A stretch of DNA of 64,000 nt from Sphingopyxis sp. PAMC25046 (GTDB lineage: Bacteria; Pseudomonadota; Alphaproteobacteria; Sphingomonadales; Sphingomonadaceae), in NCBI RefSeq assembly GCF_004795895.1, contig NZ_CP039250.1, positions 558,001-622,000 of the forward strand, in the 5' to 3' direction. The notes beneath the pieces were generated by a model. That model ran no database searches, was not told where the DNA came from, and saw nothing but the letters and a program-made list of their open reading frames with translations. This document shows positions 1 to 64,000 of the stretch, piece after piece; within the stretch, counting starts at the first letter, position 1; every line of letters starts with the position of its first letter. The position numbers were made by a program, and so were the translations under genes.

Positions 1-309
1 GCCGATGCGATGAGCCACGAACCCTTTGGCCCGATGGCGCTGATCCGTCCGTTCGGCACCGAGGAGGAGGCGCTCGAACAGGCGAACCGGCTGCCCTATG
101 GCCTTGCGGCGTTCGCTTTCACCGAGAATGGCCGGCGCATCAACCGCATCGTCGATACGATCGAAAGCGGCATGGTCGGAGTGAACAGCTTCGTGATTTC
201 AGCGCTCGACACGCCATTCGGCGGGATCAAGGAATCGGGCTTCGGCAGCGAAAGCGGGCCCGAAGGTCTCGACGGCTATCTCGTCAGCAAGGCGGTGCAT
301 ATTTACTAA
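1..309 (+). CDS. Aldehyde dehydrogenase family protein, C-terminal part (5' end outside window)
   Basis: This is the last 102 residues of an NAD(P)-dependent aldehyde dehydrogenase. The frame is open from base 1, so the ATG at 10 is internal. Visible family blocks are SHEPFGPMALI, NRLPYGLAAFAFT, SGMVGVNSF and the terminal PFGGIKESGFGSE, which in this family line the substrate tunnel and the dimer contacts. The catalytic Cys and Glu lie upstream of the window, so the substrate cannot be judged; the NRLPYGLA and KESGFG blocks resemble succinate-semialdehyde and related dehydrogenases. A palindromic repeat (323-413) follows the stop, then an oppositely oriented SDR gene. Confidence 0.9.
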   Translation, partial: ADAMSHEPFGPMALIRPFGTEEEALEQANRLPYGLAAFAFTENGRRINRIVDTIESGMVGVNSFVISALDTPFGGIKESGFGSESGPEGLDGYLVSKAVHIY

Positions 310-322
310 AGCCCAACTAACC

Positions 323-413
323 CCGTTTCGTGCTGAGCTTGTCGAAGCACCGTCCTTCTCTTCGACGGCGCTGCAAAGAAAGAACGGCCCCTCGACAAGC
401 TCAGGGCAAACGG
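323..413. repeat. Dispersed palindromic repeat, family A
   Basis: Two arms, 323-347 and 391-413, are near-perfect reverse complements sharing CTGAGCTTGTCGA, and both outer ends carry CCGTTT. About 43 nt separate them. The same sequence type occurs inside mtaB at 42073-42144, so this is a copy of a dispersed element rather than only a terminator. It lies between convergent genes (aldehyde dehydrogenase and SDR), where its hairpin could also stop transcription. Confidence 0.8.
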
Positions 414-425
414 TTTGGGGTGTGT

Positions 426-1187
426 CTAATCCCGCTCCAGCGCAACGAAATCGCGCCCCATCGGCGCCAGATGCGCGCCGCCGTCGACGAAGATCGTCTG
501 GCCCGTCACCGCTTCGGCGCGTGCCAGATAGACGACAGCGTCGGCGATCTGTGCCGGCGTCGGCAGCGCGCCCAGCGGCATGCGCTTCGCCAGCCGCTCG
601 ACCTGCGCGCTCGAATAATCGTCGGTCGCCATCGTCAGCCCCGGCGCGACGGCATTGATCCGCGCGCGACCCCCGAAGGCCACCGCCAGCGTCGCCGTGG
701 CCTGCCACAGCGCCGATTTCGACAGGCTGTACGCGATCTGGTCGGGCACCGGATGGACGACGCGCTGATCGACGATATTGACGATCGCGGGACGCCGGTC
801 GTCGCTCGCCGCGACGAGCGCCTTGGCGAGCATCACCGGCGCCGACAGGTTGATCTGCATCATTTCGGCTATTGTGGCGGCCGAAAGGTCGGCCCATTCG
901 CCCTCGGCGAACAGCGCGGCATTGTTGACGAGCAGATCGGGCGCGCGGCCGAACTTTTCGGCGACGGCGGGGATCAGTGCATCGGCCGCCGCCGGGTCGG
1001 CAAGGTCCGCGGCAAAGCGGTGGCTGATCGCGCCGGTCTCGGCCAGTGCCTCCGCAAGCACCGGATCGGCCTCGCCCGGGCTGCGTTTATGGATCGCCAG
1101 CGCATAGCCTTCGCGCGCCAGCCGCGCCGAAATCGCGGCGCCTACGCGGTGGAGCCCGCCCGTAACGAGAGCGAGCTTCTGCGTCAC
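426..1187 (-). CDS. SDR family oxidoreductase, probable pteridine reductase type
   Basis: A 253-residue short-chain dehydrogenase with a Rossmann fold. The cofactor loop is TGGLHRVGAAI. The TGxxxRxG form, rather than TGxxxGxG, is typical of pteridine reductase and FolM-like NADPH enzymes. The NNAAL segment and the catalytic YSLSK (Tyr-x3-Lys) are present, followed by VAPG. The start ATG overlaps the stop of folB by 4 nt (ATGA), so the two genes are translationally coupled. This context suggests reduction of a dihydropterin or dihydrofolate-type substrate. The pterin assignment is inference from motif and neighbour; a generic SDR remains possible. Confidence 0.8.
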   Translation of the reverse strand: MTQKLALVTGGLHRVGAAISARLAREGYALAIHKRSPGEADPVLAEALAETGAISHRFAADLADPAAADALIPAVAEKFGRAPDLLVNNAALFAEGEWADLSAATIAEMMQINLSAPVMLAKALVAASDDRRPAIVNIVDQRVVHPVPDQIAYSLSKSALWQATATLAVAFGGRARINAVAPGLTMATDDYSSAQVERLAKRMPLGALPTPAQIADAVVYLARAEAVTGQTIFVDGGAHLAPMGRDFVALERD

Positions 1188-1555
1188 TTGCGCACTCGCC
1201 GCATGGTGATGCCAATCTCTTCGCCTTCCTCGGCGATCGCGAGCTTGACGATCTTCACCTCGACCTCCTCGACCTTGTCGTCCTGCAGGAACAGCGTGTC
1301 GATGATATGGTCGGCGACGCTTTCGATCAGCACGAAATGGACGTCCTTGGGAATGCCCTCGGTCGCCGCGAATTTGAGGTGCATATAGTTTTTTGAGCGA
1401 CTGAGCGGGGTGGTCGGCTCATAATGATCGGCCATCGCCAGCTTCGCCCGCACCGATATGCGCAGCGGCTGCGGCAAATGCGTCTCTTCGGAATAAATGC
1501 CGGTCAATACGTCGACGGTCAGCCCGGTCACTTCCAGCCACAATATATCGGTCAC
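1184..1555 (-). CDS. folB: Dihydroneopterin aldolase
   Basis: At 123 residues this has the usual length for FolB, which converts 7,8-dihydroneopterin to 6-hydroxymethyl-7,8-dihydropterin and glycolaldehyde in folate synthesis. Seen: the N-terminal LEVTGLTVDVLTGIYSEE strand-loop, in which the Glu pair is conserved, the central FVLIESVADHIIDTLF helix, and the VEVKIVKLAIAEE strand. It is the first gene of a two-gene leftward unit with the SDR at 426-1187 (ATGA overlap). It acts in the cytosol as a homo-oligomer in known members. The C-terminal Lys usually seen as KP-A is less canonical here (KLAIAEE). Confidence 0.85.
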   Translation of the reverse strand: MTDILWLEVTGLTVDVLTGIYSEETHLPQPLRISVRAKLAMADHYEPTTPLSRSKNYMHLKFAATEGIPKDVHFVLIESVADHIIDTLFLQDDKVEEVEVKIVKLAIAEEGEEIGITMRRVRK

Positions 1556-1645
1556 AAGAAAATCCTGTCGAACGGGCGCGACATTCGGCTTTCCATCACC
1601 GGCGTCGGACCCTAAAGCGCCGCCGCATTAGCGAAAGGGTACGCG

Positions 1646-2149
1646 TTGGTCGAGTTACTTCCATTGTCCGATATCGAGCCGCAGGCGGTCGAGGCGCTCC
1701 TCGACGCCGCTTTCGGAACGGATCGCTTTGGACGAACCGCCTACCGCCTCCGCGAAGGCGTGGATGCGGTGCCGGCGCTTAGCTTCGCGCTCGTCGGGGA
1801 CGGCGCGCTGATCGGTACGATCCAGTGCTGGCCGGTCGCGCATCGCGGCGCCGACGGAACCGCGACGTCGCTCGTGATGGTCGGACCGGTGGCGGTGCAC
1901 CCTGACGCCCAGCGCGGCGGGCATGGCCGTATGTTGATGGCGTATATGCTCGAGGCCGCCGAGACGCGGGCCGACGGCGCGCTGATGATGATCGGCGATC
2001 CCGAATATTATGGCCGTTTCTTCGGCTTTACCGCCGACGCGACGGCGGCATGGGATCTGCCCGGACCATATGAGAAGCATCGCCTGCTCGCACGGGCGGT
2101 GAACGGGCACAGCCTGCCGACGGGTGCGGGGATGATCGGGCCGCGCTGA
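1646..2149 (+). CDS. GNAT family N-acetyltransferase (YhbS-like)
   Basis: A 167-residue GNAT acetyltransferase that would transfer acetyl from acetyl-CoA to an unknown amine. The acetyl-CoA loop is VHPDAQRGGHGRMLM (Q/RxxGxG/A type), preceded by the strand MVGPVAV and followed by ALMMIGDPEYYGRFFGF, a signature of the YhbS/COG3153 subgroup. The start is TTG, supported by a GAAAGGG ribosome site 6 nt upstream; no better ATG is available. It is transcribed away from folB. The substrate is not predictable. Confidence 0.85.
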   Translation: MVELLPLSDIEPQAVEALLDAAFGTDRFGRTAYRLREGVDAVPALSFALVGDGALIGTIQCWPVAHRGADGTATSLVMVGPVAVHPDAQRGGHGRMLMAYMLEAAETRADGALMMIGDPEYYGRFFGFTADATAAWDLPGPYEKHRLLARAVNGHSLPTGAGMIGPR

Positions 2150-2194
2150 GCCGCCCGGGGTTGCACCGCCCGCCGGTCCGCCTATGTCGGATGG

Positions 2195-2779
2195 ATGGTC
2201 ACCCCCGCGCCCTCGCTTCCGGAGCATTTCTCGCAGCTCTCGCTCGCCGAAGCGGCCGAACTGCTCGCGGCGCGCAAGCTGCCGCCGGTCGAAAGCTGGC
2301 ACCCCGAACGCAGCGGCGACAGCGCGATGGAAATCCGCGCCGACGGCAGCTGGTTTCACGAGGGAGGGCGCATCAACCGGCCGGCGATGGTCAAGCTGTT
2401 CTCGACGATCCTCCGCCGCGAACCGGACGGCGGCCATGTCCTCGTCACCCCGGCCGAAAAGCTGTCGATCGCGGTTGAGGACACCGCCTTCCGCGCGGTC
2501 GAAATGAAGAGCGAGGGCGACGGCACGCAGCGCAGGCTCATCTTCCGCCTCAACACCGACGACCTCGTCATGGCGGGCGCCGATCATCCCTTGAGCTTCG
2601 GCAGCGATCCCGACAACCCCGATCCGCGCCTGCATGTGCGCGGGACGATCGGCAACGGGCTCGAAGCCCGGATCGACCGTGCGCTCTATTATGAGATCGT
2701 CGACATGGCGCTGGCGGATGGAACCGAACCACCCGCGATCTGGTCGAACGGCACGCGTTTCCCGCTGGTGGACGCCTGA
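2195..2779 (+). CDS. DUF1285 domain-containing protein
   Basis: A 194-residue member of DUF1285, a family of alphaproteobacterial and pseudomonad proteins of unknown biochemical role. Family marks: WHPERSGDSAMEIRADGSW near residue 35-55, GRINRPAMVKLFSTILRRE, and the tail YYEIVDMALADG...GVWSNGTRF-like (here AIWSNGTRFPL). No signal peptide or membrane segment, so it is cytosolic. Its stop overlaps the start of the Nudix gene by one base (TGATG), and the three genes to the CCA-adding enzyme form one operon, an association that may point to RNA or nucleotide housekeeping. Function unassigned. Confidence 0.85.
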   Translation: MVTPAPSLPEHFSQLSLAEAAELLAARKLPPVESWHPERSGDSAMEIRADGSWFHEGGRINRPAMVKLFSTILRREPDGGHVLVTPAEKLSIAVEDTAFRAVEMKSEGDGTQRRLIFRLNTDDLVMAGADHPLSFGSDPDNPDPRLHVRGTIGNGLEARIDRALYYEIVDMALADGTEPPAIWSNGTRFPLVDA

Positions 2780-3363
2780 TGCTCTCCGAAAAGCTGCGCG
2801 ACGCGCTCGATAATCTGCTGCCCCATCCGGGCGAGGACGAGGCCTATCTCGGAACGCCGACGCTGCGCGACGCCGCGGTGCTCATTGCCTTCACCGACCG
2901 GGCCGATCCCGGCGTCATCCTGACCCAACGCCCGCAATGGCTGCGCAGCCACGCGGGACAGGTCGCCTTCCCGGGCGGCAAGATCGATCCGGGCGACCGC
3001 GACGCGATCGACGCGGCGCTGCGCGAAGCCGAAGAGGAGATCGGGCTCGACCGCCGCGACGTGATGATCGCGGGCGCGACCGAACCCTATCACTCGGGTA
3101 GCGGTTACCGGATCACGCCGGTGCTCGGCGTGATCCCGCCCGATCTCGTCTTCGATCCCAATCCCGACGAGGTCGAGGACTGGTTCGAGGTGCCGCTCGA
3201 CATCCTCTTCGACCCCGACAATTATGCGCGGCAACATGCGAATTTTCAGGGGCACGACCGCCATTATTATGACATGGTCTGGCAGCGGCGGCGGATCTGG
3301 GGCGTGACGGCGGGAATCATCATCAATCTGGCGCGGCGCCTGCCGGCGGGATGGCACCGGTGA
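2779..3363 (+). CDS. CoA pyrophosphatase (Nudix hydrolase)
   Basis: A 194-residue Nudix hydrolase of the CoAse group, which cleaves coenzyme A into 4'-phosphopantetheine and 3',5'-ADP using divalent metal. The Nudix box GX5EX7REUXEEXGU is seen as GGKIDPGDRDAIDAALREAE followed by EEIGL (from about residue 72), preceded by the CoAse-specific LTQRPQWLRSHAGQVAFPGG. The gene is the middle member of a tight operon: its start overlaps the DUF1285 stop, and its own stop overlaps an ATG of the CCA-adding enzyme. Substrate preference follows the family, not a direct observation. Confidence 0.9.
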   Translation: MLSEKLRDALDNLLPHPGEDEAYLGTPTLRDAAVLIAFTDRADPGVILTQRPQWLRSHAGQVAFPGGKIDPGDRDAIDAALREAEEEIGLDRRDVMIAGATEPYHSGSGYRITPVLGVIPPDLVFDPNPDEVEDWFEVPLDILFDPDNYARQHANFQGHDRHYYDMVWQRRRIWGVTAGIIINLARRLPAGWHR

Positions 3364-4556
3364 TGCGGCTCCCGCCCGCCGAATGGCGCGAGCGTCCGGG
3401 GCTGCGCCGGATCGTCGCCGCGCTGACCGCCGATAGCGGCGCCGTCAAAGCTGTCGGCGGCGCGGTGCGCGACACGTTGCTCGGCCTGCCTGTCGCCGAC
3501 ATCGATCTCGCGACCCCGCTCCTGCCGGAAGAGGTTACGCGGCGACTCGCGGCGGCCGATATCAAGGTCATTCCGACTGGGATCGCGCACGGCACCGTCA
3601 CCGCGATCGCCAACGGCGACCATCACGAGATTACGACGCTGCGCCGCGATGTCGAAACCGACGGCCGCCGCGCCACGGTCGCCTTCGCCAACAACTGGCG
3701 CGACGATGCTGCGCGCCGCGACTTCACGATCAACGCGCTTTATGCCGATCCCGACACGGGCGTGATCGACGACTGGTTCGGCGGCTTGGTCGACCTCGAA
3801 GCGGGGCGGGTCGCCTTTATCGGCGACGCCGCGACGCGCATCGCCGAGGATCATCTGCGCATCCTGCGCTTCTATCGCTTTGCGGCGCGTTTCGGGCGCG
3901 GCGACCTCGATCCCGCCAGCCACGCCGCGGTGGTGACCACGCGCCAGTCGCTCAAAAGCCTGTCGCGCGAGCGGATCGCCGACGAACTGCTCAAGATCCT
4001 CGCGCTGCCCGATCCCCGCGCGATCGTGGGGCAGATGGCGGCCGACGGCATCTTCGAGGTGTTGCTCCCCGAACTCGATGCGGGCTTTGCCGCCGCCTTC
4101 GATCGGCTCGTGGTCAATGAATGTGCGGCTGCCGCAGCCATCGCGCCGCTCCGCCGCCTGTCGGCGCTGCTACCGGCCGACGCTGAGGTCGCCGAACAGG
4201 TCGCAAGCCGCCTCCGTCTCTCGACACGGCACCGCAAGCATCTCGCCGCGCTCGGTCGACACCGTGCCGACGTCGAGCGACCGATCCGCCAGCTTGCGCA
4301 CGCAATAGGCGTCGACGCCGCGCGCGACGTCCACCTTCTCGCCGGCGACCCCGCGGCTATCGGGGCCTTGTCAGGCTGGACGGTTCCCGCGCTGCCGCTG
4401 AAGGGGGGCGACATCGTCGCGCGCGGAATTGCGGCGGGCCCCGAGGTCGCGCGCATCCTGAAAGCGGTCGAGACCGAATGGGTGGCGGAGGATTTCCCCG
4501 GCGCGTCGCGCGTCGCCGAACTCGTCGATCAGAAGATCGGCCGCGCCAGCGACTGA
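3363..4556 (+). CDS. cca: CCA tRNA nucleotidyltransferase
   Basis: Adds or repairs the 3' CCA end of tRNAs. The nucleotidyltransferase head carries VGGAVRDTLLG and the metal-binding DIDLAT pair, then the RRDFTINALYAD block, the DLEAGRVAFIG neck and the HLRILRFYRFAARFG helix, all class II features. The start chosen is the ATG at 3363, which overlaps the preceding stop as TGATG and gives MRLPPAEW (397 residues); the upstream ATG at 3351 would add four residues. The 3' end overlaps the convergent GGDEF-EAL gene by 28 nt. Last gene of the DUF1285-Nudix-cca operon. Confidence 0.93.
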   Translation: MRLPPAEWRERPGLRRIVAALTADSGAVKAVGGAVRDTLLGLPVADIDLATPLLPEEVTRRLAAADIKVIPTGIAHGTVTAIANGDHHEITTLRRDVETDGRRATVAFANNWRDDAARRDFTINALYADPDTGVIDDWFGGLVDLEAGRVAFIGDAATRIAEDHLRILRFYRFAARFGRGDLDPASHAAVVTTRQSLKSLSRERIADELLKILALPDPRAIVGQMAADGIFEVLLPELDAGFAAAFDRLVVNECAAAAAIAPLRRLSALLPADAEVAEQVASRLRLSTRHRKHLAALGRHRADVERPIRQLAHAIGVDAARDVHLLAGDPAAIGALSGWTVPALPLKGGDIVARGIAAGPEVARILKAVETEWVAEDFPGASRVAELVDQKIGRASD

Positions 4557-6241
4557 CGCCAATAATCGAGCGCCGCCTTGCCATCCATCGGCCGCGCGAA
4601 CAGGAACCCCTGCCCGAAATCGCAGCCGAGCGCCGACAAGAGCCGCGCCTGGTCGGTCGTCTCGACCCCCTCGGCGGTGGTCTTCATTCCCAGCACTTCG
4701 GCGAGGCTCTGGATTGTGCGGACGATTGCGACCTTGTCGCGGTCGTCGACCATATGCTCGACGAAGCTGCGGTCGATCTTGAGCACGTCGATCGGCAGGC
4801 GCTGGAGATAGGCGAGGTTCGAATAGCCGGTGCCGAAATCGTCCATCGCGACGCGCGCGTCGAGCGCCTTCAGTTCGCTCAGCACCGACAGCGCGAGGTC
4901 GGGGTCGCCGATGATAGCGCTTTCGGTCAGTTCGATCATCAGCCGTTCGCCGCCGATCTTGTGTTTTTCGAGCGCTTGGCGGACGACACCGGCGACATCG
5001 TCGCGGACCAGCTGGATCGCCGAGACGTTGACCGAGAAATAGGCGTCGACGACCGCGCCGCCATTCTGCCGGTCCCATTCGGCGAGCACCGCCGCCGCCT
5101 TGCCGATCGCCCATTGGCCCAGCGGGACGATCAGCCCCGAATCCTCGGCGATCGGGATGAATTCGGTCGGCGAGACCGCATGCCCGCTGCTATTGTCCCA
5201 GCGCGCGAGCGCCTCGAATCCGGCGACGCGGCCGCTCGACAGTTCGATCAGCGGCTGAAAGGCGAGGTGGAGCCGGTCTTCCTCGATCGCGTTGCGCAGC
5301 TCGGTCTCGAGCCCGAAGCGATTGTCCGACAGCATCGCGGCTTCGGGTTCGTAGATTTCGATGCGGTCGGTCTGCTTCGCGCGCTTGAGCGCGATTTGCG
5401 CGTGACGGATCTGGTCGGCGATATCGGTGTCAATCGCGGGCTGGATCGCGCAGCCGAGCGCGCAGTCGACGCTGACCTTGAGTTCGCCGATGCGGAACGG
5501 ATGATCGAAGCAGCCGCGGATACGCCGTGCCATTTCGCGCACATCGGCGCGGCCGCCCGCGATGCGCGACGAGATGGCGAACTCGTCGCCGCCGGTGCGC
5601 GCCAGCATGTCGCCGCTGCGCAGGCTCGACTTCAAGCGCCGCGCCACGGTGATGATCAGCTCGTCGCCCGCCATCGGGCCGATATGTTCGTTGATGCGCG
5701 AAAAGCGCGCGAGGTCGAGCAGCAGGATCGCATGGTCGCCGCCCGGTCCCTCGGTGCGTGCGCGCTGTTCGACCAGTTCCTCGAAGCCGGCGCGGTTGGG
5801 CAGCCCGGTCAGGCTGTCGGAGACGAGCTCGCGGCGCAGGTTGCGCTCGGTCATCATCTCCTGCGTCCGGTCGATCAGCGTCAGCAGGAACAGCCCGTCG
5901 TCGCCCGATTCGGTGGGCAGCGGGCCGATCGATCCGCGCAGGTCGCGCGCCGCCGGTCCTTCACCCAGCTGGCACGAGAATTCCTGCGATTCCTCGGGAT
6001 ATTGCGACGCCCGCTCGATCGCGCGGAGCAGTTCGATCGGCGCATCGACGCCCACGGGTGACAGGCTGAGCCTGTCAAAGGCGGCGTTGCTCGCATGAAG
6101 CCGGAAATTGCCGCGCGCCATCGGCCGGATCAGCGCGGCCGGTACCGGAAGAGCGTCGATCCAGCCGACGAACAACAAGGGCCGGTCTTCGCCGGTTCGA
6201 TCAATAGGCATAACAGAGGGTTTTGTGCGACCTTTCCCCAT
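4529..6241 (-). CDS. GGDEF-EAL protein (c-di-GMP synthase/phosphodiesterase)
   Basis: A 570-residue cytosolic protein. Residues about 25-130 resemble a divergent PAS sensor; a GGDEF domain follows with intact GGDEF at 217-221 and a canonical inhibitory RxxD site (RSGD, 208-211) five residues before it; then an EAL domain with EALARW at 343-348, the DDFGTGYSNLAYL loop and FGQGFLFARP near the end. All key catalytic residues for both synthesis and degradation of cyclic di-GMP are visible, so it may be bifunctional with product feedback. No transmembrane segment. Lies downstream of parC on the same strand with a dyad (6277-6296) in the gap. Confidence 0.92.
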   Translation of the reverse strand: MGKGRTKPSVMPIDRTGEDRPLLFVGWIDALPVPAALIRPMARGNFRLHASNAAFDRLSLSPVGVDAPIELLRAIERASQYPEESQEFSCQLGEGPAARDLRGSIGPLPTESGDDGLFLLTLIDRTQEMMTERNLRRELVSDSLTGLPNRAGFEELVEQRARTEGPGGDHAILLLDLARFSRINEHIGPMAGDELIITVARRLKSSLRSGDMLARTGGDEFAISSRIAGGRADVREMARRIRGCFDHPFRIGELKVSVDCALGCAIQPAIDTDIADQIRHAQIALKRAKQTDRIEIYEPEAAMLSDNRFGLETELRNAIEEDRLHLAFQPLIELSSGRVAGFEALARWDNSSGHAVSPTEFIPIAEDSGLIVPLGQWAIGKAAAVLAEWDRQNGGAVVDAYFSVNVSAIQLVRDDVAGVVRQALEKHKIGGERLMIELTESAIIGDPDLALSVLSELKALDARVAMDDFGTGYSNLAYLQRLPIDVLKIDRSFVEHMVDDRDKVAIVRTIQSLAEVLGMKTTAEGVETTDQARLLSALGCDFGQGFLFARPMDGKAALDYWRQSLARPIF

Positions 6242-6276
6242 TGCCCAGTGCCTAGGTCACGGGAAGTAAAGAAGGG

Positions 6277-6296
6277 ATTTACGGCTACCTGTAAAT
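6277..6296. promoter_or_regulatory. Short perfect dyad upstream of GGDEF-EAL gene
   Basis: ATTTAC and GTAAAT face each other across 8 nt in the 59-nt gap between the parC stop and the GGDEF-EAL start. It is AT-rich in a GC-rich genome and sits where an operator or promoter for the leftward GGDEF-EAL gene would be. Seen directly; regulatory role is inference. Confidence 0.35.
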
Positions 6297-6300
6297 ACGG

Positions 6301-8601
6301 TCAGCCGAAGCGATTGTTCCGCGGGAAACCGGTCGGCGGCATCCGGCCCGCCGCGCCGCGCGCGACGCGCCAGGGCGCGAGGTCGGTTTCGGTCCGCGTC
6401 CGGCCGGTGTCGCCGCCCATCGCCCAGCTCAAACCCTCGGCAAAGGCGAAGCTGACCACGTCGGAGAGGCCGCCGTCGCGATAGCGCTGCAGCATCACGC
6501 CCTGGCCGCGCGCCATTACCGGCACCTCGGCAAGCGGAAAGACGACGAGCTTGCGGTTCTCGCCGACCGCCGCGACACTGTCGTCCTGCGTGCCGATCGA
6601 GCGGACGACGGCGAGTGACGCATTGGGCTTCAGATTGACGACGTTGCGTCCCTTGCGCGTCTCGGCGACCACTTCGCTCATCTGCGCGACGAAACCGTGG
6701 CCGCTCGTCGAGGCGAGCAGCAAGCGCCCGTCGGCGCTCGCCGGGATAAGCGCGACGATTCGCGCCTCGGGATCGATGTCGACCATCAGGCGCAGCGGCT
6801 CGCCGAAACCTCGACCGCCGGGCAATTTGTCAGCGCCGACGGTGAAGAAACGCCCGTCGCTCGCGGCGATCAGCAGCTTGTCGGTGGTCTGCGCGTGCGC
6901 GGCGAAGAGCAGCTCGTCGCCTTCCTTGAACTTGAACTCGCTCCACTGGTCGAGCGCGACATGACCGCGCTGGGCGCGAATCCAGCCGCGTTTCGACAGG
7001 ATGACCGTCACCGGTTCCTTCTCGATCATCGCGTCGAGCGGGATTTCGCGCGTTGGCGCGGCTTCGGCGATCGTCGTGCGCCGCGCGCCGAGCAGGGTCT
7101 CGAGCCCATAGACGTCGCGCAGCTTTTCGAGGTCCTTGCGCAGCCGCGTCTTCTGCCGCGCCGGGCTCTCGACCAGCTTCGCGAGTTCCTCGCGTTCGGC
7201 GGTCAGGTCGGCCTGCTCGCGCTTCAGCTCCATTTCCTCGAGCTTGCGCAAGCTGCGCAGACGCATGTTAAGGATCGCTTCGGCCTGCCGGTCGGTGAGA
7301 ATGAACTCTTCGATCATCACCGGCTTGGGCTCATCCTCGGTGCGGATGATCTCGATGATCCGGTCGAGGTTGAGGAAGGCAATGATGTAACCCGCGACGA
7401 GCTCGAGGCGGTCGTCGATCTTGGCGATCCGGTGCTGCGCACGGCGGACGAGGACGATGATCTGATGCTGCAGCCATTCGGTGAGCAGCTGTTTCAGCCC
7501 CATAACCTTGGGCGTGCGCGTCGCGTCGAGGACATTCAGATTGAGCGCGAAACGGCTTTCGAGGTCGGTCAGCCGGAACAGGCTCTCCTTCAGCACCTCG
7601 GGGTCGACGTTGCGGCTCTTGGGTTCGAGGACGATGCGCAGATCCTCGGCGCTTTCGTCGCGAACATCCTCGAGGATAGGGAGCTTCTTGTCGGCGATCA
7701 GCTGCGCGATCTGCTCGATCAGCTTGCCCTTGGCGACGCCATAGGGGATTTCGCTGATGACGAGCTGCCAGGTGCCGCCCGACAATTTCTCGATGCCGCT
7801 CTCTTCCCAGTCGCCGCCGGCAGTCTTGCCGATCGAGAAACGCGCCCGGACGCGAAAGCCGCCGCGTCCGGTTTCATAGGCGTGGGCGATCGTCTCGGCG
7901 CTGTCGACGACGATGCCGCCGGTCGGGAAGTCGGGGCCTCTCACATGTTCGAGCAGCTCGGAAAGCTCGGCATTCTGATTCTCGATCAGCAACAGCGCGG
8001 CGCCGATCACCTCGGCGGCATTGTGCGGCGGAATGTTCGTCGCCATACCGACCGCGATCCCGCTCGCGCCATTGGCGAGAAGGTTCGGGAAGAGGCCCGG
8101 CATGATTTCGGGTTCTTCGTCCTCGCCATTATAGGTCGGACGGAAATCGACCGTGCCTTCGTCGAGCCCTTGCATCAGGTCGATCGCGACGCGCGTCAGC
8201 CGTGCCTCGGTATAGCGGTATGCCGCGGCGTTATCGCCATCGATATTTCCGAAATTGCCCTGACCATCGACGAGCGGATAGCGAAGCGAGAAATCCTGCG
8301 CGAGACGGACCATCGCGTCGTAAACCGCCGTATCGCCGTGCGGGTGGAATTTACCGATGACGTCGCCGACCACGCGCGCCGACTTCTTGTAACCCTGCGA
8401 CGGATCGAGCCGCATCGCGCGCATCGCCCAGAGCAGGCGGCGGTGGACGGGCTTCAGCCCGTCGCGCAAATCCGGAAGCGAACGCGCGGTGATCGTCGAA
8501 AGTGCATAGACAAGATAGCGTTCGGACAGCGCGCTGTCGAACGGGGTATCAATGCTGTCACCGGGCTCTGAAGGGGGGAGGTCGTCTGTCGTGCTGGCCA
8601 T
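6301..8601 (-). CDS. parC: DNA topoisomerase IV subunit A
   Basis: Subunit A of topoisomerase IV, which decatenates daughter chromosomes together with ParE. Seen: [20 protein letters not shown] (41-60), the quinolone-target region [10 protein letters not shown] (86-95) with Thr91 and Asp95 at the positions of E. coli GyrA S83 and D87, the catalytic Tyr130 in YRYTEARL, and a C-terminal beta-pinwheel half. The 766-residue length fits alphaproteobacterial ParC better than GyrA. The start is the ATG at 8601 (MASTTDD) with GGTGG just upstream; an in-frame ATG at 8634 lacks a site. GyrA is the main alternative identity. Confidence 0.9.
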
Positions 8602-8756
8602 TATCCACCGCCGATAGCAAGGCTGGCGCGCCAAGGCAAAGCCTTGCGTTTACGCGGCGCGATACGGGGCGCCATGTCGGGAAGGGAGCAGCAACGCGCC
8701 GAAGACCGTCAATCCGGCATCGCGTCCGAAAACTGCAAGCGTCTGGAATTGGACTT

Positions 8757-9182
8757 CTAGAATTTGCGGCCGGTAATCCGGCTGATTTCCTTAGCGACCA
8801 TCGCTTCGACGAGCGGGGGCAGGTTGGCGTCGAGCCAGTCCTTGAGCATCGGGCGCAGCGCGTCGAGGACGACGTCTTCCATCGTGCGGCCGGCGGCTGC
8901 GGGCGGCGCGGCGACGGGTGCGGCAGCAGCGGCCGGCGCGACCGCGGCGGTCAAAGCTTCGAGCGACTGGCGCGCGGCATCGGCGCTCGCTTCGGAGACC
9001 AGCTCCTCGGCCTCGGATGCTTCCTCGGCGGCGCGATCTTCCTGCTCCTGAAGGTCGAGAATATCATCGGCTTCGGGGACACGCGCCTCGCGCACAGTAC
9101 CCGGCGTTTCGTCGCGAGCGATCACGCGCCGAATCGACGACAAGATATCTTCCATCGACGGTTCCCGCGACATATCGCCCAT
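8757..9182 (-). CDS. popZ: PopZ-like pole-organizing protein (DUF2497)
   Basis: A 141-residue acidic protein with the PopZ/DUF2497 layout: a conserved N-terminal helix (REPSMEDILSSIRRVIARDE, about 6-25), an acidic then Ala/Pro-rich disordered linker (about 40-98), and C-terminal helices with LRPMLKDWLDANLPPLVEAM (about 107-127). In Caulobacter, PopZ forms a polar condensate that anchors the centromere and cell-cycle proteins. The same role is inferred here; DivL, encoded at the other end of this window, is part of the same polarity network. A CtrA-box-like site lies 25 nt upstream of the start (9207-9221). Confidence 0.85.
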   Translation of the reverse strand: MGDMSREPSMEDILSSIRRVIARDETPGTVREARVPEADDILDLQEQEDRAAEEASEAEELVSEASADAARQSLEALTAAVAPAAAAAPVAAPPAAAGRTMEDVVLDALRPMLKDWLDANLPPLVEAMVAKEISRITGRKF

Positions 9183-9206
9183 AACCAGCCCCCTAAACCA
9201 TCGCGA

Positions 9207-9221
9207 TTACCGGATGGTTAA
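9207..9221 (-). promoter_or_regulatory. CtrA-box-like site upstream of popZ
   Basis: On the minus strand the sequence reads TTAA-N7-GTAA, one base from the alphaproteobacterial CtrA consensus TTAA-N7-TTAA, and it lies 25 nt upstream of the popZ start. Similar near-matches occur by chance in AT-rich gaps (for example 46658-46672), so the call is tentative. Confidence 0.3.
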
Positions 9222-9259
9222 CGCTTCTCTTACCGGTCCAGGGCGCATTTTGCCAAGAC

Positions 9260-10753
9260 TTATTGTGGCGAGAGCGACGGCGGGCCTTCGGGAACGCCGG
9301 CATTGGCGGCCGGAACCGCGCGCGTGTCGTTCGCGACCTGTTGCGGCGCCGGGTCGTCGGCCCAGTCCCATAGCTCGCCCTTCACGCGCTTGTAGTTGAC
9401 CTCGGGATCATAGAGCGCGCCGCCCTCGAGCCCCAGGTCGCGCGCCTCGGCCTTGCCCATCGCCGCGAGCACCGAGAAAGCGGCGACATAGGAGTTGCGC
9501 TGCGCCGAGACGAGCTGGACCTGGGTGTTCAGATATTCCTGTTCGGCGTTCAATATGTCGAGGATCGACCGCGTGCCGACGCTGTTTTCGGCGCGCACGC
9601 CCTCGAGCGAGAGCGCGTTCGCGCCGACCGCCTGCTGCGTCGCGGCGATGATGCGCTCGTTCGCCTGCCACGCGGCATAGGCGCCGCGCGTCTGCGCGAT
9701 CACGCCGCGTTCGACCTCGATATATTGCTCGATCGCCTGGCTGCTGCGCGATTGCGCCTGGCGCACCTGCGCCGAACGGCGGCCGCCAGTGAAGATCGGC
9801 AGCGTGACTTGCACCCCGGCCGCGGCGCTTGACGTTTCCTGCGTAACGCTGACCCCGGGAACACCGCTGTTCAACGATCCGAGGTAATTATTGTAGCCGC
9901 CGTTGAGGATCGCCGAGACCTTGGGCGCACGGCTCGACTTGGCGGTGCCGATGTCGGCTTTCGACGCGTTGACCCGTTCGTTCGCCGATTCGATGTCGGG
10001 GTTGCTGTTCAGCGCGATCGCGACCGCCTCCTCGGCGGTGCCGGGCAGATTCGGGAGCTGCGGCGGCGCCTGCAGGTCGGCCGGCGCCTCGCCGACGAGG
10101 CGGATATAGCCCTCGCGACTGGCGATCAGATTGGCTTCGGAGGTGCGCAGGTCGCCTTCCGCCAGCGCGAGCCGCGCTTCGGACTGGGCGACATCGGTGC
10201 GCGTCAGGTCGCCGATCTCGAACCGGTCGCTCGTCGCCTGCAAATTGGTGCGCAGCACCGAGACATTCTTCTGGTTCAGCTGGACGATCGCCTGATCGCG
10301 GATGACATCCATATAGGCGCCGACAACTTGCGAGAAGACGCTCGCCTCGGTCGCGCGCAGGTCGGCCTGCCCCGCCTCGACGCGATATTTCGCGGCGCGC
10401 ACCGCGTTGCGCACTGCGCCGCCCTGATAGAGTGGAACCGTCAGCTGCGCCCCCGCGGACAGCGACCGCGCGGGCGCGTTGAAGCTGTTGCCGGGAACGA
10501 TGAGGTTTTCGTCGTAGCTCGCCTGCGTGCCGATGTCGGGAAGGCCGTAGCTCTTTTCGATCGGGACATTTTCGTCGTTCGCGCGCTGGCCGGCGCGCGC
10601 CGCGGTCAAGGTCGGGTTGTTTTCATAGGCCTTGGCGAGCGCCCCCTGCAATGTTTCCGCATGCGCACCCACAGGCAGCAGCAAAGCGCCCGCGGCAAGG
10701 CCGGCAAGCCAGTGGGCACGACGAAGGGATGGTTTCTTATCGGTATCGGTCAT
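9260..10753 (-). CDS. TolC-family outer membrane channel protein
   Basis: A 497-residue outer-membrane efflux channel of the TolC family, used by type I secretion or efflux systems. A signal peptide is visible (RRAHWLAGLAAGALLLPVGAHA, cleaved before ETLQGALAKAY). Two repeated coiled-coil/beta units follow, with the NNPTLTAARA and NSNPDIESANERVNASKAD repeats, and the family tail LGLEGGALYDPEVNYKRVKGELWDW. The start is the ATG at 10753; the frame stays open further upstream, but that part overlaps the PIMT gene and is not coding. It follows the PIMT-like gene on the same strand (40 nt gap), a pairing common in alphaproteobacteria. Confidence 0.9.
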   Translation of the reverse strand: MTDTDKKPSLRRAHWLAGLAAGALLLPVGAHAETLQGALAKAYENNPTLTAARAGQRANDENVPIEKSYGLPDIGTQASYDENLIVPGNSFNAPARSLSAGAQLTVPLYQGGAVRNAVRAAKYRVEAGQADLRATEASVFSQVVGAYMDVIRDQAIVQLNQKNVSVLRTNLQATSDRFEIGDLTRTDVAQSEARLALAEGDLRTSEANLIASREGYIRLVGEAPADLQAPPQLPNLPGTAEEAVAIALNSNPDIESANERVNASKADIGTAKSSRAPKVSAILNGGYNNYLGSLNSGVPGVSVTQETSSAAAGVQVTLPIFTGGRRSAQVRQAQSRSSQAIEQYIEVERGVIAQTRGAYAAWQANERIIAATQQAVGANALSLEGVRAENSVGTRSILDILNAEQEYLNTQVQLVSAQRNSYVAAFSVLAAMGKAEARDLGLEGGALYDPEVNYKRVKGELWDWADDPAPQQVANDTRAVPAANAGVPEGPPSLSPQ

Positions 10754-10793
10754 CGTGGTGTCAGCCTGAAACAAGGAAGGGTGGACCCGATCG

Positions 10794-11456
10794 TCAGAAT
10801 TGAAAGCCCGCGGGTGAGGCAAAACCGGGCAAGGACGCGACATCCATGTCGGCGAAGCTGCGCAGCGCGACAGCGTCGCCGACCTTGACGCCCTCGACCA
10901 GCCGCGTGACCGCGCCTTCGCGGCGCGCAGCGACGAGCCGGCCGCCTTCGGCGAGCTGCGCGACGAGCGCGGCGGGCATCGTTTCGATCGCGCCTTCGAC
11001 GATGATGCGGTCGAACGGGGCGGCATCGGGCGCGCCGGCAGCGAGCGGGCCCTGGATCCAATGGATATTGGCGTCGGCGGTCGCTGCCTGTGCGGTCGCC
11101 ATCAACTCCGCATCTTCCTCGACCGCATGAACCTCGGCACCCAGCCGCGCGAGCAGCGCGGCGGTGTAGCCGGTCGCGCTGCCGACGAGCAGGACGCGCA
11201 TGCCCGGGCGCACCGCCGCGGCGACGAGCATACGGCCAGCGACGAGCGGTGCGTTCAGCGCGCGGCCGTTCGCGAGCCCGATCGCGCGGTCCATATAGGC
11301 CACGCCGGCGAGCGCGGCGGGCACATGCGCCTCGCGCGGCACGACGGCCATCGCGCCGATCACCGCGGGATCGATGACATCGTTCGTCCTGAGCTGGCTG
11401 TCGATCATGGCGGAGCGCATCTCCGCCGCCGTGATTTCGCTAAACTTCGTCGCCAT
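10794..11456 (-). CDS. Protein-L-isoaspartate O-methyltransferase family protein
   Basis: A 220-residue protein with the PIMT fold. The N-terminal AAEMRSAMIDSQLRTNDVID and the VPREAHVP segment (residues 39-46) are family marks. SAM-binding motif I is altered: VLLVGSATGYTAALL (88-102) instead of the usual VLEIGTGSGY, so the acidic residue before the glycine loop is absent; Glu113-Glu114 at the end of the next strand could still hold the ribose. In the alphaproteobacterial subgroup beside tolC such changes are common in my recollection. Repair of isoaspartyl residues is the family role; activity here is uncertain. A palindrome lies 60 nt upstream. Confidence 0.8.
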   Translation of the reverse strand: MATKFSEITAAEMRSAMIDSQLRTNDVIDPAVIGAMAVVPREAHVPAALAGVAYMDRAIGLANGRALNAPLVAGRMLVAAAVRPGMRVLLVGSATGYTAALLARLGAEVHAVEEDAELMATAQAATADANIHWIQGPLAAGAPDAAPFDRIIVEGAIETMPAALVAQLAEGGRLVAARREGAVTRLVEGVKVGDAVALRSFADMDVASLPGFASPAGFQF

Positions 11457-11515
11457 CAGTCTTTTCCGATTCCCTGGAATTTGAGCCTGTGCGGGGCCGC
11501 TTTAGCCGAAGCCGT

Positions 11516-11539
11516 GCTGTATTGCAATGGTAATACAGC
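11516..11539. promoter_or_regulatory. Perfect palindrome upstream of the PIMT-TolC unit
   Basis: GCTGTATT (11516-11523) and AATACAGC (11532-11539) are perfect reverse complements around an 8-nt centre. On the minus strand, TTGCAA inside it is followed after 17 nt by TAAAGC, a weak sigma-70-like pair pointing toward the PIMT start at 11456. An operator overlapping a promoter is the simplest reading; the regulator is unknown. Confidence 0.45.
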
Positions 11540-11710
11540 CATGCCACCGCATGCTGCCGCGCATAGCTGGCAACGCGGGTGGCGCCAACCCCGCATCGCC
11601 CGCCCGTCGCGGCGCTTCCGGCGAATCCTTGACAAGCCGGCGAAAGGTCCTCACTAGCGGCGCCGTCCAACCCCCGGCCCATCCCTTGGCGATGCGGCAT
11701 TTCGGATCGA

Positions 11711-11784
11711 GGCCCGATGGCGGAGTGGTGACGCAGCGGACTGCAAATCCGTATACGCCGGTTCGATTCCGGCTCGGGCCTCCA
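11711..11784 (+). tRNA. tRNA-Cys (anticodon GCA)
   Basis: A 74-nt cloverleaf. The acceptor stem GGCCCGA pairs perfectly with TCGGGCC; the anticodon arm is GCGGA-CTGCAAA-TCCGT, giving anticodon GCA in the loop; the T arm is GCCGG-TTCGATT-CCGGC; discriminator T and an encoded CCA end it. A short GC hairpin follows at about 11810-11822 with no T run. Confidence 0.95.
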
Positions 11785-11897
11785 AAATTTCCCCAATATA
11801 CCATCGCATCCCCCCGCGAAGGGGATAGCGGTCTTTCCTGACGGCAAGCTGACAGGAGGCGGCATTCATCGCAATTTGAGAGGGCGCCGCAACGACA

Positions 11898-11925
11898 AAG
11901 GGCCGCCCCTTTCGGGACGGCCCTT
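11898..11925 (-). terminator. Rho-independent-like terminator behind the 23-codon sORF
   Basis: AAGGGCCG and CGGCCCTT form a perfect 8-bp stem, extended outward by GACAA/TTGTC. Read leftward it is followed by TTTGTCGTT, a better U-run than on the other strand, and it lies 26 nt after the sORF stop. It thus looks like the end of the sORF transcript. Confidence 0.6.
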
Positions 11926-11951
11926 CCATTGTCGTGCCTGTCGCGGACAGC

Positions 11952-12023
11952 TTAGCCGAGCTTGACCCCCGCGAGGACGGTCATGCTCAAATCTGCCGCA
12001 TGCGGCGTGTGACAATGAGACAT
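11952..12023 (-). CDS. Isolated 23-residue small ORF with strong ribosome site
   Basis: The frame reads MSHCHTPHAADL...GVKLG and stops with TAA. The ATG at 12023 is preceded by AAAGGAGGTGGTCGA on the minus strand, the strongest Shine-Dalgarno of the window, with 7 nt between GGAGG and ATG. A terminator-like hairpin (11898-11925) follows. The peptide begins with a Cys/His pair cluster (HCHTPH) and ends hydrophobically. A weak promoter-like pair, TTGAAT-N16-TAGATC, lies upstream on the minus strand near 12060-12090. No family is recognised; it could be a small protein, a ribosomally made peptide precursor, or a leader peptide. The rest of 11785-12166 holds no other supported feature. Confidence 0.5.
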   Translation of the reverse strand: MSHCHTPHAADLSMTVLAGVKLG

Positions 12024-12166
12024 TCGACCACCTCCTTTCGCTTGTTGACGATGGCCTCGATCTAGGGCTTTCCGTGATCGATTCAAGAGACGGCGAAAGC
12101 CGACCCTTGCCGTCTGTCCCTTGCAGCGGGAAAATAGCTTCCGGAACTAGACGGAAGGACAATCTG

Positions 12167-12547
12167 ATGGCCCATGGAATCGCTCGCATCGGCAAGGATC
12201 ATTATCGCACCGAGATCGAGGTCGGCGGCCACGCGCTGGTCGGCGACGAGGGGCCGGGACTTGGCGGGAAGAACCTGGGACCCGCGCCCTATGATTTCCT
12301 GCTTGCCGGGCTCGGCGCCTGCACCGCGATCACGCTGCGCATGTATGCCGACCGCAAGGACTGGCCGCTCGAATCGGTCGAGGTCGGGTTGAAGCTCGCC
12401 AATAAAGGCGGGCTGCGCATCGACCGGGTGCTGAGGATCGCCGGGCTCGACGAGGAGCAGAAGGCGCGGCTCGCCGACATTGCCGAACGGACGCCGGTCA
12501 CGCTGACGCTGAAGGCCGGGCTGCCGATCGACACAAGCCTCGCCTGA
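12167..12547 (+). CDS. OsmC family protein
   Basis: A 126-residue OsmC/Ohr-fold protein. Family members reduce organic hydroperoxides with a Cys pair. Cys52 sits in the expected helix start (LLAGLGACTAITLRMYADRK). The second Cys, normally in a block like EIADKCPVHRTL, is replaced: the matching segment reads DIAERTPVTLTLKAG, so only one Cys of the pair is visible. The start at 12167 has GGAAGGA 7 nt upstream; the longer open frame to 12074 has no site. Peroxidase activity is therefore doubtful, and a single-Cys thiol role is possible. Confidence 0.85.
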   Translation: MAHGIARIGKDHYRTEIEVGGHALVGDEGPGLGGKNLGPAPYDFLLAGLGACTAITLRMYADRKDWPLESVEVGLKLANKGGLRIDRVLRIAGLDEEQKARLADIAERTPVTLTLKAGLPIDTSLA

Positions 12548-12559
12548 CCGGCGCGCCAC

Positions 12560-12590
12560 TGGACATTTTGTCTCACCTCACTTATATACC
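12560..12590 (+). promoter_or_regulatory. Promoter/operator of the tetR gene (leaderless)
   Basis: TGGACA (12560-12565), 17 nt, then TATATA (12583-12588), a good sigma-70-like pair. The ATG at 12598 is only 9 nt past the -10 box and no Shine-Dalgarno is present, so the transcript would be leaderless or nearly so. The -10 box lies inside ACTTATATACC (12580-12590), which recurs exactly at the efflux operator (13270-13280), as expected for autoregulation. Confidence 0.55.
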
Positions 12591-12597
12591 AGCCGTT

Positions 12598-13218
12598 ATG
12601 GAAATCGAAACCGCCCCAGCCTCCGCCCCGCACAAGGGCCGTCCGCGCGAATTTTGCGTCGATGCGGCGCTCGCGGCGGCGCTGCGCGTCTTCTGGTCGA
12701 AGGGCTATGAAGGCGCGTCGATGGCCGATCTGACCGAGGCGATGGGGATTACCAAGCCCAGCCTTTATGCCGCCTTCGGCAACAAGGAGGCGCTCTTCAA
12801 TAAGGCACTCGATCTTTATGAGCGCGAAAAGGCTGACTATATGCACGCCGCGCTCGATGCGCCGACCGCGCGCGGCGTCGCCGAACGGCTGATGTACGGC
12901 GCGCTCGACATGTATACCTGTCCCGAGAATCCGAACGGCTGTCTTGGCGTGATCACCTCGGTCGCGTGCGGCGCGGAGGCGGAGTGCATCCGCGAGGCGG
13001 TGCTCGAACGCGGCGCCGCGGCGAAGCGCGCGATGCTCGAACGCTTCGCGCGGGCGAAGGAAGAGGGCGACTTTCCGCCCGACACCGACGCCGAAGGGCT
13101 TGCCGCCTTTCTGACCGCGGTCAATCAGGGCATGTCGGTGCAGGCGGGCGCGGGGGCGACGCGTGCCGAGCTCGAACGGCTGGTCGAAACCAGCCTGAAG
13201 CTGTGGCCGGGGCGTTAG
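12598..13218 (+). CDS. TetR/AcrR family transcriptional regulator
   Basis: A 206-residue repressor-type protein. The N-terminal HTH spans about residues 12-60 (ALRVFWSKGYEGASMADLTE, then MGITKPSLYAAFGNKEALF, the recognition helix). The rest is an all-helical ligand domain of the type found with PF16925-like C-termini (CLGVITSVACGAEAECIREAV). It has four Cys residues. It is encoded upstream of and in the same direction as the RND efflux operon, and its own promoter shares an 11-mer with the efflux operator, so it most likely represses both. Inducer unknown. The start at 12598 is chosen by promoter position; an ATG-less longer frame reaches 12568. Confidence 0.88.
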   Translation: MEIETAPASAPHKGRPREFCVDAALAAALRVFWSKGYEGASMADLTEAMGITKPSLYAAFGNKEALFNKALDLYEREKADYMHAALDAPTARGVAERLMYGALDMYTCPENPNGCLGVITSVACGAEAECIREAVLERGAAAKRAMLERFARAKEEGDFPPDTDAEGLAAFLTAVNQGMSVQAGAGATRAELERLVETSLKLWPGR

Positions 13219-13251
13219 AAGAAAAATTTTACTGCCCGGTACAGAATGCGC

Positions 13252-13293
13252 TTGACGCAGCGCAACATGACTTATATACCGTCTAGTATACAA
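13252..13293 (+). promoter_or_regulatory. Promoter and palindromic operator of the RND efflux operon
   Basis: TTGACG (13252-13257), 17 nt, TATACC (13275-13280). Overlapping the -10 region is an imperfect 22-nt palindrome (13272-13293) with perfect core half-sites TATAC (13275-13279) and GTATA (13286-13290) separated by 6 nt. The left half belongs to the 11-mer ACTTATATACC shared with the tetR promoter. This is the expected arrangement for TetR repression of the pump. Confidence 0.65.
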
Positions 13294-13623
13294 AGTAGGC
13301 TCTCCCCCGAGACCGGCCGCCGCATGGCAAGAGCCATACGGCGGCCGGAAGTTTCTCCATCGAATATTTTCCCGGGAGCGGGTCTTGTTCCGGTCGGGCG
13401 CCCGGCGGCGTTCGCCCGCAAGATATAGACAGGGACCCCGCGCGCGCAGGGGATGCGTGCGACGGGACGGGGCGGTCTTCCTCTTCGAAGAGGCGCTCCG
13501 GCAACAAGGACCATGTGTGACACCAGCCGGGGGCGTGCGCTTCCGGCATCGGCCGCCTGCGCCCCCTCTCCCCCTCCCCCGGGGCGCAGGCAGCCGAAAC
13601 GAACGAAAAGAAGAGGGCTATCC
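13294..13623 (+). promoter_or_regulatory. Long structured 5' leader of the RND operon
   Basis: About 330 nt separate the operator from the adaptor start. Two strong hairpins are visible: 13313-13328 pairs with 13333-13348 (16 bp, one mismatch, AAGA loop, followed by AAGTTTCTCC), and 13555-13565 pairs with 13581-13591 (11 bp perfect). The first resembles an attenuator. A long open frame runs through part of the leader but lacks a ribosome site and is not called. No known riboswitch core was recognised. Confidence 0.45.
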
Positions 13624-14895
13624 ATGACCGTCCACACACCGATCGAAAAGCTCGACCCCGCCGATGCGAAGGTCCGCCGCGAACTCAAGACCCTGCTCCA
13701 TCCCGGACGCGGCCGCCGCGCCGCGTGGATCGGCGCTTTCCTCGTGCTGATCGTCGGTGCTTGGTGGCTGCTTCGCGACGGCGCGCCGCCGGCGGCCGCC
13801 GCGCCCGCGCCGGTGCTCACGGTCGCCGCACCCATCGCGCGCGACGTGACCCTTTGGGATGAATATATCGGTCGCTTCGAAGCGTCGAAGGCGGTCGAAG
13901 TGCGCCCGCGCGTCTCGGGTGCGATCACCGCGATCCACTTCACCGACGGCCAGATCGTGCGCAAGGGCCAGCCGCTCTTCACCATCGATCCGCGTCCCTA
14001 TCGCGCCGCGCTCGCCGAAGCGCGCGCGTCGGCGGCGAGCGCGCGAAGCGATCTTGCGCTCGCAAGGCTCGAACTCGACCGCGCCAGCCGCCTCGTCGAC
14101 ATCGAGGCGGTGTCGCAAAGCGAGATCGACCGCCTGCGCGCCCGCGTCAATGCGGCCAATGCGGCGCTCGCGGGTGCCGACGCCCGTATCGCGGCGCGCG
14201 CGCTCGACGTCGAATTCACCACCGTCCGCGCTCCCTTGAGCGGCCGCATTTCGGACCGCCAGATCGACGCGGGCAACCTCGTGTCGGCGGGCGATGCCGG
14301 CGGCACCTTGCTCACGACGATCAATGCGCTCGATCCGATCTATTTCACCTTCCAGGGGTCGGAGGCGCTGTTCCTCAAGACCAAGCGCGAGGGCGGACAG
14401 AAAGGCGCCGACGTCGAGGTCCGGCTGCAGGACGAAAATGATTATCGCTGGAAGGGCCGGATCGACTTCACCGACAATGGCCTCGATCCGCGGTCGGGCA
14501 CGATCCGTGCGCGCGGCCGCTTCGACAATCCAGAGATGTTCCTGACCCCCGGCATGTTCGGAAACATGCGGCTGTCGACGGGCCAGACGGCGCGCGCGCT
14601 GCTCGTTCCGGCCGCCGCGGTGCAGACCGATCAGGCGCGCAAGATCGTCTATGTCGTCGGCAAGGACGGCATGGTCGCGGCGAAGCCGGTCGAGATCGGG
14701 CCCGAAGTCGATGGCCTGCGTGTCATTCGTTCGGGCCTGACACCGGCCGACCAGGTCGTCATCAACGGCTATCAGTTCGCACGTCCGGGCACCAAGGCGG
14801 TGACCAAGGTGGGCAAGATCGCCGCCGACGCGCCCGACAAGGCGGCGGCAGGCCCCAACGAGCCAGTGTCGGCGCAGGCGACCTTCGCGAAGTGA
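13624..14895 (+). CDS. RND efflux periplasmic adaptor subunit
   Basis: A 423-residue membrane fusion protein linking the inner-membrane pump to the outer-membrane channel. An inner-membrane anchor lies at about 37-54 (AAWIGAFLVLIVGAWWLL). The lipoyl/barrel-sandwich halves are seen as VEVRPRVSGAITAIHFTDGQ and TTVRAPLSGRISDRQIDAGN, flanking an alpha-hairpin (EARASAASARSDLALARLEL and onward). The beta-barrel domain (LTPGMFGNMRL) and membrane-proximal domain follow. The start ATG at 13624 has AGAGGG 6 nt upstream. There is no lipobox, unlike AcrA. First gene of the efflux operon controlled from 13252-13293. Confidence 0.92.
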   Translation: MTVHTPIEKLDPADAKVRRELKTLLHPGRGRRAAWIGAFLVLIVGAWWLLRDGAPPAAAAPAPVLTVAAPIARDVTLWDEYIGRFEASKAVEVRPRVSGAITAIHFTDGQIVRKGQPLFTIDPRPYRAALAEARASAASARSDLALARLELDRASRLVDIEAVSQSEIDRLRARVNAANAALAGADARIAARALDVEFTTVRAPLSGRISDRQIDAGNLVSAGDAGGTLLTTINALDPIYFTFQGSEALFLKTKREGGQKGADVEVRLQDENDYRWKGRIDFTDNGLDPRSGTIRARGRFDNPEMFLTPGMFGNMRLSTGQTARALLVPAAAVQTDQARKIVYVVGKDGMVAAKPVEIGPEVDGLRVIRSGLTPADQVVINGYQFARPGTKAVTKVGKIAADAPDKAAAGPNEPVSAQATFAK

Positions 14896-14905
14896 TCATT
14901 CTTCT

Positions 14906-15015
14906 CCCCTCCCGCGTGCGGGAGGGGTCAGGGGAGGGCCTGTGGTCGCGCCCTCCCCGCTGCGACTAGCGAGCAAGCTCGCAAGTCTCGCTGCCCCTCC
15001 CGCACGCGGGAGGGG
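14906..15015. repeat. Composite palindromic repeat between adaptor and pump genes
   Basis: Two nearly identical 22-nt palindromes (14906-14927 and 14994-15015), each a 10-bp stem CCCCTCCCGC/GCGGGAGGGG with a 2-nt centre (GT or AC), flank a third perfect palindrome, GCGAGCAAGCTCGC (14969-14982). This pairwise layout matches REP-doublet or BIME-type intergenic elements. It fills most of the 154-nt gap inside the operon and could tune the ratio of adaptor to pump mRNA. Confidence 0.75.
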
Positions 15016-15049
15016 TGACCAGAACAGTTTTCCAGACAGGGGCTCTCCC

Positions 15050-18000
15050 ATGCGCCTATCACGCTTCTTCATCGACCGGCCGATCTTCGCCGCCGTGCTC
15101 GCCGTCATCATCACCATCGTCGGTGCGGTCGCCTATATCGGGCTGCCCGTGTCGCAATATCCCGATATCGTCCCGCCCACGGTGACGGTGACCGCCAACT
15201 ACCCCGGCGCGTCGGCCGAAACCGTCGCCGACACGGTGGCGGCGCCGATCGAGCAGGAAATCAACGGCGTCGACAATATGCTTTATATGAGCAGCCAGTC
15301 GACCGGCGACGGCAATGTCACGATCACCGTCACCTTCAAGATCGGTACCGACCTCGACGCCGCGCAGGTGCTCGTGCAGAACCGCGTCGCGATCGCGACC
15401 CCGCGCCTGCCCGAAACCGTGCAGCGTTTGGGCGTTGTGACGCGCAAGACATCGCCCGACTTTCTGATGGTCGTGAACCTCGTCTCGCCCGACAAGTCGC
15501 TCGATCGCGCCTATATCTCCAACTATGCGCTGACCCAGCTCCGCGATCGATTGAGCCGCATCGACGGTGTCGGCGACGTGCGGCTCTTCGGCAACCGCGA
15601 CTATGCAATGCGCGTATGGATCGATCCCGGCCGTGCAGCCGCGCTCGACCTGACCGCGGGTGAGATCGTCGCCGCGCTCCGCCGCGAGAATGTGCAGGTT
15701 GCGGCAGGCACGCTCGGCCAGCCGCCCTATGCGAACGGGAGCGATTTCCAGCTCAACGTCGAAACGCAGGGCCGCCTCTCCGATCCCAAGGATTTCGCCA
15801 ATATCGTCATCCGCAGCGATGCCGAGGGGCGGCAGGTCCGCGTCTCGGACGTCGCGCGCGTCGAACTCGGTGCGTCGGATTACAACAGCAACACCTATCT
15901 CTCGGGCGACCCGACCGTCATCATGGCGGTGTTCCAGCGCCCCGGTTCGAACGCGCTCGCCGCCGCCGAAGCGGTCGAGGCCGAAATGGCGGCATCGTCG
16001 AAGAATTTCCCCAAGGGCCTCGAATATCGCGTCATCTACAACCCCACCGAATTCATCGCCCAGTCGATCGACGCGGTGATGGACACGTTGCTCGAAGCCG
16101 TCGTGCTCGTCGTGATCGTGATCCTCGTTTTCTTGCAGAAGTGGCGCGCGGCGATCATTCCGGTGCTCGCGATCCCGGTGTCGCTGATCGGAACCTTCGC
16201 GGTGCTTGCGGCGGTCGGCTACAGCCTCAACAATCTGTCGCTCTTCGGGCTGGTGCTCGCGATCGGCATCGTCGTCGACGACGCGATCGTCGTCGTCGAA
16301 AATGTCGAGCGCAACCTCGAAAAGGGCATGTCCGCGCTCGAAGCCGCGCGCACTTCGATGGACGAGGTGTCGGCTGCCCTTGTCGCGATCGTGCTCGTGC
16401 TCTGTGCGGTGTTCGTGCCGACCTTATTCCTCACCGGCCTGTCGGGTGCCTTCTACCAGCAGTTCGCGGTGACGATCTCGACCGCGACGATCATCTCGCT
16501 GATCCTCTCGCTCACCCTGTCGCCCGCGCTCGCGGCGATCCTGCTGCGCGGCCATTCGGCGCCGGTGAACGAGGGCAGGGGCATGCAGATGCTCCGTCGC
16601 GCGGGCGACGCGTTCAACCGCGCCTTCGAACGGATGAGCGACGGCTATGCACGGCTGACCGGCCGGCTGGTACGCGCGCCGAGGAAGATGATGGTCTCCT
16701 ACGCGGGCCTTATCGCTGCTACCGCGGCACTGTTCTGGGCGACGCCGACGGGCTTCATCCCGGCGCAGGACCAAGGCTATTTCCTCGTCGTTGCCAAGCT
16801 GCCCTCGGGCGCTTCGGTCGAACGCACCGACGAAGTGCTGCAAAAGGTCGCGCGGCGCGTGCTGCCCGTTGACGGCGTGCTCGGATCGGTGATGCTTGCG
16901 GGCTTCGACGGTCCATCGCAGACGCTCGCGCCCAACTCGGCCGCCGCCTACTTCCCGCTCAAATCCTTCGAGGAGCGCAAGAAACTCGGCGTCAAGTTCG
17001 AGGACATCATGGCCGAGGCGCAGAAGCGGACCGCCGACATCACCGAAGCGCAGATCGTGATCATCCCGCCGCCGCTGATCCAGGGGATCGGCTCGGCAGG
17101 TGGTTACCGGATGATCGTGCAGGATCGCGGCGGCCACGGCTATGCGGCGCTCGCGAACGAGGTGAACAATCTGATCGGCAAGGCGAACCAGACCCCCGGC
17201 CTTGCGAACGTCTTCACCTTCTTCGACCCGACCAATCCGCGCGTTTTCGCCGACATCGACCGGGCGAAGGCGAATGCGCTCGGCGTCCCGCCCGAGCGGG
17301 TGTTCGAGGCGCTGCAGGTCTATCTGGGCTCGGCGTTCGTGAACGACTTCAATTTGCTCGGTCGCACCTACCGCGTCACCGCGCAGGCCGATGCGCCATT
17401 CCGCCAGAGCGTCTCCGACATTGCCAATCTGCGCACGCGGTCGGATTCGGGTGCGATGGTGCCGATCGGGTCGGTCGCGAACTTCGAAGACCGCACGGGC
17501 CCCTACCGCGTCACGCGCTACAACCTCTTCCCAGCGGTCGAGATCGACGGCGACACCGCCCCCGGTTCGTCGTCGGGCGCGTCGCTGACGACGATGGAAA
17601 AGCTCGCATCCGAATCGCTGCCGGCGGGTTACGGCACCGAATGGACGGGCATCGCTTTCCAGCAAAAGGCGGCCGCGAACACCGCAGGGATCGTCTTCGC
17701 GCTCGCGGTGCTGTTCGTCTTCCTCGTGCTCGCGGCGCAATATGAAAGCCTCGTGCTGCCATTGGCGATCATCCTGATCGTGCCGATGTGTCTGCTCGCG
17801 GCCATGATCGGGGTGAATTTGCGCGGCATGGACAATAATGTCCTGACGCAGATCGGGCTCGTCGTGCTCATCGCGCTCGCGGCGAAAAATGCGATCCTGA
17901 TCGTCGAATTCGCGAAACAGGCCGAGGAGCAGGATGGGCTGTCGCCGATCGACGCCGCAGTGCGCGCCGCGCGCGACCGCCTGCGCCCGATCCTGATGAC

Positions 18001-18238
18001 GAGCTTTGCCTTCATCCTCGGCGCGGTGCCTCTGCTCATCGCGAGCGGGGCGGGCGCGGAACTGCGCCAGGCGCTCGGCACTGCGGTATTCTTCGGGATG
18101 CTCGGGGTGACGGCGTTCGGGCTTATCTTCACGCCGACCTTCTACGTCGTCTGCCGCGCGCTCGGCGACTGGTTCGCCGCGCGGCGCAAGCGCGGAGATG
18201 ACGACCATGGCGCGGCGCTGCCCGTGCCCGCGGAATAA
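15050..18238 (+). CDS. RND efflux pump permease (AcrB/MexB type, HAE-1)
   Basis: A 1062-residue inner-membrane proton-driven multidrug transporter. It starts MRLSRFFIDRPIFAAVLAVI, the first of 12 transmembrane helices, and has two large periplasmic loops. In TM4, GIVVDDAIVVVENVERN carries the paired Asp residues for proton relay; the matching TM10 helix has LAAKNAILIVEFAK with the conserved Lys. The PTGFIPAQDQGYF block begins the second half. The start at 15050 follows CAGGGGC; the frame upstream runs through the repeat at 14906-15015 and is not coding. Exported compounds cannot be told from sequence. Confidence 0.95.
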   Translation: MRLSRFFIDRPIFAAVLAVIITIVGAVAYIGLPVSQYPDIVPPTVTVTANYPGASAETVADTVAAPIEQEINGVDNMLYMSSQSTGDGNVTITVTFKIGTDLDAAQVLVQNRVAIATPRLPETVQRLGVVTRKTSPDFLMVVNLVSPDKSLDRAYISNYALTQLRDRLSRIDGVGDVRLFGNRDYAMRVWIDPGRAAALDLTAGEIVAALRRENVQVAAGTLGQPPYANGSDFQLNVETQGRLSDPKDFANIVIRSDAEGRQVRVSDVARVELGASDYNSNTYLSGDPTVIMAVFQRPGSNALAAAEAVEAEMAASSKNFPKGLEYRVIYNPTEFIAQSIDAVMDTLLEAVVLVVIVILVFLQKWRAAIIPVLAIPVSLIGTFAVLAAVGYSLNNLSLFGLVLAIGIVVDDAIVVVENVERNLEKGMSALEAARTSMDEVSAALVAIVLVLCAVFVPTLFLTGLSGAFYQQFAVTISTATIISLILSLTLSPALAAILLRGHSAPVNEGRGMQMLRRAGDAFNRAFERMSDGYARLTGRLVRAPRKMMVSYAGLIAATAALFWATPTGFIPAQDQGYFLVVAKLPSGASVERTDEVLQKVARRVLPVDGVLGSVMLAGFDGPSQTLAPNSAAAYFPLKSFEERKKLGVKFEDIMAEAQKRTADITEAQIVIIPPPLIQGIGSAGGYRMIVQDRGGHGYAALANEVNNLIGKANQTPGLANVFTFFDPTNPRVFADIDRAKANALGVPPERVFEALQVYLGSAFVNDFNLLGRTYRVTAQADAPFRQSVSDIANLRTRSDSGAMVPIGSVANFEDRTGPYRVTRYNLFPAVEIDGDTAPGSSSGASLTTMEKLASESLPAGYGTEWTGIAFQQKAAANTAGIVFALAVLFVFLVLAAQYESLVLPLAIILIVPMCLLAAMIGVNLRGMDNNVLTQIGLVVLIALAAKNAILIVEFAKQAEEQDGLSPIDAAVRAARDRLRPILMTSFAFILGAVPLLIASGAGAELRQALGTAVFFGMLGVTAFGLIFTPTFYVVCRALGDWFAARRKRGDDDHGAALPVPAE

Positions 18239-18249
18239 GGAGAAAAACA

Positions 18250-19659
18250 ATGATGCTCCGCAACCTCGTCACCGCCGCATCGGCGCTCGCGCTCGCCGCT
18301 TGCGCCGTCGGCCCCGATTACAAGGCGCCGCAATCGGCCTCGGTGCCCGCCGCGACCGGCCCGTTCGTTTCGGCGAACGGCCCCGCGGTGTCGCTCGCGC
18401 CGGTCGCTGCCGACTGGTGGAGGCTTTATGATGATCCCGTGCTCGACGGCCTCGTTGCCGACGCGCTTTCGAACAACACCGACGTTCGTGTCGCGGTCGC
18501 AAACATAGCCAAGGCGCGCGCGGCGCTGCGGGGAGCCCGCTCCGATCGTTTGCCGCAGACGCAGATCGGCGCGGGGGCCAATTACGGCCGCAACCCCGAA
18601 GGCCAGCGCCTGCCCGGTGCGGATCGCGAGGATTGGACCGTCGATGTCGGTGCCAATATTTCCTATGAGGTCGACCTGTTCGGCCGCGTCAGTCGTTCGG
18701 TCGAAGCCGCGCGCGGCGACACCGAAGCCGCCGAAGCCAACGCCGATGCGGTGCGCGTCATCGTTGCCGCCGATACGACTCAAGCCTATGCGGACGCCGC
18801 CTCGGGCGCCGCCCGGCTCGATGTCGCGCGGCGGATCGTCGGCCTGCTCGATCAGCAGGTGAAGCTCACCGAGCGGCGCAAGGAGGTCGGCATGGCGACG
18901 GGGCTCGACCTTGCGCGCATCACGACGCTCCGCGATCAGCGCGCCGCAGACATTCCCTCCATCGAGGCCGAGCGGCAGGCGGCATTGTTCCGCCTCGCGA
19001 CTCTGACCGGTCGCGCGCCCGCTGCGCTCCCCGCCATCGCGGGCGACCGCAACATCGGCCTCGAAATCACCGATCCCATCCCGGTCGGTGATGGGGCGGC
19101 GCTCCTGAAGCGCCGTCCCGACATTCGCGCCGCCGAGCGCCGCCTCGCCGCCGATACCGCGCGCATCGGGGTCGCAACCGCCGATCTTTATCCGCGCATC
19201 ACGCTCGGCGGTTCGGTCGGCTCGACCGGCACGGGCTTCGGCGACATATTCGGCGGCGGTCCGCTGCGCTGGCTGCTCGGCCCATTGCTCAACTGGGCGT
19301 TCCCCAATCAGGAGCCCGCACGGGCACGGATCGCGGCGGCCGAGGCCGATACGCAGGCGTCGCTCGCCGAATTCGACGGCACAGTGCTGCGCGCGCTCGA
19401 GGAGACCGAGACGGCGCTCTCTTCATATGCACGGTCGCTCGAACAAAGGCAGGCGCTGCGCGCGGCGCGCGACCAGGCCGAACGCGCGGCGCGAATCGTG
19501 CGCGCGAAGCGGCAGGAAGGCGCGTCGGATTCGCTCGAATGGCTCGACGCCGAGCGCACCTTTGCCGAGACCGAAGCGGTGCTCGCGGCGCAGGACGGAC
19601 AGATCTCGCGGCGCCAGGTCGCGCTGTTCCGCGCACTTGCGGGGGGCTGGTCGAGTTAA
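18250..19659 (+). CDS. RND efflux outer membrane lipoprotein (OprM/NodT family)
   Basis: A 469-residue outer-membrane channel that completes the tripartite pump. The lipobox LALAAC places lipidated Cys18, followed by the family start AVGPDYKAP. WWRLYDDPVLDGLV, the coiled-coil repeats and RRPDIRAAERRLAADTARIGVATADLYPRITLGGSVG are diagnostic, although that run is longer than any single motif needs; the key piece is RPDIRAAE at about residue 293. The ribosome site AAGGAG lies 8 nt before the ATG, 11 nt after the pump stop. Distinct from the TolC-family gene at 9260-10753. Confidence 0.93.
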   Translation: MMLRNLVTAASALALAACAVGPDYKAPQSASVPAATGPFVSANGPAVSLAPVAADWWRLYDDPVLDGLVADALSNNTDVRVAVANIAKARAALRGARSDRLPQTQIGAGANYGRNPEGQRLPGADREDWTVDVGANISYEVDLFGRVSRSVEAARGDTEAAEANADAVRVIVAADTTQAYADAASGAARLDVARRIVGLLDQQVKLTERRKEVGMATGLDLARITTLRDQRAADIPSIEAERQAALFRLATLTGRAPAALPAIAGDRNIGLEITDPIPVGDGAALLKRRPDIRAAERRLAADTARIGVATADLYPRITLGGSVGSTGTGFGDIFGGGPLRWLLGPLLNWAFPNQEPARARIAAAEADTQASLAEFDGTVLRALEETETALSSYARSLEQRQALRAARDQAERAARIVRAKRQEGASDSLEWLDAERTFAETEAVLAAQDGQISRRQVALFRALAGGWSS

Positions 19660-19754
19660 GGCCGCGCGGCCCGGTGCCGCGTCCCTGCCATCGTTTACGC
19701 CGCTTTTACCAGTCCCGGTGCATAAGATTTACCGATATTTATGGCTGGGGATAA

Positions 19755-21092
19755 ATGATGGACAGCATGCGCGGACTGCTTTCGGGCAGCCACGACCAGG
19801 AGGATGGGGCGATCGATGCGCCCGCGTCGGTCGGCGTCGATGAACGGCGGATGCAGGTCCGAGCCTATAATTACTGGGCGTCGCTGCTCGGCGATCGCGC
19901 TTATCCTTCGGTTGAGGACCTTGATCTCGAGAGCGCCGATTTCGGGCCTTATTCGGTGCTGCTCGACTTTACCGCGGGCGTCGAAAATCCGGGCCTGGCC
20001 TATATTGGCGAGACCCTTCGTACCGAGTCGCACATCGACGAGGATGTCCATTATATCAGCCAGATTCCGGGCCGTTCGCTGCTGTCGCGGCTGACTGACC
20101 ATTATCTCCAGATCATCGCCAACCGCGCGCCGATCGGCTTCGAAGCCGAGTATGAGAGCGATCGCGGCGTCACGATCATGTATCGCGGCATATTGCTGCC
20201 CTTTTCGTCCGACGACGACACGATCGATTTCATCATGGGCGTGATCAACTGGAAGGAAGCCGCCCCCGCCGATCAGGCCGAGGAATTGCAATTGTCGGTC
20301 GAACAAGCGCTACGCAGCGCCGCACCGCTGACTGCGCCGGTGCCGGTGTGGGCCGACGGCCCCGACTCGGGGCATCTGGGCGACGATGTCGACGCCGATG
20401 CCGCCCCCGGTTTTGCCGCGCTGCAGGGCGACGGCGACCTGTTCGCCGATATTCCTGCCGAGAGCGAAGTTCCGGGCGATCCCGGCGAGGATGCCGAACT
20501 CGCCGACTGGCTGGCGCTCGCGCGCGAAACCGCCGAGCGCGCGGTCGCCGCCGACAGCCGGAGTCGCGGCGCGCTCTATCAGGCGGTCGGCAAGGCGTGG
20601 GATTTCGCGCTGGCCGCCGAAGAGCAGCCCGAAGCCTTCGCCGAGCTGCTCGACGACGCCGGGCTGACGGTACAGGATCGCGCGCCGATGACGCCCGTCG
20701 TCAAGCTGGTGTTCGGCGCCTCCTATGACAAGACGCGGCTCGCCGAATATGCCTGCGTGCTCGGCCACGCAAAGGATGAGGCGGTCGGTCGCGGCGAACT
20801 CGCCGCCTATCTCGATCGCTATCCCGGCGGGCTCAAGGGTCTCGTCAAGGACGCGCGCGCGCGTCGCAAGCCGGCCGAGAGCGGCGAGCGCAAGGACGAC
20901 AAGCTCGAAGCGCTGCGCCGCGCGCAGCCCGCACTGATCCTCGAACATGATGCCGGCGAGGCCGAATTCGTCGTGCTGATCGCGCGTGCGATGCCCGGCG
21001 GCCATATCGGGATCGTCGCCAAGGCGGCCGACGATCCGACGCTGGTCGCGAAGCTGGCGAAGAAGGCGGTCGCGATCGCGCCTGGCGCCTGA
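19755..21092 (+). CDS. PAS_5-like domain protein of unknown function
   Basis: A 445-residue cytosolic protein without signal or membrane segment. Residues about 30-165 resemble the PAS_5 family, which is widespread in alphaproteobacteria (YNYWASLLGDRAYPSVEDLD, later GRSLLSRLTDHYLQII and RGILLPFSSDDDTIDFIMG). The middle is acidic and low-complexity (about 195-245). The C-terminal part is helical with KTRLAEYACVLGHAKDE and a basic RKPAESGERKDDK stretch. No output domain is recognised. Two TTAC-N7-TTAC-like AT patches lie in its promoter region (19695-19709). Role unknown; a sensor or scaffold is the likeliest class. Confidence 0.7.
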   Translation: MMDSMRGLLSGSHDQEDGAIDAPASVGVDERRMQVRAYNYWASLLGDRAYPSVEDLDLESADFGPYSVLLDFTAGVENPGLAYIGETLRTESHIDEDVHYISQIPGRSLLSRLTDHYLQIIANRAPIGFEAEYESDRGVTIMYRGILLPFSSDDDTIDFIMGVINWKEAAPADQAEELQLSVEQALRSAAPLTAPVPVWADGPDSGHLGDDVDADAAPGFAALQGDGDLFADIPAESEVPGDPGEDAELADWLALARETAERAVAADSRSRGALYQAVGKAWDFALAAEEQPEAFAELLDDAGLTVQDRAPMTPVVKLVFGASYDKTRLAEYACVLGHAKDEAVGRGELAAYLDRYPGGLKGLVKDARARRKPAESGERKDDKLEALRRAQPALILEHDAGEAEFVVLIARAMPGGHIGIVAKAADDPTLVAKLAKKAVAIAPGA

Positions 21093-21255
21093 TAGCGTTC
21101 ACGCAACAGACAATCCCAAAATTGAAATATTTTTACGCAGGGCCGCGAACGAGGCCTTGAGCCGCGCGCCGCTCGGGCGCATAGGAGGCGCAGCGAACGG
21201 ACCCCCGCCGATCGTCGGCTGGGATCCCCCTCTTTGGTTCGGGATGCTGCATTTT

Positions 21256-24200
21256 ATGTCTCAGAAACTGTCCGATACGCCGGAAACGGACACGCCGACC
21301 CCCTCTACCGTCAAAATTCCCCCGAAAGTCGCCGCCGCCTATCTGGACGCGCTCGCCGGCAGCGCGCTGCCGGGCGAGGGCGACGATATGGACAAGGCCG
21401 CGCTGACCGACGCGAGCCAGTTCGCGGCGCGCGCCGCGCTCGACCGTGCCGCCGAAACGCCCTCGCTGCTGCTCGAACCGATTGCCGCCGACGGTACCGA
21501 CCGCCGCATGCGGCTCGCTATCATCAACGACGACATGCCCTTCCTCGTCGATTCGACCTCGCAGGCGGTCGCCGCGCAGGGGCTTGCCGTTCACCGCATC
21601 CTTCACCCCGTCGTCGCGGTGAAGCGCGATGCGAAGGGGCATCTGCAGGAAGCCGGCGAAGACGGATCACGCGAGTCGGTCATCTATATGGAGCTTGAGC
21701 GCGGCGACGCGCGCGCGCGCCGGCGCCTGCTCGACGGCCTCGAAGCGGCACTGCGCGACGTTCGCGCCGCGGTGCGCGACTGGCGAGCGATGCGCGCCGC
21801 GATGCTCGCCGACGCCGCGATGCGCGTCGAAGGCGAAGGCGCCGAGCTGCTGCGCTGGTTCGAGGGCGGATCGATGACCCAGCTCGGCCACGAATGGCGG
21901 ACGCGCGACGGCAAGCCACAGGATCCGCTGGGCATCAGCGAGAGCAGCGACAGCCAGCTCCTGTCGCCCGCGGCGCTCGAAGCCGCATTTGCCTGGTTCG
22001 ACAAGGGAGGGCATGCGCCGCTGCTGATCAAATCGAACCGGCTGTCGGCGGTCCATCGCCGCGTGCTGCTCGACCTCGTCGTCGTCCCCGAACTCAAAGG
22101 CAAAAAGGTCGAACGCCTGTCGATCCACGCCGGTTTGTGGACCAGTCAGGCGCTGTCGACGCCGCCCGCCAAGGTACCGGTGCTGCGCGCGCAGCTCGAA
22201 GCCTTGATGACGAAATTCGGCTTCGATCCTACCGGCCATGCGGGCAAGGCGCTCGCCCATGCGCTTACCGCGTTGCCGCACGACCTGTTGATCGCGTTCG
22301 ACAGCGCCTCGCTCGAGGAACTGGTGCTGACCTCGATGTCGATTACCGACCGGCCCCGGCCGAAGCTGGTGATGGTGCGCAGCGCGCTCGGTCGGCATCT
22401 GTTCGCCTTCGTCTGGCTGCCGCGCGACGAGGTATCGACCGGACGCCGCATCGCGGTCGAGGCGATGCTGGTGCGCGAAGCGAAAGCCGGGGTGATCGGC
22501 TGGACGATGGTGCTCGAGGATGGCGGCGCGGCGCTGCTACGCTACACGCTCGACCTGCGCAGCGGCGGCGTCGTCCCCGACACCGAGGCGCTGGGCGCGC
22601 AGCTCGAACAGATGGTGCGCGGCTGGCAGCCCGAAGTCGAGGCGGCGCTGGCGAAGCGCGGTGATCCGGGCCGCGCCGCAGCGCTCGCGGCGCGCTTCGC
22701 GCCCGCCTTCCCGCCCAACTACCGCAACCTCTATAATCCCGAGGAAGCGGCGCGCGACATCTTGCGGTTGCGCGACCTCGATGCCGACAATCCGCGCAGC
22801 GTCCGCCTCGCGAAAAAGAGCCTCGACGGCGACGATCGCCTGCGGCTGAAGGTCTACAGCGCCGCCGGTCCGCTGGCGCTGTCCGACGTCGTCCCCGCGC
22901 TCGAACATTTCGGGTTCGAAGTGCTCGAGGAAATTCCGACCGCGCTCGTCCCCGCGCGCCCTGCCGGCGCCGACGGCGACGACGACCTGCCGATCGTGAT
23001 CCACGATTTCACCTTGCGGCTGCCCGCGAATGTCGACGAGCTGGCGCTGCTTCCCTATGCCGAAGTGCTCGAAGGCGCGATCGCCGCGGTGCTTGACGGC
23101 CGCGCCGAAAATGATGCGTTCAACGAGCTGGTGCTGACGAACCAGACCGACCCGCGCGCGATCATATGGCTGCGCGCCTGGTTCCGCTACATGCGCCAGG
23201 GTGGTTCGGCCTATGGTATGGACACGGTGGTCAGCGCGCTGCGCCACGCACCCAAGCTGACGGCGGCACTGATCGAGCGTTTTCGCGCGCTCCACGACCC
23301 CAAGGCGCGCGATGCGAAGCGCGCCGAGGCGCTCGCCGATGAAATCCTTGCCGACTTCGCCGACATCAAGTCGATCGACGAGGATCGCATCCTGCGCCTG
23401 TTCCACGCCGTGATCGGCGCGACGCTGCGCACCAACGCCTTTGCGCCCGCCGCCGAGGAAGCGCTGGCGTTCAAGATCGACAGCGCGCAGGTTCCCGGCC
23501 TGCCCAAGCCGCTGCCCTGGCGCGAGGTGTGGGTCTATTCGCCGCGGGTCGAGGGCATTCACCTGCGCGCCGGCCCGGTCGCGCGCGGCGGCCTCCGCTG
23601 GTCCGACCGCCGCGACGACTTCCGCACCGAAATCCTCGGTCTCATGAAAGCGCAACGCGTCAAGAATGCCGTGATCGTGCCGACCGGCGCGAAGGGCGGA
23701 TTCTATCCCAAGGCGCTCCCCGACGTGTCGCTCGACCGCGACGCGTGGTTCGCCGAAGGCACCGAATGCTATCGCATCTTCATCCGCTCGCTTCTGTCGA
23801 TCACCGACAATCTGGTGGGCGGCAAGGTCGTGCATCCGAAGGGCGTGGCGATCCTCGACGGCGACGACCCCTATTTCGTCGTCGCCGCCGACAAGGGGAC
23901 CGCGACCTTCTCCGACGTCGCCAACGCGCTCGCGATGGAGCGCGACTTCTGGCTCGGCGATGCCTTCGCGAGCGGCGGGTCGAAAGGCTATGATCACAAG
24001 GCGATGGGCATCACCGCCAAGGGTGCGTGGATTTCGGTCCAGCGCCACTTTGCCGAAATGGGCGTCGATGTGCAGACCGATACGATCCGCGTCGTCGGCT
24101 GCGGCGACATGTCGGGCGACGTGTTCGGCAACGGCATGCTGCTGTCGAAGGCGATCAAGCTTTGTGCCGCCTTCGATCACCGCCACATCTTCCTCGACCC

Positions 24201-25962
24201 CGACCCCGATCCCGCGAAAAGCTGGAAGGAACGCGATCGGATGTTCGCGCTGCCGCGATCGAGCTGGGATGATTATGACAAGAAACTGATCTCGAAGGGC
24301 GGCGGCGTCTTCCCGCGCAGCCAAAAGAGCATTCCGCTCTCTCCCGAAGTGCAGGCGCTGCTCGGCCTGTCGGTCGGCGAAATCGACCCCGGCTCGCTGA
24401 TCTCGGCGATCCTGAAAGCGCCGGTCGACCTGCTCTGGTTCGGCGGCATCGGCACCTATGTCAAAGCCGCGAGCCAGAACAATGCCGAGGTCGGCGATCC
24501 CGCCAACGACGCGCTGCGCGTCGATGCCGAGGATCTGCGCGTCCGCGCCGTGGGCGAGGGGGCGAACCTCGGCACCACCCAGGCGGCGCGTATCGCCTTC
24601 TCAGCGAAGGGCGGCCGCATCAACACCGACTTCATCGACAACAGCGCCGGGGTCGATTGCTCGGATAATGAGGTCAACATCAAGATCGCGCTGAACCGCG
24701 AGATGGCCGAAGGTCGCCTCGGCCAGGACGAGCGCGACGCGCTGCTCGTCCGGATGACCGATAATGTCGCCGACCTCGTGCTCGAGGATAACCGGCTGCA
24801 GGCGCTCGCGCTGTCGATCGCCGAAAAGGGCGGATCGGCGGCGGTGCCATCGCTGGTGCGGATCATGGAGACGTTCGAGGGCTCGGGCCGGCTCGACCGC
24901 AAGGTCGAGGGGCTCGCGGCGAACGACGAACTGCTGCGCCGCGCGGGCGAAGGACGCGGGCTGACGCGCCCCGAACTCGCGGTGCTGCTCTCGACCGCGA
25001 AGCTCGCGCTGCAGGACGCGATCGAGAATAGCGACCTGCCCGACGATCCGGCGCTGGCGAGCGATCTCGCCGCGGCCTTCCCCGATGAGATGCAGCGCGA
25101 CTTCGCGCAGGCAATCGCTGATCACCAACTGCGCCGCGAGATCATCGCGACGAAGATTGCGAACCGCATCATCAACCGCATGGGTATCGTCCACCCGTTC
25201 GAGCTGGTCGAGGAGGAGGGCTGCGCGCTCGGCGACATCGCCGCGGCGTTCGTTGCGGTCGAACGATTGCTCGAAATGCCGGCGATCTGGGATGCGCTCG
25301 ACGAAGCGAAGATCGACGAGGGCGTTCGCCTGTCGCTCTTCGCGCAGGCGGCGTCGGCGATGGCTTCGCAGATGGCGGACCTGCTGCGCGTCACCCAGAC
25401 GCTGTCGCAGGCCGGGCCGGTCGTGGCGCGGCTCGAGCCGGGCGTCGACCGCCTGACCGCGGGCGTCGACGCGCTGCTCAGCCCCTCGGTCAAGCGCCAG
25501 TGGGACATGCTCGCCCAGCAACTGCTCGACGCTGGCGCGCCCGAAACGCTGACTTCAGCAGTCGTCCGCCTGTTCAAGACCGACGGCGCGATCGGCATCG
25601 TCGACCTTGCCGAACGGCGCGGCGACGACGAGGTCGCGGTGACACGCGCCTTCACCCATTTGGGCGAAGCGCTGGGGCTCGACTGGGCGCAGACGCTGGC
25701 GGCGCATATGAGCCCCGCCGATCCGTGGGAGCGCCTGCTCGTCAACAGCCTCGCGCGCGATTTCCAGCAGATGCGGCTGGCCTTTCTTGGCCAATTGCCG
25801 AAGGGCGATCTCGACGCTGCGGTGACCAAATGGCTGACCGACCATGCCCCGCGCGTCGAGCAGTTCCGGGCGACCGTCGACCGGGCGCGGATGATTCCGA
25901 ACCCCAATGGCGCGATGCTGTCGCACATCGCTGGACAGGCGCGCGGATTGTTGGCGCGGTAA
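21256..25962 (+). CDS. gdh: NAD-specific glutamate dehydrogenase, large (GDH-180) type
   Basis: A 1568-residue enzyme that oxidatively deaminates glutamate to 2-oxoglutarate with NAD. The size and layout match the bacterial 180-kDa class: an N-terminal ACT-like region (NDDMPFLVDSTSQAVAAQGL, about 85-105), a long middle domain, and a central catalytic domain with GGLRWSDRRDDFRTEI and VPTGAKGGF (about 808-816) carrying the catalytic Lys. GEGANLGTTQ and a C-terminal helical domain follow. The start at 21256 (MSQKLSD) is chosen over an ATG four codons upstream and a much longer open frame into the previous gene. The 163-nt gap before it shows no clear terminator. Confidence 0.93.
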   Translation: MSQKLSDTPETDTPTPSTVKIPPKVAAAYLDALAGSALPGEGDDMDKAALTDASQFAARAALDRAAETPSLLLEPIAADGTDRRMRLAIINDDMPFLVDSTSQAVAAQGLAVHRILHPVVAVKRDAKGHLQEAGEDGSRESVIYMELERGDARARRRLLDGLEAALRDVRAAVRDWRAMRAAMLADAAMRVEGEGAELLRWFEGGSMTQLGHEWRTRDGKPQDPLGISESSDSQLLSPAALEAAFAWFDKGGHAPLLIKSNRLSAVHRRVLLDLVVVPELKGKKVERLSIHAGLWTSQALSTPPAKVPVLRAQLEALMTKFGFDPTGHAGKALAHALTALPHDLLIAFDSASLEELVLTSMSITDRPRPKLVMVRSALGRHLFAFVWLPRDEVSTGRRIAVEAMLVREAKAGVIGWTMVLEDGGAALLRYTLDLRSGGVVPDTEALGAQLEQMVRGWQPEVEAALAKRGDPGRAAALAARFAPAFPPNYRNLYNPEEAARDILRLRDLDADNPRSVRLAKKSLDGDDRLRLKVYSAAGPLALSDVVPALEHFGFEVLEEIPTALVPARPAGADGDDDLPIVIHDFTLRLPANVDELALLPYAEVLEGAIAAVLDGRAENDAFNELVLTNQTDPRAIIWLRAWFRYMRQGGSAYGMDTVVSALRHAPKLTAALIERFRALHDPKARDAKRAEALADEILADFADIKSIDEDRILRLFHAVIGATLRTNAFAPAAEEALAFKIDSAQVPGLPKPLPWREVWVYSPRVEGIHLRAGPVARGGLRWSDRRDDFRTEILGLMKAQRVKNAVIVPTGAKGGFYPKALPDVSLDRDAWFAEGTECYRIFIRSLLSITDNLVGGKVVHPKGVAILDGDDPYFVVAADKGTATFSDVANALAMERDFWLGDAFASGGSKGYDHKAMGITAKGAWISVQRHFAEMGVDVQTDTIRVVGCGDMSGDVFGNGMLLSKAIKLCAAFDHRHIFLDPDPDPAKSWKERDRMFALPRSSWDDYDKKLISKGGGVFPRSQKSIPLSPEVQALLGLSVGEIDPGSLISAILKAPVDLLWFGGIGTYVKAASQNNAEVGDPANDALRVDAEDLRVRAVGEGANLGTTQAARIAFSAKGGRINTDFIDNSAGVDCSDNEVNIKIALNREMAEGRLGQDERDALLVRMTDNVADLVLEDNRLQALALSIAEKGGSAAVPSLVRIMETFEGSGRLDRKVEGLAANDELLRRAGEGRGLTRPELAVLLSTAKLALQDAIENSDLPDDPALASDLAAAFPDEMQRDFAQAIADHQLRREIIATKIANRIINRMGIVHPFELVEEEGCALGDIAAAFVAVERLLEMPAIWDALDEAKIDEGVRLSLFAQAASAMASQMADLLRVTQTLSQAGPVVARLEPGVDRLTAGVDALLSPSVKRQWDMLAQQLLDAGAPETLTSAVVRLFKTDGAIGIVDLAERRGDDEVAVTRAFTHLGEALGLDWAQTLAAHMSPADPWERLLVNSLARDFQQMRLAFLGQLPKGDLDAAVTKWLTDHAPRVEQFRATVDRARMIPNPNGAMLSHIAGQARGLLAR

Positions 25963-25978
25963 CCAAATAGGGCCCTCC

Positions 25979-25996
25979 CCTGAAGGGGGCTTCAGG
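25979..25996. promoter_or_regulatory. Small perfect hairpin between gdh and ATP-grasp gene
   Basis: CCTGAAG (25979-25985), GGGG, CTTCAGG (25990-25996). It lies 14 nt before the ATP-grasp ATG, where no clean ribosome site is seen. It may limit read-through from gdh or mask translation initiation; no T run follows. Confidence 0.35.
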
Positions 25997-26010
25997 AAAG
26001 CTTCCCCTCC

Positions 26011-26868
26011 ATGCCCTTCCAGCCCCGCGTCGCGATCCTCGTCCCGGCGCCCGATTATGAAGAAAAGTGGCAGCCCGCCTTTGCGCGCAAGGTGGCGGCA
26101 CTGACCGCGGCCGGGCTAATCGTCGAGCAGCGCGTCTGGACCGATCCGGGCGATCTTGCGGGTTACGATCTGGTGTTGCCGCTCTTCGCTTGGGGGTATC
26201 AGCGCGAGGTTGTGACTTGGTATGCCTTGTTAGACCGGCTCGAGGCCGAGGCTCTGCCGGTGGTCAATCCCGTGCCGGTGCTGCGCTGGAACAGCGACAA
26301 GGCCTATCTCGCCGAACTCGGCGCCAAGGGCGTCGCGGTAGTGCCGACGGTCGAAGTCGCCGCGCTCGACGATGCGCGGCTCGCCGAAGCGATGGCCGAA
26401 CTCGAGGTCGATGAAGTCGTGATCAAGCCGGCGATCTCGGGCGGCGCCGACGGCACGCACCGCATGGCGCCCGGCGCGCCGATCCCCGCCGACGCACTCG
26501 GCCAACGCCGACTCGTCCAGCCGCTGATGCCCGGCATCCTCACCGACGGCGAATATTCGCTTTTCTTCTTCGCCGGCAAATTCAGCCACGCGATCGTCAA
26601 GCGCCCCGCATCGGGCGATTTTCGCGTGCAGGAACAGTTCGGCGGGCGCGAGACGATGTGGGACGCGAGCGACGCGGCGCGGGCCCTCGCCGCCGCCGCG
26701 TTGGCGGCCGCGCCCGCGCCGCCGGTCTATGCGCGCGTCGACATGATCGGCGACGCGGCGGGGGTGTTGCACATCATGGAACTCGAACTGATCGAGCCCT
26801 CGCTGTTCCTGCACCATGCGTCCGACAAGGGCGCGGCGTTCGGGTCGGCCGTCTACGGCGCCATCTGA
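26011..26868 (+). CDS. ATP-grasp domain protein (glutathione synthetase/RimK-like)
   Basis: A 285-residue ATP-grasp ligase. The N-terminal pre-ATP region reads RVAILVPAPDYEEKWQPAF; the ATP-binding parts are VPTVEV, the Lys strand DEVVIKPAISGGADGTHRM and LVQPLMPGILTDGEYSLFFF; the metal ligands are in YARVDMIGD and HIMELELIEPSLFL. This pattern matches the prokaryotic glutathione-synthetase-like group that includes the cycloserine ligase DcsG. Such enzymes join a carboxylate to an amine or thiol via acyl-phosphate; the substrates are unknown here. Its 3' end overlaps the opposing ribbon-helix-helix gene by 16 nt. Confidence 0.8.
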   Translation: MPFQPRVAILVPAPDYEEKWQPAFARKVAALTAAGLIVEQRVWTDPGDLAGYDLVLPLFAWGYQREVVTWYALLDRLEAEALPVVNPVPVLRWNSDKAYLAELGAKGVAVVPTVEVAALDDARLAEAMAELEVDEVVIKPAISGGADGTHRMAPGAPIPADALGQRRLVQPLMPGILTDGEYSLFFFAGKFSHAIVKRPASGDFRVQEQFGGRETMWDASDAARALAAAALAAAPAPPVYARVDMIGDAAGVLHIMELELIEPSLFLHHASDKGAAFGSAVYGAI

Positions 26869-27098
26869 CCGGATCGAATGCGCCACAGCCACTGCCGGAT
26901 CGCCGAGGTCAGGTTCGGTGGGTCGTCCGCCTCCATCCGCTCGACATCGATCCGCGCGACGAGCGCGTTGACCGGTAACGCCAGCCGCGCCGCTTCGGCC
27001 TCGAGCGCGTCCCAGAAGACGGGTTCGAGGCTGATCGAGGTCGGATGGCCGGCGATCGTCACCGAACGTTTGACCGGAGGATGAAGCGGCGGCGCCAT
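26853..27098 (-). CDS. Ribbon-helix-helix domain protein
   Basis: An 81-residue protein with an RHH DNA-binding fold: a basic beta strand (KRSVTIAGHPTSISL), helix A (PVFWDALEAEAARL) and helix B (PVNALVARIDVERM), ending SAIRQWLWRIR. This is the RHH_4 type common in alphaproteobacteria. TATAAA occurs on its strand 8 nt upstream of the ATG, so its transcript may be nearly leaderless. It is divergent from the HTH-DUF4019 gene across 110 nt and could bind there. Target unknown. Confidence 0.75.
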   Translation of the reverse strand: MAPPLHPPVKRSVTIAGHPTSISLEPVFWDALEAEAARLALPVNALVARIDVERMEADDPPNLTSAIRQWLWRIRSGQMAP

Positions 27099-27208
27099 GA
27101 CCCGGATTTATAGCGCCTGTCCGGCGAGGGGTACGATTTATTTGGGGGTGACCGCGATTCGGGCGGCGCATAGATTGGTGCGCCAATGGAAGCGAAACAG
27201 GCACGCCG

Positions 27209-27955
27209 ATGACCTCGGGAATCCACACCCTCACCGAAAAGGAGAAAGAGACGCTGCGCCTGCTCGTGGACGGCCACGACGCGAAATCGATGGCGCGGCA
27301 TTTGGGGCTGTCGGTCCATACGATCAACGAAAGGCTGCGCGACGCGCGGCGCAAGATGGCGGTGTCGAGCAGTCGCGAGGCGGCGCGGCAGCTGCGCGAG
27401 ATCGAGCACCGGCTCCCCGAAAAATTGGCGGACAAGGCTTTGGGGGAAGCCGAGGCGGTACCCGGCGTGGAAGACAGGCCGACACCCGCCGAGGCGCCCC
27501 GCATGGTGCGGCCGCTCGGCTGGCTCGTTGGAGGTCTTCTGATGTCGCTTACCCTGGCTCTGTTCGCTCTTTCCTCTATGACCGGCACCTCCGATACGCC
27601 TGCGGCGGCGCCCTCGACCGCGCCAGCCGAAAGCGCCGCGGTCGCGGCGGCGCGCGACTGGCTCGCGCTGGTCGAGAAAGGCGACTGGAACGGGAGCTGG
27701 GAGGCGACCGGCCAGTCGTTCAAGGCGCTCAACTCGGTTGAGACCTGGGCGCGGGTCGCAAGCCAAGTGCAGGGGCCGCTGGGCGCCGTGAAGTCGCGGG
27801 TGCTGATGAGCGAAGAGGCGGTGCCCGCGCCGCCCTATGGCTATCAGATGGTCAAGTTCCGCACCGACTATGCCAACAAGGCGGGCACGATCGAGACGCT
27901 GTCGCTGGTGCGCGAGGGCGGAAGCTGGCGCGTCGTCGGAGTGACGGTGGAGTAA
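27209..27955 (+). CDS. Membrane-tethered LuxR-type HTH protein with DUF4019 domain
   Basis: A 248-residue protein with three parts. A LuxR/GerE-type HTH occupies about residues 6-60 (HTLTEKEKETLRLLVDGHDA, MARHLGLSVHTINERL). A Pro-rich linker leads to a single membrane helix at about 103-123 (LGWLVGGLLMSLTLALFAL). The outer part, about 140-248, is DUF4019 (AARDWLALVEKGDWNGSWEA, YQMVKFRTDYANK, GGSWRVVGVTVE). The topology implies cytoplasmic DNA binding and a periplasmic sensor, like ToxR-type one-component regulators but with a LuxR-type HTH. No kinase or receiver domain. What DUF4019 senses is unknown. Confidence 0.85.
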   Translation: MTSGIHTLTEKEKETLRLLVDGHDAKSMARHLGLSVHTINERLRDARRKMAVSSSREAARQLREIEHRLPEKLADKALGEAEAVPGVEDRPTPAEAPRMVRPLGWLVGGLLMSLTLALFALSSMTGTSDTPAAAPSTAPAESAAVAAARDWLALVEKGDWNGSWEATGQSFKALNSVETWARVASQVQGPLGAVKSRVLMSEEAVPAPPYGYQMVKFRTDYANKAGTIETLSLVREGGSWRVVGVTVE

Positions 27956-27975
27956 CCCTGCCGTTACAGTTCCAT

Positions 27976-28052
27976 CGTCATTCCCGCGTAGGCGGGAATC
28001 CACCTTTTCCCTCTTCGTATCTTGCTGGAACCCCGCCTACGCGGGAATGACG
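27976..28052. repeat. Dispersed palindromic repeat, family D
   Basis: Perfect 21-bp inverted arms at 27976-27996 and 28032-28052, with 35 nt between. Each arm starts or ends with CGTCATTCCCGCG and is itself nearly palindromic (CCCGCGTAGGCGGG). Elements with CATTCCCGCG cores are widespread in proteobacterial genomes. It lies between convergent genes (DUF4019 and phaB), where it can also work as a terminator. Confidence 0.8.
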
Positions 28053-28096
28053 GATAGCGGATATGGGGAGGTCCGATCAGACCTCCCCTGCGACCG

Positions 28097-28819
28097 TCAA
28101 TACATATGCTGCCCGCCATTAATCGACATCGTCGATCCGGTGACGAAGCCCGCATCCTCGCTGCACAGGAACGCCACGCCGCGCGCAATCTCGTCGGCCT
28201 GCCCCAGACGCCCGACCGGGATTTTCGCGACGATCTTTTCGAGCACCGGCGCGGGGACCGCGGCGACCATGTCGGTATCGATATAGCCCGGGGCGATCGC
28301 GTTCACCGTGACGCCCTTCTTCGCGCCTTCCTGCGCGAGCGCCTTGGTAAAGCCGTGGATGCCCGACTTGGCGGCGGCGTAATTGACCTGGCCATATTGG
28401 CCCGCCTGCCCGTTGATCGATCCGATGTTGACGATGCGGCCCCAGCCGCGCTCGACCATGCCGCCAAAGGTCGCTTTCGCCATGTTGAAACAGCCACCGA
28501 GGTTGACGCGCATCACGTCGTCCCAATCGTCGTAGCTCATGCGCGCGAGCGTGCCGTCGCGGGTGATGCCGGCGTTGTTGACGACGATGTCGATCGCGCC
28601 GAATTCCTCGGCGATGGCGGCGCAATTGTCGAGGCACGCCTGATGGTCGCCGACATCCCATTTGCGCGCGGCGATACCGGTGCGCTCGGTGAACTCGCGC
28701 GCCTTTTCGTCATTGCCGGCATAGTTGGCGACGACGGTGACGCCCTGTTCCTTCAGTTTCAGCGAAATCGCTTCCCCGATGCCGCGGCTGCCGCCGGTGA
28801 CGATTGCGATGCGTGCCAT
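28097..28819 (-). CDS. phaB: Acetoacetyl-CoA reductase
   Basis: A 240-residue NADPH-dependent SDR that reduces acetoacetyl-CoA to (R)-3-hydroxybutyryl-CoA for polyhydroxybutyrate. Seen: TGGSRGIGEAI (NADP loop), NNAGITRDG, the PhaB-specific catalytic stretch GSINGQAGQYGQVNYAAAKS with Ser, Tyr and Lys, NAIAPGYIDTDM, and the tail STMSINGGQHMY typical of PhaB. No phaA or phaC is adjacent in the window. FabG is the main alternative, but the GQ-GQ segment and HMY tail favour PhaB. Confidence 0.9.
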   Translation of the reverse strand: MARIAIVTGGSRGIGEAISLKLKEQGVTVVANYAGNDEKAREFTERTGIAARKWDVGDHQACLDNCAAIAEEFGAIDIVVNNAGITRDGTLARMSYDDWDDVMRVNLGGCFNMAKATFGGMVERGWGRIVNIGSINGQAGQYGQVNYAAAKSGIHGFTKALAQEGAKKGVTVNAIAPGYIDTDMVAAVPAPVLEKIVAKIPVGRLGQADEIARGVAFLCSEDAGFVTGSTMSINGGQHMY

Positions 28820-28905
28820 AAATCAAGCTCTCCCACTGCGTTATCGCATCATGATTAGGCCGCGGCACGGGCCCCCGCAAGTTGACCGGAACGTCAATCG
28901 CAAAG

Positions 28906-30480
28906 CTATTCAGGAAGGCGTAGGGTCTGGCTGCCGAGCTGCGCCCGCGCCTTCGAAAAATTCCCGATCGCCAGATCGGCCCGGTCGATCGTCACGACCA
29001 GATCGGCGTCGTCGCCGAATCTCCGGCTCATCAGCCCGCTGCTCGGCAGTTCGAGCAACATCACGTCGCGGCCGGCGTCAAAACCGGGCAGGGGGCGGAG
29101 CGGTTCGCCGCCCATTCCCGCCATCTCGGACGCCGCCATCGCACGCCACCGGGGTTCATAGAATGCGCGCGCCGGCGCCGATAGATTGTCGGGATTGGCG
29201 CACCAGGCGTGCTTCGCGCGATCGAACAGAATCGTCCGATAGTCCTGAACCCACAGGTCGGCGCCGGGGCGATGCGTCGTCAGCGGCAGCGTGGCTATCT
29301 CGATCCGCGTGGCGCCCGTTTCGGGGTCGACGGCGCGAACCGTCCGCGCCCAGCGAATCGCGTGCAGCGCCGCCATCACAGCGGTCGCGTCGCCAGGCGA
29401 GAAGCTGTCGCGCGCCGCGCTGTCGTGGACGATTCCGATGATCTCGCGCGCGCGTTCGCAGGCGTCGCGGTTGATCGCGGCGCACCGGTTCGATGCCTCG
29501 TCATCGTCCGTGTCCGTCGCCGCTTCCTGTTCGAGCCCGCCGAGCCGCATTTCGAGCAGCGCGACCATTGCGGTCATGCTGCCCCAGTCGAAGGGATGGA
29601 AGGCGGGATCGGCGATGTCGTAGCCGCGGTCGGCGCGCTCGCCGCCCGCCACCTCGGCATCGCCCGCGTCGCGTGGATCGGCGTCGCCCGCGCGCACGGC
29701 GACCAGATCGACCGGCCATTCGGGAAAGGCGCGGATCGCGAAGGGCGCCAGATCGCCGTGGTCGAGGCCGCCATGCGGGCCGAACCAGCCTTCGGCATCG
29801 TTGAGCGTGAACGGGGGCAGGGCGGGGACGCCGGTCTCGCGAAGGTGGAGGACGCGCACCTCGGGCTTGCGGCGATGGATGAAGAAAGCGAGCGCCCCCT
29901 CGCGCGGCCCCAGCCCGCCCCACAGATCGGCGGGCAGGTCGGTGCAATCGATCTGCGCCAGGAAATCGGCCGGCTGGTCGTCGATCCTCGGCCACTCCAT
30001 GCCCGCGGCGAGCCGCGGGCGGCCGCCAAGCCAGCTGTTGGTCGAAATCGCATCGCGCGGGGGAACCTGGGGGAGGAGCCGAAGCGCGACGGTTTCGGCC
30101 TCGTCGTGCTCGATACGGTTCGCCTGCTCCGCGACATCGGAAGCGAGCGTTTCGAGCGTCGTTTCGATCGCGACAGGCGATTCGGCCTCCAGGGGCGCAG
30201 CGGCGTCGGGTGCAGGGTCATAACCGCTCTCATCGACGATTTCGGGCGGCGTCTGGCGGCGGATCCGCGCGAGCCGCGACGGCGAGATTTCGACATCGTC
30301 GGGCGCGGCTTCGGCCCGGCGCGACAGTTTCGGCAAGCGATATTCGCGCGTCGCGGGCGCCGGGCCCGGCGCCGCCGCGGCGGAGCGCGGATGCCGCGAC
30401 CGCCAGATGGCATAGGCAAGTCCGACGAAAGCCAGCGTGACTCCGGCCAGCGTCAATGCCGCCGTCAGAATCTGGTCCAT
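28906..30480 (-). CDS. DUF1963 (YwqG-like) domain protein with N-terminal membrane anchor
   Basis: A 524-residue protein. A membrane helix at about 5-25 (LTAALTLAGVTLAFVGLAYAI) is followed by a basic and then acidic linker (to about 150) and a DUF1963 domain from about 150 (NSWLGGRPRLAAGMEWPRID, DFLAQIDCTDLP, GALAFFIHRR). The C-terminus has further DUF1963 strands (HQLGG-like GMGGEPL, VMLLELPSSG). The family has no settled function. Transcribed after hemH on the same strand with a 103-nt gap. Likely membrane-bound with its bulk in the cytoplasm. Confidence 0.75.
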   Translation of the reverse strand: MDQILTAALTLAGVTLAFVGLAYAIWRSRHPRSAAAAPGPAPATREYRLPKLSRRAEAAPDDVEISPSRLARIRRQTPPEIVDESGYDPAPDAAAPLEAESPVAIETTLETLASDVAEQANRIEHDEAETVALRLLPQVPPRDAISTNSWLGGRPRLAAGMEWPRIDDQPADFLAQIDCTDLPADLWGGLGPREGALAFFIHRRKPEVRVLHLRETGVPALPPFTLNDAEGWFGPHGGLDHGDLAPFAIRAFPEWPVDLVAVRAGDADPRDAGDAEVAGGERADRGYDIADPAFHPFDWGSMTAMVALLEMRLGGLEQEAATDTDDDEASNRCAAINRDACERAREIIGIVHDSAARDSFSPGDATAVMAALHAIRWARTVRAVDPETGATRIEIATLPLTTHRPGADLWVQDYRTILFDRAKHAWCANPDNLSAPARAFYEPRWRAMAASEMAGMGGEPLRPLPGFDAGRDVMLLELPSSGLMSRRFGDDADLVVTIDRADLAIGNFSKARAQLGSQTLRLPE

Positions 30481-30583
30481 CGCCTGTCTCCATATGCGCA
30501 GGGGTCACGCCCTTTTAGCGCCGCGCCGGATCAATTTAGCACATGGTCCTAAACAGTTGGTAAGCAGCGCGCGCGCGGGACGG

Positions 30584-31579
30584 TCAGAGCCATCCCGCAA
30601 GTTCGCGCCGTACCAGCGTTTCGATCGTCGCCATGCCCGGCGCATCGGCATTGAGGCAGGGGAGATAAGCGAAATTCCGCCCCCCCGCATCGGCGAATTG
30701 CTGTTTGCCGCGAATCGCGAGTTCTTCGAGCGTTTCGAGGCAGTCGGCGGCGAAGCCCGGGGCGAAGATCGCAACGCTCTTGTCCGCTCTCCCAAGCGTC
30801 TCGAGCCGCGTGTCGGTTGCGGGTTCGAGCCATTTGGCGCGGCCGAAGCGCGACTGGAACGCGACCTCGACCGGGCGCCCGAGCCTTTCGGACAGCAGGC
30901 GAGCGGTCTTTTGGCACTGGCAATGATAGGGATCGCCCAGCTGCAAAGTGCGCTCGGGCATGCCGTGGAAGCTCGCGAGCAGCACGTCGGGCGCGAAATC
31001 GAGCGCGGCCAGCCCCGACGCCACCGACGCCCCGAGCGCGTCCAGATAGGCGGGATCGTCGTGATAGGGCGGCAGAAAGCGCAGCGTGGGTTGCCACCGC
31101 AGCGTCTTCAGATGATCGCCCACCGCATCGACCACGGTCGCGGTCGTCGCGGCGCAATATTGCGGATAGAGCGGCGCGACCAGGATGCGGCGGCATCCCG
31201 CCGCGACCAGCGTGTCGATCGCCGGACCGATCGCGGGCTCGCCATAGCGCATCGCATGCGAGACCACCGCCGCTTCGCCCAGGGCGCGCTGCAGCGCCTC
31301 GCTTTGCGCACGCGTGATCGCGGCGAGCGGCGACCCTTCGTCGGTCCACACCTGCGCATAGGCGTGCGCCGATTTTTTCGGCCGGGTGGTCAGGATGAGG
31401 CCGCGCAGGATCGGCTGCCACAGGATCTGCGGGATTTCGACGACGCGGCGGTCGGACAGGAACTGGGCGAGGTAGCGCCGCACCGAGCGCGCATCGGGCG
31501 CGTCGGGGGTGCCGAGGTTGACGAGCAGCACGCCGATACGTTCCGCCGCGACGACGGGATGATCGGTCGGCAAGCTCAC
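30584..31579 (-). CDS. hemH: Ferrochelatase
   Basis: A 331-residue enzyme that inserts Fe(II) into protoporphyrin IX, the last step of protoheme synthesis. Seen: VLLVNLGTPDAPDARSVRRY near the start, CRRILVAPLYPQYCAATTAT, and the signature SFHGMPERTLQLGDPYHCQC with catalytic His205. The GTG start at 31579 overlaps the stop of the upstream hydroxylase gene (GTGA), which indicates coupling. Length is normal. The longer open frame upstream of 31579 overlaps the hydroxylase gene and is rejected. Cys137-Cys141-type residues near YCAA could be structural; an iron-sulfur cluster is not evident. Confidence 0.94.
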   Translation of the reverse strand: MSLPTDHPVVAAERIGVLLVNLGTPDAPDARSVRRYLAQFLSDRRVVEIPQILWQPILRGLILTTRPKKSAHAYAQVWTDEGSPLAAITRAQSEALQRALGEAAVVSHAMRYGEPAIGPAIDTLVAAGCRRILVAPLYPQYCAATTATVVDAVGDHLKTLRWQPTLRFLPPYHDDPAYLDALGASVASGLAALDFAPDVLLASFHGMPERTLQLGDPYHCQCQKTARLLSERLGRPVEVAFQSRFGRAKWLEPATDTRLETLGRADKSVAIFAPGFAADCLETLEELAIRGKQQFADAGGRNFAYLPCLNADAPGMATIETLVRRELAGWL

Positions 31580-33864
31580 AGCGGATGCGCCGACAGCGGG
31601 ATGCGACGAATGCGCCGTCCGGTGGCGGCGAACATCGCGTTGGCAATCGCGGGCGCGACGACCGGGACGCCGATCTCGCCGAGCCCGCCCGGTTCGCGGT
31701 CGCTCTCGACGAACTCGACCAATATTCGCGGCGTCTGCGCCAGCCGCGGCAGGCCGAGCTGGCCCAGCTTGCGCGCGGTCGCGAGGCCGCCTTGATAATC
31801 GGTGGTCGCGCCGACCGCGGCGGCGAGGCCGAAGATCAGCCCGCCCTCGACCTGCTGGCGTGCGATCGCCGGATTGACGAGCCGCCCCGCATCGACGACC
31901 GCGACCAATTGTTCGACCTGCAACCCCTTGTCGCTTTGCCGCGCGGTCGCCATCAGCGCGATATGGCTGCCGCGCATCGAGTGGCAGGCAAGGCCCTGCG
32001 CGCTCCCCGGCAAGCCGCCCTCCCAGCCGCCGATGCTGGTCGCGGTGAGCAGGCAGCGCGCGAGCAGCGGCGCGTCGCCGAGCATCGCCATGCGATAGGA
32101 AAGCGCGTCGCTTCCCGCCCGCGCCGCCATTTCGTCGATGAAGCATTCGGTGAAAAAGGCCGTGTAGCTGTCGGCGTTGCCGCGCCAGCGCCCGGTCGGC
32201 AGCCCGATGTCGGCGGGGCAATGGTCGACCGCGCGGTGCGGGATCGCATAGCGCGTCATCGCCCCCTCGACCGCGGCGGCGTCGGAGCGGCCCGCGGCGG
32301 TGCGCTGCGCTTCGTCGGCGGGGCTATTGTCGAACAATCGCGCGCGAACCTCGTGATTGGTCGCGGGCACCGCGATGCGCGCCACCAGCGCGTCGATCCC
32401 GCCCGCGGCGTTGAGCGTCGCGGTGAGTTTCGCGCGCGCGGGCGCACGTGGCGGCAGACGCATGATCTCTTCGGCGCGCGACCAGGCGAGCTGGACCGGT
32501 CGTTTCACCTGCAGCGCGATAATCGCCGCCTGCACCGCGACGCTGTGGTCGAGGCAGGCGTCGAACGACCCGCCCGCCATCATCGGAAACAGGGTGACGT
32601 TGGCGGGCGCCAGCCCGGTCGCGCGGGCGACCGCGTCGCGACACTGCTTGGGCGCCTGCGTCGCAACCCAGAGGCGCAGCCCGTCGCGGTCGGGCGCGGC
32701 GGTCGCGGTGCGCGTTTCGATGGGTGCGTGGAGCGCCGGGGCGACGGCATATTCGGCGGCGATCCGGTTGCGCCCTTCCATCGCCTCGCCCACGTCGCCC
32801 TCGCTCGCGATGCGATAGCCGTCACCCTTCAGCGCCGCCTTTAGCGCCGCGTTGATCCTGTCGGTCGAAATCGGCGTGCCTTCGGTCTCGAACACCGGCG
32901 CGAAATGGTCGAGCGCGTTGTTCGCCGCCCACCAGTTGCGCGCGACGGTCGCGACCCAGCGGTCGTGCGTGACGACATGCAGCAGGCCGGGCGACGCCAT
33001 CCCGCGCTTGCGATTGATGTCCTTCAGCCGCGTCGCGCCGAGCGGCCCCTGCCGGATCGCGGCGAAGACCATGTCGGGAAGGCGGATGTCGCCGGCATAA
33101 TTGGCCGACCCGTCGATCTTTGCCGGCAGGTCGAGCCGCGTCAATTCCTTGCCATAGAGCGGGTCGGCGCTCGATGCGCGATAGACGGGCTCGGCAGGCG
33201 GGTCGAGCAGCGCCGCCGCCGCCGCGACCTCGCCGAAACGCAGCCTTTTCTTGCCGTGAAGGACGAAACCGTCCTGTGTGTCGCATTCTTCCCAGTCGGC
33301 GTCCCAGCGATCGGCGGCCGCCATCATCAACAGCGCACGCGCCTGCGCCGCCGCCGCGCGGCACGGGCCTTCGAACATGCGGACCGACGAACTGTTCGCA
33401 GTCAGCATCACCGCGCCTCGCACCGCCCATTCGCGGCGCGCCCAGCTGCGTACATCGGACACGAAATCGGGGACGCCTGCCCGCGGCGTAAAGACCGCGC
33501 TATCCTCGTCGACGAGCAGCGTATTGGCATAAAGCGGACTGATCGGCGCAGTTTCGACCGCGATCGTCCGCCAGTCGGCGCCGAGTTCGTCGGCCATGAT
33601 CTGCGGCAGCAGCGTCGTGACGCCTTGCCCCATTTCGCATTGCGGGACGATCGCGCTGATATGGCCGTCGTCGCCGATTTTCAGAAAGGCGTTGAAAATA
33701 TGCTCGTCAGGCGCGGCGGTCAGATTGGGCTGGTAATCGCGCGGCCACAAGCTCCACGCGATGGCGAGCCCGCCCGCCGCGGTCGCGCCGATCAGCATCT
33801 GGCGGCGGCTGACCTGCGGCACGCGCGATGTCTTTTTCCCTACAGTGTCGCGAATGCCCACCAT
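31576..33864 (-). CDS. Molybdopterin-binding aldehyde/isoquinoline oxidoreductase large subunit (orphan), Tat-exported
   Basis: A 762-residue molybdenum hydroxylase subunit of the IorB type (xanthine dehydrogenase family). A Tat signal is visible at about 19-42 (SRRQMLIGATAAGGLAIAW), so it works in the periplasm. IPQCEMGQG-like IVPQCEMGQGVTT, the PKIDGSANYAGDI-type segment (LPAKIDGSANYAGDIRLPD) and the C-terminal GLGEIGVP with the expected catalytic Glu are present. The usual 2Fe-2S small subunit is not encoded on either side. It overlaps hemH by 4 nt (GTGA). Substrate unknown. Confidence 0.85.
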   Translation of the reverse strand: MVGIRDTVGKKTSRVPQVSRRQMLIGATAAGGLAIAWSLWPRDYQPNLTAAPDEHIFNAFLKIGDDGHISAIVPQCEMGQGVTTLLPQIMADELGADWRTIAVETAPISPLYANTLLVDEDSAVFTPRAGVPDFVSDVRSWARREWAVRGAVMLTANSSSVRMFEGPCRAAAAQARALLMMAAADRWDADWEECDTQDGFVLHGKKRLRFGEVAAAAALLDPPAEPVYRASSADPLYGKELTRLDLPAKIDGSANYAGDIRLPDMVFAAIRQGPLGATRLKDINRKRGMASPGLLHVVTHDRWVATVARNWWAANNALDHFAPVFETEGTPISTDRINAALKAALKGDGYRIASEGDVGEAMEGRNRIAAEYAVAPALHAPIETRTATAAPDRDGLRLWVATQAPKQCRDAVARATGLAPANVTLFPMMAGGSFDACLDHSVAVQAAIIALQVKRPVQLAWSRAEEIMRLPPRAPARAKLTATLNAAGGIDALVARIAVPATNHEVRARLFDNSPADEAQRTAAGRSDAAAVEGAMTRYAIPHRAVDHCPADIGLPTGRWRGNADSYTAFFTECFIDEMAARAGSDALSYRMAMLGDAPLLARCLLTATSIGGWEGGLPGSAQGLACHSMRGSHIALMATARQSDKGLQVEQLVAVVDAGRLVNPAIARQQVEGGLIFGLAAAVGATTDYQGGLATARKLGQLGLPRLAQTPRILVEFVESDREPGGLGEIGVPVVAPAIANAMFAATGRRIRRIPLSAHPL

Positions 33865-33928
33865 GCCCGCTGCTGATAGTCGGCGCGAGTCGGCGAGGCA
33901 AAGGCTTTCGATAGCCGCGCGGGGCCGC

Positions 33929-34354
33929 TTATCGCATCAGGCCGAGGCGCGGCACCTCGACCTTGGGGCAGCGGTCCATCACCACGACCAGCCCCGCAGC
34001 CTCGGCGCGCTTCGCGGCGGCTTCGTTGATGACGCCCATTTGCATCCACACCGCCTTCGCGCCATGGACGATCGCCTCGTCGACTGCGGCGCCAGCATCT
34101 TCGCTGTTGCGGAAGATGTCGACGATCTCGGCGGGCGGCTCGACATCGGCGAGCGTTGCGACGACGGGGGCGCCATGGATCGTCTTGCCCGCGTGGCCCG
34201 GGTTGACCGCGATCACATTGTGACCCTGCGCGATCAGGAAGGCGAGCACGCCGTTCGACGGGCGCGCCGGGTTGGGCGAGGCGCCGACCACCGCGATGCG
34301 GCGCGGCTGGCCCAGAAGTTCACGGATCTCGCTTTCGTCGTTGATCGCCATCAT
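33929..34354 (-). CDS. CoA-binding protein (YccU-like)
   Basis: A 141-residue CoA-binding Rossmann protein: RRIAVVGASPNPARPSNGVL (glycine loop), VIAVNPGHAGKTIHG, and KAVWMQMGVINEAA...VVMDRCPKVE near the end, all typical of the CoA_binding_2 family. It lacks a ligase domain. Its ATG at 34354 overlaps the mrp stop as ATGATG, giving a two-gene unit; the second ATG at 34351 would remove one residue. Family function is poorly defined, possibly CoA-linked regulation or small-molecule binding. Confidence 0.85.
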   Translation of the reverse strand: MMAINDESEIRELLGQPRRIAVVGASPNPARPSNGVLAFLIAQGHNVIAVNPGHAGKTIHGAPVVATLADVEPPAEIVDIFRNSEDAGAAVDEAIVHGAKAVWMQMGVINEAAAKRAEAAGLVVVMDRCPKVEVPRLGLMR

Positions 34355-35328
34355 GTGCCCTTTCGTGCATCCAGCCATTCGGCGACCTTCGCCGCTATCG
34401 CGTGGAATGGTTCGCCCGCCGGATCGGTTCCCGCCGCGGGCGGCACCCCGCCGTCGCTCGCGAGGCGGATCCCCATCGACAGCGGCACCCGGCCGAGGAA
34501 GTCGAGCCCCATCGTCCTGGCCGCGGCTTCGGCGCCGCCGCTGCCGAACGGGTCGCTGACTTCGCCGCAATGCGGGCAGGAATAGCCCGCCATATTCTCG
34601 ACCAGCCCGATGATCGGCACGTCGGCCTGTTCGAACAGACTGATCGCGCGCGTCGCGTCCATCAGCGCGAGATCCTGCGGGGTCGACACGATCACCGCGC
34701 CCGCGGGCTTGTGCTTCTGGATCATCGTCAGCTGGACGTCGCCGGTGCCGGGGGGCAGGTCGACCACCAGCGTGTCGATATCGCCCCAGCTCGCATCGAC
34801 GAGCTGTTCGAGCGCGCGCCCCGCCATCGGCCCGCGCCACGCGATCGCCTGTCCGGGCTGGGCGATCTGCCCGGTCGACAGCATCGGCACGCCATAGGCG
34901 CTCTGGACGGGGGCGAGCTTCGATCCGCGCGCCTCGGGCTTCACATTTTCGCTGTCCATCAGGCGCGGCTGCGACGGGCCATAGATGTCGGCGTCGACCA
35001 GCCCGACCTTGACCCCCAGCCGGCGCAGCGCGACGGCGAGGTTGGCGGCAAGCGTCGATTTGCCGACCCCGCCCTTGCCGCTGCCGACCGCGATAATCGT
35101 CATCGCCTTTTTCTCGGCGGTCATCGCGACGCGCACTTCGTTCACACCCGTCTGGTCCAGCAGGCCGGCGCGCAGCTTGTCCTCGAGGGGCTTGCGTTCG
35201 TCGGCGGCGAGGCCGGTGACGTCGAGGACGATTGCGAGCACGCCCTTGTCGTCGAGAAAGCGAAGGCCCGAGGTGCGGCCGCCGGTGAGGTTGGCGGCGA
35301 TGCTGGCGAGGGGAGCGGTGTCGGTCAT
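34351..35328 (-). CDS. mrp: Iron-sulfur cluster carrier ATPase, Mrp/ApbC family
   Basis: A 325-residue Fe-S scaffold or carrier ATPase. An N-terminal DUF59/MIP18-like part covers about 1-70. The deviant Walker A GSGKGGVGKST is at 82-92, followed by DADIYGPSQPRLM, the Walker B region DTLVVDLPPGTGD, and the cluster-binding CPHC motif in NMAGYSCPHCGE. These match ApbC proteins that transfer 4Fe-4S clusters to target enzymes in the cytosol. It is the first gene of the leftward unit mrp - CoA-binding protein, divergent from hflK across 91 nt. Confidence 0.93.
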   Translation of the reverse strand: MTDTAPLASIAANLTGGRTSGLRFLDDKGVLAIVLDVTGLAADERKPLEDKLRAGLLDQTGVNEVRVAMTAEKKAMTIIAVGSGKGGVGKSTLAANLAVALRRLGVKVGLVDADIYGPSQPRLMDSENVKPEARGSKLAPVQSAYGVPMLSTGQIAQPGQAIAWRGPMAGRALEQLVDASWGDIDTLVVDLPPGTGDVQLTMIQKHKPAGAVIVSTPQDLALMDATRAISLFEQADVPIIGLVENMAGYSCPHCGEVSDPFGSGGAEAAARTMGLDFLGRVPLSMGIRLASDGGVPPAAGTDPAGEPFHAIAAKVAEWLDARKGT

Positions 35329-35419
35329 GTCCGCGGCAGATAGGCATGACGAGGCCGATTGCCAGCCATTTTCGCGCGCACCCCCTGTTAATCGCGCCCG
35401 CCGCCCCTATAAAAGCAGG

Positions 35420-36577
35420 ATGAGCAACGAAAATGACGCCAGCATGGCCGGCCGCCGTCCGGGGGGATTGCGGCAATTTCTCCAGCAGATCAGCCAGATG
35501 GCAAACAGCCCGTGGGGCAATGGCCCTAAAGACGGCGACGATGGCAAAGGTGACGGCAAGCGCCCCGGGCCGCGCAACCCCTGGGTGACCCCCGATCCCG
35601 CCGACCAGCGGCGCGGCCCAAAGCCGCGCGGCCCCTCGGCGCTCGACGAGCTGCTGCGCAAGGGACGCGGCGGTTTTGGCGGCGGCGGATCGGGCGGCAG
35701 CGGCGGTCAGTTCAATCTCGGCGATTCGGCGAAGTTCTGGAAGTGGGCCGTGCTCGCGGTGGTTGTCGCGTGGGTGGTCTTTTCCTCCTTCCACATCGTT
35801 CCGCCCGAAAAGGAAGGCGTGGTAACCCGCCTCGGCAGCTATTCGCGCACCGTCGGACCGGGCGTCAAATTCACCTGGCCCGCGCCGATCGAGCGCATCC
35901 GGATGGAAGACGTCCGTGCGATCCGCACGATGGCGATCGGTTCGCCGAACGCCACCGACGAGAATTTCGTGCTGACGCGCGACCAGAGCATCGTCGATCT
36001 CGCCTATGAGGTCCGCTGGTCAGTACGCGATCCCGAGCTGTTCTTCTTCCAGCTCGCCGATCCCGAAGGCACGATCCGCGAAGTCGCCGAAAGCGCGATG
36101 CGCGCGACGGTCGCCAATTTCGACCTCGTCCAGGCGATCGGCCCGGGCCGCGTCGAAATCGAGGCGCAAGTCCAGCAGCGGATGCAGGAACTGCTCGACC
36201 AGTATCGCGCGGGCGTGATGATTCAGGGCATCGCGATCCGCCAGGTCGATCCGCCGAGCCAGGTCGACGAGGCGTTCAAGGAAGTCACCGCGGCGCGCCA
36301 GGAACGCGAAGCGGCGATCAACCTCGCGCGCGCCTATGAACAGCAGGTGCTCGAGCGCGCGCGCGGCGACACCTCGGCGTTCGACCAGATTTACGCCCAA
36401 TATCAACTGGCCCCCGAAGTGACGCGCCAGCGCCTTTACTATGAAACGATGGAGACGGTGTTGTCGAACGTCGACAAGACGATTGTCGAAGCGCGCGGGG
36501 TGACTCCCTATTTGCCGCTCAACGAAGTGCAGAAGCGGTTGAAGGCGTCCGAAGCCACCCAGAAGGGAGGCGAATGA
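35420..36577 (+). CDS. hflK: FtsH protease modulator HflK
   Basis: A 385-residue SPFH-domain protein that forms a membrane cage with HflC around the FtsH protease. An N-terminal Gly/Pro-rich cytosolic tail (about 1-105) precedes one membrane helix (KWAVLAVVVAWVVFSSFHIV). The SPFH domain follows (EGVVTRLGSYSRTVGPGVKF) and a coiled-coil ends with TAARQEREAAINLARAYEQQ. The start at 35420 is chosen at MSNENDA; TATAAA lies 6 nt before it, so the transcript may be leaderless, and an open frame further upstream overlaps mrp. Overlaps hflC by 4 nt (ATGA). Confidence 0.93.
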   Translation: MSNENDASMAGRRPGGLRQFLQQISQMANSPWGNGPKDGDDGKGDGKRPGPRNPWVTPDPADQRRGPKPRGPSALDELLRKGRGGFGGGGSGGSGGQFNLGDSAKFWKWAVLAVVVAWVVFSSFHIVPPEKEGVVTRLGSYSRTVGPGVKFTWPAPIERIRMEDVRAIRTMAIGSPNATDENFVLTRDQSIVDLAYEVRWSVRDPELFFFQLADPEGTIREVAESAMRATVANFDLVQAIGPGRVEIEAQVQQRMQELLDQYRAGVMIQGIAIRQVDPPSQVDEAFKEVTAARQEREAAINLARAYEQQVLERARGDTSAFDQIYAQYQLAPEVTRQRLYYETMETVLSNVDKTIVEARGVTPYLPLNEVQKRLKASEATQKGGE

Positions 36578-37428
36578 TGTTCGCCTCGCTGTTCCGGAAC
36601 CCGATCCGCCTGCTCGTCGTCGTCGTCGCGCTGCTCGTCATCCTGTCGCAGTCGCTGGCGATCGTGCCCGAGGACAAGCAGGCGCTGATCCTGCGCTTCG
36701 GCGAGATCGAACGCACGGTGAACCGTTACAAGCCGAACGAGGATTTCGGCCGCTCGGGCGCCGGGCTCGTCCTGCGCGTGCCGTTCACCGACGGCATCCA
36801 ATATATCGACAAGCGCATCCTTGGCATCAACATGGAGCGCCAGCAGGTGCTGTCGACCGACCAGCAGCGCTTGCAGGTCGACGCGTTCGCGCGCTTCCGG
36901 ATCACCAATCCGGTGCGCATGTACACCGCGATCCGCACCGAGGATAAATTGCAGGCGCAGCTCGCGACGATCCTCGGCTCGTCGCTGCGCAACGAGCTCG
37001 GCAAGCGAACCTTCGCGACCCTCTTGTCGCCCGAGCGCGGTGCGGTGATGGACAATATCCAGGTCGCGCTCAATCGCGAGGCGCAGAAATATGGCGCCGA
37101 GATCATCGATGTGCGGATCAAGCGCGCCGACCTGCCCGAAGGCGCGACGCTGGAGGCGGCATACAACCGCATGCGCACCGCGCGGCAGCAGGAAGCGATC
37201 GCGATCCGCGCCGAAGGGCAGAAGGAAGCGCAGATCATCCGCGGCAGCGCCGATGGCGAGGCGGCGCGCATCTATGCCGCGAGTTTTGGCAAGGATCCCG
37301 AATTCTATGACTTCTATCGCGCGATGCAAAGCTATCGGCAGACCTTCCTCGGCGAAAACAACCAAGGCGGGACGTCGATCATCATGTCGCCTGACAACGA
37401 ATATCTGAAGCGTTTCAGCGGCGGTTGA
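36574..37428 (+). CDS. hflC: FtsH protease modulator HflC
   Basis: A 284-residue partner of HflK. It has an N-terminal membrane helix (IRLLVVVVALLVILSQSLAIV, about 10-30), an SPFH domain beginning PEDKQALILRFGEIERTV, and the conserved MRTARQQEAIAIRAEGQKEA helix, ending with SFGKDPEFYDFYRAMQSY. The start overlaps the hflK stop. The product acts in the inner membrane with its bulk in the periplasm, by homology. The next gene, degP, is in the same direction after 140 nt, so envelope proteolysis genes are grouped here. Confidence 0.93.
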   Translation: MMFASLFRNPIRLLVVVVALLVILSQSLAIVPEDKQALILRFGEIERTVNRYKPNEDFGRSGAGLVLRVPFTDGIQYIDKRILGINMERQQVLSTDQQRLQVDAFARFRITNPVRMYTAIRTEDKLQAQLATILGSSLRNELGKRTFATLLSPERGAVMDNIQVALNREAQKYGAEIIDVRIKRADLPEGATLEAAYNRMRTARQQEAIAIRAEGQKEAQIIRGSADGEAARIYAASFGKDPEFYDFYRAMQSYRQTFLGENNQGGTSIIMSPDNEYLKRFSGG

Positions 37429-37568
37429 GGCGTTCGCGGCGAGTGGACAGCGCGATGAATGGAACCTGCAGCGTCCGTTCATGTTCAAACAGCGTTCAGC
37501 CGGCCCGTCGCAGAGAGCCGCAGCCGGGGTTATTGAGTTTTTCTGAAGAACGAAGAGGATTTCCGATC

Positions 37569-39065
37569 GTGCGTTATGTTTATGGCATCACTTCGGCCTT
37601 GCTGGCGGGTGGCACCGCGCTGGCGCTGGTCACCCAGTCTCCCGTCGGCGCGCAGGTTGCGCAGAATGAAAAGAGCGAGATGGCACGCGTCGTGCCGCGT
37701 GCCGGCGCCCCTGAAAGCTTCGCCGACCTTGTCGAACAGCTCCAGCCCGCCGTGGTTAACATCTCGACCAAGCAGGAAGTGACGCTCGGCGTCCGGCTCA
37801 ATCCCTTCGCCGGGACGCGCGAGCCGATCACGCAGGAACAGCAGGGCGGCGGCTCGGGTTTCCTCATTTCGGCCGACGGTTATATCGTCACCAACAATCA
37901 CGTCATCTCCGGCGGCCCGCGCGGCGAGGCGGTGAACGAAGTCACCGTCACGCTCACCAACCAGCGCGAATATAAGGCGAAGATCGTCGGCCGCGATGTC
38001 GCGTCGGACCTGGCGCTGCTCAAGATCGATGCGAGCGGCATGCCCTTTGTGAAATTCGCCGACGGCAGCCCGGCGCGCGTCGGCGACTGGGTTGTTGCGA
38101 TCGGCAATCCGCTCGGCCTCGGTTCGACCGTGACCGCGGGGATCATCTCGGCGGTTCAGCGCAACATCGGCCAGGGCGGCGCCTATGACCGCTATATCCA
38201 GACCGATACCGCTATCAACCGCGGCAATTCGGGCGGCCCGTTGTTCGACCTTCAGGGCAATGTCGTCGGCATCAACAATATGCTGATCTCGCCCGTCGGC
38301 GCGAACATCGGCGTCAACTTCGCGATTCCCGCCGACGCCGCGATTCCGGTGATCAATGCGCTGCGCGCCGGCGAGGCGCCGCAACGCGGCTATCTCGGCA
38401 TCGGCATCGTACCGGTCAGCGAGGATATGGCGGCGGCACTCGGCCTGCCCAAGGATCGCGGCGAGATCGTCCAGCGTATCGAGGACGGTCAGCCGGCGGC
38501 AAAAGCCGGGCTGAAGCGCGGCGACGTCGTGACCAAGATCAACGGCAAGGAAATCACGCCGCAGCAGACGCTGTCCTACATCGTCGCCAACATCAAACCG
38601 GGCACGCGCGTTCCGGTCGAGGTCATCCGCGAAGGCAAGACGCTGTCGCTGTCGGCCGTCGTCGGTACGCGGCCGCCCGAAAGCGAACTGACGGGCGAGA
38701 ATTTCGACCCCGAAGCCGAACAGACGCTGCCCGAGGATCCGACGGGCACCGCCGATCAGGCGATCCAGGACCAGCTCGGCATGGCGGTCCAGCCGCTGAC
38801 GAGCGCCATAGCGCGCTCGATCGGCGTCGAAGCCGACACCAAGGGGCTGGTGATCGCCGCCGTCGGCGGCAACAGCGACGCGGGCCGCAAGGGGCTGCGC
38901 CGCGGCGACATCATCCTCAGCGCCAACCGCAGCGCGGTGACAAGCAGCGAGGCGCTTTCGGGCATCCTCGCGGCGGCGAAGAAGGCGGGCCGCAATGCGG
39001 TGCTGCTCGAAATCCTGCGCCGCGGTCAGCCGCCGGCGTTCATCGCGATCCGCATCGCCGAATAG
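37569..39065 (+). CDS. degP: Do-family serine protease/chaperone (DegP/HtrA)
   Basis: A 498-residue periplasmic protease. The signal peptide is VYGITSALLAGGTALALV...GAQV (about 1-30). The trypsin-like catalytic triad is His111 (TNNHVIS), Asp147 (SDLALLKID) and Ser221 (GNSGGPLF). Two PDZ domains follow (first about 270-360 with GYLGIGIVPVSEDMA; second at the C-terminus, GLRRGDIILSANR). The GTG start at 37569 is preceded by AGAGGA about 10 nt upstream; the upstream open frame crosses the hflC end and is not coding. A strong terminator closes the unit (39086-39121). Confidence 0.94.
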   Translation: MRYVYGITSALLAGGTALALVTQSPVGAQVAQNEKSEMARVVPRAGAPESFADLVEQLQPAVVNISTKQEVTLGVRLNPFAGTREPITQEQQGGGSGFLISADGYIVTNNHVISGGPRGEAVNEVTVTLTNQREYKAKIVGRDVASDLALLKIDASGMPFVKFADGSPARVGDWVVAIGNPLGLGSTVTAGIISAVQRNIGQGGAYDRYIQTDTAINRGNSGGPLFDLQGNVVGINNMLISPVGANIGVNFAIPADAAIPVINALRAGEAPQRGYLGIGIVPVSEDMAAALGLPKDRGEIVQRIEDGQPAAKAGLKRGDVVTKINGKEITPQQTLSYIVANIKPGTRVPVEVIREGKTLSLSAVVGTRPPESELTGENFDPEAEQTLPEDPTGTADQAIQDQLGMAVQPLTSAIARSIGVEADTKGLVIAAVGGNSDAGRKGLRRGDIILSANRSAVTSSEALSGILAAAKKAGRNAVLLEILRRGQPPAFIAIRIAE

Positions 39066-39085
39066 GCCGGCCGCAAGATGAATCG

Positions 39086-39121
39086 AAAAGGGCGCCGCGG
39101 TCTTGGTCGCGGCGCCCTTTT
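39086..39121 (+). terminator. Rho-independent terminator after degP
   Basis: A perfect 14-bp stem, AAAAGGGCGCCGCG (39086-39099) with CGCGGCGCCCTTTT (39108-39121), and an 8-nt loop. The A and T runs make it work in both directions, here ending hflK-hflC-degP. Confidence 0.92.
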
Positions 39122-39182
39122 CATTTGCCCGGCGGGGCTAATGTTCCTATTATGTTCCATCTAGCGAGTCGGGAGATGGATG

Positions 39183-39551
39183 ATGATCGGATATGTAACG
39201 CTCGGGACGAACGATCTGGCGCGCGCCGCCGCCTTTTACGATGCGATCGCCGCCGAACTCGAAACGCCGCGGATGATGGAATATGAAAGCTTCATCGCGT
39301 GGGGCAAGCCCGATGGCGGCGCGGGAATCGGCCTGACCAAGCCGTTCGACGGCAATGCCGCGTCGGTCGGAAACGGCGTGATGGTCGCGCTAGCGGCGAA
39401 GGATAAGGACCAAGTCCAGCGCCTCTACGACATCGCGCTGGCAAACGGCGGTACCTGCGAAGGTCCCCCGGGACCGCGCGGCGAAGGTTTCTACGCCGGC
39501 TATTTCCGCGATCCCGACGGCAATAAACTCAACGCCTTCATCATGGGCTGA
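39183..39551 (+). CDS. VOC (glyoxalase/bleomycin resistance fold) family protein
   Basis: A 122-residue vicinal-oxygen-chelate protein. The paired beta-alpha-beta-beta-beta units are visible: IGYVTLGTNDLARAAAFYDA, FIAWGKPDGGAGIGLTKPF and the C-terminal GFYAGYFRDPDGNKLNAFIMG. The RDPDGNKL block is the usual end of the metal-site strand. The start at 39183 is preferred because GGGAG lies 7 nt upstream; ATG at 39180 would add one Met. The substrate is not evident; many such small proteins are dioxygenase- or lyase-like or bind antibiotics. It stands alone between a terminator and convergent yciB. Confidence 0.85.
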   Translation: MIGYVTLGTNDLARAAAFYDAIAAELETPRMMEYESFIAWGKPDGGAGIGLTKPFDGNAASVGNGVMVALAAKDKDQVQRLYDIALANGGTCEGPPGPRGEGFYAGYFRDPDGNKLNAFIMG

Positions 39552-39577
39552 ACGCGCCGGCGCGCCTGAGCGGCTTT

Positions 39578-40243
39578 CTAGCTGTCGGCGGCTTCCTCTG
39601 CCACCGCGAGCCCGTTCTTGAGCATCACCGGCACCTGGCTCAGCGTGAAGAGGAAGGAGAGGGCGGTGACGCCCCAGACCTTGATCGTCAGCCACAGGTC
39701 GAAGCTCATCTGCTTCGTCTGAATGAGCTCGTACATGACGTGATTGGCGATGCCGAGTGCGCCGAAGAACAGCCCCCAGTTGCGCGAGAGCAGCAGCCAG
39801 CCCCGCTCGGTCAGCCCTTCGAGTGCCGACTGGAGCAGATATTTGAGCATCGGCCGCTTGAACCAGTAGCCGCTGAGCAGCAGTACGGCAAAGGCGGCGT
39901 AGATGATCGTCGGCTTCATCACGATGAAGCGTTCGTCGTGAAACCAGATCGTTAGCGCGCCGAAGCCGAGGACGAGGATGCTCGACATCCAGAGCATCGG
40001 CGAAATCTTGCCGAGCTTCCATTTCGACACCGCCATCGCGATGACGATCGCGACCATGAAGGCGACCGTGCCCTTGATCGCCGCGGTTGTCGCCGCAAAC
40101 GCACCTTCGCCGCCCGACGAAAATTTATAGGCGAGGAAAAAGACGAGAAGCGGCCCGAAATCGATCACGAAGTTGAGCCAGCCATGCTTCGCGGGCGGCG
40201 GTGCCGGAACCGGCTCGGGACCGCTGGGGAGGACGTCGCTCAT
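39578..40243 (-). CDS. yciB: Inner membrane septation protein YciB/IspZ
   Basis: A 221-residue polytopic membrane protein with five or six membrane helices (for example FVIDFGPLLVFFLAYKF, GTVAFMVAIVIAMAVSKW, MLWMSSILVLGFGALTIWF). PTIIYAAFAVLLLSGYWFKRP, LSRNWGLFFGALGIANHVMY and FDLWLTIKVWGVTALSFLFT are diagnostic of YciB. The family is linked to cell-envelope and septum maintenance. The ATG overlaps the ftsY stop (ATGA), making it the last gene of the dapF-mtaB-ftsY-yciB operon. Confidence 0.92.
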   Translation of the reverse strand: MSDVLPSGPEPVPAPPPAKHGWLNFVIDFGPLLVFFLAYKFSSGGEGAFAATTAAIKGTVAFMVAIVIAMAVSKWKLGKISPMLWMSSILVLGFGALTIWFHDERFIVMKPTIIYAAFAVLLLSGYWFKRPMLKYLLQSALEGLTERGWLLLSRNWGLFFGALGIANHVMYELIQTKQMSFDLWLTIKVWGVTALSFLFTLSQVPVMLKNGLAVAEEAADS

Positions 40244-41166
40244 CGAATATTTCCTGCAATGATGCCCGCAATCTCGTCGGCGTCGAACGGGCGGAGGTCG
40301 TCGATGGTTTCGCCGATGCCGATCGCGTGGATCGGAAGCCCGTGGCGCTCGGCGGCGGACACGAGCACCCCGCCGCGCGCGGTGCCGTCGAGCTTGGTCA
40401 TGACCAGCCCCGTAACCCCCGCGACCTCGCGGAACACGTCGATTTGCGACAGCGCATTCTGCCCCGTCGTCGCGTCGAGCACGAGCACGACATCGTGCGG
40501 CGCGGCGGGGTTGAGGCGGCCGAGCACGCGCTTGATCTTGGCGAGTTCGTCCATCAGTTCGCGCTTGTTCTGCAGCCGCCCGGCGGTGTCGACGATCAGC
40601 ACGTCGATCCCCGTCGCGGTCGCCTGCTTCACCGCATCGAACACGATCCCTGCGCTGTCGCCACCTTCGGGCCCCGCCATGATCGGCACGCCGAGCCGCT
40701 CGGCCCAGACCTTGAGCTGGCCGATCGCCGCGGCTCGGAAGGTATCGCCCGCGACGAGCATCACGCCATAATCCTGTTCCTGGAACAGATGCGCGAGCTT
40801 GGCGATCGTCGTCGTCTTGCCCGACCCGTTGACCCCGATCACGAGGATGACCTGCGGGCGCGGGAAGGCGTCGATGTCGAGCGGCTCGGCGACCGGGCGC
40901 AGCACGGCGGCGATCTCCTCGGCGACGATCTTGCGCAACTCCTCGATCCCGCCCGCCACCGCATCGCGCCGTGCCGCGAGGCGCTCGCGGATACGCGCGG
41001 CCATTGCCGGGCCGAGGTCGGCGGTGATCAGCGCCTCCTCGATCCGGTCGAGATCGTCCTCGTCGAGCCGCGCCTTGCCGGTCAGCCCGGCCAGATTTTC
41101 CCCGAGCCGTTCCGACGTGCGGCGAAATCCGCCGAGCAGCCTTTCGCTCCAGCTTTGGCCGGTCAT
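40240..41166 (-). CDS. ftsY: Signal recognition particle receptor FtsY
   Basis: A 308-residue SRP-receptor GTPase that docks ribosome-SRP complexes at the membrane. N domain: about 1-90 (GKARLDEDDLDRIEEALITA). G domain: GVNGSGKTTTIAKLA (P loop), DTFRAAAIGQL, DTAGRLQNKRELMDEL, TKLDGTARGG. The acidic A domain of E. coli FtsY is almost absent, as is usual in alphaproteobacteria. The start at 41166 overlaps the mtaB stop (ATGA). Its partner ffh is encoded about 4 kb away in the opposite direction. Confidence 0.95.
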   Translation of the reverse strand: MTGQSWSERLLGGFRRTSERLGENLAGLTGKARLDEDDLDRIEEALITADLGPAMAARIRERLAARRDAVAGGIEELRKIVAEEIAAVLRPVAEPLDIDAFPRPQVILVIGVNGSGKTTTIAKLAHLFQEQDYGVMLVAGDTFRAAAIGQLKVWAERLGVPIMAGPEGGDSAGIVFDAVKQATATGIDVLIVDTAGRLQNKRELMDELAKIKRVLGRLNPAAPHDVVLVLDATTGQNALSQIDVFREVAGVTGLVMTKLDGTARGGVLVSAAERHGLPIHAIGIGETIDDLRPFDADEIAGIIAGNIR

Positions 41167-42479
41167 GCGGCGATGTCCTTTTCTGCGATTGGGATTGCGA
41201 CCAGGCGGTCGCCGTCGCGCGCGAAGAGGCGCACGTCGATAATAGTGCCGGGGGCCGCGGGCGCGGTCAGCGTCACGGCGGCAAAATTTTCGGCGTGGCC
41301 GGTCGAGCCGTCGCGCTCGACGAGCATCGATGCGGTCCGGCCGGTTTGGGTATCGAGCCAATCCTGCCGCCGCCGCGTATTGGCTTCGCGCAGCGTCGCC
41401 GCACGTTCGCGTGCAACCGTGCGGCCGACCTGCGGCATCCGCGCGGCGGGCGTCCCGGCGCGCGGGCTGTACGGAAAGATGTGGCCGAAAACGATGTCGC
41501 AATCGTCGATCAGCGCCAGCGAGTTGGCGAACATCGCGTCATCCTCGGTCGGAAAGCCCGCGATCAGGTCGGCGCCGATCGCGATGTCGGCGCGCGCCGC
41601 CTTCAAGCGCTCGGTCAGGCGCACCGCATCGGCGCGGCGATGGCGCCGCTTCATCCGCGTCAGCACCATATCGTCGCCAGCTTGCAGCGACAGGTGGACA
41701 TGCGGCATCACGCGCGTCTCCTGTGTCAGCAGCGCGAACAGCGGATCGTCGATCCGGTCGGGGTCGAGCGACGAGAGGCGGAGACGCTCGACCGGCAGCG
41801 CCAGCAGCGCTTCGACCAGCGCCGCAAGGTTGGTGCCGCTGTCGTCGCCATAGCTCGCAAGGTCGACCCCGGTCAGGACGATCTCGCGCTGCCCGCGGTC
41901 GAGCGCGGTGCGCGCGGCGGTCAGGACATCCTCCATGGTTGCCGAGCGCGCGGTGCCGCGCGCGAGCACGGTCGCGCAGAAGGTGCAGCTGTGCGAGCAG
42001 CCGGTCTGCACGCCGAGAAACGCCCGCGCATGGTCGGCGCCCGAGAGGGCGGGGGTGTAGGAAGGGCGGGGTTTCGACAAGCTCAGCCCGAACGGAGAAT
42101 TTGAGGTCGCTTTCCCCAACTCCGTTCGCCCTGAGATTGTCGAAGGGCCGTTCTTTTCCTGTTCGAAGCGATAGCTCTCGGGCAAACCCTTCGCGTCATT
42201 GGACACTACCCGCGCGCCCATCGCAGCAAACGCCTCGCGTTCCAGCTCCGCCGCGCACCCCGTCACGACAACTTCGGCGCCCGGCCGCTCGCGCAAGCTC
42301 CGGCGCACGGCCTGTCGCGCCTGCCGCACTGCCTCGTCGGTCACCGCGCAGCTGTTGAAAACGATCGTGTCGCGCGCACCCGCGGCCTCGACGGCGGCCC
42401 GGATGGCCTCGCCCTCGGCGATATTCAGCCGGCAACCGAAATTGACGACCTGCTGGCGGTCGGCGGGGGCTGCGCTCAT
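41163..42479 (-). CDS. mtaB: tRNA (t6A37)-methylthiotransferase MtaB with repeat-derived insertion
   Basis: A 438-residue radical-SAM enzyme that adds a methylthio group to t6A at position 37 of ANN-decoding tRNAs. The N-terminal MTTase domain has Cys16 (NFGCRLN), Cys44 (FNSCAVT) and Cys75 (VTGCAAE) for the auxiliary cluster. The radical-SAM CxxxCxxC is Cys161-Cys165-Cys168 (CSHSCTFC). A TRAM-like end is present (TVTLTAPAAPGTIIDVRL-like). Residues about 104-147 (containing SPFGLSLSKPRPS) are encoded by a palindromic repeat (42073-42144) in a loop just before the SAM motif. The frame is intact, so a functional gene is likely. ATGA overlaps with dapF and ftsY. Confidence 0.92.
   Translation of the reverse strand: MSAAPADRQQVVNFGCRLNIAEGEAIRAAVEAAGARDTIVFNSCAVTDEAVRQARQAVRRSLRERPGAEVVVTGCAAELEREAFAAMGARVVSNDAKGLPESYRFEQEKNGPSTISGRTELGKATSNSPFGLSLSKPRPSYTPALSGADHARAFLGVQTGCSHSCTFCATVLARGTARSATMEDVLTAARTALDRGQREIVLTGVDLASYGDDSGTNLAALVEALLALPVERLRLSSLDPDRIDDPLFALLTQETRVMPHVHLSLQAGDDMVLTRMKRRHRRADAVRLTERLKAARADIAIGADLIAGFPTEDDAMFANSLALIDDCDIVFGHIFPYSPRAGTPAARMPQVGRTVARERAATLREANTRRRQDWLDTQTGRTASMLVERDGSTGHAENFAAVTLTAPAAPGTIIDVRLFARDGDRLVAIPIAEKDIAA
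42073..42144. repeat. Dispersed palindromic repeat family A, in frame inside mtaB
   Basis: Arms 42073-42097 and 42120-42144 are 25 nt each and reverse-complementary with 3 mismatches. They carry TTCGACAA-CTCAG and CCGTTCG elements shared with the copy at 323-413. The element lies wholly within the mtaB reading frame and its length keeps that frame. Confidence 0.85.
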
Positions 42480-43282
42480 CCGAACTGCGCCCAGTCGGTC
42501 TCGCCCTCGTAGACGCGCGTCGCGGCGCCGCTCATCACGATCGGCTCGCCGGGCGCCCAGCGGATGACGAGGTCGCCGCCGGGCAGTGATATCGTCACCG
42601 GCGACTGGACCTTGCCCGCGCGGATCGCCGCGACCGCGGTCGCGCATGCGCCGGTGCCGCACGCCTGCGTCAGCCCGACGCCGCGCTCCCAGACGCGCAG
42701 CTGCAGCTGGTTCTCGCCGTCGAGGCTCGCCACATTGACGTTGACGCGCTCGGGAAACAGCGGGTCGGTCTCGATCCGCGGCCCCAGTTCGTCGAGCGCG
42801 ACCGCGTCGGCCTCGGGCACGAAGAAGATGATATGCGGATTGCCGACATTGACCGCGGCGCCATGCTCCAGCTCGTCCCACGCGACGGGCATGTCACGCG
42901 TGTCCATCGGCATCGCGAGCGGTATATGCTCCCAGTCGAATTGGGGCTCGCCCAGCGTCACTTCGGCACCGCCGTCGGCAGGGGTGACGCGTAGCATCCC
43001 GCCTAGCGTCTCGATCACCGCGGGTTTTCCGATCAGCGTCGCGACGCAGCGCGTCGCATTGCCGCACGCTTCGACCTCGCCACCGTCGGCATTGAAGATG
43101 CGCATCTTCACATCGGCGCTGGTCGAAGGCTCGAGCAGGATCAGCTGATCGCACCCGATGCCGTGGCGCCGGTCGGCGATCGCATGCGCGCGCGCCGGCG
43201 TCATCTCGACGCCATGCTCGCGCGCGTCGATCACGACAAAGTCGTTGCCGAGGCCGTGCATCTTGGTGAAGCGGTCTGCCAT
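42476..43282 (-). CDS. dapF: Diaminopimelate epimerase
   Basis: A 268-residue PLP-independent racemase that converts LL- to meso-diaminopimelate for lysine and peptidoglycan. Both catalytic Cys are present, in EACGNATRC (about 72-80) and QACGTGACA (near 220). FTKMHGLGNDFVVID opens the protein as in all DapF. First gene of the operon dapF-mtaB-ftsY-yciB, with its stop overlapping the mtaB ATG. The lysine pathway gene asd is also in this window, but unlinked (52689). Confidence 0.95.
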   Translation of the reverse strand: MADRFTKMHGLGNDFVVIDAREHGVEMTPARAHAIADRRHGIGCDQLILLEPSTSADVKMRIFNADGGEVEACGNATRCVATLIGKPAVIETLGGMLRVTPADGGAEVTLGEPQFDWEHIPLAMPMDTRDMPVAWDELEHGAAVNVGNPHIIFFVPEADAVALDELGPRIETDPLFPERVNVNVASLDGENQLQLRVWERGVGLTQACGTGACATAVAAIRAGKVQSPVTISLPGGDLVIRWAPGEPIVMSGAATRVYEGETDWAQFG

Positions 43283-43333
43283 AGTCCGCGCATGTAAGGG
43301 CGCGCGGACGCGAAGTCTAGCGACGCGGCGGCA

Positions 43334-44965
43334 TCACGCCGTCTTGCGCAGCGGTTCCTGCTCGCCGCTATCGGGTCCGGCGGGAGGAACCATCGGCGCG
43401 CGGAGCAGCCCCCGCTCGGCGAGCAGGCGGTCGGTGTCGGCGGCCGATGCGGCGCGGCCGAAATACCAGCCCTGGCCCTTCGAACAGCCGAGCCGCGTCA
43501 GTTCGATCGCGGTCGCCTCATCCTCGACGCCCTCGGCGGTGATCGGCATCGCCAGGCTTTCGCCCAGCCGCACGATCGCGACGACGATTGCTTGCGCATC
43601 GGGGCTGCCGCGCATTGCGGCGATGAAGCTGCGATCGATCTTGATGCGGTCGAACGGCAGCGCGCGGAGGTGCGACAGCGAGCTGTAGCCGGTGCCGAAA
43701 TCGTCGAGACTCAAGGACACGCCCTGATTTTTGAGGCTGGTAACGATCGAGCGCACCAGTGGCAGATTCTCGAACAGCGAACTTTCGGTGATCTCGACCT
43801 CGAGCTGCGCGGCGGGGAAGCCCGTTTCGACGAGCAGCTTGGTCAGCTTCTGGCTGAACCACGGGTCCTTCAGCTGCTGCGGCGAGATGTTGACCGCGAG
43901 CATGATCGACGGGTCCCAGCGCTTGGCGATCTCCATCGCATCGCGGATGACCTGCAGCGACAGTTCACCGATCATCCCGCTTTCTTCGGCGACCGGGATG
44001 AAGCGTTCGGGCGGGATCATGCCATATTCGGGCGTTTCCCAGCGCATCAGCATCTCGAAACCGATCAGGCGTCCGCTCGCGATGTCGACCTGCGGCTCGA
44101 AATGCGGAACGAATTCGCCGCGCGGCATGCCGTCGCGAATCCCGGTTTCGATCTGATTGCGGACCTGCACTGCCATCTCCATCCCGGTCTCGAACCAGCA
44201 AAAGCGGTTCCGGCCCTCGTCCTTGCAATGATACATCGCGATGTCGGCTTGGCGGACCATCGTTTCCATCGTCATGCTCGCATCATTGGCGAGCGCGATG
44301 CCCAGCGACGCTCCGATCCGGATCTGCTGTGCGTCGTGCGCGACCATATTGTCGAGCGCCGCCACCAGTTCGGCGGCGAGCGCGTCGACATCGGCGCGCG
44401 CCGCGGGCTCGAAGGCCAGCATCGCGACGAATTCGTCGCCGCCGAGCCGCGCCTTGGTGGCGGTGGGCGGCAGGACGGCCGAGATGCGTTCGGCGGCGAC
44501 CTGCAGCACGCGGTCGCCCGCGGCGTGGCCGTGGATGTCGTTGACGGTCTTGAAATGGTCGAGGTCGAGCAGGAACAGCGCGACCTGCCGTTTTTCGGCG
44601 GCGGCCTCCGCGATCATCCGCTGCCCTGTCGAAAGCAGCGCGCGGCGGTTGAGGAAACCGGTCAACGGGTCGGTGTCCGCAAGGTAGCGCGCGCGCTGCT
44701 CGGCCTCGGTGCGTTCGACGATTTCGCGGTTGAGATCCTTGTAGCGGCGCCAGCCGAAAAGGATCAGCGCGATGTTGAGCACCAGCGCCGTCGCGAGCGC
44801 GCGGTCGGGTCCGCCGCCGATGCCGATCAGCGCGCGGACTGCCGCCTGCATCACATTGCTGCCCGTGCCCACGAACAGCAGGATCGCGGCGACGACGATG
44901 CCGCCGGCGATGATGTCGCGTTTGGCGCCCTCGCTGCGGTCGAATGGCTTCGGCGTCGATGTCAT
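43334..44965 (-). CDS. Membrane GGDEF-EAL protein
   Basis: A 543-residue c-di-GMP enzyme with two N-terminal membrane helices (about 19-34 and 58-73), a GGDEF domain with intact LGGDEF (174-179) and no RxxD inhibitory site (the matching place reads PTATK), and an EAL domain in which the motif is EMLMRW (304-309). The ExLxR pattern keeps the catalytic Glu, and the LSLDDFGTGYSSL loop and ITAEGVED are present, so hydrolysis may persist. Unlike the soluble GGDEF-EAL at 4529-6241, product inhibition is not expected. Reads leftward 51 nt upstream of dapF and could share transcripts with it. Confidence 0.9.
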   Translation of the reverse strand: MTSTPKPFDRSEGAKRDIIAGGIVVAAILLFVGTGSNVMQAAVRALIGIGGGPDRALATALVLNIALILFGWRRYKDLNREIVERTEAEQRARYLADTDPLTGFLNRRALLSTGQRMIAEAAAEKRQVALFLLDLDHFKTVNDIHGHAAGDRVLQVAAERISAVLPPTATKARLGGDEFVAMLAFEPAARADVDALAAELVAALDNMVAHDAQQIRIGASLGIALANDASMTMETMVRQADIAMYHCKDEGRNRFCWFETGMEMAVQVRNQIETGIRDGMPRGEFVPHFEPQVDIASGRLIGFEMLMRWETPEYGMIPPERFIPVAEESGMIGELSLQVIRDAMEIAKRWDPSIMLAVNISPQQLKDPWFSQKLTKLLVETGFPAAQLEVEITESSLFENLPLVRSIVTSLKNQGVSLSLDDFGTGYSSLSHLRALPFDRIKIDRSFIAAMRGSPDAQAIVVAIVRLGESLAMPITAEGVEDEATAIELTRLGCSKGQGWYFGRAASAADTDRLLAERGLLRAPMVPPAGPDSGEQEPLRKTA

Positions 44966-45213
44966 ATATATGGTCCCACCCTCGCGGGCTTTATCGGCGA
45001 AAGCGGTGAAATTTGGGTTAAGTGCGCGCCGGCGGGCCCGCCTTGCCTTTGCGCGCGTCTTTGTGTAGAGGCCGCCACGTCCGCGCGCATCTTGCGCACG
45101 GGCATATCGATGTCCGCGACGGAAAGTCTGTCCACGGATAGCCGCTGGTTGGCGAGGTTTCGCTCACCGGCGTCTTTTGCGTTGCGGGCCTCGAAACGAA
45201 GGATTTGAGGCGC

Positions 45214-46656
45214 ATGTTCGACAGTCTGAGCAATCGGCTTGGCGATGTTTTCGGAAAGCTCCGCGGCCGCGGCGCGCTGACCGAGGCCGACGTGCGCGCG
45301 GCGATGCGCGAAGTGCGAATCGCGCTGCTCGAGGCCGACGTCGCGCTCCCCGTCGTGCGCAGCTTCGTCGATCAGGTCACGGAACTTGCGATCGGCCAGA
45401 ATGTCCTGCGCTCGGTCACCCCGGGGCAGCAGGTGGTCAAGATCGTCAGCGACGCGCTGACCGAAATGCTCGGCTCCGAAACCGCCGAGCTCGACCTCGC
45501 CGTCACCCCGCCCGCCGTCATCATGATGGTCGGCCTCCAAGGGTCGGGTAAAACCACGACCACCGCGAAGATCGCGAAGCGGCTCAAGGACAAGGAGCGC
45601 AAGAAGGTGCTGATGGCGTCGCTCGACGTCAATCGCCCCGCCGCGCAGGAACAGCTTGCCGTGCTCGGCACCCAGATCGACGTCGCGACGCTGCCGATCG
45701 TCGCGGGCCAGCAGCCGGTCGAGATCGCGCAGCGCGCCATGCAGGCCGCGAAGCTGCAGGGCTATGACGTGCTGATGCTCGACACCGCGGGCCGCCTCCA
45801 CGTCGATCAGCAGCTGATGGACGAAATGCAGGCGGTGTCGCGCACGGCGAACCCGGCCGAAACTTTGCTCGTCGTCGACAGCCTGACCGGTCAGGACGCG
45901 GTGCAGGTCGCGCAGCGTTTCACCGACCAGGTGCCGCTGACCGGCGTCGTGCTCACCCGCATGGACGGCGACGCGCGCGGTGGCGCGGCTCTGTCGATGC
46001 GCGCGGTCACCGGCAAGCCGATCAAATTCGCGGGCACGGGCGAAAAGCTCGACGGGCTCGAACTCTTCCAGCCCTCGCGCATCGCGGGCCGCATCCTCGG
46101 CATGGGCGATGTCGTCAGCCTTGTCGAGCGCGCCGCCGAAACGATCCAGGCCGAAGAGGCCGAGGCGATGGCCGCGAAGATGGCGAAGGGCCTCTTCGAC
46201 CTCAACGACCTGCGCACCCAATTGAACCAGATGCGCCGCATGGGCGGCATCGGCGCGCTCGCGGGCATGATCCCGGGGATCAAGAAGGCACAGGCGGCGA
46301 TGGCCGCGGGCGGCGCGGACGACAAGATGCTCGTTCATTTCGACGCGATCATGGGCTCGATGACCCCCAAGGAGCGCGCGAAGCCCGAACTGATCAACGC
46401 AAAGCGCAAGATCCGCATCGCCAACGGGTCGGGTACGACGGTGCAGCAGGTCAACAAGGTGCTCAAGATGCACCAGGAAATGGCCAGCGCGATGAAGAAG
46501 ATCCGCAAGATGGGCGGGCTCAAGGGCCTCGGCGCGCTGTTCGGGCGCGGCGGCGGCATTCCGGGCATGCCCGGGATGGGCGGCGGCGGGCTGCCCGGCC
46601 TCGGCGGTGGCGGCATGCCCCCCGATCTCGCCAACCTGTTGAATAAAAAGAAGTGA
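45214..46656 (+). CDS. ffh: Signal recognition particle protein Ffh
   Basis: A 480-residue SRP54 GTPase. N domain from MFDSLSNRLGDVFGKL; G domain with GLQGSGKTTTTAKIAKRL, LDVNRPAAQEQL, DTAGRLHVDQQLM and TRMDGDARGGAAL; M domain from about 300 with IPGIKKAQ and the RNA-binding NGSGTTVQQVN...MKKIRKMGG segment, ending in a Gly/Met/Pro-rich tail. The start at 45214 is chosen at MFDSL, with AAGGA about 10 nt upstream; a TTG three codons earlier is in frame. First gene of the ffh-rpsP-rimM unit. Confidence 0.95.
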   Translation: MFDSLSNRLGDVFGKLRGRGALTEADVRAAMREVRIALLEADVALPVVRSFVDQVTELAIGQNVLRSVTPGQQVVKIVSDALTEMLGSETAELDLAVTPPAVIMMVGLQGSGKTTTTAKIAKRLKDKERKKVLMASLDVNRPAAQEQLAVLGTQIDVATLPIVAGQQPVEIAQRAMQAAKLQGYDVLMLDTAGRLHVDQQLMDEMQAVSRTANPAETLLVVDSLTGQDAVQVAQRFTDQVPLTGVVLTRMDGDARGGAALSMRAVTGKPIKFAGTGEKLDGLELFQPSRIAGRILGMGDVVSLVERAAETIQAEEAEAMAAKMAKGLFDLNDLRTQLNQMRRMGGIGALAGMIPGIKKAQAAMAAGGADDKMLVHFDAIMGSMTPKERAKPELINAKRKIRIANGSGTTVQQVNKVLKMHQEMASAMKKIRKMGGLKGLGALFGRGGGIPGMPGMGGGGLPGLGGGGMPPDLANLLNKKK

Positions 46657-46697
46657 TTTAACCCGAATTTGAAGTTCAGACCTAGAAGGAATTACTC

Positions 46698-47342
46698 ATG
46701 GCTACCTCCATTCGCCTCGCACGCGGCGGTTCGAAAAAGCGTCCCTATTACAAGATCGTCGTCGCCGATTCGCGCAGCCCGCGCGATGGCCGCTTCATCG
46801 AGCGCATCGGCAGCTATAACCCGCTGCTCGCCAAGGACAGCCCGGAGCGCGTCAAGCTCGACGCCGACCGCGCGAAGCATTGGCTGAGCGTCGGCGCCCA
46901 GCCGAGCGACCGCGTCGCCCGCTTCCTCGACGCTGCGGGCATCAAGGAACGCGCCGCGCGCAACAACCCGAACAAGGCTGTCCCGGGCGAAAAGGCCAAG
47001 GAACGCGCCGAGGAAAAGGCCCAGAAGCTGGCTGACGCCGAAGAAGCCGCAGCCGCCGCGGCCGCCGCTCCGGCGCCGGAACCCGAAGCGGTAGAAGAGG
47101 CCGCTCCGGCTGAAGAAGCTGCTGCCGAAGCGCCCGCGGCTGAAGAAACCGCCGCTCCGGAGACCGCCGAGTCGGATGCAACCGGTTCGGTGAAGAGCGA
47201 AGAAACCGCCGAAGCCGTTGCCGAAGCCGTCACCGACGAAACCCCGGCCGATGCGACTGCCGAAGACGCGACCGCGATCGCCGAGGAAGTCGCCGAAGGC
47301 GGTCCGGTGGCGCCCGAAGCCGAAGAAAAGGCCGAAGGCTAA
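46698..47342 (+). CDS. rpsP: 30S ribosomal protein S16 with long acidic C-terminal extension
   Basis: A 214-residue S16; typical S16 is about 80-90 residues. The ribosomal core is at 1-85 ([46 protein letters not shown]). From about residue 95 the protein continues as a charged helix ([20 protein letters not shown]) and then an Ala/Glu/Pro-rich, probably disordered acidic tail of about 110 residues. The tail has no frameshift sign: codon usage is continuous and the stop is 6 nt before rimM. AAGGA precedes the ATG by 8 nt. Shorter tails are known in alphaproteobacterial S16; this one is long. Confidence 0.94.
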
Positions 47343-47348
47343 GCCTTT

Positions 47349-47840
47349 ATGAACGCCGATCGTCCTGTCACCCTCGCCGCCATCGCCGGCGCGCACGGGG
47401 TGCGGGGCGAGGTGCGTTTGAAGCTATTTGGCGAAGGCGCGGAGGCTCTCCGCGCCTTTTCCGTTTTCGATGCGGGGGATCGCAAACTGACCTTGAAGTC
47501 GGTGCGCCCCGCCAACCAGGGCGCGGTCGCGACCTTCGCCGAAGTCACCGACCGGAGCGCCGCAGAGGCGCTCCGCGGCACTGTCCTCACCGTCCCGCGC
47601 TCGGCGCTGCCCGCCTTGGGCGAGGGCGAATATTATCACCACGACCTGATCGGCCTGCCATGCGTCTCCACCGACGGCCAGGCCATTGGCCATGTCGCCG
47701 CGGTCGAAAATTTCGGCGCGGGCGACATCCTCGAAGTCGAGAAACCGGGCGGCAAACGCTTCATGGTCCCGATGACCGCGCAGGCGGTGCCGGCTTGGAA
47801 CGCCGACGGCGTGACCGTCGACGCGGCGTTCGTCGAGTAA
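47349..47840 (+). CDS. rimM: 16S rRNA processing protein RimM
   Basis: A 163-residue ribosome maturation factor that binds S19 and helps assemble the 30S head. N domain: AAIAGAHGVRGEVRLKLFGE (about 10-29); PRC-barrel C domain: YYHHDLIGLPCVSTDGQAIG, DILEVEKPGGKRFMVPM and AVPAWNADGVTVDA. Directly after rpsP (6-nt gap) as usual. In most bacteria trmD follows at once; here a repeat and three unrelated genes intervene (47841-50821). Confidence 0.94.
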   Translation: MNADRPVTLAAIAGAHGVRGEVRLKLFGEGAEALRAFSVFDAGDRKLTLKSVRPANQGAVATFAEVTDRSAAEALRGTVLTVPRSALPALGEGEYYHHDLIGLPCVSTDGQAIGHVAAVENFGAGDILEVEKPGGKRFMVPMTAQAVPAWNADGVTVDAAFVE

Positions 47841-47864
47841 CGCCGCTGTCCCATTTTTCGTCGT

Positions 47865-47928
47865 CCCGGACTTGATCCGGGATCCATTTTTCCCGCGCTG
47901 CGACAATGGACCCCGGATCAAGTCCGGG
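47865..47928. repeat. Dispersed palindromic repeat, family C
   Basis: Perfect 17-bp arms, CCCGGACTTGATCCGGG (47865-47881) and its reverse complement (47912-47928), extendable to 24 nt with one mismatch. A second copy with the same arm sequence lies at 58384-58448. It occupies the gap just after rimM. Confidence 0.85.
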
Positions 47929-47998
47929 TGACGATTGTCTTTGTCGCTGATTGCCGGTGCCCCCCGGCGCTGTTAGCTTGACGGCGATTGGAGGGACT

Positions 47999-49516
47999 AT
48001 GCGCTGGAAATCGGGTTTTGCTTTCGCTCTCCTGTTCGCAGGCGCGCTTCCAGCCGCCGCGCAAGAGCCCGCCTCCAAAACCCTCGACCAGCTCGCCCCC
48101 CAAATCGATAGGTTGTTCGCCAAATATCAGGCCGACCAGCATATCCCCGGCCTCGTCTATGGCGTCGTCCAAGACGGCAAGCTCGCCTATGTGAAGGGCG
48201 TCGGCGTCCAGTCCCTGACCGACAACAGCCCGGTCACGCCCGACAGCCTGTTCCGCATCGCCTCGATGACCAAGGCGTTCACCGCGCTCGCGATCCTGAA
48301 GCTGCGCGATGACGGCCGACTCCGCCTCGACGACCTCGCCGAAGACCATATCCCCGAAATGAAGGGCTGGACCTACCCGACCAGCGACAGCCCGCGCATC
48401 CGTATCCGCGACCTGCTCCAGCATGTCGCGGGCTTCGTCACCGACGATCCGTGGGGCGACCGGCAGCAGGTCTTGCCGCAGGAAGACTTCACCAAGATGA
48501 TCGCCGCGGGCGTGCCGTTCAGCCGCGTGCCGCAAAGCCAACATGAATATTCGAACTTCGGCTATGCGCTGCTCGGCCGCATCATCGCCAATGCGTCGGG
48601 CATGACCTATGCCGGTTATGTCCGGCAGGCGATCCTGACCCCGCTCGGCATGACGGCGAGCGGCTTCGACGTCACCAAGGCGCCCAAGGCGCGCTATGCG
48701 CTCGGCTATCGCTGGGAAAACGGGCGCTGGTCGCCCGAGCCCGAAATGGCCGACGGCGCGTTCAATGCGATGGGCGGGCTGCAGGTCAGCGCCAATGATT
48801 ATGCGAAATGGGTCGCCTTCCTGCTCTCCGCCTGGCCCGCGCGCGACGATGCCGACGCCGGTCCGGTGAAGCGGTCGACGGTGCGCGAGATAGCGCAGGG
48901 GCTCAATTTCGTGTCGGTGACCAATCGTACCGGTGCGAGCGGCGCCGACGCGTGCGAACTGTCGAGCGCCTATGGCATGGGATGGCGTGTCGCGCAGGAT
49001 TGCGACCTCGGGCTCACGCTCGCGCACGGCGGCGGCTATCCGGGCTACGGCAGCCATGTGATGTTGATGCCCGATCATGGCGTCGGCGTCTTCGCGCTCT
49101 CGAATCGCACCTACGCCGGGCCGTCGGCGCCTGCGTGGGATACGGCGGTCGCGATGGACAGGGCCGGGCTGCTCGAACCGCGGACTGTCCCGGTGTCGCC
49201 TGCGGTGGCGGAGGCTTATGCGGCGGCAAAGGCCGCTTATGCAGCGGGGAATCTCGATCCGCTTCAGGGCAGGCTCGCGATGAATTTCCTGATGGACCGT
49301 TCGGCCGAAAATTGGGCGGCCGAACTTGCGGCGTTAAAGGAAGAGGTCGGCGAATGCCCGGCCGACGAGCCGCTCGCGCCGCTGGGCGCGATGTCGACCG
49401 CCTTCCGGCTCGACTGTGAAAAGGGCAAGCTCGATGGAGTCCTGCTGCTCGCCCCGACAACGCCGGCGACGATCCAGGCGCTGCGCCTTCGTGTCGTCCC
49501 GCTCGATAAGGAATGA
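47999..49516 (+). CDS. Serine hydrolase of the beta-lactamase (class C/EstB-like) fold, secreted
   Basis: A 505-residue protein with a signal peptide (RWKSGFAFALLFAGALPAAAQ). The beta-lactamase/PBP-fold triad is visible: Ser89-x-x-Lys92 (ASMTK), a YSN motif (HEYSNFGYALLG) and HGG (TLAHGGGYPG). Such proteins are usually peptidases or esterases rather than true beta-lactamases. About 130 extra residues follow the catalytic domain (from about 400), with two Cys that could form a disulfide (GECPADE, LDCEKG). The start has GGAGGG 4 nt upstream. It sits between rimM and trmD, with its own terminator. Confidence 0.87.
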   Translation: MRWKSGFAFALLFAGALPAAAQEPASKTLDQLAPQIDRLFAKYQADQHIPGLVYGVVQDGKLAYVKGVGVQSLTDNSPVTPDSLFRIASMTKAFTALAILKLRDDGRLRLDDLAEDHIPEMKGWTYPTSDSPRIRIRDLLQHVAGFVTDDPWGDRQQVLPQEDFTKMIAAGVPFSRVPQSQHEYSNFGYALLGRIIANASGMTYAGYVRQAILTPLGMTASGFDVTKAPKARYALGYRWENGRWSPEPEMADGAFNAMGGLQVSANDYAKWVAFLLSAWPARDDADAGPVKRSTVREIAQGLNFVSVTNRTGASGADACELSSAYGMGWRVAQDCDLGLTLAHGGGYPGYGSHVMLMPDHGVGVFALSNRTYAGPSAPAWDTAVAMDRAGLLEPRTVPVSPAVAEAYAAAKAAYAAGNLDPLQGRLAMNFLMDRSAENWAAELAALKEEVGECPADEPLAPLGAMSTAFRLDCEKGKLDGVLLLAPTTPATIQALRLRVVPLDKE

Positions 49517-49519
49517 TGA

Positions 49520-49561
49520 AAACGGGACGGGGTCTTTGCAAGGGACGACCCCGTCCCGTTT
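49520..49561. terminator. Bidirectional Rho-independent terminator
   Basis: A perfect 15-bp stem, AAACGGGACGGGGTC (49520-49534) with its reverse complement (49547-49561), and a 12-nt loop. T-rich on both sides, it lies 3 nt after the stop of the serine hydrolase and 34 nt after the stop of the opposing 67-codon ORF. Confidence 0.88.
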
Positions 49562-49595
49562 CGCCCTGGACCTTTTGAGAGGGGAGGCAGGGACA

Positions 49596-49799
49596 TTACC
49601 GCGCGCGGCGGCGCGGGCGGATGCCGCAACGCGCGGCGGCGCGGGTGAAGGCGCTGTCTTCGCCGGGCGCACTCGGCACCGCGATCCATTCGCCGAAGCG
49701 GCGGAACGGGGTTGCGAGCCAGTGGAGGCCGCGGGTGATATCGGCGCTGAAATGATCATGACCGTCATTCCAAACGCGCATGAATTGCTCGTCTTTCAT
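49596..49799 (-). CDS. Small 67-residue protein of unknown function
   Basis: The reading frame MKDEQFMRVWNDGHDHFSAD is followed by a tryptophan-rich amphipathic middle (GLHWLATPFRRFGEW) and an Arg-rich tail. The ATG at 49799 has a strong ribosome site, AAAGGAG, 8 nt upstream on the minus strand, and a terminator follows. I vaguely recall similar short sphingomonad proteins beginning with DEQFMR-W, but no named family is recognised. It is divergent from the LysR gene across 102 nt and may be its target. The basic tail could bind nucleic acid or membranes. Confidence 0.6.
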   Translation of the reverse strand: MKDEQFMRVWNDGHDHFSADITRGLHWLATPFRRFGEWIAVPSAPGEDSAFTRAAARCGIRPRRRAR

Positions 49800-49867
49800 C
49801 GCTCATCTCCTTTCGCTTGGGTGCAGCCTAGATGCGCCTTTCCGCGCCGCGACGCCAACAAAAGGCG

Positions 49868-49896
49868 TGGACCATATCATAAGCTAGGCTTATGAT
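49868..49896 (+). promoter_or_regulatory. lysR promoter overlaid by a perfect palindrome
   Basis: TGGACC (49868-49873), 17 nt, TATGAT (49891-49896) form a sigma-70-like promoter whose expected start coincides with the ATG at 49902, so the message would be leaderless. ATCATAAGC (49876-49884) and GCTTATGAT (49888-49896) make a perfect 9-bp inverted repeat around TAG that covers the spacer and the -10 box, the place for an autorepressing LysR operator. Confidence 0.6.
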
Positions 49897-49901
49897 GTGT
49901 C

Positions 49902-50825
49902 ATGCCCAAGATTCCGCCCCTCGCCGCCGTGCGCACCTTCGAAGCCGCAGGACGTCTGCAGAATTTCTCGCGCGCCGCCGAAGAACTCGGAATGACACAG
50001 GCGGCGGTAAGCTATCAGGTCCGCCAATTGGAGGACCGGCTTGGCCGCGCGCTCTTCGTGCGCGAAAAGGGGCGCGTGCGCCTCTCCGAAACGGGACAGC
50101 GGCTGCTCCCCGCGATCTCGGGCGCCTTCGCCGCGATGGGCGACGCCTTTGCCGCATTGGGCAGCGACGAGGCCGAAGTGCTGACGATCAACGCTGCGAC
50201 CAGCTTTGGCGGCACTTGGCTCAGCGCGCGGATCGGAGGCTTCCAGCTCGCCTATCCCGAACTTGCGGTGCGCATGTCGATGAGCAACGAACTGGTCGAC
50301 TTCGACGCGTCGAACGTCGATGTCGCGATCCGCATCGGCCGGGGAGGCTGGCCGGGGCTGCGCGGCGATTTCCTGATGCGCCAATATCTTGCCCCCATGG
50401 CCTCGCCTGCCTTTATCGAGGCGCATGATATTCGCGAGCCCGCCGACCTCTTGCGCGTCCAGCGGCTCGCACCCAACGACAGCTGGTGGGCCGAATGGTT
50501 CACCGCCGCTGGCGTCGACACGCCGCCCGCGCCGTCGCGGCGCGGGATCGAGCTCGACAGCCAGCTTCAGGAAGCGAGCGCGGTGCAGGCGGGCTTCGGC
50601 GTCGCGATGATGACCCCGCTCTATTGGCACGCCGAACTCGCGAGCGGGCGCATCGTCCAGCCCTTCGACACGCTCTATGTTTCGGCGACATCGGGCATGT
50701 GGCTCGTGCACCGCGAGAATAGGTTGGGCGTGCGCAAGATCGAACGCTTCCGCGAATGGCTGCGTGCCGAGCTCGCCAAGGATCGCCACCTGCTCCCTGA
50801 CGCGCTATGGCAGCCGCCGTCATGA
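49902..50825 (+). CDS. LysR family transcriptional regulator (GcvA-like)
   Basis: A 307-residue LTTR. The HTH is at about 5-62 ([49 protein letters not shown]), followed by a periplasmic-binding-protein-like effector domain with the GcvA-subgroup marks [31 protein letters not shown] and [12 protein letters not shown]. There is no ribosome site before the ATG (see promoter at 49868). The stop overlaps the ATG of trmD by 4 nt (ATGA), so this regulator is co-translated with an essential tRNA methyltransferase gene. Likely targets are the small ORF and/or the serine hydrolase next door. Confidence 0.9.
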
Positions 50826-51559
50826 GTTTCACCGCCGTCCCTCTCACCCTCTATCCCGACATGTTCCCCGGCCCGCTTGGGCACAGCATGGCGGGGCGTG
50901 CGCTCGAAAGCGGGACGTGGCACTGCACGCCCGTGCAGATCCGCGATTTCGCGACCGACAAGCACCGCACCGTCGATGACACCCCCGCGGGCGGGGGAGC
51001 GGGCATGGTGCTCAAGGCCGACGTGCTCGCCGCCGCCGTCGACCATGCACTGATGGCGCATCCGGGCCTGCCGATCCTCGCGATGACCCCACGCGGCGCG
51101 CCGGTCACGCAGGCGCGCGTGCGCCAGCTCGCGGCGGGTCCCGGCGCGATCATCCTCTGCGGCCGCTTCGAGGGATTCGACGAACGCATCTTCGACGCGC
51201 GGCCGATCGAAGAAATCTCTATGGGCGACGTCATATTGTCGGGCGGAGAGATGGGGGCGCTGCTGCTGCTCGACGCTTGCATTCGGCTGCTTCCCGGCGT
51301 AATGGGCGCGGCTTCAAGCGGCGACGACGAATCGTTCGAAAACGGTTTGCTCGAATATCCGCACTATACCCGACCCGTCGAATGGGAAGGGCGCACGATC
51401 CCCGAAGTGCTGCGATCGGGGGATCATGCGAAGATCGCCGCCTGGCGGAAACAACAGGCGGAAGATCATACACGGTTACGCAGGCCGGACCTTTGGGAGC
51501 GTCATGTCGATGCTCGGGACCGACCTGCCTCTGGCGCGCGGCGAAAAGAAAAGGACTAG
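50822..51559 (+). CDS. trmD: tRNA (guanine(37)-N1)-methyltransferase
   Basis: A 245-residue SPOUT methyltransferase that makes m1G37 in tRNAs with a G36-G37, preventing frameshifts. Seen: [33 protein letters not shown], the trefoil-knot SAM site [14 protein letters not shown] and [12 protein letters not shown], then [11 protein letters not shown]. The start chosen is the ATG at 50822, which overlaps the lysR stop; an upstream ATG at 50807 would add 5 residues inside lysR. rplS follows after 5 nt. Normally directly behind rimM; here separated by about 3 kb. Confidence 0.95.
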
Positions 51560-51564
51560 AGGAC

Positions 51565-51942
51565 ATGAACCTCATCCAGACGATCGAAGCCGAAGAAATT
51601 GCCAAAGCGGCGAAGACCATTCCGACCTTCCGTCCCGGCGACACGCTGAAAGTCGGCGTGAAGGTGGTCGAAGGCGAACGCACCCGCGTCCAGAATTTCG
51701 AAGGCGTGTGCATCGCACGCTCGAACAAGGGCATGGGCTCCAACTTCACCGTGCGCAAAATGTCGTTCGGCGAAGGTGTCGAGCGCGTGTTCCCGCTCTA
51801 TTCGCCCAACATCGATTCGATTACCGTCGTCCGCAAGGGCGCTGTCCGTCGTGCGAAGCTTTACTATCTGCGTGGGCGCACTGGTAAATCGGCACGTATT
51901 GCGGAGCGCCGCGATTACCGGTCGGAAGCCGGCGAAGGCTAA
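51565..51942 (+). CDS. rplS: 50S ribosomal protein L19
   Basis: A 125-residue L19, normal length. [60 protein letters not shown] and the basic end [15 protein letters not shown] are the full family pattern. It sits at the 50S side of the inter-subunit bridge in known ribosomes. Last gene of the trmD-rplS pair; a terminator follows at 51979-52024. Ribosome site AAGGA 9 nt before the ATG. Confidence 0.95.
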
Positions 51943-51978
51943 GGAGAGCTTCTCTCACCCAAAGCCGAAACAGCTTTC

Positions 51979-52024
51979 AAAAACGACCGGTTCCGCCAAC
52001 AGGCAGAGCCGGTCGTTTTCTTTT
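51979..52024 (+). terminator. Rho-independent terminator after rplS
   Basis: AAAACGACCGG (51980-51990) pairs with CCGGTCGTTTT (52009-52019); an inner GCC/GGC stem and the run TTTTCTTTT complete it. Confidence 0.9.
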
Positions 52025-52040
52025 GGGCAAAGCGAATCTG

Positions 52041-52649
52041 ATGCGAGCATCCTCATCCTTCCAGCCGACACGGCGCGCCTTTCTCGGCGCGGTGCTCGCA
52101 TTCGGCGTGTCGGGCGAGGCGATGGCGCTCACGCCTGCGCAGCGCCTGGTGCGTGCGGCGCGGCGTCAGGTCGGGGTGACGCTGACTTATGATCCTGCCT
52201 ACAGCGTCCTGCGTTTTCCCAACGGTGACGTCGACCGCGCCAAGGGCGTGTGCACCGACGTCGTGATCCGCGCGTTCCGCGATGCGCTCGGCGTCGACCT
52301 GCAGGCCCTTGTAAATACCGACATGCGTGCCAATTTCGGGGCCTATCCGAAGAACTGGGGTCTCGGCCGCCCCGACCGCAACATCGACCATCGCCGCGTG
52401 CCCAATCTCGCGACCTTTTGGCGCAGACAGGGCGCGGCGGTGCCCGTCACCGACGATCCCGCCGACTGGCGGCCGGGCGATATCTTCACCCAGATGGTCG
52501 GCGGGCGGATGCCGCACACGGGCATCGTGTCCGATCGCAAGGACACCACCGGCGTGCCGCTCGTCCTCCACAATATCGGCGGCGGCACGCGCGAGGAGGA
52601 CGCGCTGTTCGACCACCCGCTGACCGGCCATTTCCGCTGGAAAGTCTGA
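52041..52649 (+). CDS. DUF1287 domain-containing secreted protein
   Basis: A 202-residue protein with an N-terminal export signal (TRRAFLGAVLAFGVSGEAMA; the RR pair is compatible with Tat). The DUF1287 domain has ARRQVGVTLTYDPAYSVLRF, GVCTDVVIRAFRDALGVDLQ with a likely catalytic Cys, NIDHRRVPNLATFWRR, DWRPGDIFTQM, PHTGIVSD with a His, and HNIGGGTREED. The Cys-His arrangement resembles NlpC/P60-like amidases, so a periplasmic cysteine hydrolase is plausible but unproven. The ATG at 52041 is chosen; an in-frame TTG at 52023 overlaps the terminator. Confidence 0.85.
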   Translation: MRASSSFQPTRRAFLGAVLAFGVSGEAMALTPAQRLVRAARRQVGVTLTYDPAYSVLRFPNGDVDRAKGVCTDVVIRAFRDALGVDLQALVNTDMRANFGAYPKNWGLGRPDRNIDHRRVPNLATFWRRQGAAVPVTDDPADWRPGDIFTQMVGGRMPHTGIVSDRKDTTGVPLVLHNIGGGTREEDALFDHPLTGHFRWKV

Positions 52650-52688
52650 CCAGAGTTTCAACCGAATTTTACACCGAGGAGTGAGTAG

Positions 52689-53714
52689 ATGGGTTATCGT
52701 ATCGTAGTCGCCGGAGCCACGGGCAATGTCGGGCGCGAAGTGCTCGCCATTCTCGCCGAGCGCGAATTTCCATACGACGAACTGGCGGCGGTCGCATCGT
52801 CGCGCAGCCAGGGAGACGAGATCGAAATCGGCGATACGGGCAAGACCGTCAAATGCCAGAATATCGAGAATTTTGACTGGTCGGGCTGGGATATGGCGAT
52901 CTTCGCGATCGGCAGCGACGCGACCGCGATCCACGCGCCCAAGGCGGCGGCGGCCGGCTGCGTCGTGATCGACAATAGCTCGCTCTATCGCATGGACCCC
53001 GACGTGCCGCTGATCGTGCCCGAGGTGAACCCCGAGGCGATCGACGGCTACACCGCAAAGAACATCATCGCGAACCCCAATTGCTCGACCGCGCAGATGG
53101 TCGTCGCGTTGAAGCCGCTCCACGATGCCGCGACGATCAAGCGCGTCGTCGTTTCGACCTATCAGTCGGTCTCGGGCGCGGGCAAGGCGGGTATGGACGA
53201 GCTGTGGAACCAGACGCGCCAGATATTCGTCGGCGACGAAAAGGACATAGCCAAGTTCACCAAGCAGATCGCCTTCAACGTCATCCCGCACATCGACAAA
53301 TTCCTCGACGACGGCTCGACCAAGGAAGAATGGAAGATGGTCGTCGAAACCAAGAAGATCCTTGATCCGAAGGTCAAGGTCACCGCGACCTGCGTCCGCG
53401 TCCCGGTTTTCGTCGGCCACTCCGAAGCAATCAATATCGAGACCGAAGAGGAACTGTCGGCCGAGGACGCGCAGCGTATTCTGCGCGAGGCGCCGGGCGT
53501 CGTGCTCCACGACAAGCGCGAAGACGGCGGCTACACCACCCCCGTCGAATGCGTGGGCGATTTCGCGACCTTCGTGTCGCGCGTCCGCGAAGATCCGACG
53601 GTCGAAAACGGTCTCAACCTCTGGTGCGTCAGCGACAATCTCCGCAAGGGCGCGGCGCTCAACGCGGTGCAGATCGCCGAACTTCTCGGCCGTCGCCACC
53701 TGAAGAAGGGGTAA
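52689..53714 (+). CDS. asd: Aspartate-semialdehyde dehydrogenase
   Basis: A 341-residue enzyme that makes aspartate semialdehyde for lysine, diaminopimelate, threonine and methionine. GATGNVGREVLAILAE (NADP loop) opens the protein. The catalytic Cys is in IIANPNCSTAQM, with VSTYQSVSGAG just after, and the substrate region RVPVFVGHSEAI has the acid-base His. A good ribosome site (GAGGAG) lies 7 nt before the ATG. Monocistronic by context; a palindromic repeat follows it. Confidence 0.95.
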   Translation: MGYRIVVAGATGNVGREVLAILAEREFPYDELAAVASSRSQGDEIEIGDTGKTVKCQNIENFDWSGWDMAIFAIGSDATAIHAPKAAAAGCVVIDNSSLYRMDPDVPLIVPEVNPEAIDGYTAKNIIANPNCSTAQMVVALKPLHDAATIKRVVVSTYQSVSGAGKAGMDELWNQTRQIFVGDEKDIAKFTKQIAFNVIPHIDKFLDDGSTKEEWKMVVETKKILDPKVKVTATCVRVPVFVGHSEAINIETEEELSAEDAQRILREAPGVVLHDKREDGGYTTPVECVGDFATFVSRVREDPTVENGLNLWCVSDNLRKGAALNAVQIAELLGRRHLKKG

Positions 53715-53730
53715 TACCGCCTTCTAAATT

Positions 53731-53810
53731 CCGTTTGTGTCGAGCGAAGTCGAGACACCCGTCGTCGGTGTATGCCCTCGCGGCATCTCGACTTCGCTCG
53801 ATGCGAACGG
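53731..53810. repeat. Dispersed palindromic repeat, family B
   Basis: Arms of 25 nt (53731-53755 and 53786-53810) with a perfect 16-bp core, TCGAGCGAAGTCGAGA (53740-53755) against 53786-53801, and an outer CCGTT end. The outer CCGTTCG-like end and total size resemble family A, so the two families may be related. Confidence 0.8.
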
Positions 53811-53823
53811 ATAGGAGGGGCAG

Positions 53824-54603
53824 ATGACCAGCCCCTATGCCTTCACTCATGCTCTCTGCCGCGCTCCCGCGCGTTCGGCCGTCAAGGGCATCCGCGCCGA
53901 TGGCGGCCCCGATCCCGATTTCACCGGCCTCCTTGCCGAGCATGAGGCCTATGTCGCGACGCTGCGTGACCTCGGCCTCGCGGTCGAGGTTCTCGAACCG
54001 CTCGACGATTTCCCCGATGCACTGTTCACCGAAGATGTCGCGCTGACCTTTCCCGAAGGTGCGATCCTGCTCCGTCCCGGTGCGCCGCGTCGCGCCGGGG
54101 AGGTCGCGCATATTCGCGAGCCCCTCGCTGCGCGTCACAACCGCCTCCTCGAAATGACCGGCCCCGGCTACGCCGACGGCGGCGACATATTGCGCCTCGC
54201 CGACCGCGTGATCATCGGCCTCTCGGCGCGCACCGACCGCGCCGGCGCCGAGGAGCTTGCGGGCTTGCTCGGCCGGCTCGGATACCGCGCCGAGATCGCC
54301 GAAACGCCGTCCGGCGTGCTCCACTTCAAGACCGGTTGCGGGTTGATCGACGCGCGCACGATCCTCGCCGTTCCCGCGCTGGCGGGCTGTCCGCAGTTCG
54401 AGGGGCTCGAAGTCGTCATAGCGCCGCCCGGCGAAGAGCCCGCCGCCAATATCCTGCGCATTCGCGAGACCGTGCTCATGGGCGACCGCTGGTCCGCGAC
54501 GCATGCACTGCTCACCGCGCGCGACATCGAAATCCGCCTGTTGCCGACCGACCAGATCGCGCATATCGACGCCGGCCTCAGCTGCATGTCGCTGCGCTGG
54601 TGA
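53824..54603 (+). CDS. Dimethylarginine dimethylaminohydrolase-like (DDAH) protein
   Basis: A 259-residue member of the guanidino-modifying superfamily. The DDAH catalytic residues are present: Glu70-Asp71 in FTEDVAL, His167 in LHFKTGC and the nucleophile Cys254 in DAGLSCMSLRW. YADGGDILRL (117-126) is the substrate-carboxylate region. The family hydrolyses N-methylated arginine or arginine to citrulline and an amine. Which guanidine compound is used here is unknown. The gene is preceded by the family B repeat, with GGAGGGG as ribosome site. Confident on the family, moderate on the substrate. Confidence 0.88.
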   Translation: MTSPYAFTHALCRAPARSAVKGIRADGGPDPDFTGLLAEHEAYVATLRDLGLAVEVLEPLDDFPDALFTEDVALTFPEGAILLRPGAPRRAGEVAHIREPLAARHNRLLEMTGPGYADGGDILRLADRVIIGLSARTDRAGAEELAGLLGRLGYRAEIAETPSGVLHFKTGCGLIDARTILAVPALAGCPQFEGLEVVIAPPGEEPAANILRIRETVLMGDRWSATHALLTARDIEIRLLPTDQIAHIDAGLSCMSLRW

Positions 54604-54745
54604 CGCATCGAAAACCGCTGTCCTACAATATCTTGGTGGATTAGGTCGTCGGCATGATATCAGTCCCGACCTCCTGCCCGATACATGCATTTGCGAGTGA
54701 AGTTAGGCGGTTTTCCGCCATTTATGCTCCGACGGATTTTGGTCG

Positions 54746-55369
54746 ATGACGGGGGGCTCGTCGCAGCTCAGGTCGCAAAAACGTCTTCTCGGCGCGCTTC
54801 TCGTCCTGCTTCTCCTCGCGCAGATCGACCAGCCCTATCCCGAGGTCGCGCTGCTCCAGCATATCCCGACGATGCTGCTGATCGTCGCCGCGCCATGGCT
54901 GCTTCGCCGTTGGCCGCTGTCGACCGCATCGGTTGCGTGCATCATTGCCTTCATGGCGCTCCATACACTCGGCGGCCGCTACGCATACAGCAATGTCCCC
55001 TATGACGACTGGGCGCGCGCGCTGACCGGCAGCAGCCTGTCCGACGCCTTCGGCTGGACGCGCAACCATTACGACCGCCTCGTCCATTTCGCGTTCGGCG
55101 CGCTGTCGGTGACCCCCGTGACCGAGATCGGACGGCGTTGGGGCGGGCTCGGCCCGCGCGGCGCGGCGTTGACCGTGCTGGGCTGGGTATTGGCGATATC
55201 CTGCCTCTACGAAATCTTCGAATGGCTGCTCACGATCGTCGCGGCGGGCGAGACCGCCGACCGTTACAACGGGCAACAGGGCGACATCTGGGACGCGCAA
55301 AAGGATATGGCGCTCGCGATGCTGGGTGCGATACTGGTGCTCGTGATCCCGCACGGCGACAGGAGATAG
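54746..55369 (+). CDS. DUF2238 (YjdF-like) membrane protein
   Basis: A 207-residue polytopic inner-membrane protein, about five helices (LLGALLVLLLLAQ, IPTMLLIVAAPWLL, ACIIAFMALHTLGG, AALTVLGWVLAISCLYEIF, ALAMLGAILVLVI). Conserved family pieces are FMALHTLGGRYAYSNVPYDD, NHYDRLVHFAFG, SCLYEIFEW and GQQGDIWDAQKDM, rich in His, Tyr, Glu and Asp that may bind a ligand or metal. Function unknown. Its stop is 2 nt before the next lipoprotein gene, so the two are one operon. Nothing notable is seen in the 142-nt gap before it. Confidence 0.85.
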   Translation: MTGGSSQLRSQKRLLGALLVLLLLAQIDQPYPEVALLQHIPTMLLIVAAPWLLRRWPLSTASVACIIAFMALHTLGGRYAYSNVPYDDWARALTGSSLSDAFGWTRNHYDRLVHFAFGALSVTPVTEIGRRWGGLGPRGAALTVLGWVLAISCLYEIFEWLLTIVAAGETADRYNGQQGDIWDAQKDMALAMLGAILVLVIPHGDRR

Positions 55370-55371
55370 GC

Positions 55372-55977
55372 ATGCGCAAGTTTATGACCCTCGCAATGAT
55401 CGGCCTGCTCGCTGCGTGCAAACCGACGGCCGAGAAAGCGCCTGTGGACGCCGATCCTGTCGCGCCGCCCGTGCCCGTGGCAAAAGCCGATGGTCCGAAC
55501 GCGGCAACCACCGCGGTCAGCCTCGACGGCGAAGGACTGCGCTTTATCGACAAGACTAGCGGCAAGACCAGCCTGCTCGCCTTCGGCGTCCCGCGCGCGC
55601 AGGCCGAAACCGCCTTGGCGAACGTCGCTGGCAGGGAAGACGACCGCAGTACCAATGCGGAATGCGGCGCGGGAATGATGGAATTCACCCGCTACGACGC
55701 GATGACGCTCAATTTCCAGGACGGCAAATTCGCCGGCTGGTTTCTCGGCAACGAACCCGGCGCCGATAGCTATTCAACGATGAACGGCATCGCGGTCGGA
55801 ACGACGCGCGCCAAGGCCAAGGAATCGGTGACGATCATCGACGTCGACGACAGCACGCTCGGCGAGGAATTCAGCATTGGTACCGGTGACAGGGTCATCG
55901 GCGGGATGTTCGCCGCGCCGGGGGATGCGGCGACGATCGACGCACTGTTCGCCGGCGCGAACTGCTTCTTCCGGTAA
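55372..55977 (+). CDS. Putative lipoprotein of unknown function
   Basis: A 201-residue envelope lipoprotein. Lipobox LLAAC gives lipidated Cys16, then KPTAEKAP and a Pro/Ala-rich linker. The folded part (about 50-201) has GEGLRFIDKTSGKTSLLAFG, ECGAGMMEF and MNGIAVGTTRAKAK, ending GANCFFR; the two Cys could pair. No family is recognised. AGGAGAT lies 6 nt before the ATG, directly after the DUF2238 stop. Convergent with the SDR at 56062; a weak 6-bp hairpin (56038-56059) lies between. Confidence 0.8.
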   Translation: MRKFMTLAMIGLLAACKPTAEKAPVDADPVAPPVPVAKADGPNAATTAVSLDGEGLRFIDKTSGKTSLLAFGVPRAQAETALANVAGREDDRSTNAECGAGMMEFTRYDAMTLNFQDGKFAGWFLGNEPGADSYSTMNGIAVGTTRAKAKESVTIIDVDDSTLGEEFSIGTGDRVIGGMFAAPGDAATIDALFAGANCFFR

Positions 55978-56061
55978 CGGCCGGGCGTGGACGTAAACTC
56001 CGCTCCCGCGAGGGGCAATCAGATCACGACCAGACGTCCGCCTCTCTACCGCAAGGCGGTC

Positions 56062-56835
56062 TTATGCGTTGCGCGCTGTCAGTCCGCCGTCGACCGGGAT
56101 CACGGCGCCGGTGATGTAGCTTGCCGCGGGGAGCACGAGGCCGAGTGTTACATGCGCGACTTCCTCGGGCTCGCCATAGCGGCGGAGCGCGGTGCGGCGT
56201 CTCGCGAAAATGGCCTTGTCCTCTTCGGAGACCTTGTCGGTCATGCCGGTGCGGATCGGTCCCGGACAGATGCAGTTGACTGTGATACCCTCCTTGCCGA
56301 GATCGACCGCGAGCCCGCGCGTCAGCCCGGTGACGCCGGTCTTGGCGGCGACATAGGGCGTGTCGCCCGGCGTCGCGCCAAGTCCCTCGGTCGAGGCGAT
56401 GTTGACGACCCGCGGGGCGTCGCTCTCGCGAAGAAATGGCAGTGCGGCGCGGACCATGCGCTGGTGTGCGGTCAGCATCACCGCGATCGCGCGGTGCCAG
56501 ATCGCCTCATATTCGTCCTCCGCGTCGAGCGAGGCAAAGCTCGAGACGCCGGCGTTGTTGACGAGGATGTCGATGCCGCCGAAATGCGCGGCGATGGCGG
56601 CGACGGTGCGTTTGATTGCCTCGCCGTCGGCGACGTCGAGCGCGAAGGCTTTCGCATTGGGACCGGCCTCGGCGGCGACGGCTTCACAAGCAGAGAGATC
56701 GAGGTCGGTGATTGCGACCTTCGCGCCTTCGTTTGCGAGGAGAAGCGCGGTCGCGCGGCCCATGCCGCTCGCGGCGCCGGTGACGATCGCGGTTCGGCCG
56801 GCGATGGAGCGCGAGCGGTCCGACGCCAAGCTCAC
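56062..56835 (-). CDS. SDR family oxidoreductase
   Basis: A 257-residue classical SDR. TGAASGMGRATALLL is the NAD loop, followed by TDLDLS (acidic end of strand 2, suggesting NAD over NADP), NNAGVSSF, the catalytic Ser and YVAAK, CPGPIRTGM and VIPVDGGLTARNA. The start is GTG at 56835, which overlaps the stop of amn as GTGA with no independent ribosome site, so translation is coupled to AMP nucleosidase. Substrate unknown. Confidence 0.87.
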   Translation of the reverse strand: MSLASDRSRSIAGRTAIVTGAASGMGRATALLLANEGAKVAITDLDLSACEAVAAEAGPNAKAFALDVADGEAIKRTVAAIAAHFGGIDILVNNAGVSSFASLDAEDEYEAIWHRAIAVMLTAHQRMVRAALPFLRESDAPRVVNIASTEGLGATPGDTPYVAAKTGVTGLTRGLAVDLGKEGITVNCICPGPIRTGMTDKVSEEDKAIFARRRTALRRYGEPEEVAHVTLGLVLPAASYITGAVIPVDGGLTARNA

Positions 56836-58316
56836 CGGAACGGCGGCTCGTTGAACGCGCGCAATTTGCGGCTGTGGAGCTTGGCGCCTTCGTCGCGGAG
56901 CAGTTCGCAGGTGCGGATGCCGATCTGGAGATGCGCGGCGATCGCTTCCTCGTAGAAGCGGTTTGCCTGTCCGGGTAGCTTGAGTTCGCCGTGGAGCGGT
57001 TTGTCGGAGACGCAGAGCAGGGTGCCGTAGGGGACGCGGAAGCGATAGCCCTGCGCTGCGATCGTCGCCGATTCCATATCAATGCCGATCGCGCGCGATT
57101 GCGAAAAGCGCAGCGCGCTGTCGGTGTAGCGCAGCTCCCAGTTGCGGTCGTCGGTGGTGACGACGGTGCCGGTGCGCATGCGTTTCTTGAGGTCGGCGCC
57201 GCTGGTGCCCGACACGGCCTCGGCGGCACTGGCGAGCGCGACCTGGACTTCGGCGATCGGCGGGATCGGGATCGCGACCGGCAGCACCGCGTCGAGGATA
57301 TGATCGTCGCGGAGATAGGCGTGCGCGAGCACATAGTCGCCGATGCGCTGGCTTGGGCGGAGGCCGCCGCAGTGGCCGATCATCAGCCACGCCTCGGGCC
57401 GCAGCACCGCGAGATGGTCGCAGATCGTCTTGGCATTCGACGGGCCGACGCCGATGTTGACAAGCGTGATGCCGCCGCCGTCGGGGGCGATGAGGTGATA
57501 CGCCGGCATCTGGTGCCGCCGCCACGCGCTGTCGGCGACGAGCGCGCTGGCGTTGACGCCGGGCTGGTCGACATAAAGCCCTGCCGCGCCCGCGAGCGCG
57601 GTATATTTGCCCTGGCCGACCTGCGCCCCCGCCCAGGCGACGAATTCGTCGACATAGCGGTGATAGTTGGTGAACAGGATATAACGCTGGAAATGCTCGG
57701 GCGCGGTGCCGGTGTAATGGCGAAGGCGCGCAAGGCTGAAGTCGGTGCGCAGCGCGTCGAACAGCGCGAGCGGTTGCTGCTCGGTCGGATCGAGACCGAA
57801 GAGGCCGTCGGCAAGTTCGTCGCCGATGTCGGCGAGCTCGGTCGTCGGGAAATGGCGCGCGAGTTCGAGCGGCGTCACGCCGCCCATGTCCGACCCGTCG
57901 CTCGCGTCGAGTACATAGGGGAAGGGGATTTGCTGCCCGGTGCGCGTGACTTCGAGCGCGATGTCGTAGTGGCGGGCGAGAAGCATGAGCTGTTCGCGGA
58001 GATAATCGGCGAAGAGGTCGGGGCGCGTCACCGTCGTGACGAAGGTGCCCGCACGCTCGAAGCGGCCAAAGGCGAGATTATGGCCCTCCTGCCCCTCGCG
58101 CTGCTCGCCCGTCGTCGTGAGGCGGATCGCGGGATAGTCGAACAGGCCCTTGGCGGCGGCATCCGCCGGCGGCAGCGTGCGGTCGCGCACATAGGCTGCG
58201 ATGGCCGATTTGAGATTGGATACCGAGGTGCGGAACTTGTCCTGAAGCTCGGCGATGATGCCCTCGACGATATCGTCTGTGGGGGCGGTGGTTTCGCGCG
58301 ATGAATTGGATGTCAT
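56832..58316 (-). CDS. amn: AMP nucleosidase
   Basis: A 494-residue enzyme that splits AMP into adenine and ribose 5-phosphate. The N-terminal regulatory domain (about 1-190) includes YPAIRLTTTGEQREGQEG-like sequence. The C-terminal nucleoside-phosphorylase-like catalytic domain has VNIGVGPSNAKTICDHLAVL, WLMIGHCGGLRPSQ, GDYVLAHAYLRDDHILD, SRAIGIDMESATIA and LCVSDKPLHGELK. The start at 58316 (MTSNSSRE) is used; the frame upstream runs into a palindromic repeat. Coupled to the SDR behind it. In the same purine/methyl-cycle sense, ahcY lies 2 kb away. Confidence 0.93.
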   Translation of the reverse strand: MTSNSSRETTAPTDDIVEGIIAELQDKFRTSVSNLKSAIAAYVRDRTLPPADAAAKGLFDYPAIRLTTTGEQREGQEGHNLAFGRFERAGTFVTTVTRPDLFADYLREQLMLLARHYDIALEVTRTGQQIPFPYVLDASDGSDMGGVTPLELARHFPTTELADIGDELADGLFGLDPTEQQPLALFDALRTDFSLARLRHYTGTAPEHFQRYILFTNYHRYVDEFVAWAGAQVGQGKYTALAGAAGLYVDQPGVNASALVADSAWRRHQMPAYHLIAPDGGGITLVNIGVGPSNAKTICDHLAVLRPEAWLMIGHCGGLRPSQRIGDYVLAHAYLRDDHILDAVLPVAIPIPPIAEVQVALASAAEAVSGTSGADLKKRMRTGTVVTTDDRNWELRYTDSALRFSQSRAIGIDMESATIAAQGYRFRVPYGTLLCVSDKPLHGELKLPGQANRFYEEAIAAHLQIGIRTCELLRDEGAKLHSRKLRAFNEPPFR

Positions 58317-58383
58317 CGCGTCGCTGTTGCACGAAAATGTGACAGAAGGAAAGGGGGGGCTCTGCGACGCCTCTCGGTCGTCA

Positions 58384-58448
58384 TCCGGACTTAATCCGGG
58401 ATCCACTGGCTCGACGTTTGCTTGAATGGACCCCGGATCAAGTCCGGG
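58384..58448. repeat. Dispersed palindromic repeat, family C (second copy)
   Basis: Arms 58384-58405 and 58427-58448 (22 nt, 3 mismatches) with the family C core ATCCGGGATCCA and CCCGGATCAAGTCCGG, as at 47865-47928. It fills most of the gap between amn and the peroxiredoxin gene. Confidence 0.85.
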
Positions 58449-58499
58449 GTGACGATGAAATGGGAAGGCAGCGCGGCAGCGCGCCGCCCTCCCCCATGA

Positions 58500-58982
58500 T
58501 CAGAGCTGTTCCAGCATATGATCGGCGCTCGACACCTTGAATTCGCCGGGCGCTTCGACGTTGAGCTGTTCTACAACGCCGTCGTTGACGATCATCGAGA
58601 AACGCTGGCCGCGCTTGCCCATGCCGAAGGCGGTGCCGTCCATGGTGAGACCCACGGCTTCGGCGAAGGTGCCGTTGCCGTCGGCGAGCATGGTGACGCT
58701 GTCGCCGGCATTGGCATTTTTGCCCCACGCGCCCATCACGAAGGCGTCATTGACCGCGGTGCAGGCGATCTCATCGACGCCTTTGGCTTTCAGTTCGTCG
58801 GCCTTGTCGACGAAACCCGGCAGGTGCTTGGCCGAGCAGGTCGGGGTGAACGCTCCCGGGACCGAGAAGAGCGCGACCTTGCGACCCTTGAAATAATCGG
58901 TGGTATTGACCTGTTCGGGGCCGTTTTCGGTGACCTTTACGAAGGTCGCGTCGGGCAGCTTGTCGCCGGTCTGGATCGTCAT
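58500..58982 (-). CDS. Peroxiredoxin (Prx5 type)
   Basis: A 160-residue thiol peroxidase of the Prx5/AhpE-like group, reducing peroxides with glutathione or thioredoxin. The peroxidatic Cys49 is in VPGAFTPTCS with KHLPGFVDKADELKAKGVDE following; a second Cys is in EIACTAVNDAFVMGAWGK. FSMIVNDGVVEQLNVE is the typical C-terminal strand pair. The ATG at 58982 (MTIQTGDKLPD) is chosen because AAAAGG lies 9 nt before it; an ATG at 58991 directly abuts that site. Length is standard. Confidence 0.93.
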   Translation of the reverse strand: MTIQTGDKLPDATFVKVTENGPEQVNTTDYFKGRKVALFSVPGAFTPTCSAKHLPGFVDKADELKAKGVDEIACTAVNDAFVMGAWGKNANAGDSVTMLADGNGTFAEAVGLTMDGTAFGMGKRGQRFSMIVNDGVVEQLNVEAPGEFKVSSADHMLEQL

Positions 58983-59169
58983 GGTCGGCATCCTTTTCGC
59001 TTGAGGGGATTGGGTTCGGACGCGACATTGGGTGCGACGGCGCGCGAGTCAAGGACGGGAGGGGCGGGGCGGTCGATTTGGAGGGCGACGGCTGGCGGCC
59101 GAAATCCTTCGCCCGTCGTCCGCAGCAAAGAGGCTGGACCCTTTTGGTCTGTCGCGGCATTGTACCGAT

Positions 59170-59733
59170 ATGGAAACCGTCCCCACCTGGTTCACCGGTC
59201 AGCTGCTGCTCGCGCTGCCGGGCATCGGCGATCCCCGCTTCGAACATTCGGTGATCGCGATGATCAGCCATGACGAGGAGGGCGCGATGGGGATTGGCAT
59301 CGGCGACCCGATCGACGGAATGACCGTTGGCGCGGTGCTCGACCAGCTCGAGATCGAGCATGACGAACCGCTCGACCAGCCGGTCTTCCTCGGCGGTCCG
59401 GTCGAGCCGTCGCGCGGTTTCGTGCTCCACAGCCGCGATTGGGGCGGGCAGGAAGCGGTGCAGGTCGGCGATCGCTGGATGGTGTCGAGCTCGCACGACA
59501 TCTTGCGCGCGATCGGCGAAGGGCGCGGCCCGTCGCGTTGGCTGGTGGCGCTCGGCTATGCGGGATGGTCGCCGGGGCAGCTCGAAGACGAGATGGTGCG
59601 CCACGGTTGGCATGTCACGCCGGGCAGTGATGGCCTGCTGTTCGAAACGCCGCCCGCCGAAAGATGGCAGGCGGCGTTTGCCGAAGCGGGAGTGGACGCC
59701 CGCCTGCTAACGACCGAAGGCGGCGAGGCTTAG
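59170..59733 (+). CDS. yqgE: YqgE/AlgH family protein
   Basis: A 187-residue member of the YqgE/AlgH family (UPF0301), of unknown biochemical role. Seen: TGQLLLALPGIGDPRFEHSV at the start, GAMGIGIGDPIDGMTVG, VFLGGPVEPSRGFVLHS, the GPSRWLVALGYAGWSPGQLE block and the closing W-H-P-like GWHVTPGSDGLLF. The start ATG at 59170 is chosen at METVPTWF. It overlaps the opposing TPR gene by 4 nt at the 3' end and is divergent from the peroxiredoxin gene. Confidence 0.92.
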   Translation: METVPTWFTGQLLLALPGIGDPRFEHSVIAMISHDEEGAMGIGIGDPIDGMTVGAVLDQLEIEHDEPLDQPVFLGGPVEPSRGFVLHSRDWGGQEAVQVGDRWMVSSSHDILRAIGEGRGPSRWLVALGYAGWSPGQLEDEMVRHGWHVTPGSDGLLFETPPAERWQAAFAEAGVDARLLTTEGGEA

Positions 59734-60128
59734 CGCGCGAGAGCGAGAAGCGGTTTGCCCTGATTGAGTTTCGCGAGTGCGGCGCGTGCAGCCCAGCGCG
59801 AATCCATGTAGCGGCCGCTCGCCAGCTCGACATCGTAGCGGATCGGGCTGCCGATCGCGGCGTCATAGGCGGCGGCGGCTTCGGCGGTGCGACCCAGACG
59901 AGCGTAAGCGGTGCCAAGATTGATCAGGCGCGAGGGGTCGCGCGCGTCGAGCGTCGTTTCGCCGGTCAGCTTTTCGACCGCGGCGTCGTTTTCGCCTGCC
60001 TTCAGTTCGGCATAGGCGACCGGCAGAATTTCCGAACCGGTCTGCGGCGCGGTCACGACGACGATCGATTGCGCCGCAGCAGGGCTCGAAAGCGCCAAGG
60101 CGATCAGCGGCAGCAGAATTTTTTTCAT
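59730..60128 (-). CDS. Secreted TPR-repeat protein
   Basis: A 132-residue protein with a signal peptide (KKILLPLIALALSSPAAAQ) and about two tetratricopeptide repeats (AYAELKAGENDAAVEKLTGE; LINLGTAYARLGRTAEAAAA), then a conserved-looking tail ASGRYMDSRWAARAALAKLN. TPR repeats mediate protein contacts; the partner is unknown. It lies in the periplasm by signal. Divergent from ahcY across a long regulatory gap. Confidence 0.82.
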   Translation of the reverse strand: MKKILLPLIALALSSPAAAQSIVVVTAPQTGSEILPVAYAELKAGENDAAVEKLTGETTLDARDPSRLINLGTAYARLGRTAEAAAAYDAAIGSPIRYDVELASGRYMDSRWAARAALAKLNQGKPLLALAR

Positions 60129-60523
60129 CTAGGTATCTCCCCGAAAACTTGGGCCGATTTTCTCGCGCGCCAAGTAAAAAGTCAATGTTTTCTGGGGTTT
60201 GTAACATAGCTGTCACAAAGAGCGATTATGCTCAGCGCAAGGCGCATTATAAGTCCGATTTTTCAGAATCTTGGGCTTTGCGACTCCGTGTCACAATCGG
60301 GACCTCCCGATTGTCACAATTGATGCGCGCAAAAATTATTTTTGCGGCCGGTGCGTTTTTGCGCCGCCGATTCGCGCATCCGTTCGCGAGGCGAGCGGTG
60401 CCGCGAGAGCGATATAAAGAAAAGTTTATATTTGATCCGCAGCGTGCTTTCGGATAGGGGCCGGACATGTTTTTCGTGGCCGCTCGCCTGCGGTCGACCT
60501 TAGCCAATATTGGAGAATCTCCC
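60129..60523 (+). promoter_or_regulatory. Long AT-rich regulatory leader before ahcY
   Basis: 395 nt without a gene. It holds three copies of TGTCACAA (60211-60218, 60289-60296, 60312-60319), a perfect hairpin ACAATCGGG-ACCT-CCCGATTGT (60293-60314), a perfect 19-nt palindrome CGCAAAAAT-T-ATTTTTGCG (60328-60346), and a perfect AT dyad ATATAAA/TTTATAT (60412-60418, 60425-60431). This is far more symmetric than other gaps here. The pattern suggests regulator binding (operator plus hairpin) for ahcY and perhaps the divergent TPR gene. No SAH-riboswitch core was found. Confidence 0.6.
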
Positions 60524-61939
60524 GTGGCCACTCTCGCCGCCGACACCCGTGATTATGTCGTTGCCGACATCAGCCTCGCCGATTTCGGGCGCAAGGAAAT
60601 CAACATCGCCGAAACCGAAATGCCGGGCCTGATGGCGCTGCGCGCTGAATATGGCGCGACGCAGCCGCTGAAGGGCGCGCGCATCACCGGTTCGCTGCAC
60701 ATGACGATCCAGACCGCGGTGCTGATCGAGACGCTGACTGCGCTCGGCGCCGAAGTCCGCTGGGCGACGTGCAACATCTTCTCGACGCAGGATCATGCCG
60801 CCGCCGCGATCGCCGCGACGGGCGTGCCGGTGTTCGCTGTGAAGGGTGAGAGCCTTGCCGACTATTGGGATTATGTCGGCCGCATTTTCGACTGGGGCGT
60901 CGAAGACGGCACGACCTGCAACCTGATCCTCGACGATGGCGGCGACGCCACGATGTTCGCGCTGTGGGGTGCGAAGCTCGAGGCCGGCGAAACCATGCCG
61001 GCGCCCGAGAATGAGGAAGAAATCGAAATGCAGCGCGCGCTGAAGGCGTTCGTCGCGGCGAACCCCGGCTACCTCACCAAGACGGTCAAGGCGATCAAGG
61101 GCGTGTCGGAAGAAACGACCACCGGCGTCCACCGCCTGTACCATATCGCCAAGAAGGGCGAACTGCCCTTCCCCGCGATCAACGTCAACGATAGCGTCAC
61201 CAAGTCGAAGTTCGACAACCTCTATGGCTGTAAAGAGTCGCTCGTCGACGCGATCCGCCGCGGCACCGACGTGATGCTCGCGGGCAAGGTCGCCACGGTT
61301 GCCGGCTTCGGCGACGTCGGCAAGGGTAGCGCCCAGAGCCTCCGCAACGGCGGCGCGCGCGTTCTCGTCACCGAAATTGATCCGATTTGCGCGCTGCAAG
61401 CGGCGATGGAAGGCTTCGAGGTCGTGTCGATGGACGAGGCCGTGAAGCGTTCGGACATCTTCGTCACCGCGACGGGCAACGCCGACGTGATCACCGCCGA
61501 GCATATGGCGGCGATGAAGAATATGGCGATCGTCTGCAACATCGGCCACTTCGACAGCGAGATCCAGATCGCGGCGCTCGCCAACTACAAGTGGACCGAA
61601 GTCAAGCCGCAGGTCGACTTGGTTGAATTTCCCGACGGCAAGCAAATCATCATCCTGTCGAAGGGCCGCCTCGTGAACCTTGGCAACGCGACGGGCCACC
61701 CGAGCTTCGTGATGTCGGCGAGCTTCACCAACCAAACGCTCGCGCAGATCGAACTGTGGACGCGCAGCGAGCAGTATAAGAACGACGTCTATGTCCTGCC
61801 GAAGCATCTCGACGAGAAGGTCGCGGCGCTGCACCTCGAAAAGCTGGGCGTGCATCTGTCGAAGCTGAGCCAGAAGCAGGCCGATTACATCGGCGTGCCG
61901 GTCGAAGGTCCGTTCAAGCCCGAGCATTATCGGTATTGA
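60524..61939 (+). CDS. ahcY: Adenosylhomocysteinase
   Basis: A 471-residue NAD-dependent SAH hydrolase that splits S-adenosylhomocysteine into homocysteine and adenosine, closing the methyl cycle. Seen: [56 protein letters not shown], the NAD loop [22 protein letters not shown], and the terminal FKPEHYRY. It has the roughly 40-residue insertion of the long bacterial class. The GTG start at 60524 has GGAG 8 nt upstream; an in-frame ATG at 60467 would add 19 unrelated residues. Confidence 0.95.
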
Positions 61940-61966
61940 TTTCTTCGCCTGACGGCGAAGGCGGCG

Positions 61967-62075
61967 GCGGCACCGGGCCGCTCCCCCTCCCGGCCTCCCA
62001 TAGGCTACTATCGCCGGGGAGGCCCTTCGACGCCACGCGTCGTCTTCGGGCGGTGGGGGAGCGGGCCGGTGCCGC
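61967..62075. repeat. Nested palindromic element between ahcY and divL
   Basis: Outer arms 61967-61987 and 62055-62075 (21 nt, one mismatch). Inside lie a GGCCTCC/GGGGAGGCC pair and the perfect hairpin CGACGC-CAC-GCGTCG (62028-62042). The remaining part of the 302-nt gap, 62076-62241, shows nothing clear except the GAGGCGGG ribosome site of divL. Confidence 0.75.
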
Positions 62076-62241
62076 AGCGTTTCCGCATCGCGGAAACTCG
62101 GACGAAACTGTGGACGGCGCGCTCATCGGAAGATGTGGCGCGCCGTTTCGCTGTGACATGCGATTGAAACATGACTCCATCGCCTTTAGGGCAAGCGATC
62201 ATGCGCGCGCGATATCCGGATAAACGAGGGCTTGAGGCGGG

Positions 62242-64000
62242 ATGAGCGACACGCTTTCGCCGACCCTGTTGTTCGCGCTCGGCTTGTTCGCGGCACTGTG
62301 GTTGCTCGCCGGATTGTGGGCGACGCTGCGGGGGATCGCGATGCAGCGCCGCTCGGCGTTCGTCGCGGGGCAGGCCGAACGGCTCGCTAGCCTTGTCGAA
62401 GCCTCGCCCCAGCTTCCGGTGATTGTGCGCGCCGACTGGCGCGTCGAGGCGAGCGAGCGGCTCGGGCGCTGGCTGGGGCTCGACCGTGGGCCGCGCAATT
62501 TCGACGAGCTTCGCGGGCTCGGCAGCGGGCTCGATGCGCAGGCGCATGACGCGCTGCGTCAGGCGATCCTCGGCGCGCAGCGCGGCGCGAAGCCCTTCGT
62601 GCTGAGCCTGAAACCCGACGGCAGCCACCGCACGATTATCGTCCATGGCGCCGCGGCACCGGAGGCGGTCGGCGGGCCGGGCAGCGTGCTGCTCTGGCTC
62701 AGCGATGCGACCGACGGCCAGCACGCGCTCGCGCACGCGCGCGGCGAACGCGACGAGGCGATGGCGGCGTTCGAAGCTTTATCGGGGCTGATCGAGGCGG
62801 CACCCTTCCCGATGTGGTTCCGTGACACCGACCTGTCGCTCGCGCTCGTCAACGGCGCCTATGTTCGCGCGGTCGAGGCGAAGAGCGCCGCAGCGGTGAT
62901 CGACGGCGGTGTCGAGCTGTGCGAGACCGTCGCCGGGGTGAGCGCCGCCGACGCCGCCGACGCGGCGCGCGCCGCCGAATCGGCGCAGATGCGCACCATT
63001 CCGGTGACGATCGAGGGCGAACGGCGGATCATGCGCGTCGTCGACGTGCCGCTCGCGCCTGAGGGCGGGCGGGTGATCGGCGTCGCGGGCTATGCGATCG
63101 ACATTCAGGAACTCGAGACCGAGCGCGGCGCGCATCGGCGCTTCGTCGACACGCAGCGCGAACTGCTCGACCGGCTGTCGGCGGCGGTAGCGCAATTCGG
63201 TCCCGACCAGGGGCTGAGCTTCGCGAATTTGCCGTTCCGCCGCCTGTTCGGGGTCGAGGCCGACGATATCGCCGAGGCGTTGCCCTTCGCCCGGTTGCTC
63301 GACGGGTGGCGCGAACGCGGGCGGACCCCCGAAGTGCGCAACTATCCCGAATGGCGGCAGGCGCATGTCGACTGGTTCGCGCAGGCTGAGGCGAGCGAAG
63401 AAGACTGGCTGCTGCGCGACGGCACGCACCTCCACGTCGTCGCGCAGCCGACTCCCGACGGCGGCATGCTGCTGATCGCCGAGGACAAGACCGAACAGGT
63501 GCAACTCGCGGGCGCGCGCGACACGCTGCTCCGCGTCCGCACCGCGACCTTTGACAATCTGTTCGAGGCGGTCGCGGTCTTCGCCCCCGACGGGCGGCTT
63601 CACCTTTGGAACCAGCGTTTCCGCCGCCTGTGGGGCATCGACGAACTGACGCTCGCGGCGCATCCGCGCGTCGATACGCTGATGGAGGGGCTCGCCGACC
63701 GGCTGGTGAAGCCGAACCAGATCAGCATCGTGCAGGAAGTCATCCGCGCCGCGACGCTGGAACGCCAGCAACGCGGCGGCGAGATCGGTTTCGCCGACGG
63801 CCGCTATTTCGATTTCGCGTCGATCCCGCTGCCCGACGGCAATGCGCTGCTTATCATGCTCGACATCACGCCGAGCCGGAAGATGGAGGGCGCGCTGCGC
63901 GAACGCAACGAGGCGCTCGAGGCCGCCGACAAGGCCAAGACCGCCTTCCTGTCGCGGATGAGCTATGAACTCCGCACGCCGCTGACCTCGATCGGGGGCT
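62242..64000 (+). CDS. divL: DivL-like PAS-rich pseudo-histidine kinase, 5' part (runs off window)
   Basis: The first 586 residues. One membrane helix at about 8-30 (TLLFALGLFAALWLLAGLWA), three or more PAS-like domains (for example LIEAAPFPMWFRDTDLSLAL at about 180; LFEAVAVFAPDGRLHLWNQR at about 440), then the start of the dimerization domain AKTAFLSRMSYELRTPLTSI. The phosphoacceptor His of the H-box is Tyr575 (SYELRTPL), the hallmark of DivL, the Caulobacter polarity protein that inhibits or tunes CckA and so CtrA. The length to the Tyr is close to that in Caulobacter DivL. GAGGCGGG 1 nt before the ATG supports the start. Confidence 0.87.
   Translation, partial: MSDTLSPTLLFALGLFAALWLLAGLWATLRGIAMQRRSAFVAGQAERLASLVEASPQLPVIVRADWRVEASERLGRWLGLDRGPRNFDELRGLGSGLDAQAHDALRQAILGAQRGAKPFVLSLKPDGSHRTIIVHGAAAPEAVGGPGSVLLWLSDATDGQHALAHARGERDEAMAAFEALSGLIEAAPFPMWFRDTDLSLALVNGAYVRAVEAKSAAAVIDGGVELCETVAGVSAADAADAARAAESAQMRTIPVTIEGERRIMRVVDVPLAPEGGRVIGVAGYAIDIQELETERGAHRRFVDTQRELLDRLSAAVAQFGPDQGLSFANLPFRRLFGVEADDIAEALPFARLLDGWRERGRTPEVRNYPEWRQAHVDWFAQAEASEEDWLLRDGTHLHVVAQPTPDGGMLLIAEDKTEQVQLAGARDTLLRVRTATFDNLFEAVAVFAPDGRLHLWNQRFRRLWGIDELTLAAHPRVDTLMEGLADRLVKPNQISIVQEVIRAATLERQQRGGEIGFADGRYFDFASIPLPDGNALLIMLDITPSRKMEGALRERNEALEAADKAKTAFLSRMSYELRTPLTSIGG

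Follow-up and report, generated by a model that had tools for sequence, protein, structure and literature searches.

REP elements are usually regarded as extragenic, and REPINs, the RAYT-mobilised REPs, consist of two inverted REP units and a spacer and are dispersed in the genome. Repeats within genes are also on record. In the coding-region parts of the survey by Di Nocera et al. (2013, PMC3733652), intragenic CGTC and GTAG REPs often add 20–30 residues to the encoded protein, S. alaskensis and E. litoralis are reported to have REPs in their genes for tRNA pseudouridine synthase B, and in two species of Xanthomonas roughly one and the same position in recB is occupied by different REPs; tolerance in flexible linkers or loops is argued there for such REPs, and CGTC REPs are said to be without a dedicated transposase. 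Rickettsia palindromic elements (RPEs), as presented in the portions of PMC10969869 that treat them, are dispersed palindromes lying in frame in protein-coding genes, about 150 bp long as first reported.

Here we describe a REP dimer lying in frame in mtaB of Sphingopyxis sp. PAMC25046. In the initial annotation it was taken for a dispersed palindrome in a tolerant inter-domain loop, working like an RPE, and our results support this reading. The features needed below are as follows; positions are those of the window, the whole 64,000-nucleotide stretch of DNA that was analysed.

41163–42479, minus strand: mtaB, tRNA t6A37 methylthiotransferase, 438 amino acids (TIGR01579 best match, Pfam UPF0004 and Radical_SAM, open frame).
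42060–42170, minus strand: variable loop, residues 104–140 (RFEQEKNGPSTISGRTELGKATSNSPFGLSLSKPRPS), mostly a family-A REP dimer (comparison with 72 Sphingopyxis loops).
42122–42153, no strand assigned: A unit 1, the 5′ one in the mRNA, with the plus-strand sequence CCGTTCGCCCTGAGATTGTCGAAGGGCCGTTC (unit list, covarying stem).
42097–42121, no strand assigned: inter-unit spacer, 44 nt from core to core (identical distance in 13/13 Sphingopyxis A loops).
42060–42096, no strand assigned: A unit 2, 3′ in the mRNA, in the orientation opposite to unit 1 (inverted-repeat search, unit list).
41976–42059, minus strand: conserved intact stretch after the loop, residues 141–168 (YTPALSG..LGVQTGCSHSCTFC; alignments and mtaB frame).
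323–413, no strand assigned: the other A dimer in the window, with its units in the usual arrangement, X (repeat search).

In the profile search, the window MtaB scored 350.9 against TIGR01579, slightly below the cut-off of 357.05; with this insert-bearing protein falling short of the curated cut-off, the loop may also disturb annotation. UPF0004 covers residues 10–87 and Radical_SAM residues 157–323 (Pfam), and C16, C44, C75, C161, C165 and C168 were invariant in 47 aligned sequences. The initial annotation had the frame kept and the flanking motifs intact, in agreement with these cysteines and with the reading frame of the window, which is open and intact. A frameshift or a pseudogene was rejected because of the open frame, the invariant cysteines and a flank dN/dS of 0.15–0.20. 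From the sequences, we infer that MtaB proteins whose loop is filled by a repeat are active.

The inverted repeat in mtaB has arms of 36 nt (42062–42097 and 42120–42155; 78% complementary) with a gap of 22 nt. Their inner 25 nt (42073–42097 and 42120–42144) pair with three mismatches, and these are the arms that had been reported initially. At up to three mismatches, the core of the repeat, TTCGACAAGCTCAG, occurred 20 times in the window, compared with 4.84 expected and a maximum of 10 in 100 shuffles. The 4.5-Mb genome contains 17 exact and 17 one-mismatch copies of this core; at up to two mismatches, it has 131 sites versus 69 for the reversed pattern, showing that many of the weaker matches are due to chance. 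The A units of this genome mostly read CCGTTCG-stem-GAGCTTGTCGA loop-stem-CCG. Among 21 such units, 12 have C-G and 7 have G-C as the first stem pair, and 10 have C-G and 6 have T-A as the second; these compensatory changes indicate a hairpin of the REP type. A chance palindrome was rejected on the copy excess over the shuffles and the reversed pattern and on the covarying stems. Thus, family A has the properties of a REP family, being a short hairpin unit in many dispersed copies that form inverted pairs around a spacer. The window contains just two A dimers, in mtaB and at 323–413; that the latter is a copy of the same dispersed repeat, as claimed initially, holds, except that its two units are arranged oppositely.

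Family A resembles REPINs in its inverted units, spacer and dispersal. It differs from them in that PF01797 (Y1, RAYT-type transposase) had no match at E≤0.001 in the window's genome (a control search was positive in 5 of 14 known genomes), in lacking the GTAG tag, and in having a copy inside a gene; having neither tag at the unit end, it is also unlike the CGTC/GTAG superfamily. An Rfam scan assigned no family to the repeat at the gathering score and found only a tRNA in the window. Long ORFs were listed for 21 loci of A copies in the same genome, and ten of these ORFs were scanned against Pfam; seven were without any domain, and in the other three the element precedes the domain.

We then compared the loops of 72 Sphingopyxis mtaB genes, assigning classes by eye. 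Thirteen loops contained A, 16 contained the repeat designated family B in the orientation B+, 7 contained it in the orientation B−, 5 had B with a long spacer, 5 had remnants (of A or B) and 26 were empty, with a plain linker of 10–16 residues; the empty class includes L102, in which a B-like stretch is present. Accordingly, 46 of the 72 loops carry an insert or a remnant, and 28 of them belong to family B (both orientations and the long-spacer form taken together), which is CGTC-like and unrelated to A. The 72 genes were drawn from 80 genomes of the genus: three (G065, G067 and G075) were left out as having no clear MtaB, four (G012, G044, G058 and G074) as distant, with loops that are plain by eye (L105–L108), and G022 because a contig break at the insert divides its mtaB, although its A repeat was still detected. 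The G022 assembly breaks at the mtaB repeat, where the contig ends are L083 (start of G022:C4) and L084 (start of G022:C15); filled mtaB genes may be fragmented or missing in short-read assemblies.

An A or B core at up to two mismatches was present in 43 of 71 distinct loops, compared with 0.25 per shuffled set. REP-derived peptide motifs occurred in 81 of the best 120 MtaB homologs. Read by eye, the loop peptides are of the window type (NGASTSSART..PFALSLSKG), come from other repeats (SPRRRGPISGG..GDGPLPSQGH, PREGGGPSP..MGPRLRGD), or form a short linker. The family B hairpin reads GTCCCCGC-GAAG-GCGGGGAC-CCA with a degenerate tag, and it may be a CGTC-1 REP, resembling the text description of that type in PMC3733652 (8-bp stem, 4-nt loop, CCA tail, CGTC or TGTC tag). 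Family B had matches at E≤0.001 in 70 of the 80 genomes, the best ones about 84 nt long with the interior included; the genome of the window has only two weak matches. B− and B+ loops are 88–95% identical as reverse complements over 84–96 nt, compared with 74–80% on the same strand. Two B remnants (L085 and L099) have 48 nt, and five of the seven B− loops have 108 nt. By eye, L034, L037, L062 and L063 contain additional sequence within the resident repeat. In L034 (mtaB of G070), a 28-nt palindrome, GTGTCGGGAGTCACGTGCCTCCCGACAC, takes the place of a portion of a B hairpin. No alignment could be made between empty and filled loops, and hence neither a target duplication nor an exact junction was seen.

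These comparisons modify the initial picture in two respects. The insert had been placed at residues 104–147; the loop itself is confirmed, but it ends at residue 140, as the PALSG that follows is conserved. A single insertion, visible as a clean gap in relatives, had also been expected, whereas the relatives carry A, an unrelated repeat either way round, remnants, or a linker of 10–16 residues. A segment conserved in MtaB generally was rejected, because the loops differ among relatives in Sphingopyxis, in the family and at other named loci. Nor did we see the segment conserved in homologs devoid of the genomic repeat, the case that would have spoken against an insertion: the segment is exchanged, and yet A looks old in the genus.

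Elsewhere in the family, the inverted repeat of the linker beat every control window of the same gene in 13 of 40 loci, or in 8 of 35 when five loci with long matches were set aside. The 40 loci are mostly one per genus, from the best-scoring of 249 genomes searched; G153, G304, G278 and G321 had been added for their long matches, G220, the best of its genus, also has a long one, and all five were positive. Among the 13 positive loops are A-like units in several frames (FVPSEVEG, AEPVEARG) and the B-like EIPAFAGMTD. The loop of L114 contains a third family, D, whose arms recur in G107 (62 match rows, with both strands counted and an approximate query). Two more loops no more than tie with their control windows: L134, with yet another frame of A (ELVEGR), and L143, which is D-like by eye. 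Among the named loci outside Sphingopyxis, 1 of 33 (L202) is REP-like by eye, and the pattern thins outside the genus. Outside the family but within the same class, none of 20 linkers exceeded all control windows (11 of them chosen as the longest; 289 genomes searched). In L236 (G432, another family of the class), the linker SSRQSEATRDL..DSSTTLGMT is REP-like by eye, unsupported by the inverted-repeat score.

We consider an old in-frame insertion of family A into a tolerant inter-domain linker, with later turnover and the enzyme kept, to be probable. A family-A REP dimer, two inverted hairpin units of about 32 nt, would have entered mtaB in frame before or early in the Sphingopyxis radiation, at a site that would be a flexible linker between the MTTase and radical-SAM domains. 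REP insertions in genes are presumably mostly selected against; the linker would accept almost any in-frame peptide, so that insertions there could survive. Later in the genus, A would have been lost, shrunk, rearranged, or replaced by a family B dimer in either orientation, with deletions shrinking the inserted repeats; in further genera, the equivalent loop holds A-like, B-like and D repeats. The enzyme itself evolves under purifying selection, and the inserted peptide drifts.

Insertion could instead be targeted, with REPs guided to the loop by some feature of the nearby DNA or by a REP already there that serves as a landing pad; we regard this as unlikely. Different families in both orientations in one short stretch of several genera, as judged by eye and by the inverted-repeat score, would be expected of such targeting, as would the further sequence seen by eye within the resident repeats of L034, L037, L062 and L063. 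The 26 empty loops, however, have no common target sequence by eye, and the window's genome has no match to the RAYT family. The MiaB homologs, which have the identical two-domain order, bear on this question in two ways. A REP-peptide motif was found in 0 of 120 of them, against 81 of 120 MtaB homologs, a contrast that also favours our main reading, the motif list having been drawn up after the MtaB loops were read and the MiaB set extending past Sphingopyxis (for instance, to Sphingobium). The absence from the corresponding linker speaks for targeting to MtaB, but the MiaB linker is better conserved among the 20 homologs listed and may not tolerate insertion. A stronger form, in which the MtaB loop is a docking site to which unrelated REPs are directed and where the resident REP is exchanged via a hairpin-dependent process, seems to us similarly doubtful; if true, one codon window would be an exchangeable cassette slot that rewrites the linker peptide with the enzyme unharmed. 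We infer that tolerance rather than targeting makes the loop a hot site.

In 46 loci, 39 unit cores occurred in 3,885 nt of loops versus 5 in 188,167 nt elsewhere. All five non-loop cores lie 1.18–1.25 kb upstream of the loop; this is farther out than the dapF start, which in the window lies at a distance of 1,112 nt.

Under the favoured account of insertion and tolerance, the arrangement of the A units bears on the age of the A insert. With a strict pattern, we found 746 A dimers of the X arrangement in 60 of the 80 genomes, compared with 7 of the inside-out Y arrangement in 7 of the 80. Five of the Y dimers are in mtaB (G011, G013, G022, G037 and G063), and the window mtaB dimer is a Y with one mismatch, and hence outside this count. 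The two elsewhere, the only such dimers by the strict pattern in the 80 genomes, are at G014:C1:3656017-3656088 and G018:C14:89434-89506. In all 13 A loops, the cores are exactly 44 nt apart (with 7 mismatches in the left core of L062), and the spacers are 42% identical versus 25% when shuffled. The common spacer length, together with the otherwise rare inside-out arrangement, suggests that family A in mtaB probably goes back to a single old insertion, which subsequently disappeared or gave way to other repeats. A single A insertion needs 16 losses on the mtaB tree (an uncollapsed count, with remnants taken as A and the root at L104); old polymorphism or gene exchange could also account for the scattered A. 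Synonymous divergence was lower in the loops than in the flanks, 0.16–0.28 versus 0.34–0.42 for B and 0.35 versus 0.44 for A; this difference, clearer in B, fits later arrival or homogenisation of B.

To follow the turnover, we used an IQ-TREE maximum-likelihood tree of the flanks of the 72 mtaB genes, with the loop excluded; 28 of its 69 inner branches were starred and 23 were open. The seven loop states required 33 changes on this tree (mean of 40.9 for shuffled labels), A/B/empty required 22, and filled/empty 14; parsimony does not distinguish gain from loss in these counts. A tree of the neighbouring genes, built from sequence beyond mtaB only (46 loci matched, 3 too short, 43 used), gave 22 changes for the seven states and 17 for A/B/empty. 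Loop labels were somewhat clustered on the trees, with equally low counts in 0 of 200 and 3 of 200 shuffles, as expected under descent. When only the changes forced by starred branches are counted, the number is lower: empty, B+ and A have 8 each, B− has 4, B long has 3 and B remnants have 2. Starred sister sets of mixed state are, for instance, L046 (A), L058 (B+) and L061 (B−); L059 (B+) and L063 (A); and L031 (A), L032 (B+), L037 (A) and L080 (empty).

Such a distribution could also result from a few old loop alleles (A, B+, B− and empty) being swapped among species by homologous recombination, with few insertions; this, too, has a rather low probability in our estimate. The 13 A loops, probably of one origin by their 44-nt distance and spacer identities, are scattered on both trees, as exchange would predict. 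Pairs of the same class, however, were not significantly more alike than expected in any of the 13 windows compared along the flanks (best z 1.4; 21 of 200 permutations equally high), a test that exchanged tracts shorter than about 30 nt would escape, and joint exchange of loops and flanks is unsupported as the main account. In addition, B is dispersed genome-wide in many of the genomes, making fresh insertion available.

The loop and the enzyme around it evolve differently. The flanks had a dN/dS of 0.15–0.20 in the filled classes and 0.28 in the empty class, whereas the loops had 0.64 for A (10 of 13 loops used), 1.05 for B+, 0.73 for B−, 0.78 for B long and 0.69 for empty ones. The enzyme flanks are under strong purifying selection, and the insert changes nearly neutrally. 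In a structure model based on 47 sequences (mean pLDDT 64.7), residues 111–140 had the lowest pLDDT, 25–28, and the conserved residues 141–180 were likewise low, at 35–43; the predicted floppiness gives weak support to a flexible loop. That the insert is kept for a function, as an mRNA hairpin in the coding region or as a useful linker peptide, is very improbable: folding of the insert-region RNA is more stable than that of shuffled sequences (z −2.87; an equally low value in 1 of 200), 46 of 72 loops carry an insert or remnant, and dN/dS is below 1 in A, B− and B long loops (0.64–0.78), but palindromes fold well regardless of use, 26 of 72 loops are empty, the peptide is wholly different between classes, and dN/dS is 1.05 in B+ loops and 0.69 even in empty ones.

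The mtaB insert, regarded as an in-frame insertion into a tolerant linker, can now be set beside the known intragenic repeats. It resembles the intragenic CGTC/GTAG REPs in that short palindromic dimers lie within genes, but the cases covered in the consulted parts of PMC3733652 are unlike a loop with many swaps between unrelated families and orientations in 72 Sphingopyxis genes. The terms mtaB, miaB, methylthio and Sphingopyxis (in full) are absent from the main text of that paper, and its supplementary list may include mtaB. The insert is similar to RPEs in mode, an in-frame insertion in a conserved protein, which is what was compared rather than the sequences; it differs in the host and in that the loop of one gene swaps families. 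Beyond the two-species recB case, the searched literature, which most subscription papers lie outside of, yielded no example of REPs being swapped repeatedly at a single loop. Likewise, mtaB, methylthiotransferase and palindromic were not found together, and nothing closer on coding palindromes or on repeated same-site insertion was found; among the literature text matches listed (titles and starts of abstracts), the two 14-letter cores were absent and no such repeat was described. Repeats within genes are known; many swaps of unrelated repeats at one protein loop would be new. Needing between 17 changes (A/B/empty on the tree of 43 records) and 33 (seven states on the tree of 72 genes), and with empty, filled, decayed and rearranged loops in close sisters, the mtaB loop is a natural series for measuring insertion, deletion, replacement and peptide neutrality.

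A REP can also stay put in a tRNA-modification enzyme. The truB gene of the same genome (L252:1501-2457; G000:C1 around 715350-716063) contains a REP dimer in frame, whose sequence (RHPGLDPGSR..GTPDQVRGDE) is of yet another type. Of 120 TruB homologs, 115 were parsed; the segment has 65 or 66 amino acids in 95, and a motif of the loose list was present in 101. In the 30 homologs listed, one REP type lies at the same place with no swapping, so the truB repeat is like the mtaB insert in being an in-frame REP dimer in such an enzyme and unlike it in its constancy.

The window also contains two dimers of the CCCCGGACTTGATCCGGGG type, at 47861–47932 and 58380–58455, both intergenic by the ORF lists; the former starts about 21 nt past the stop of the ORF ending at 47840.
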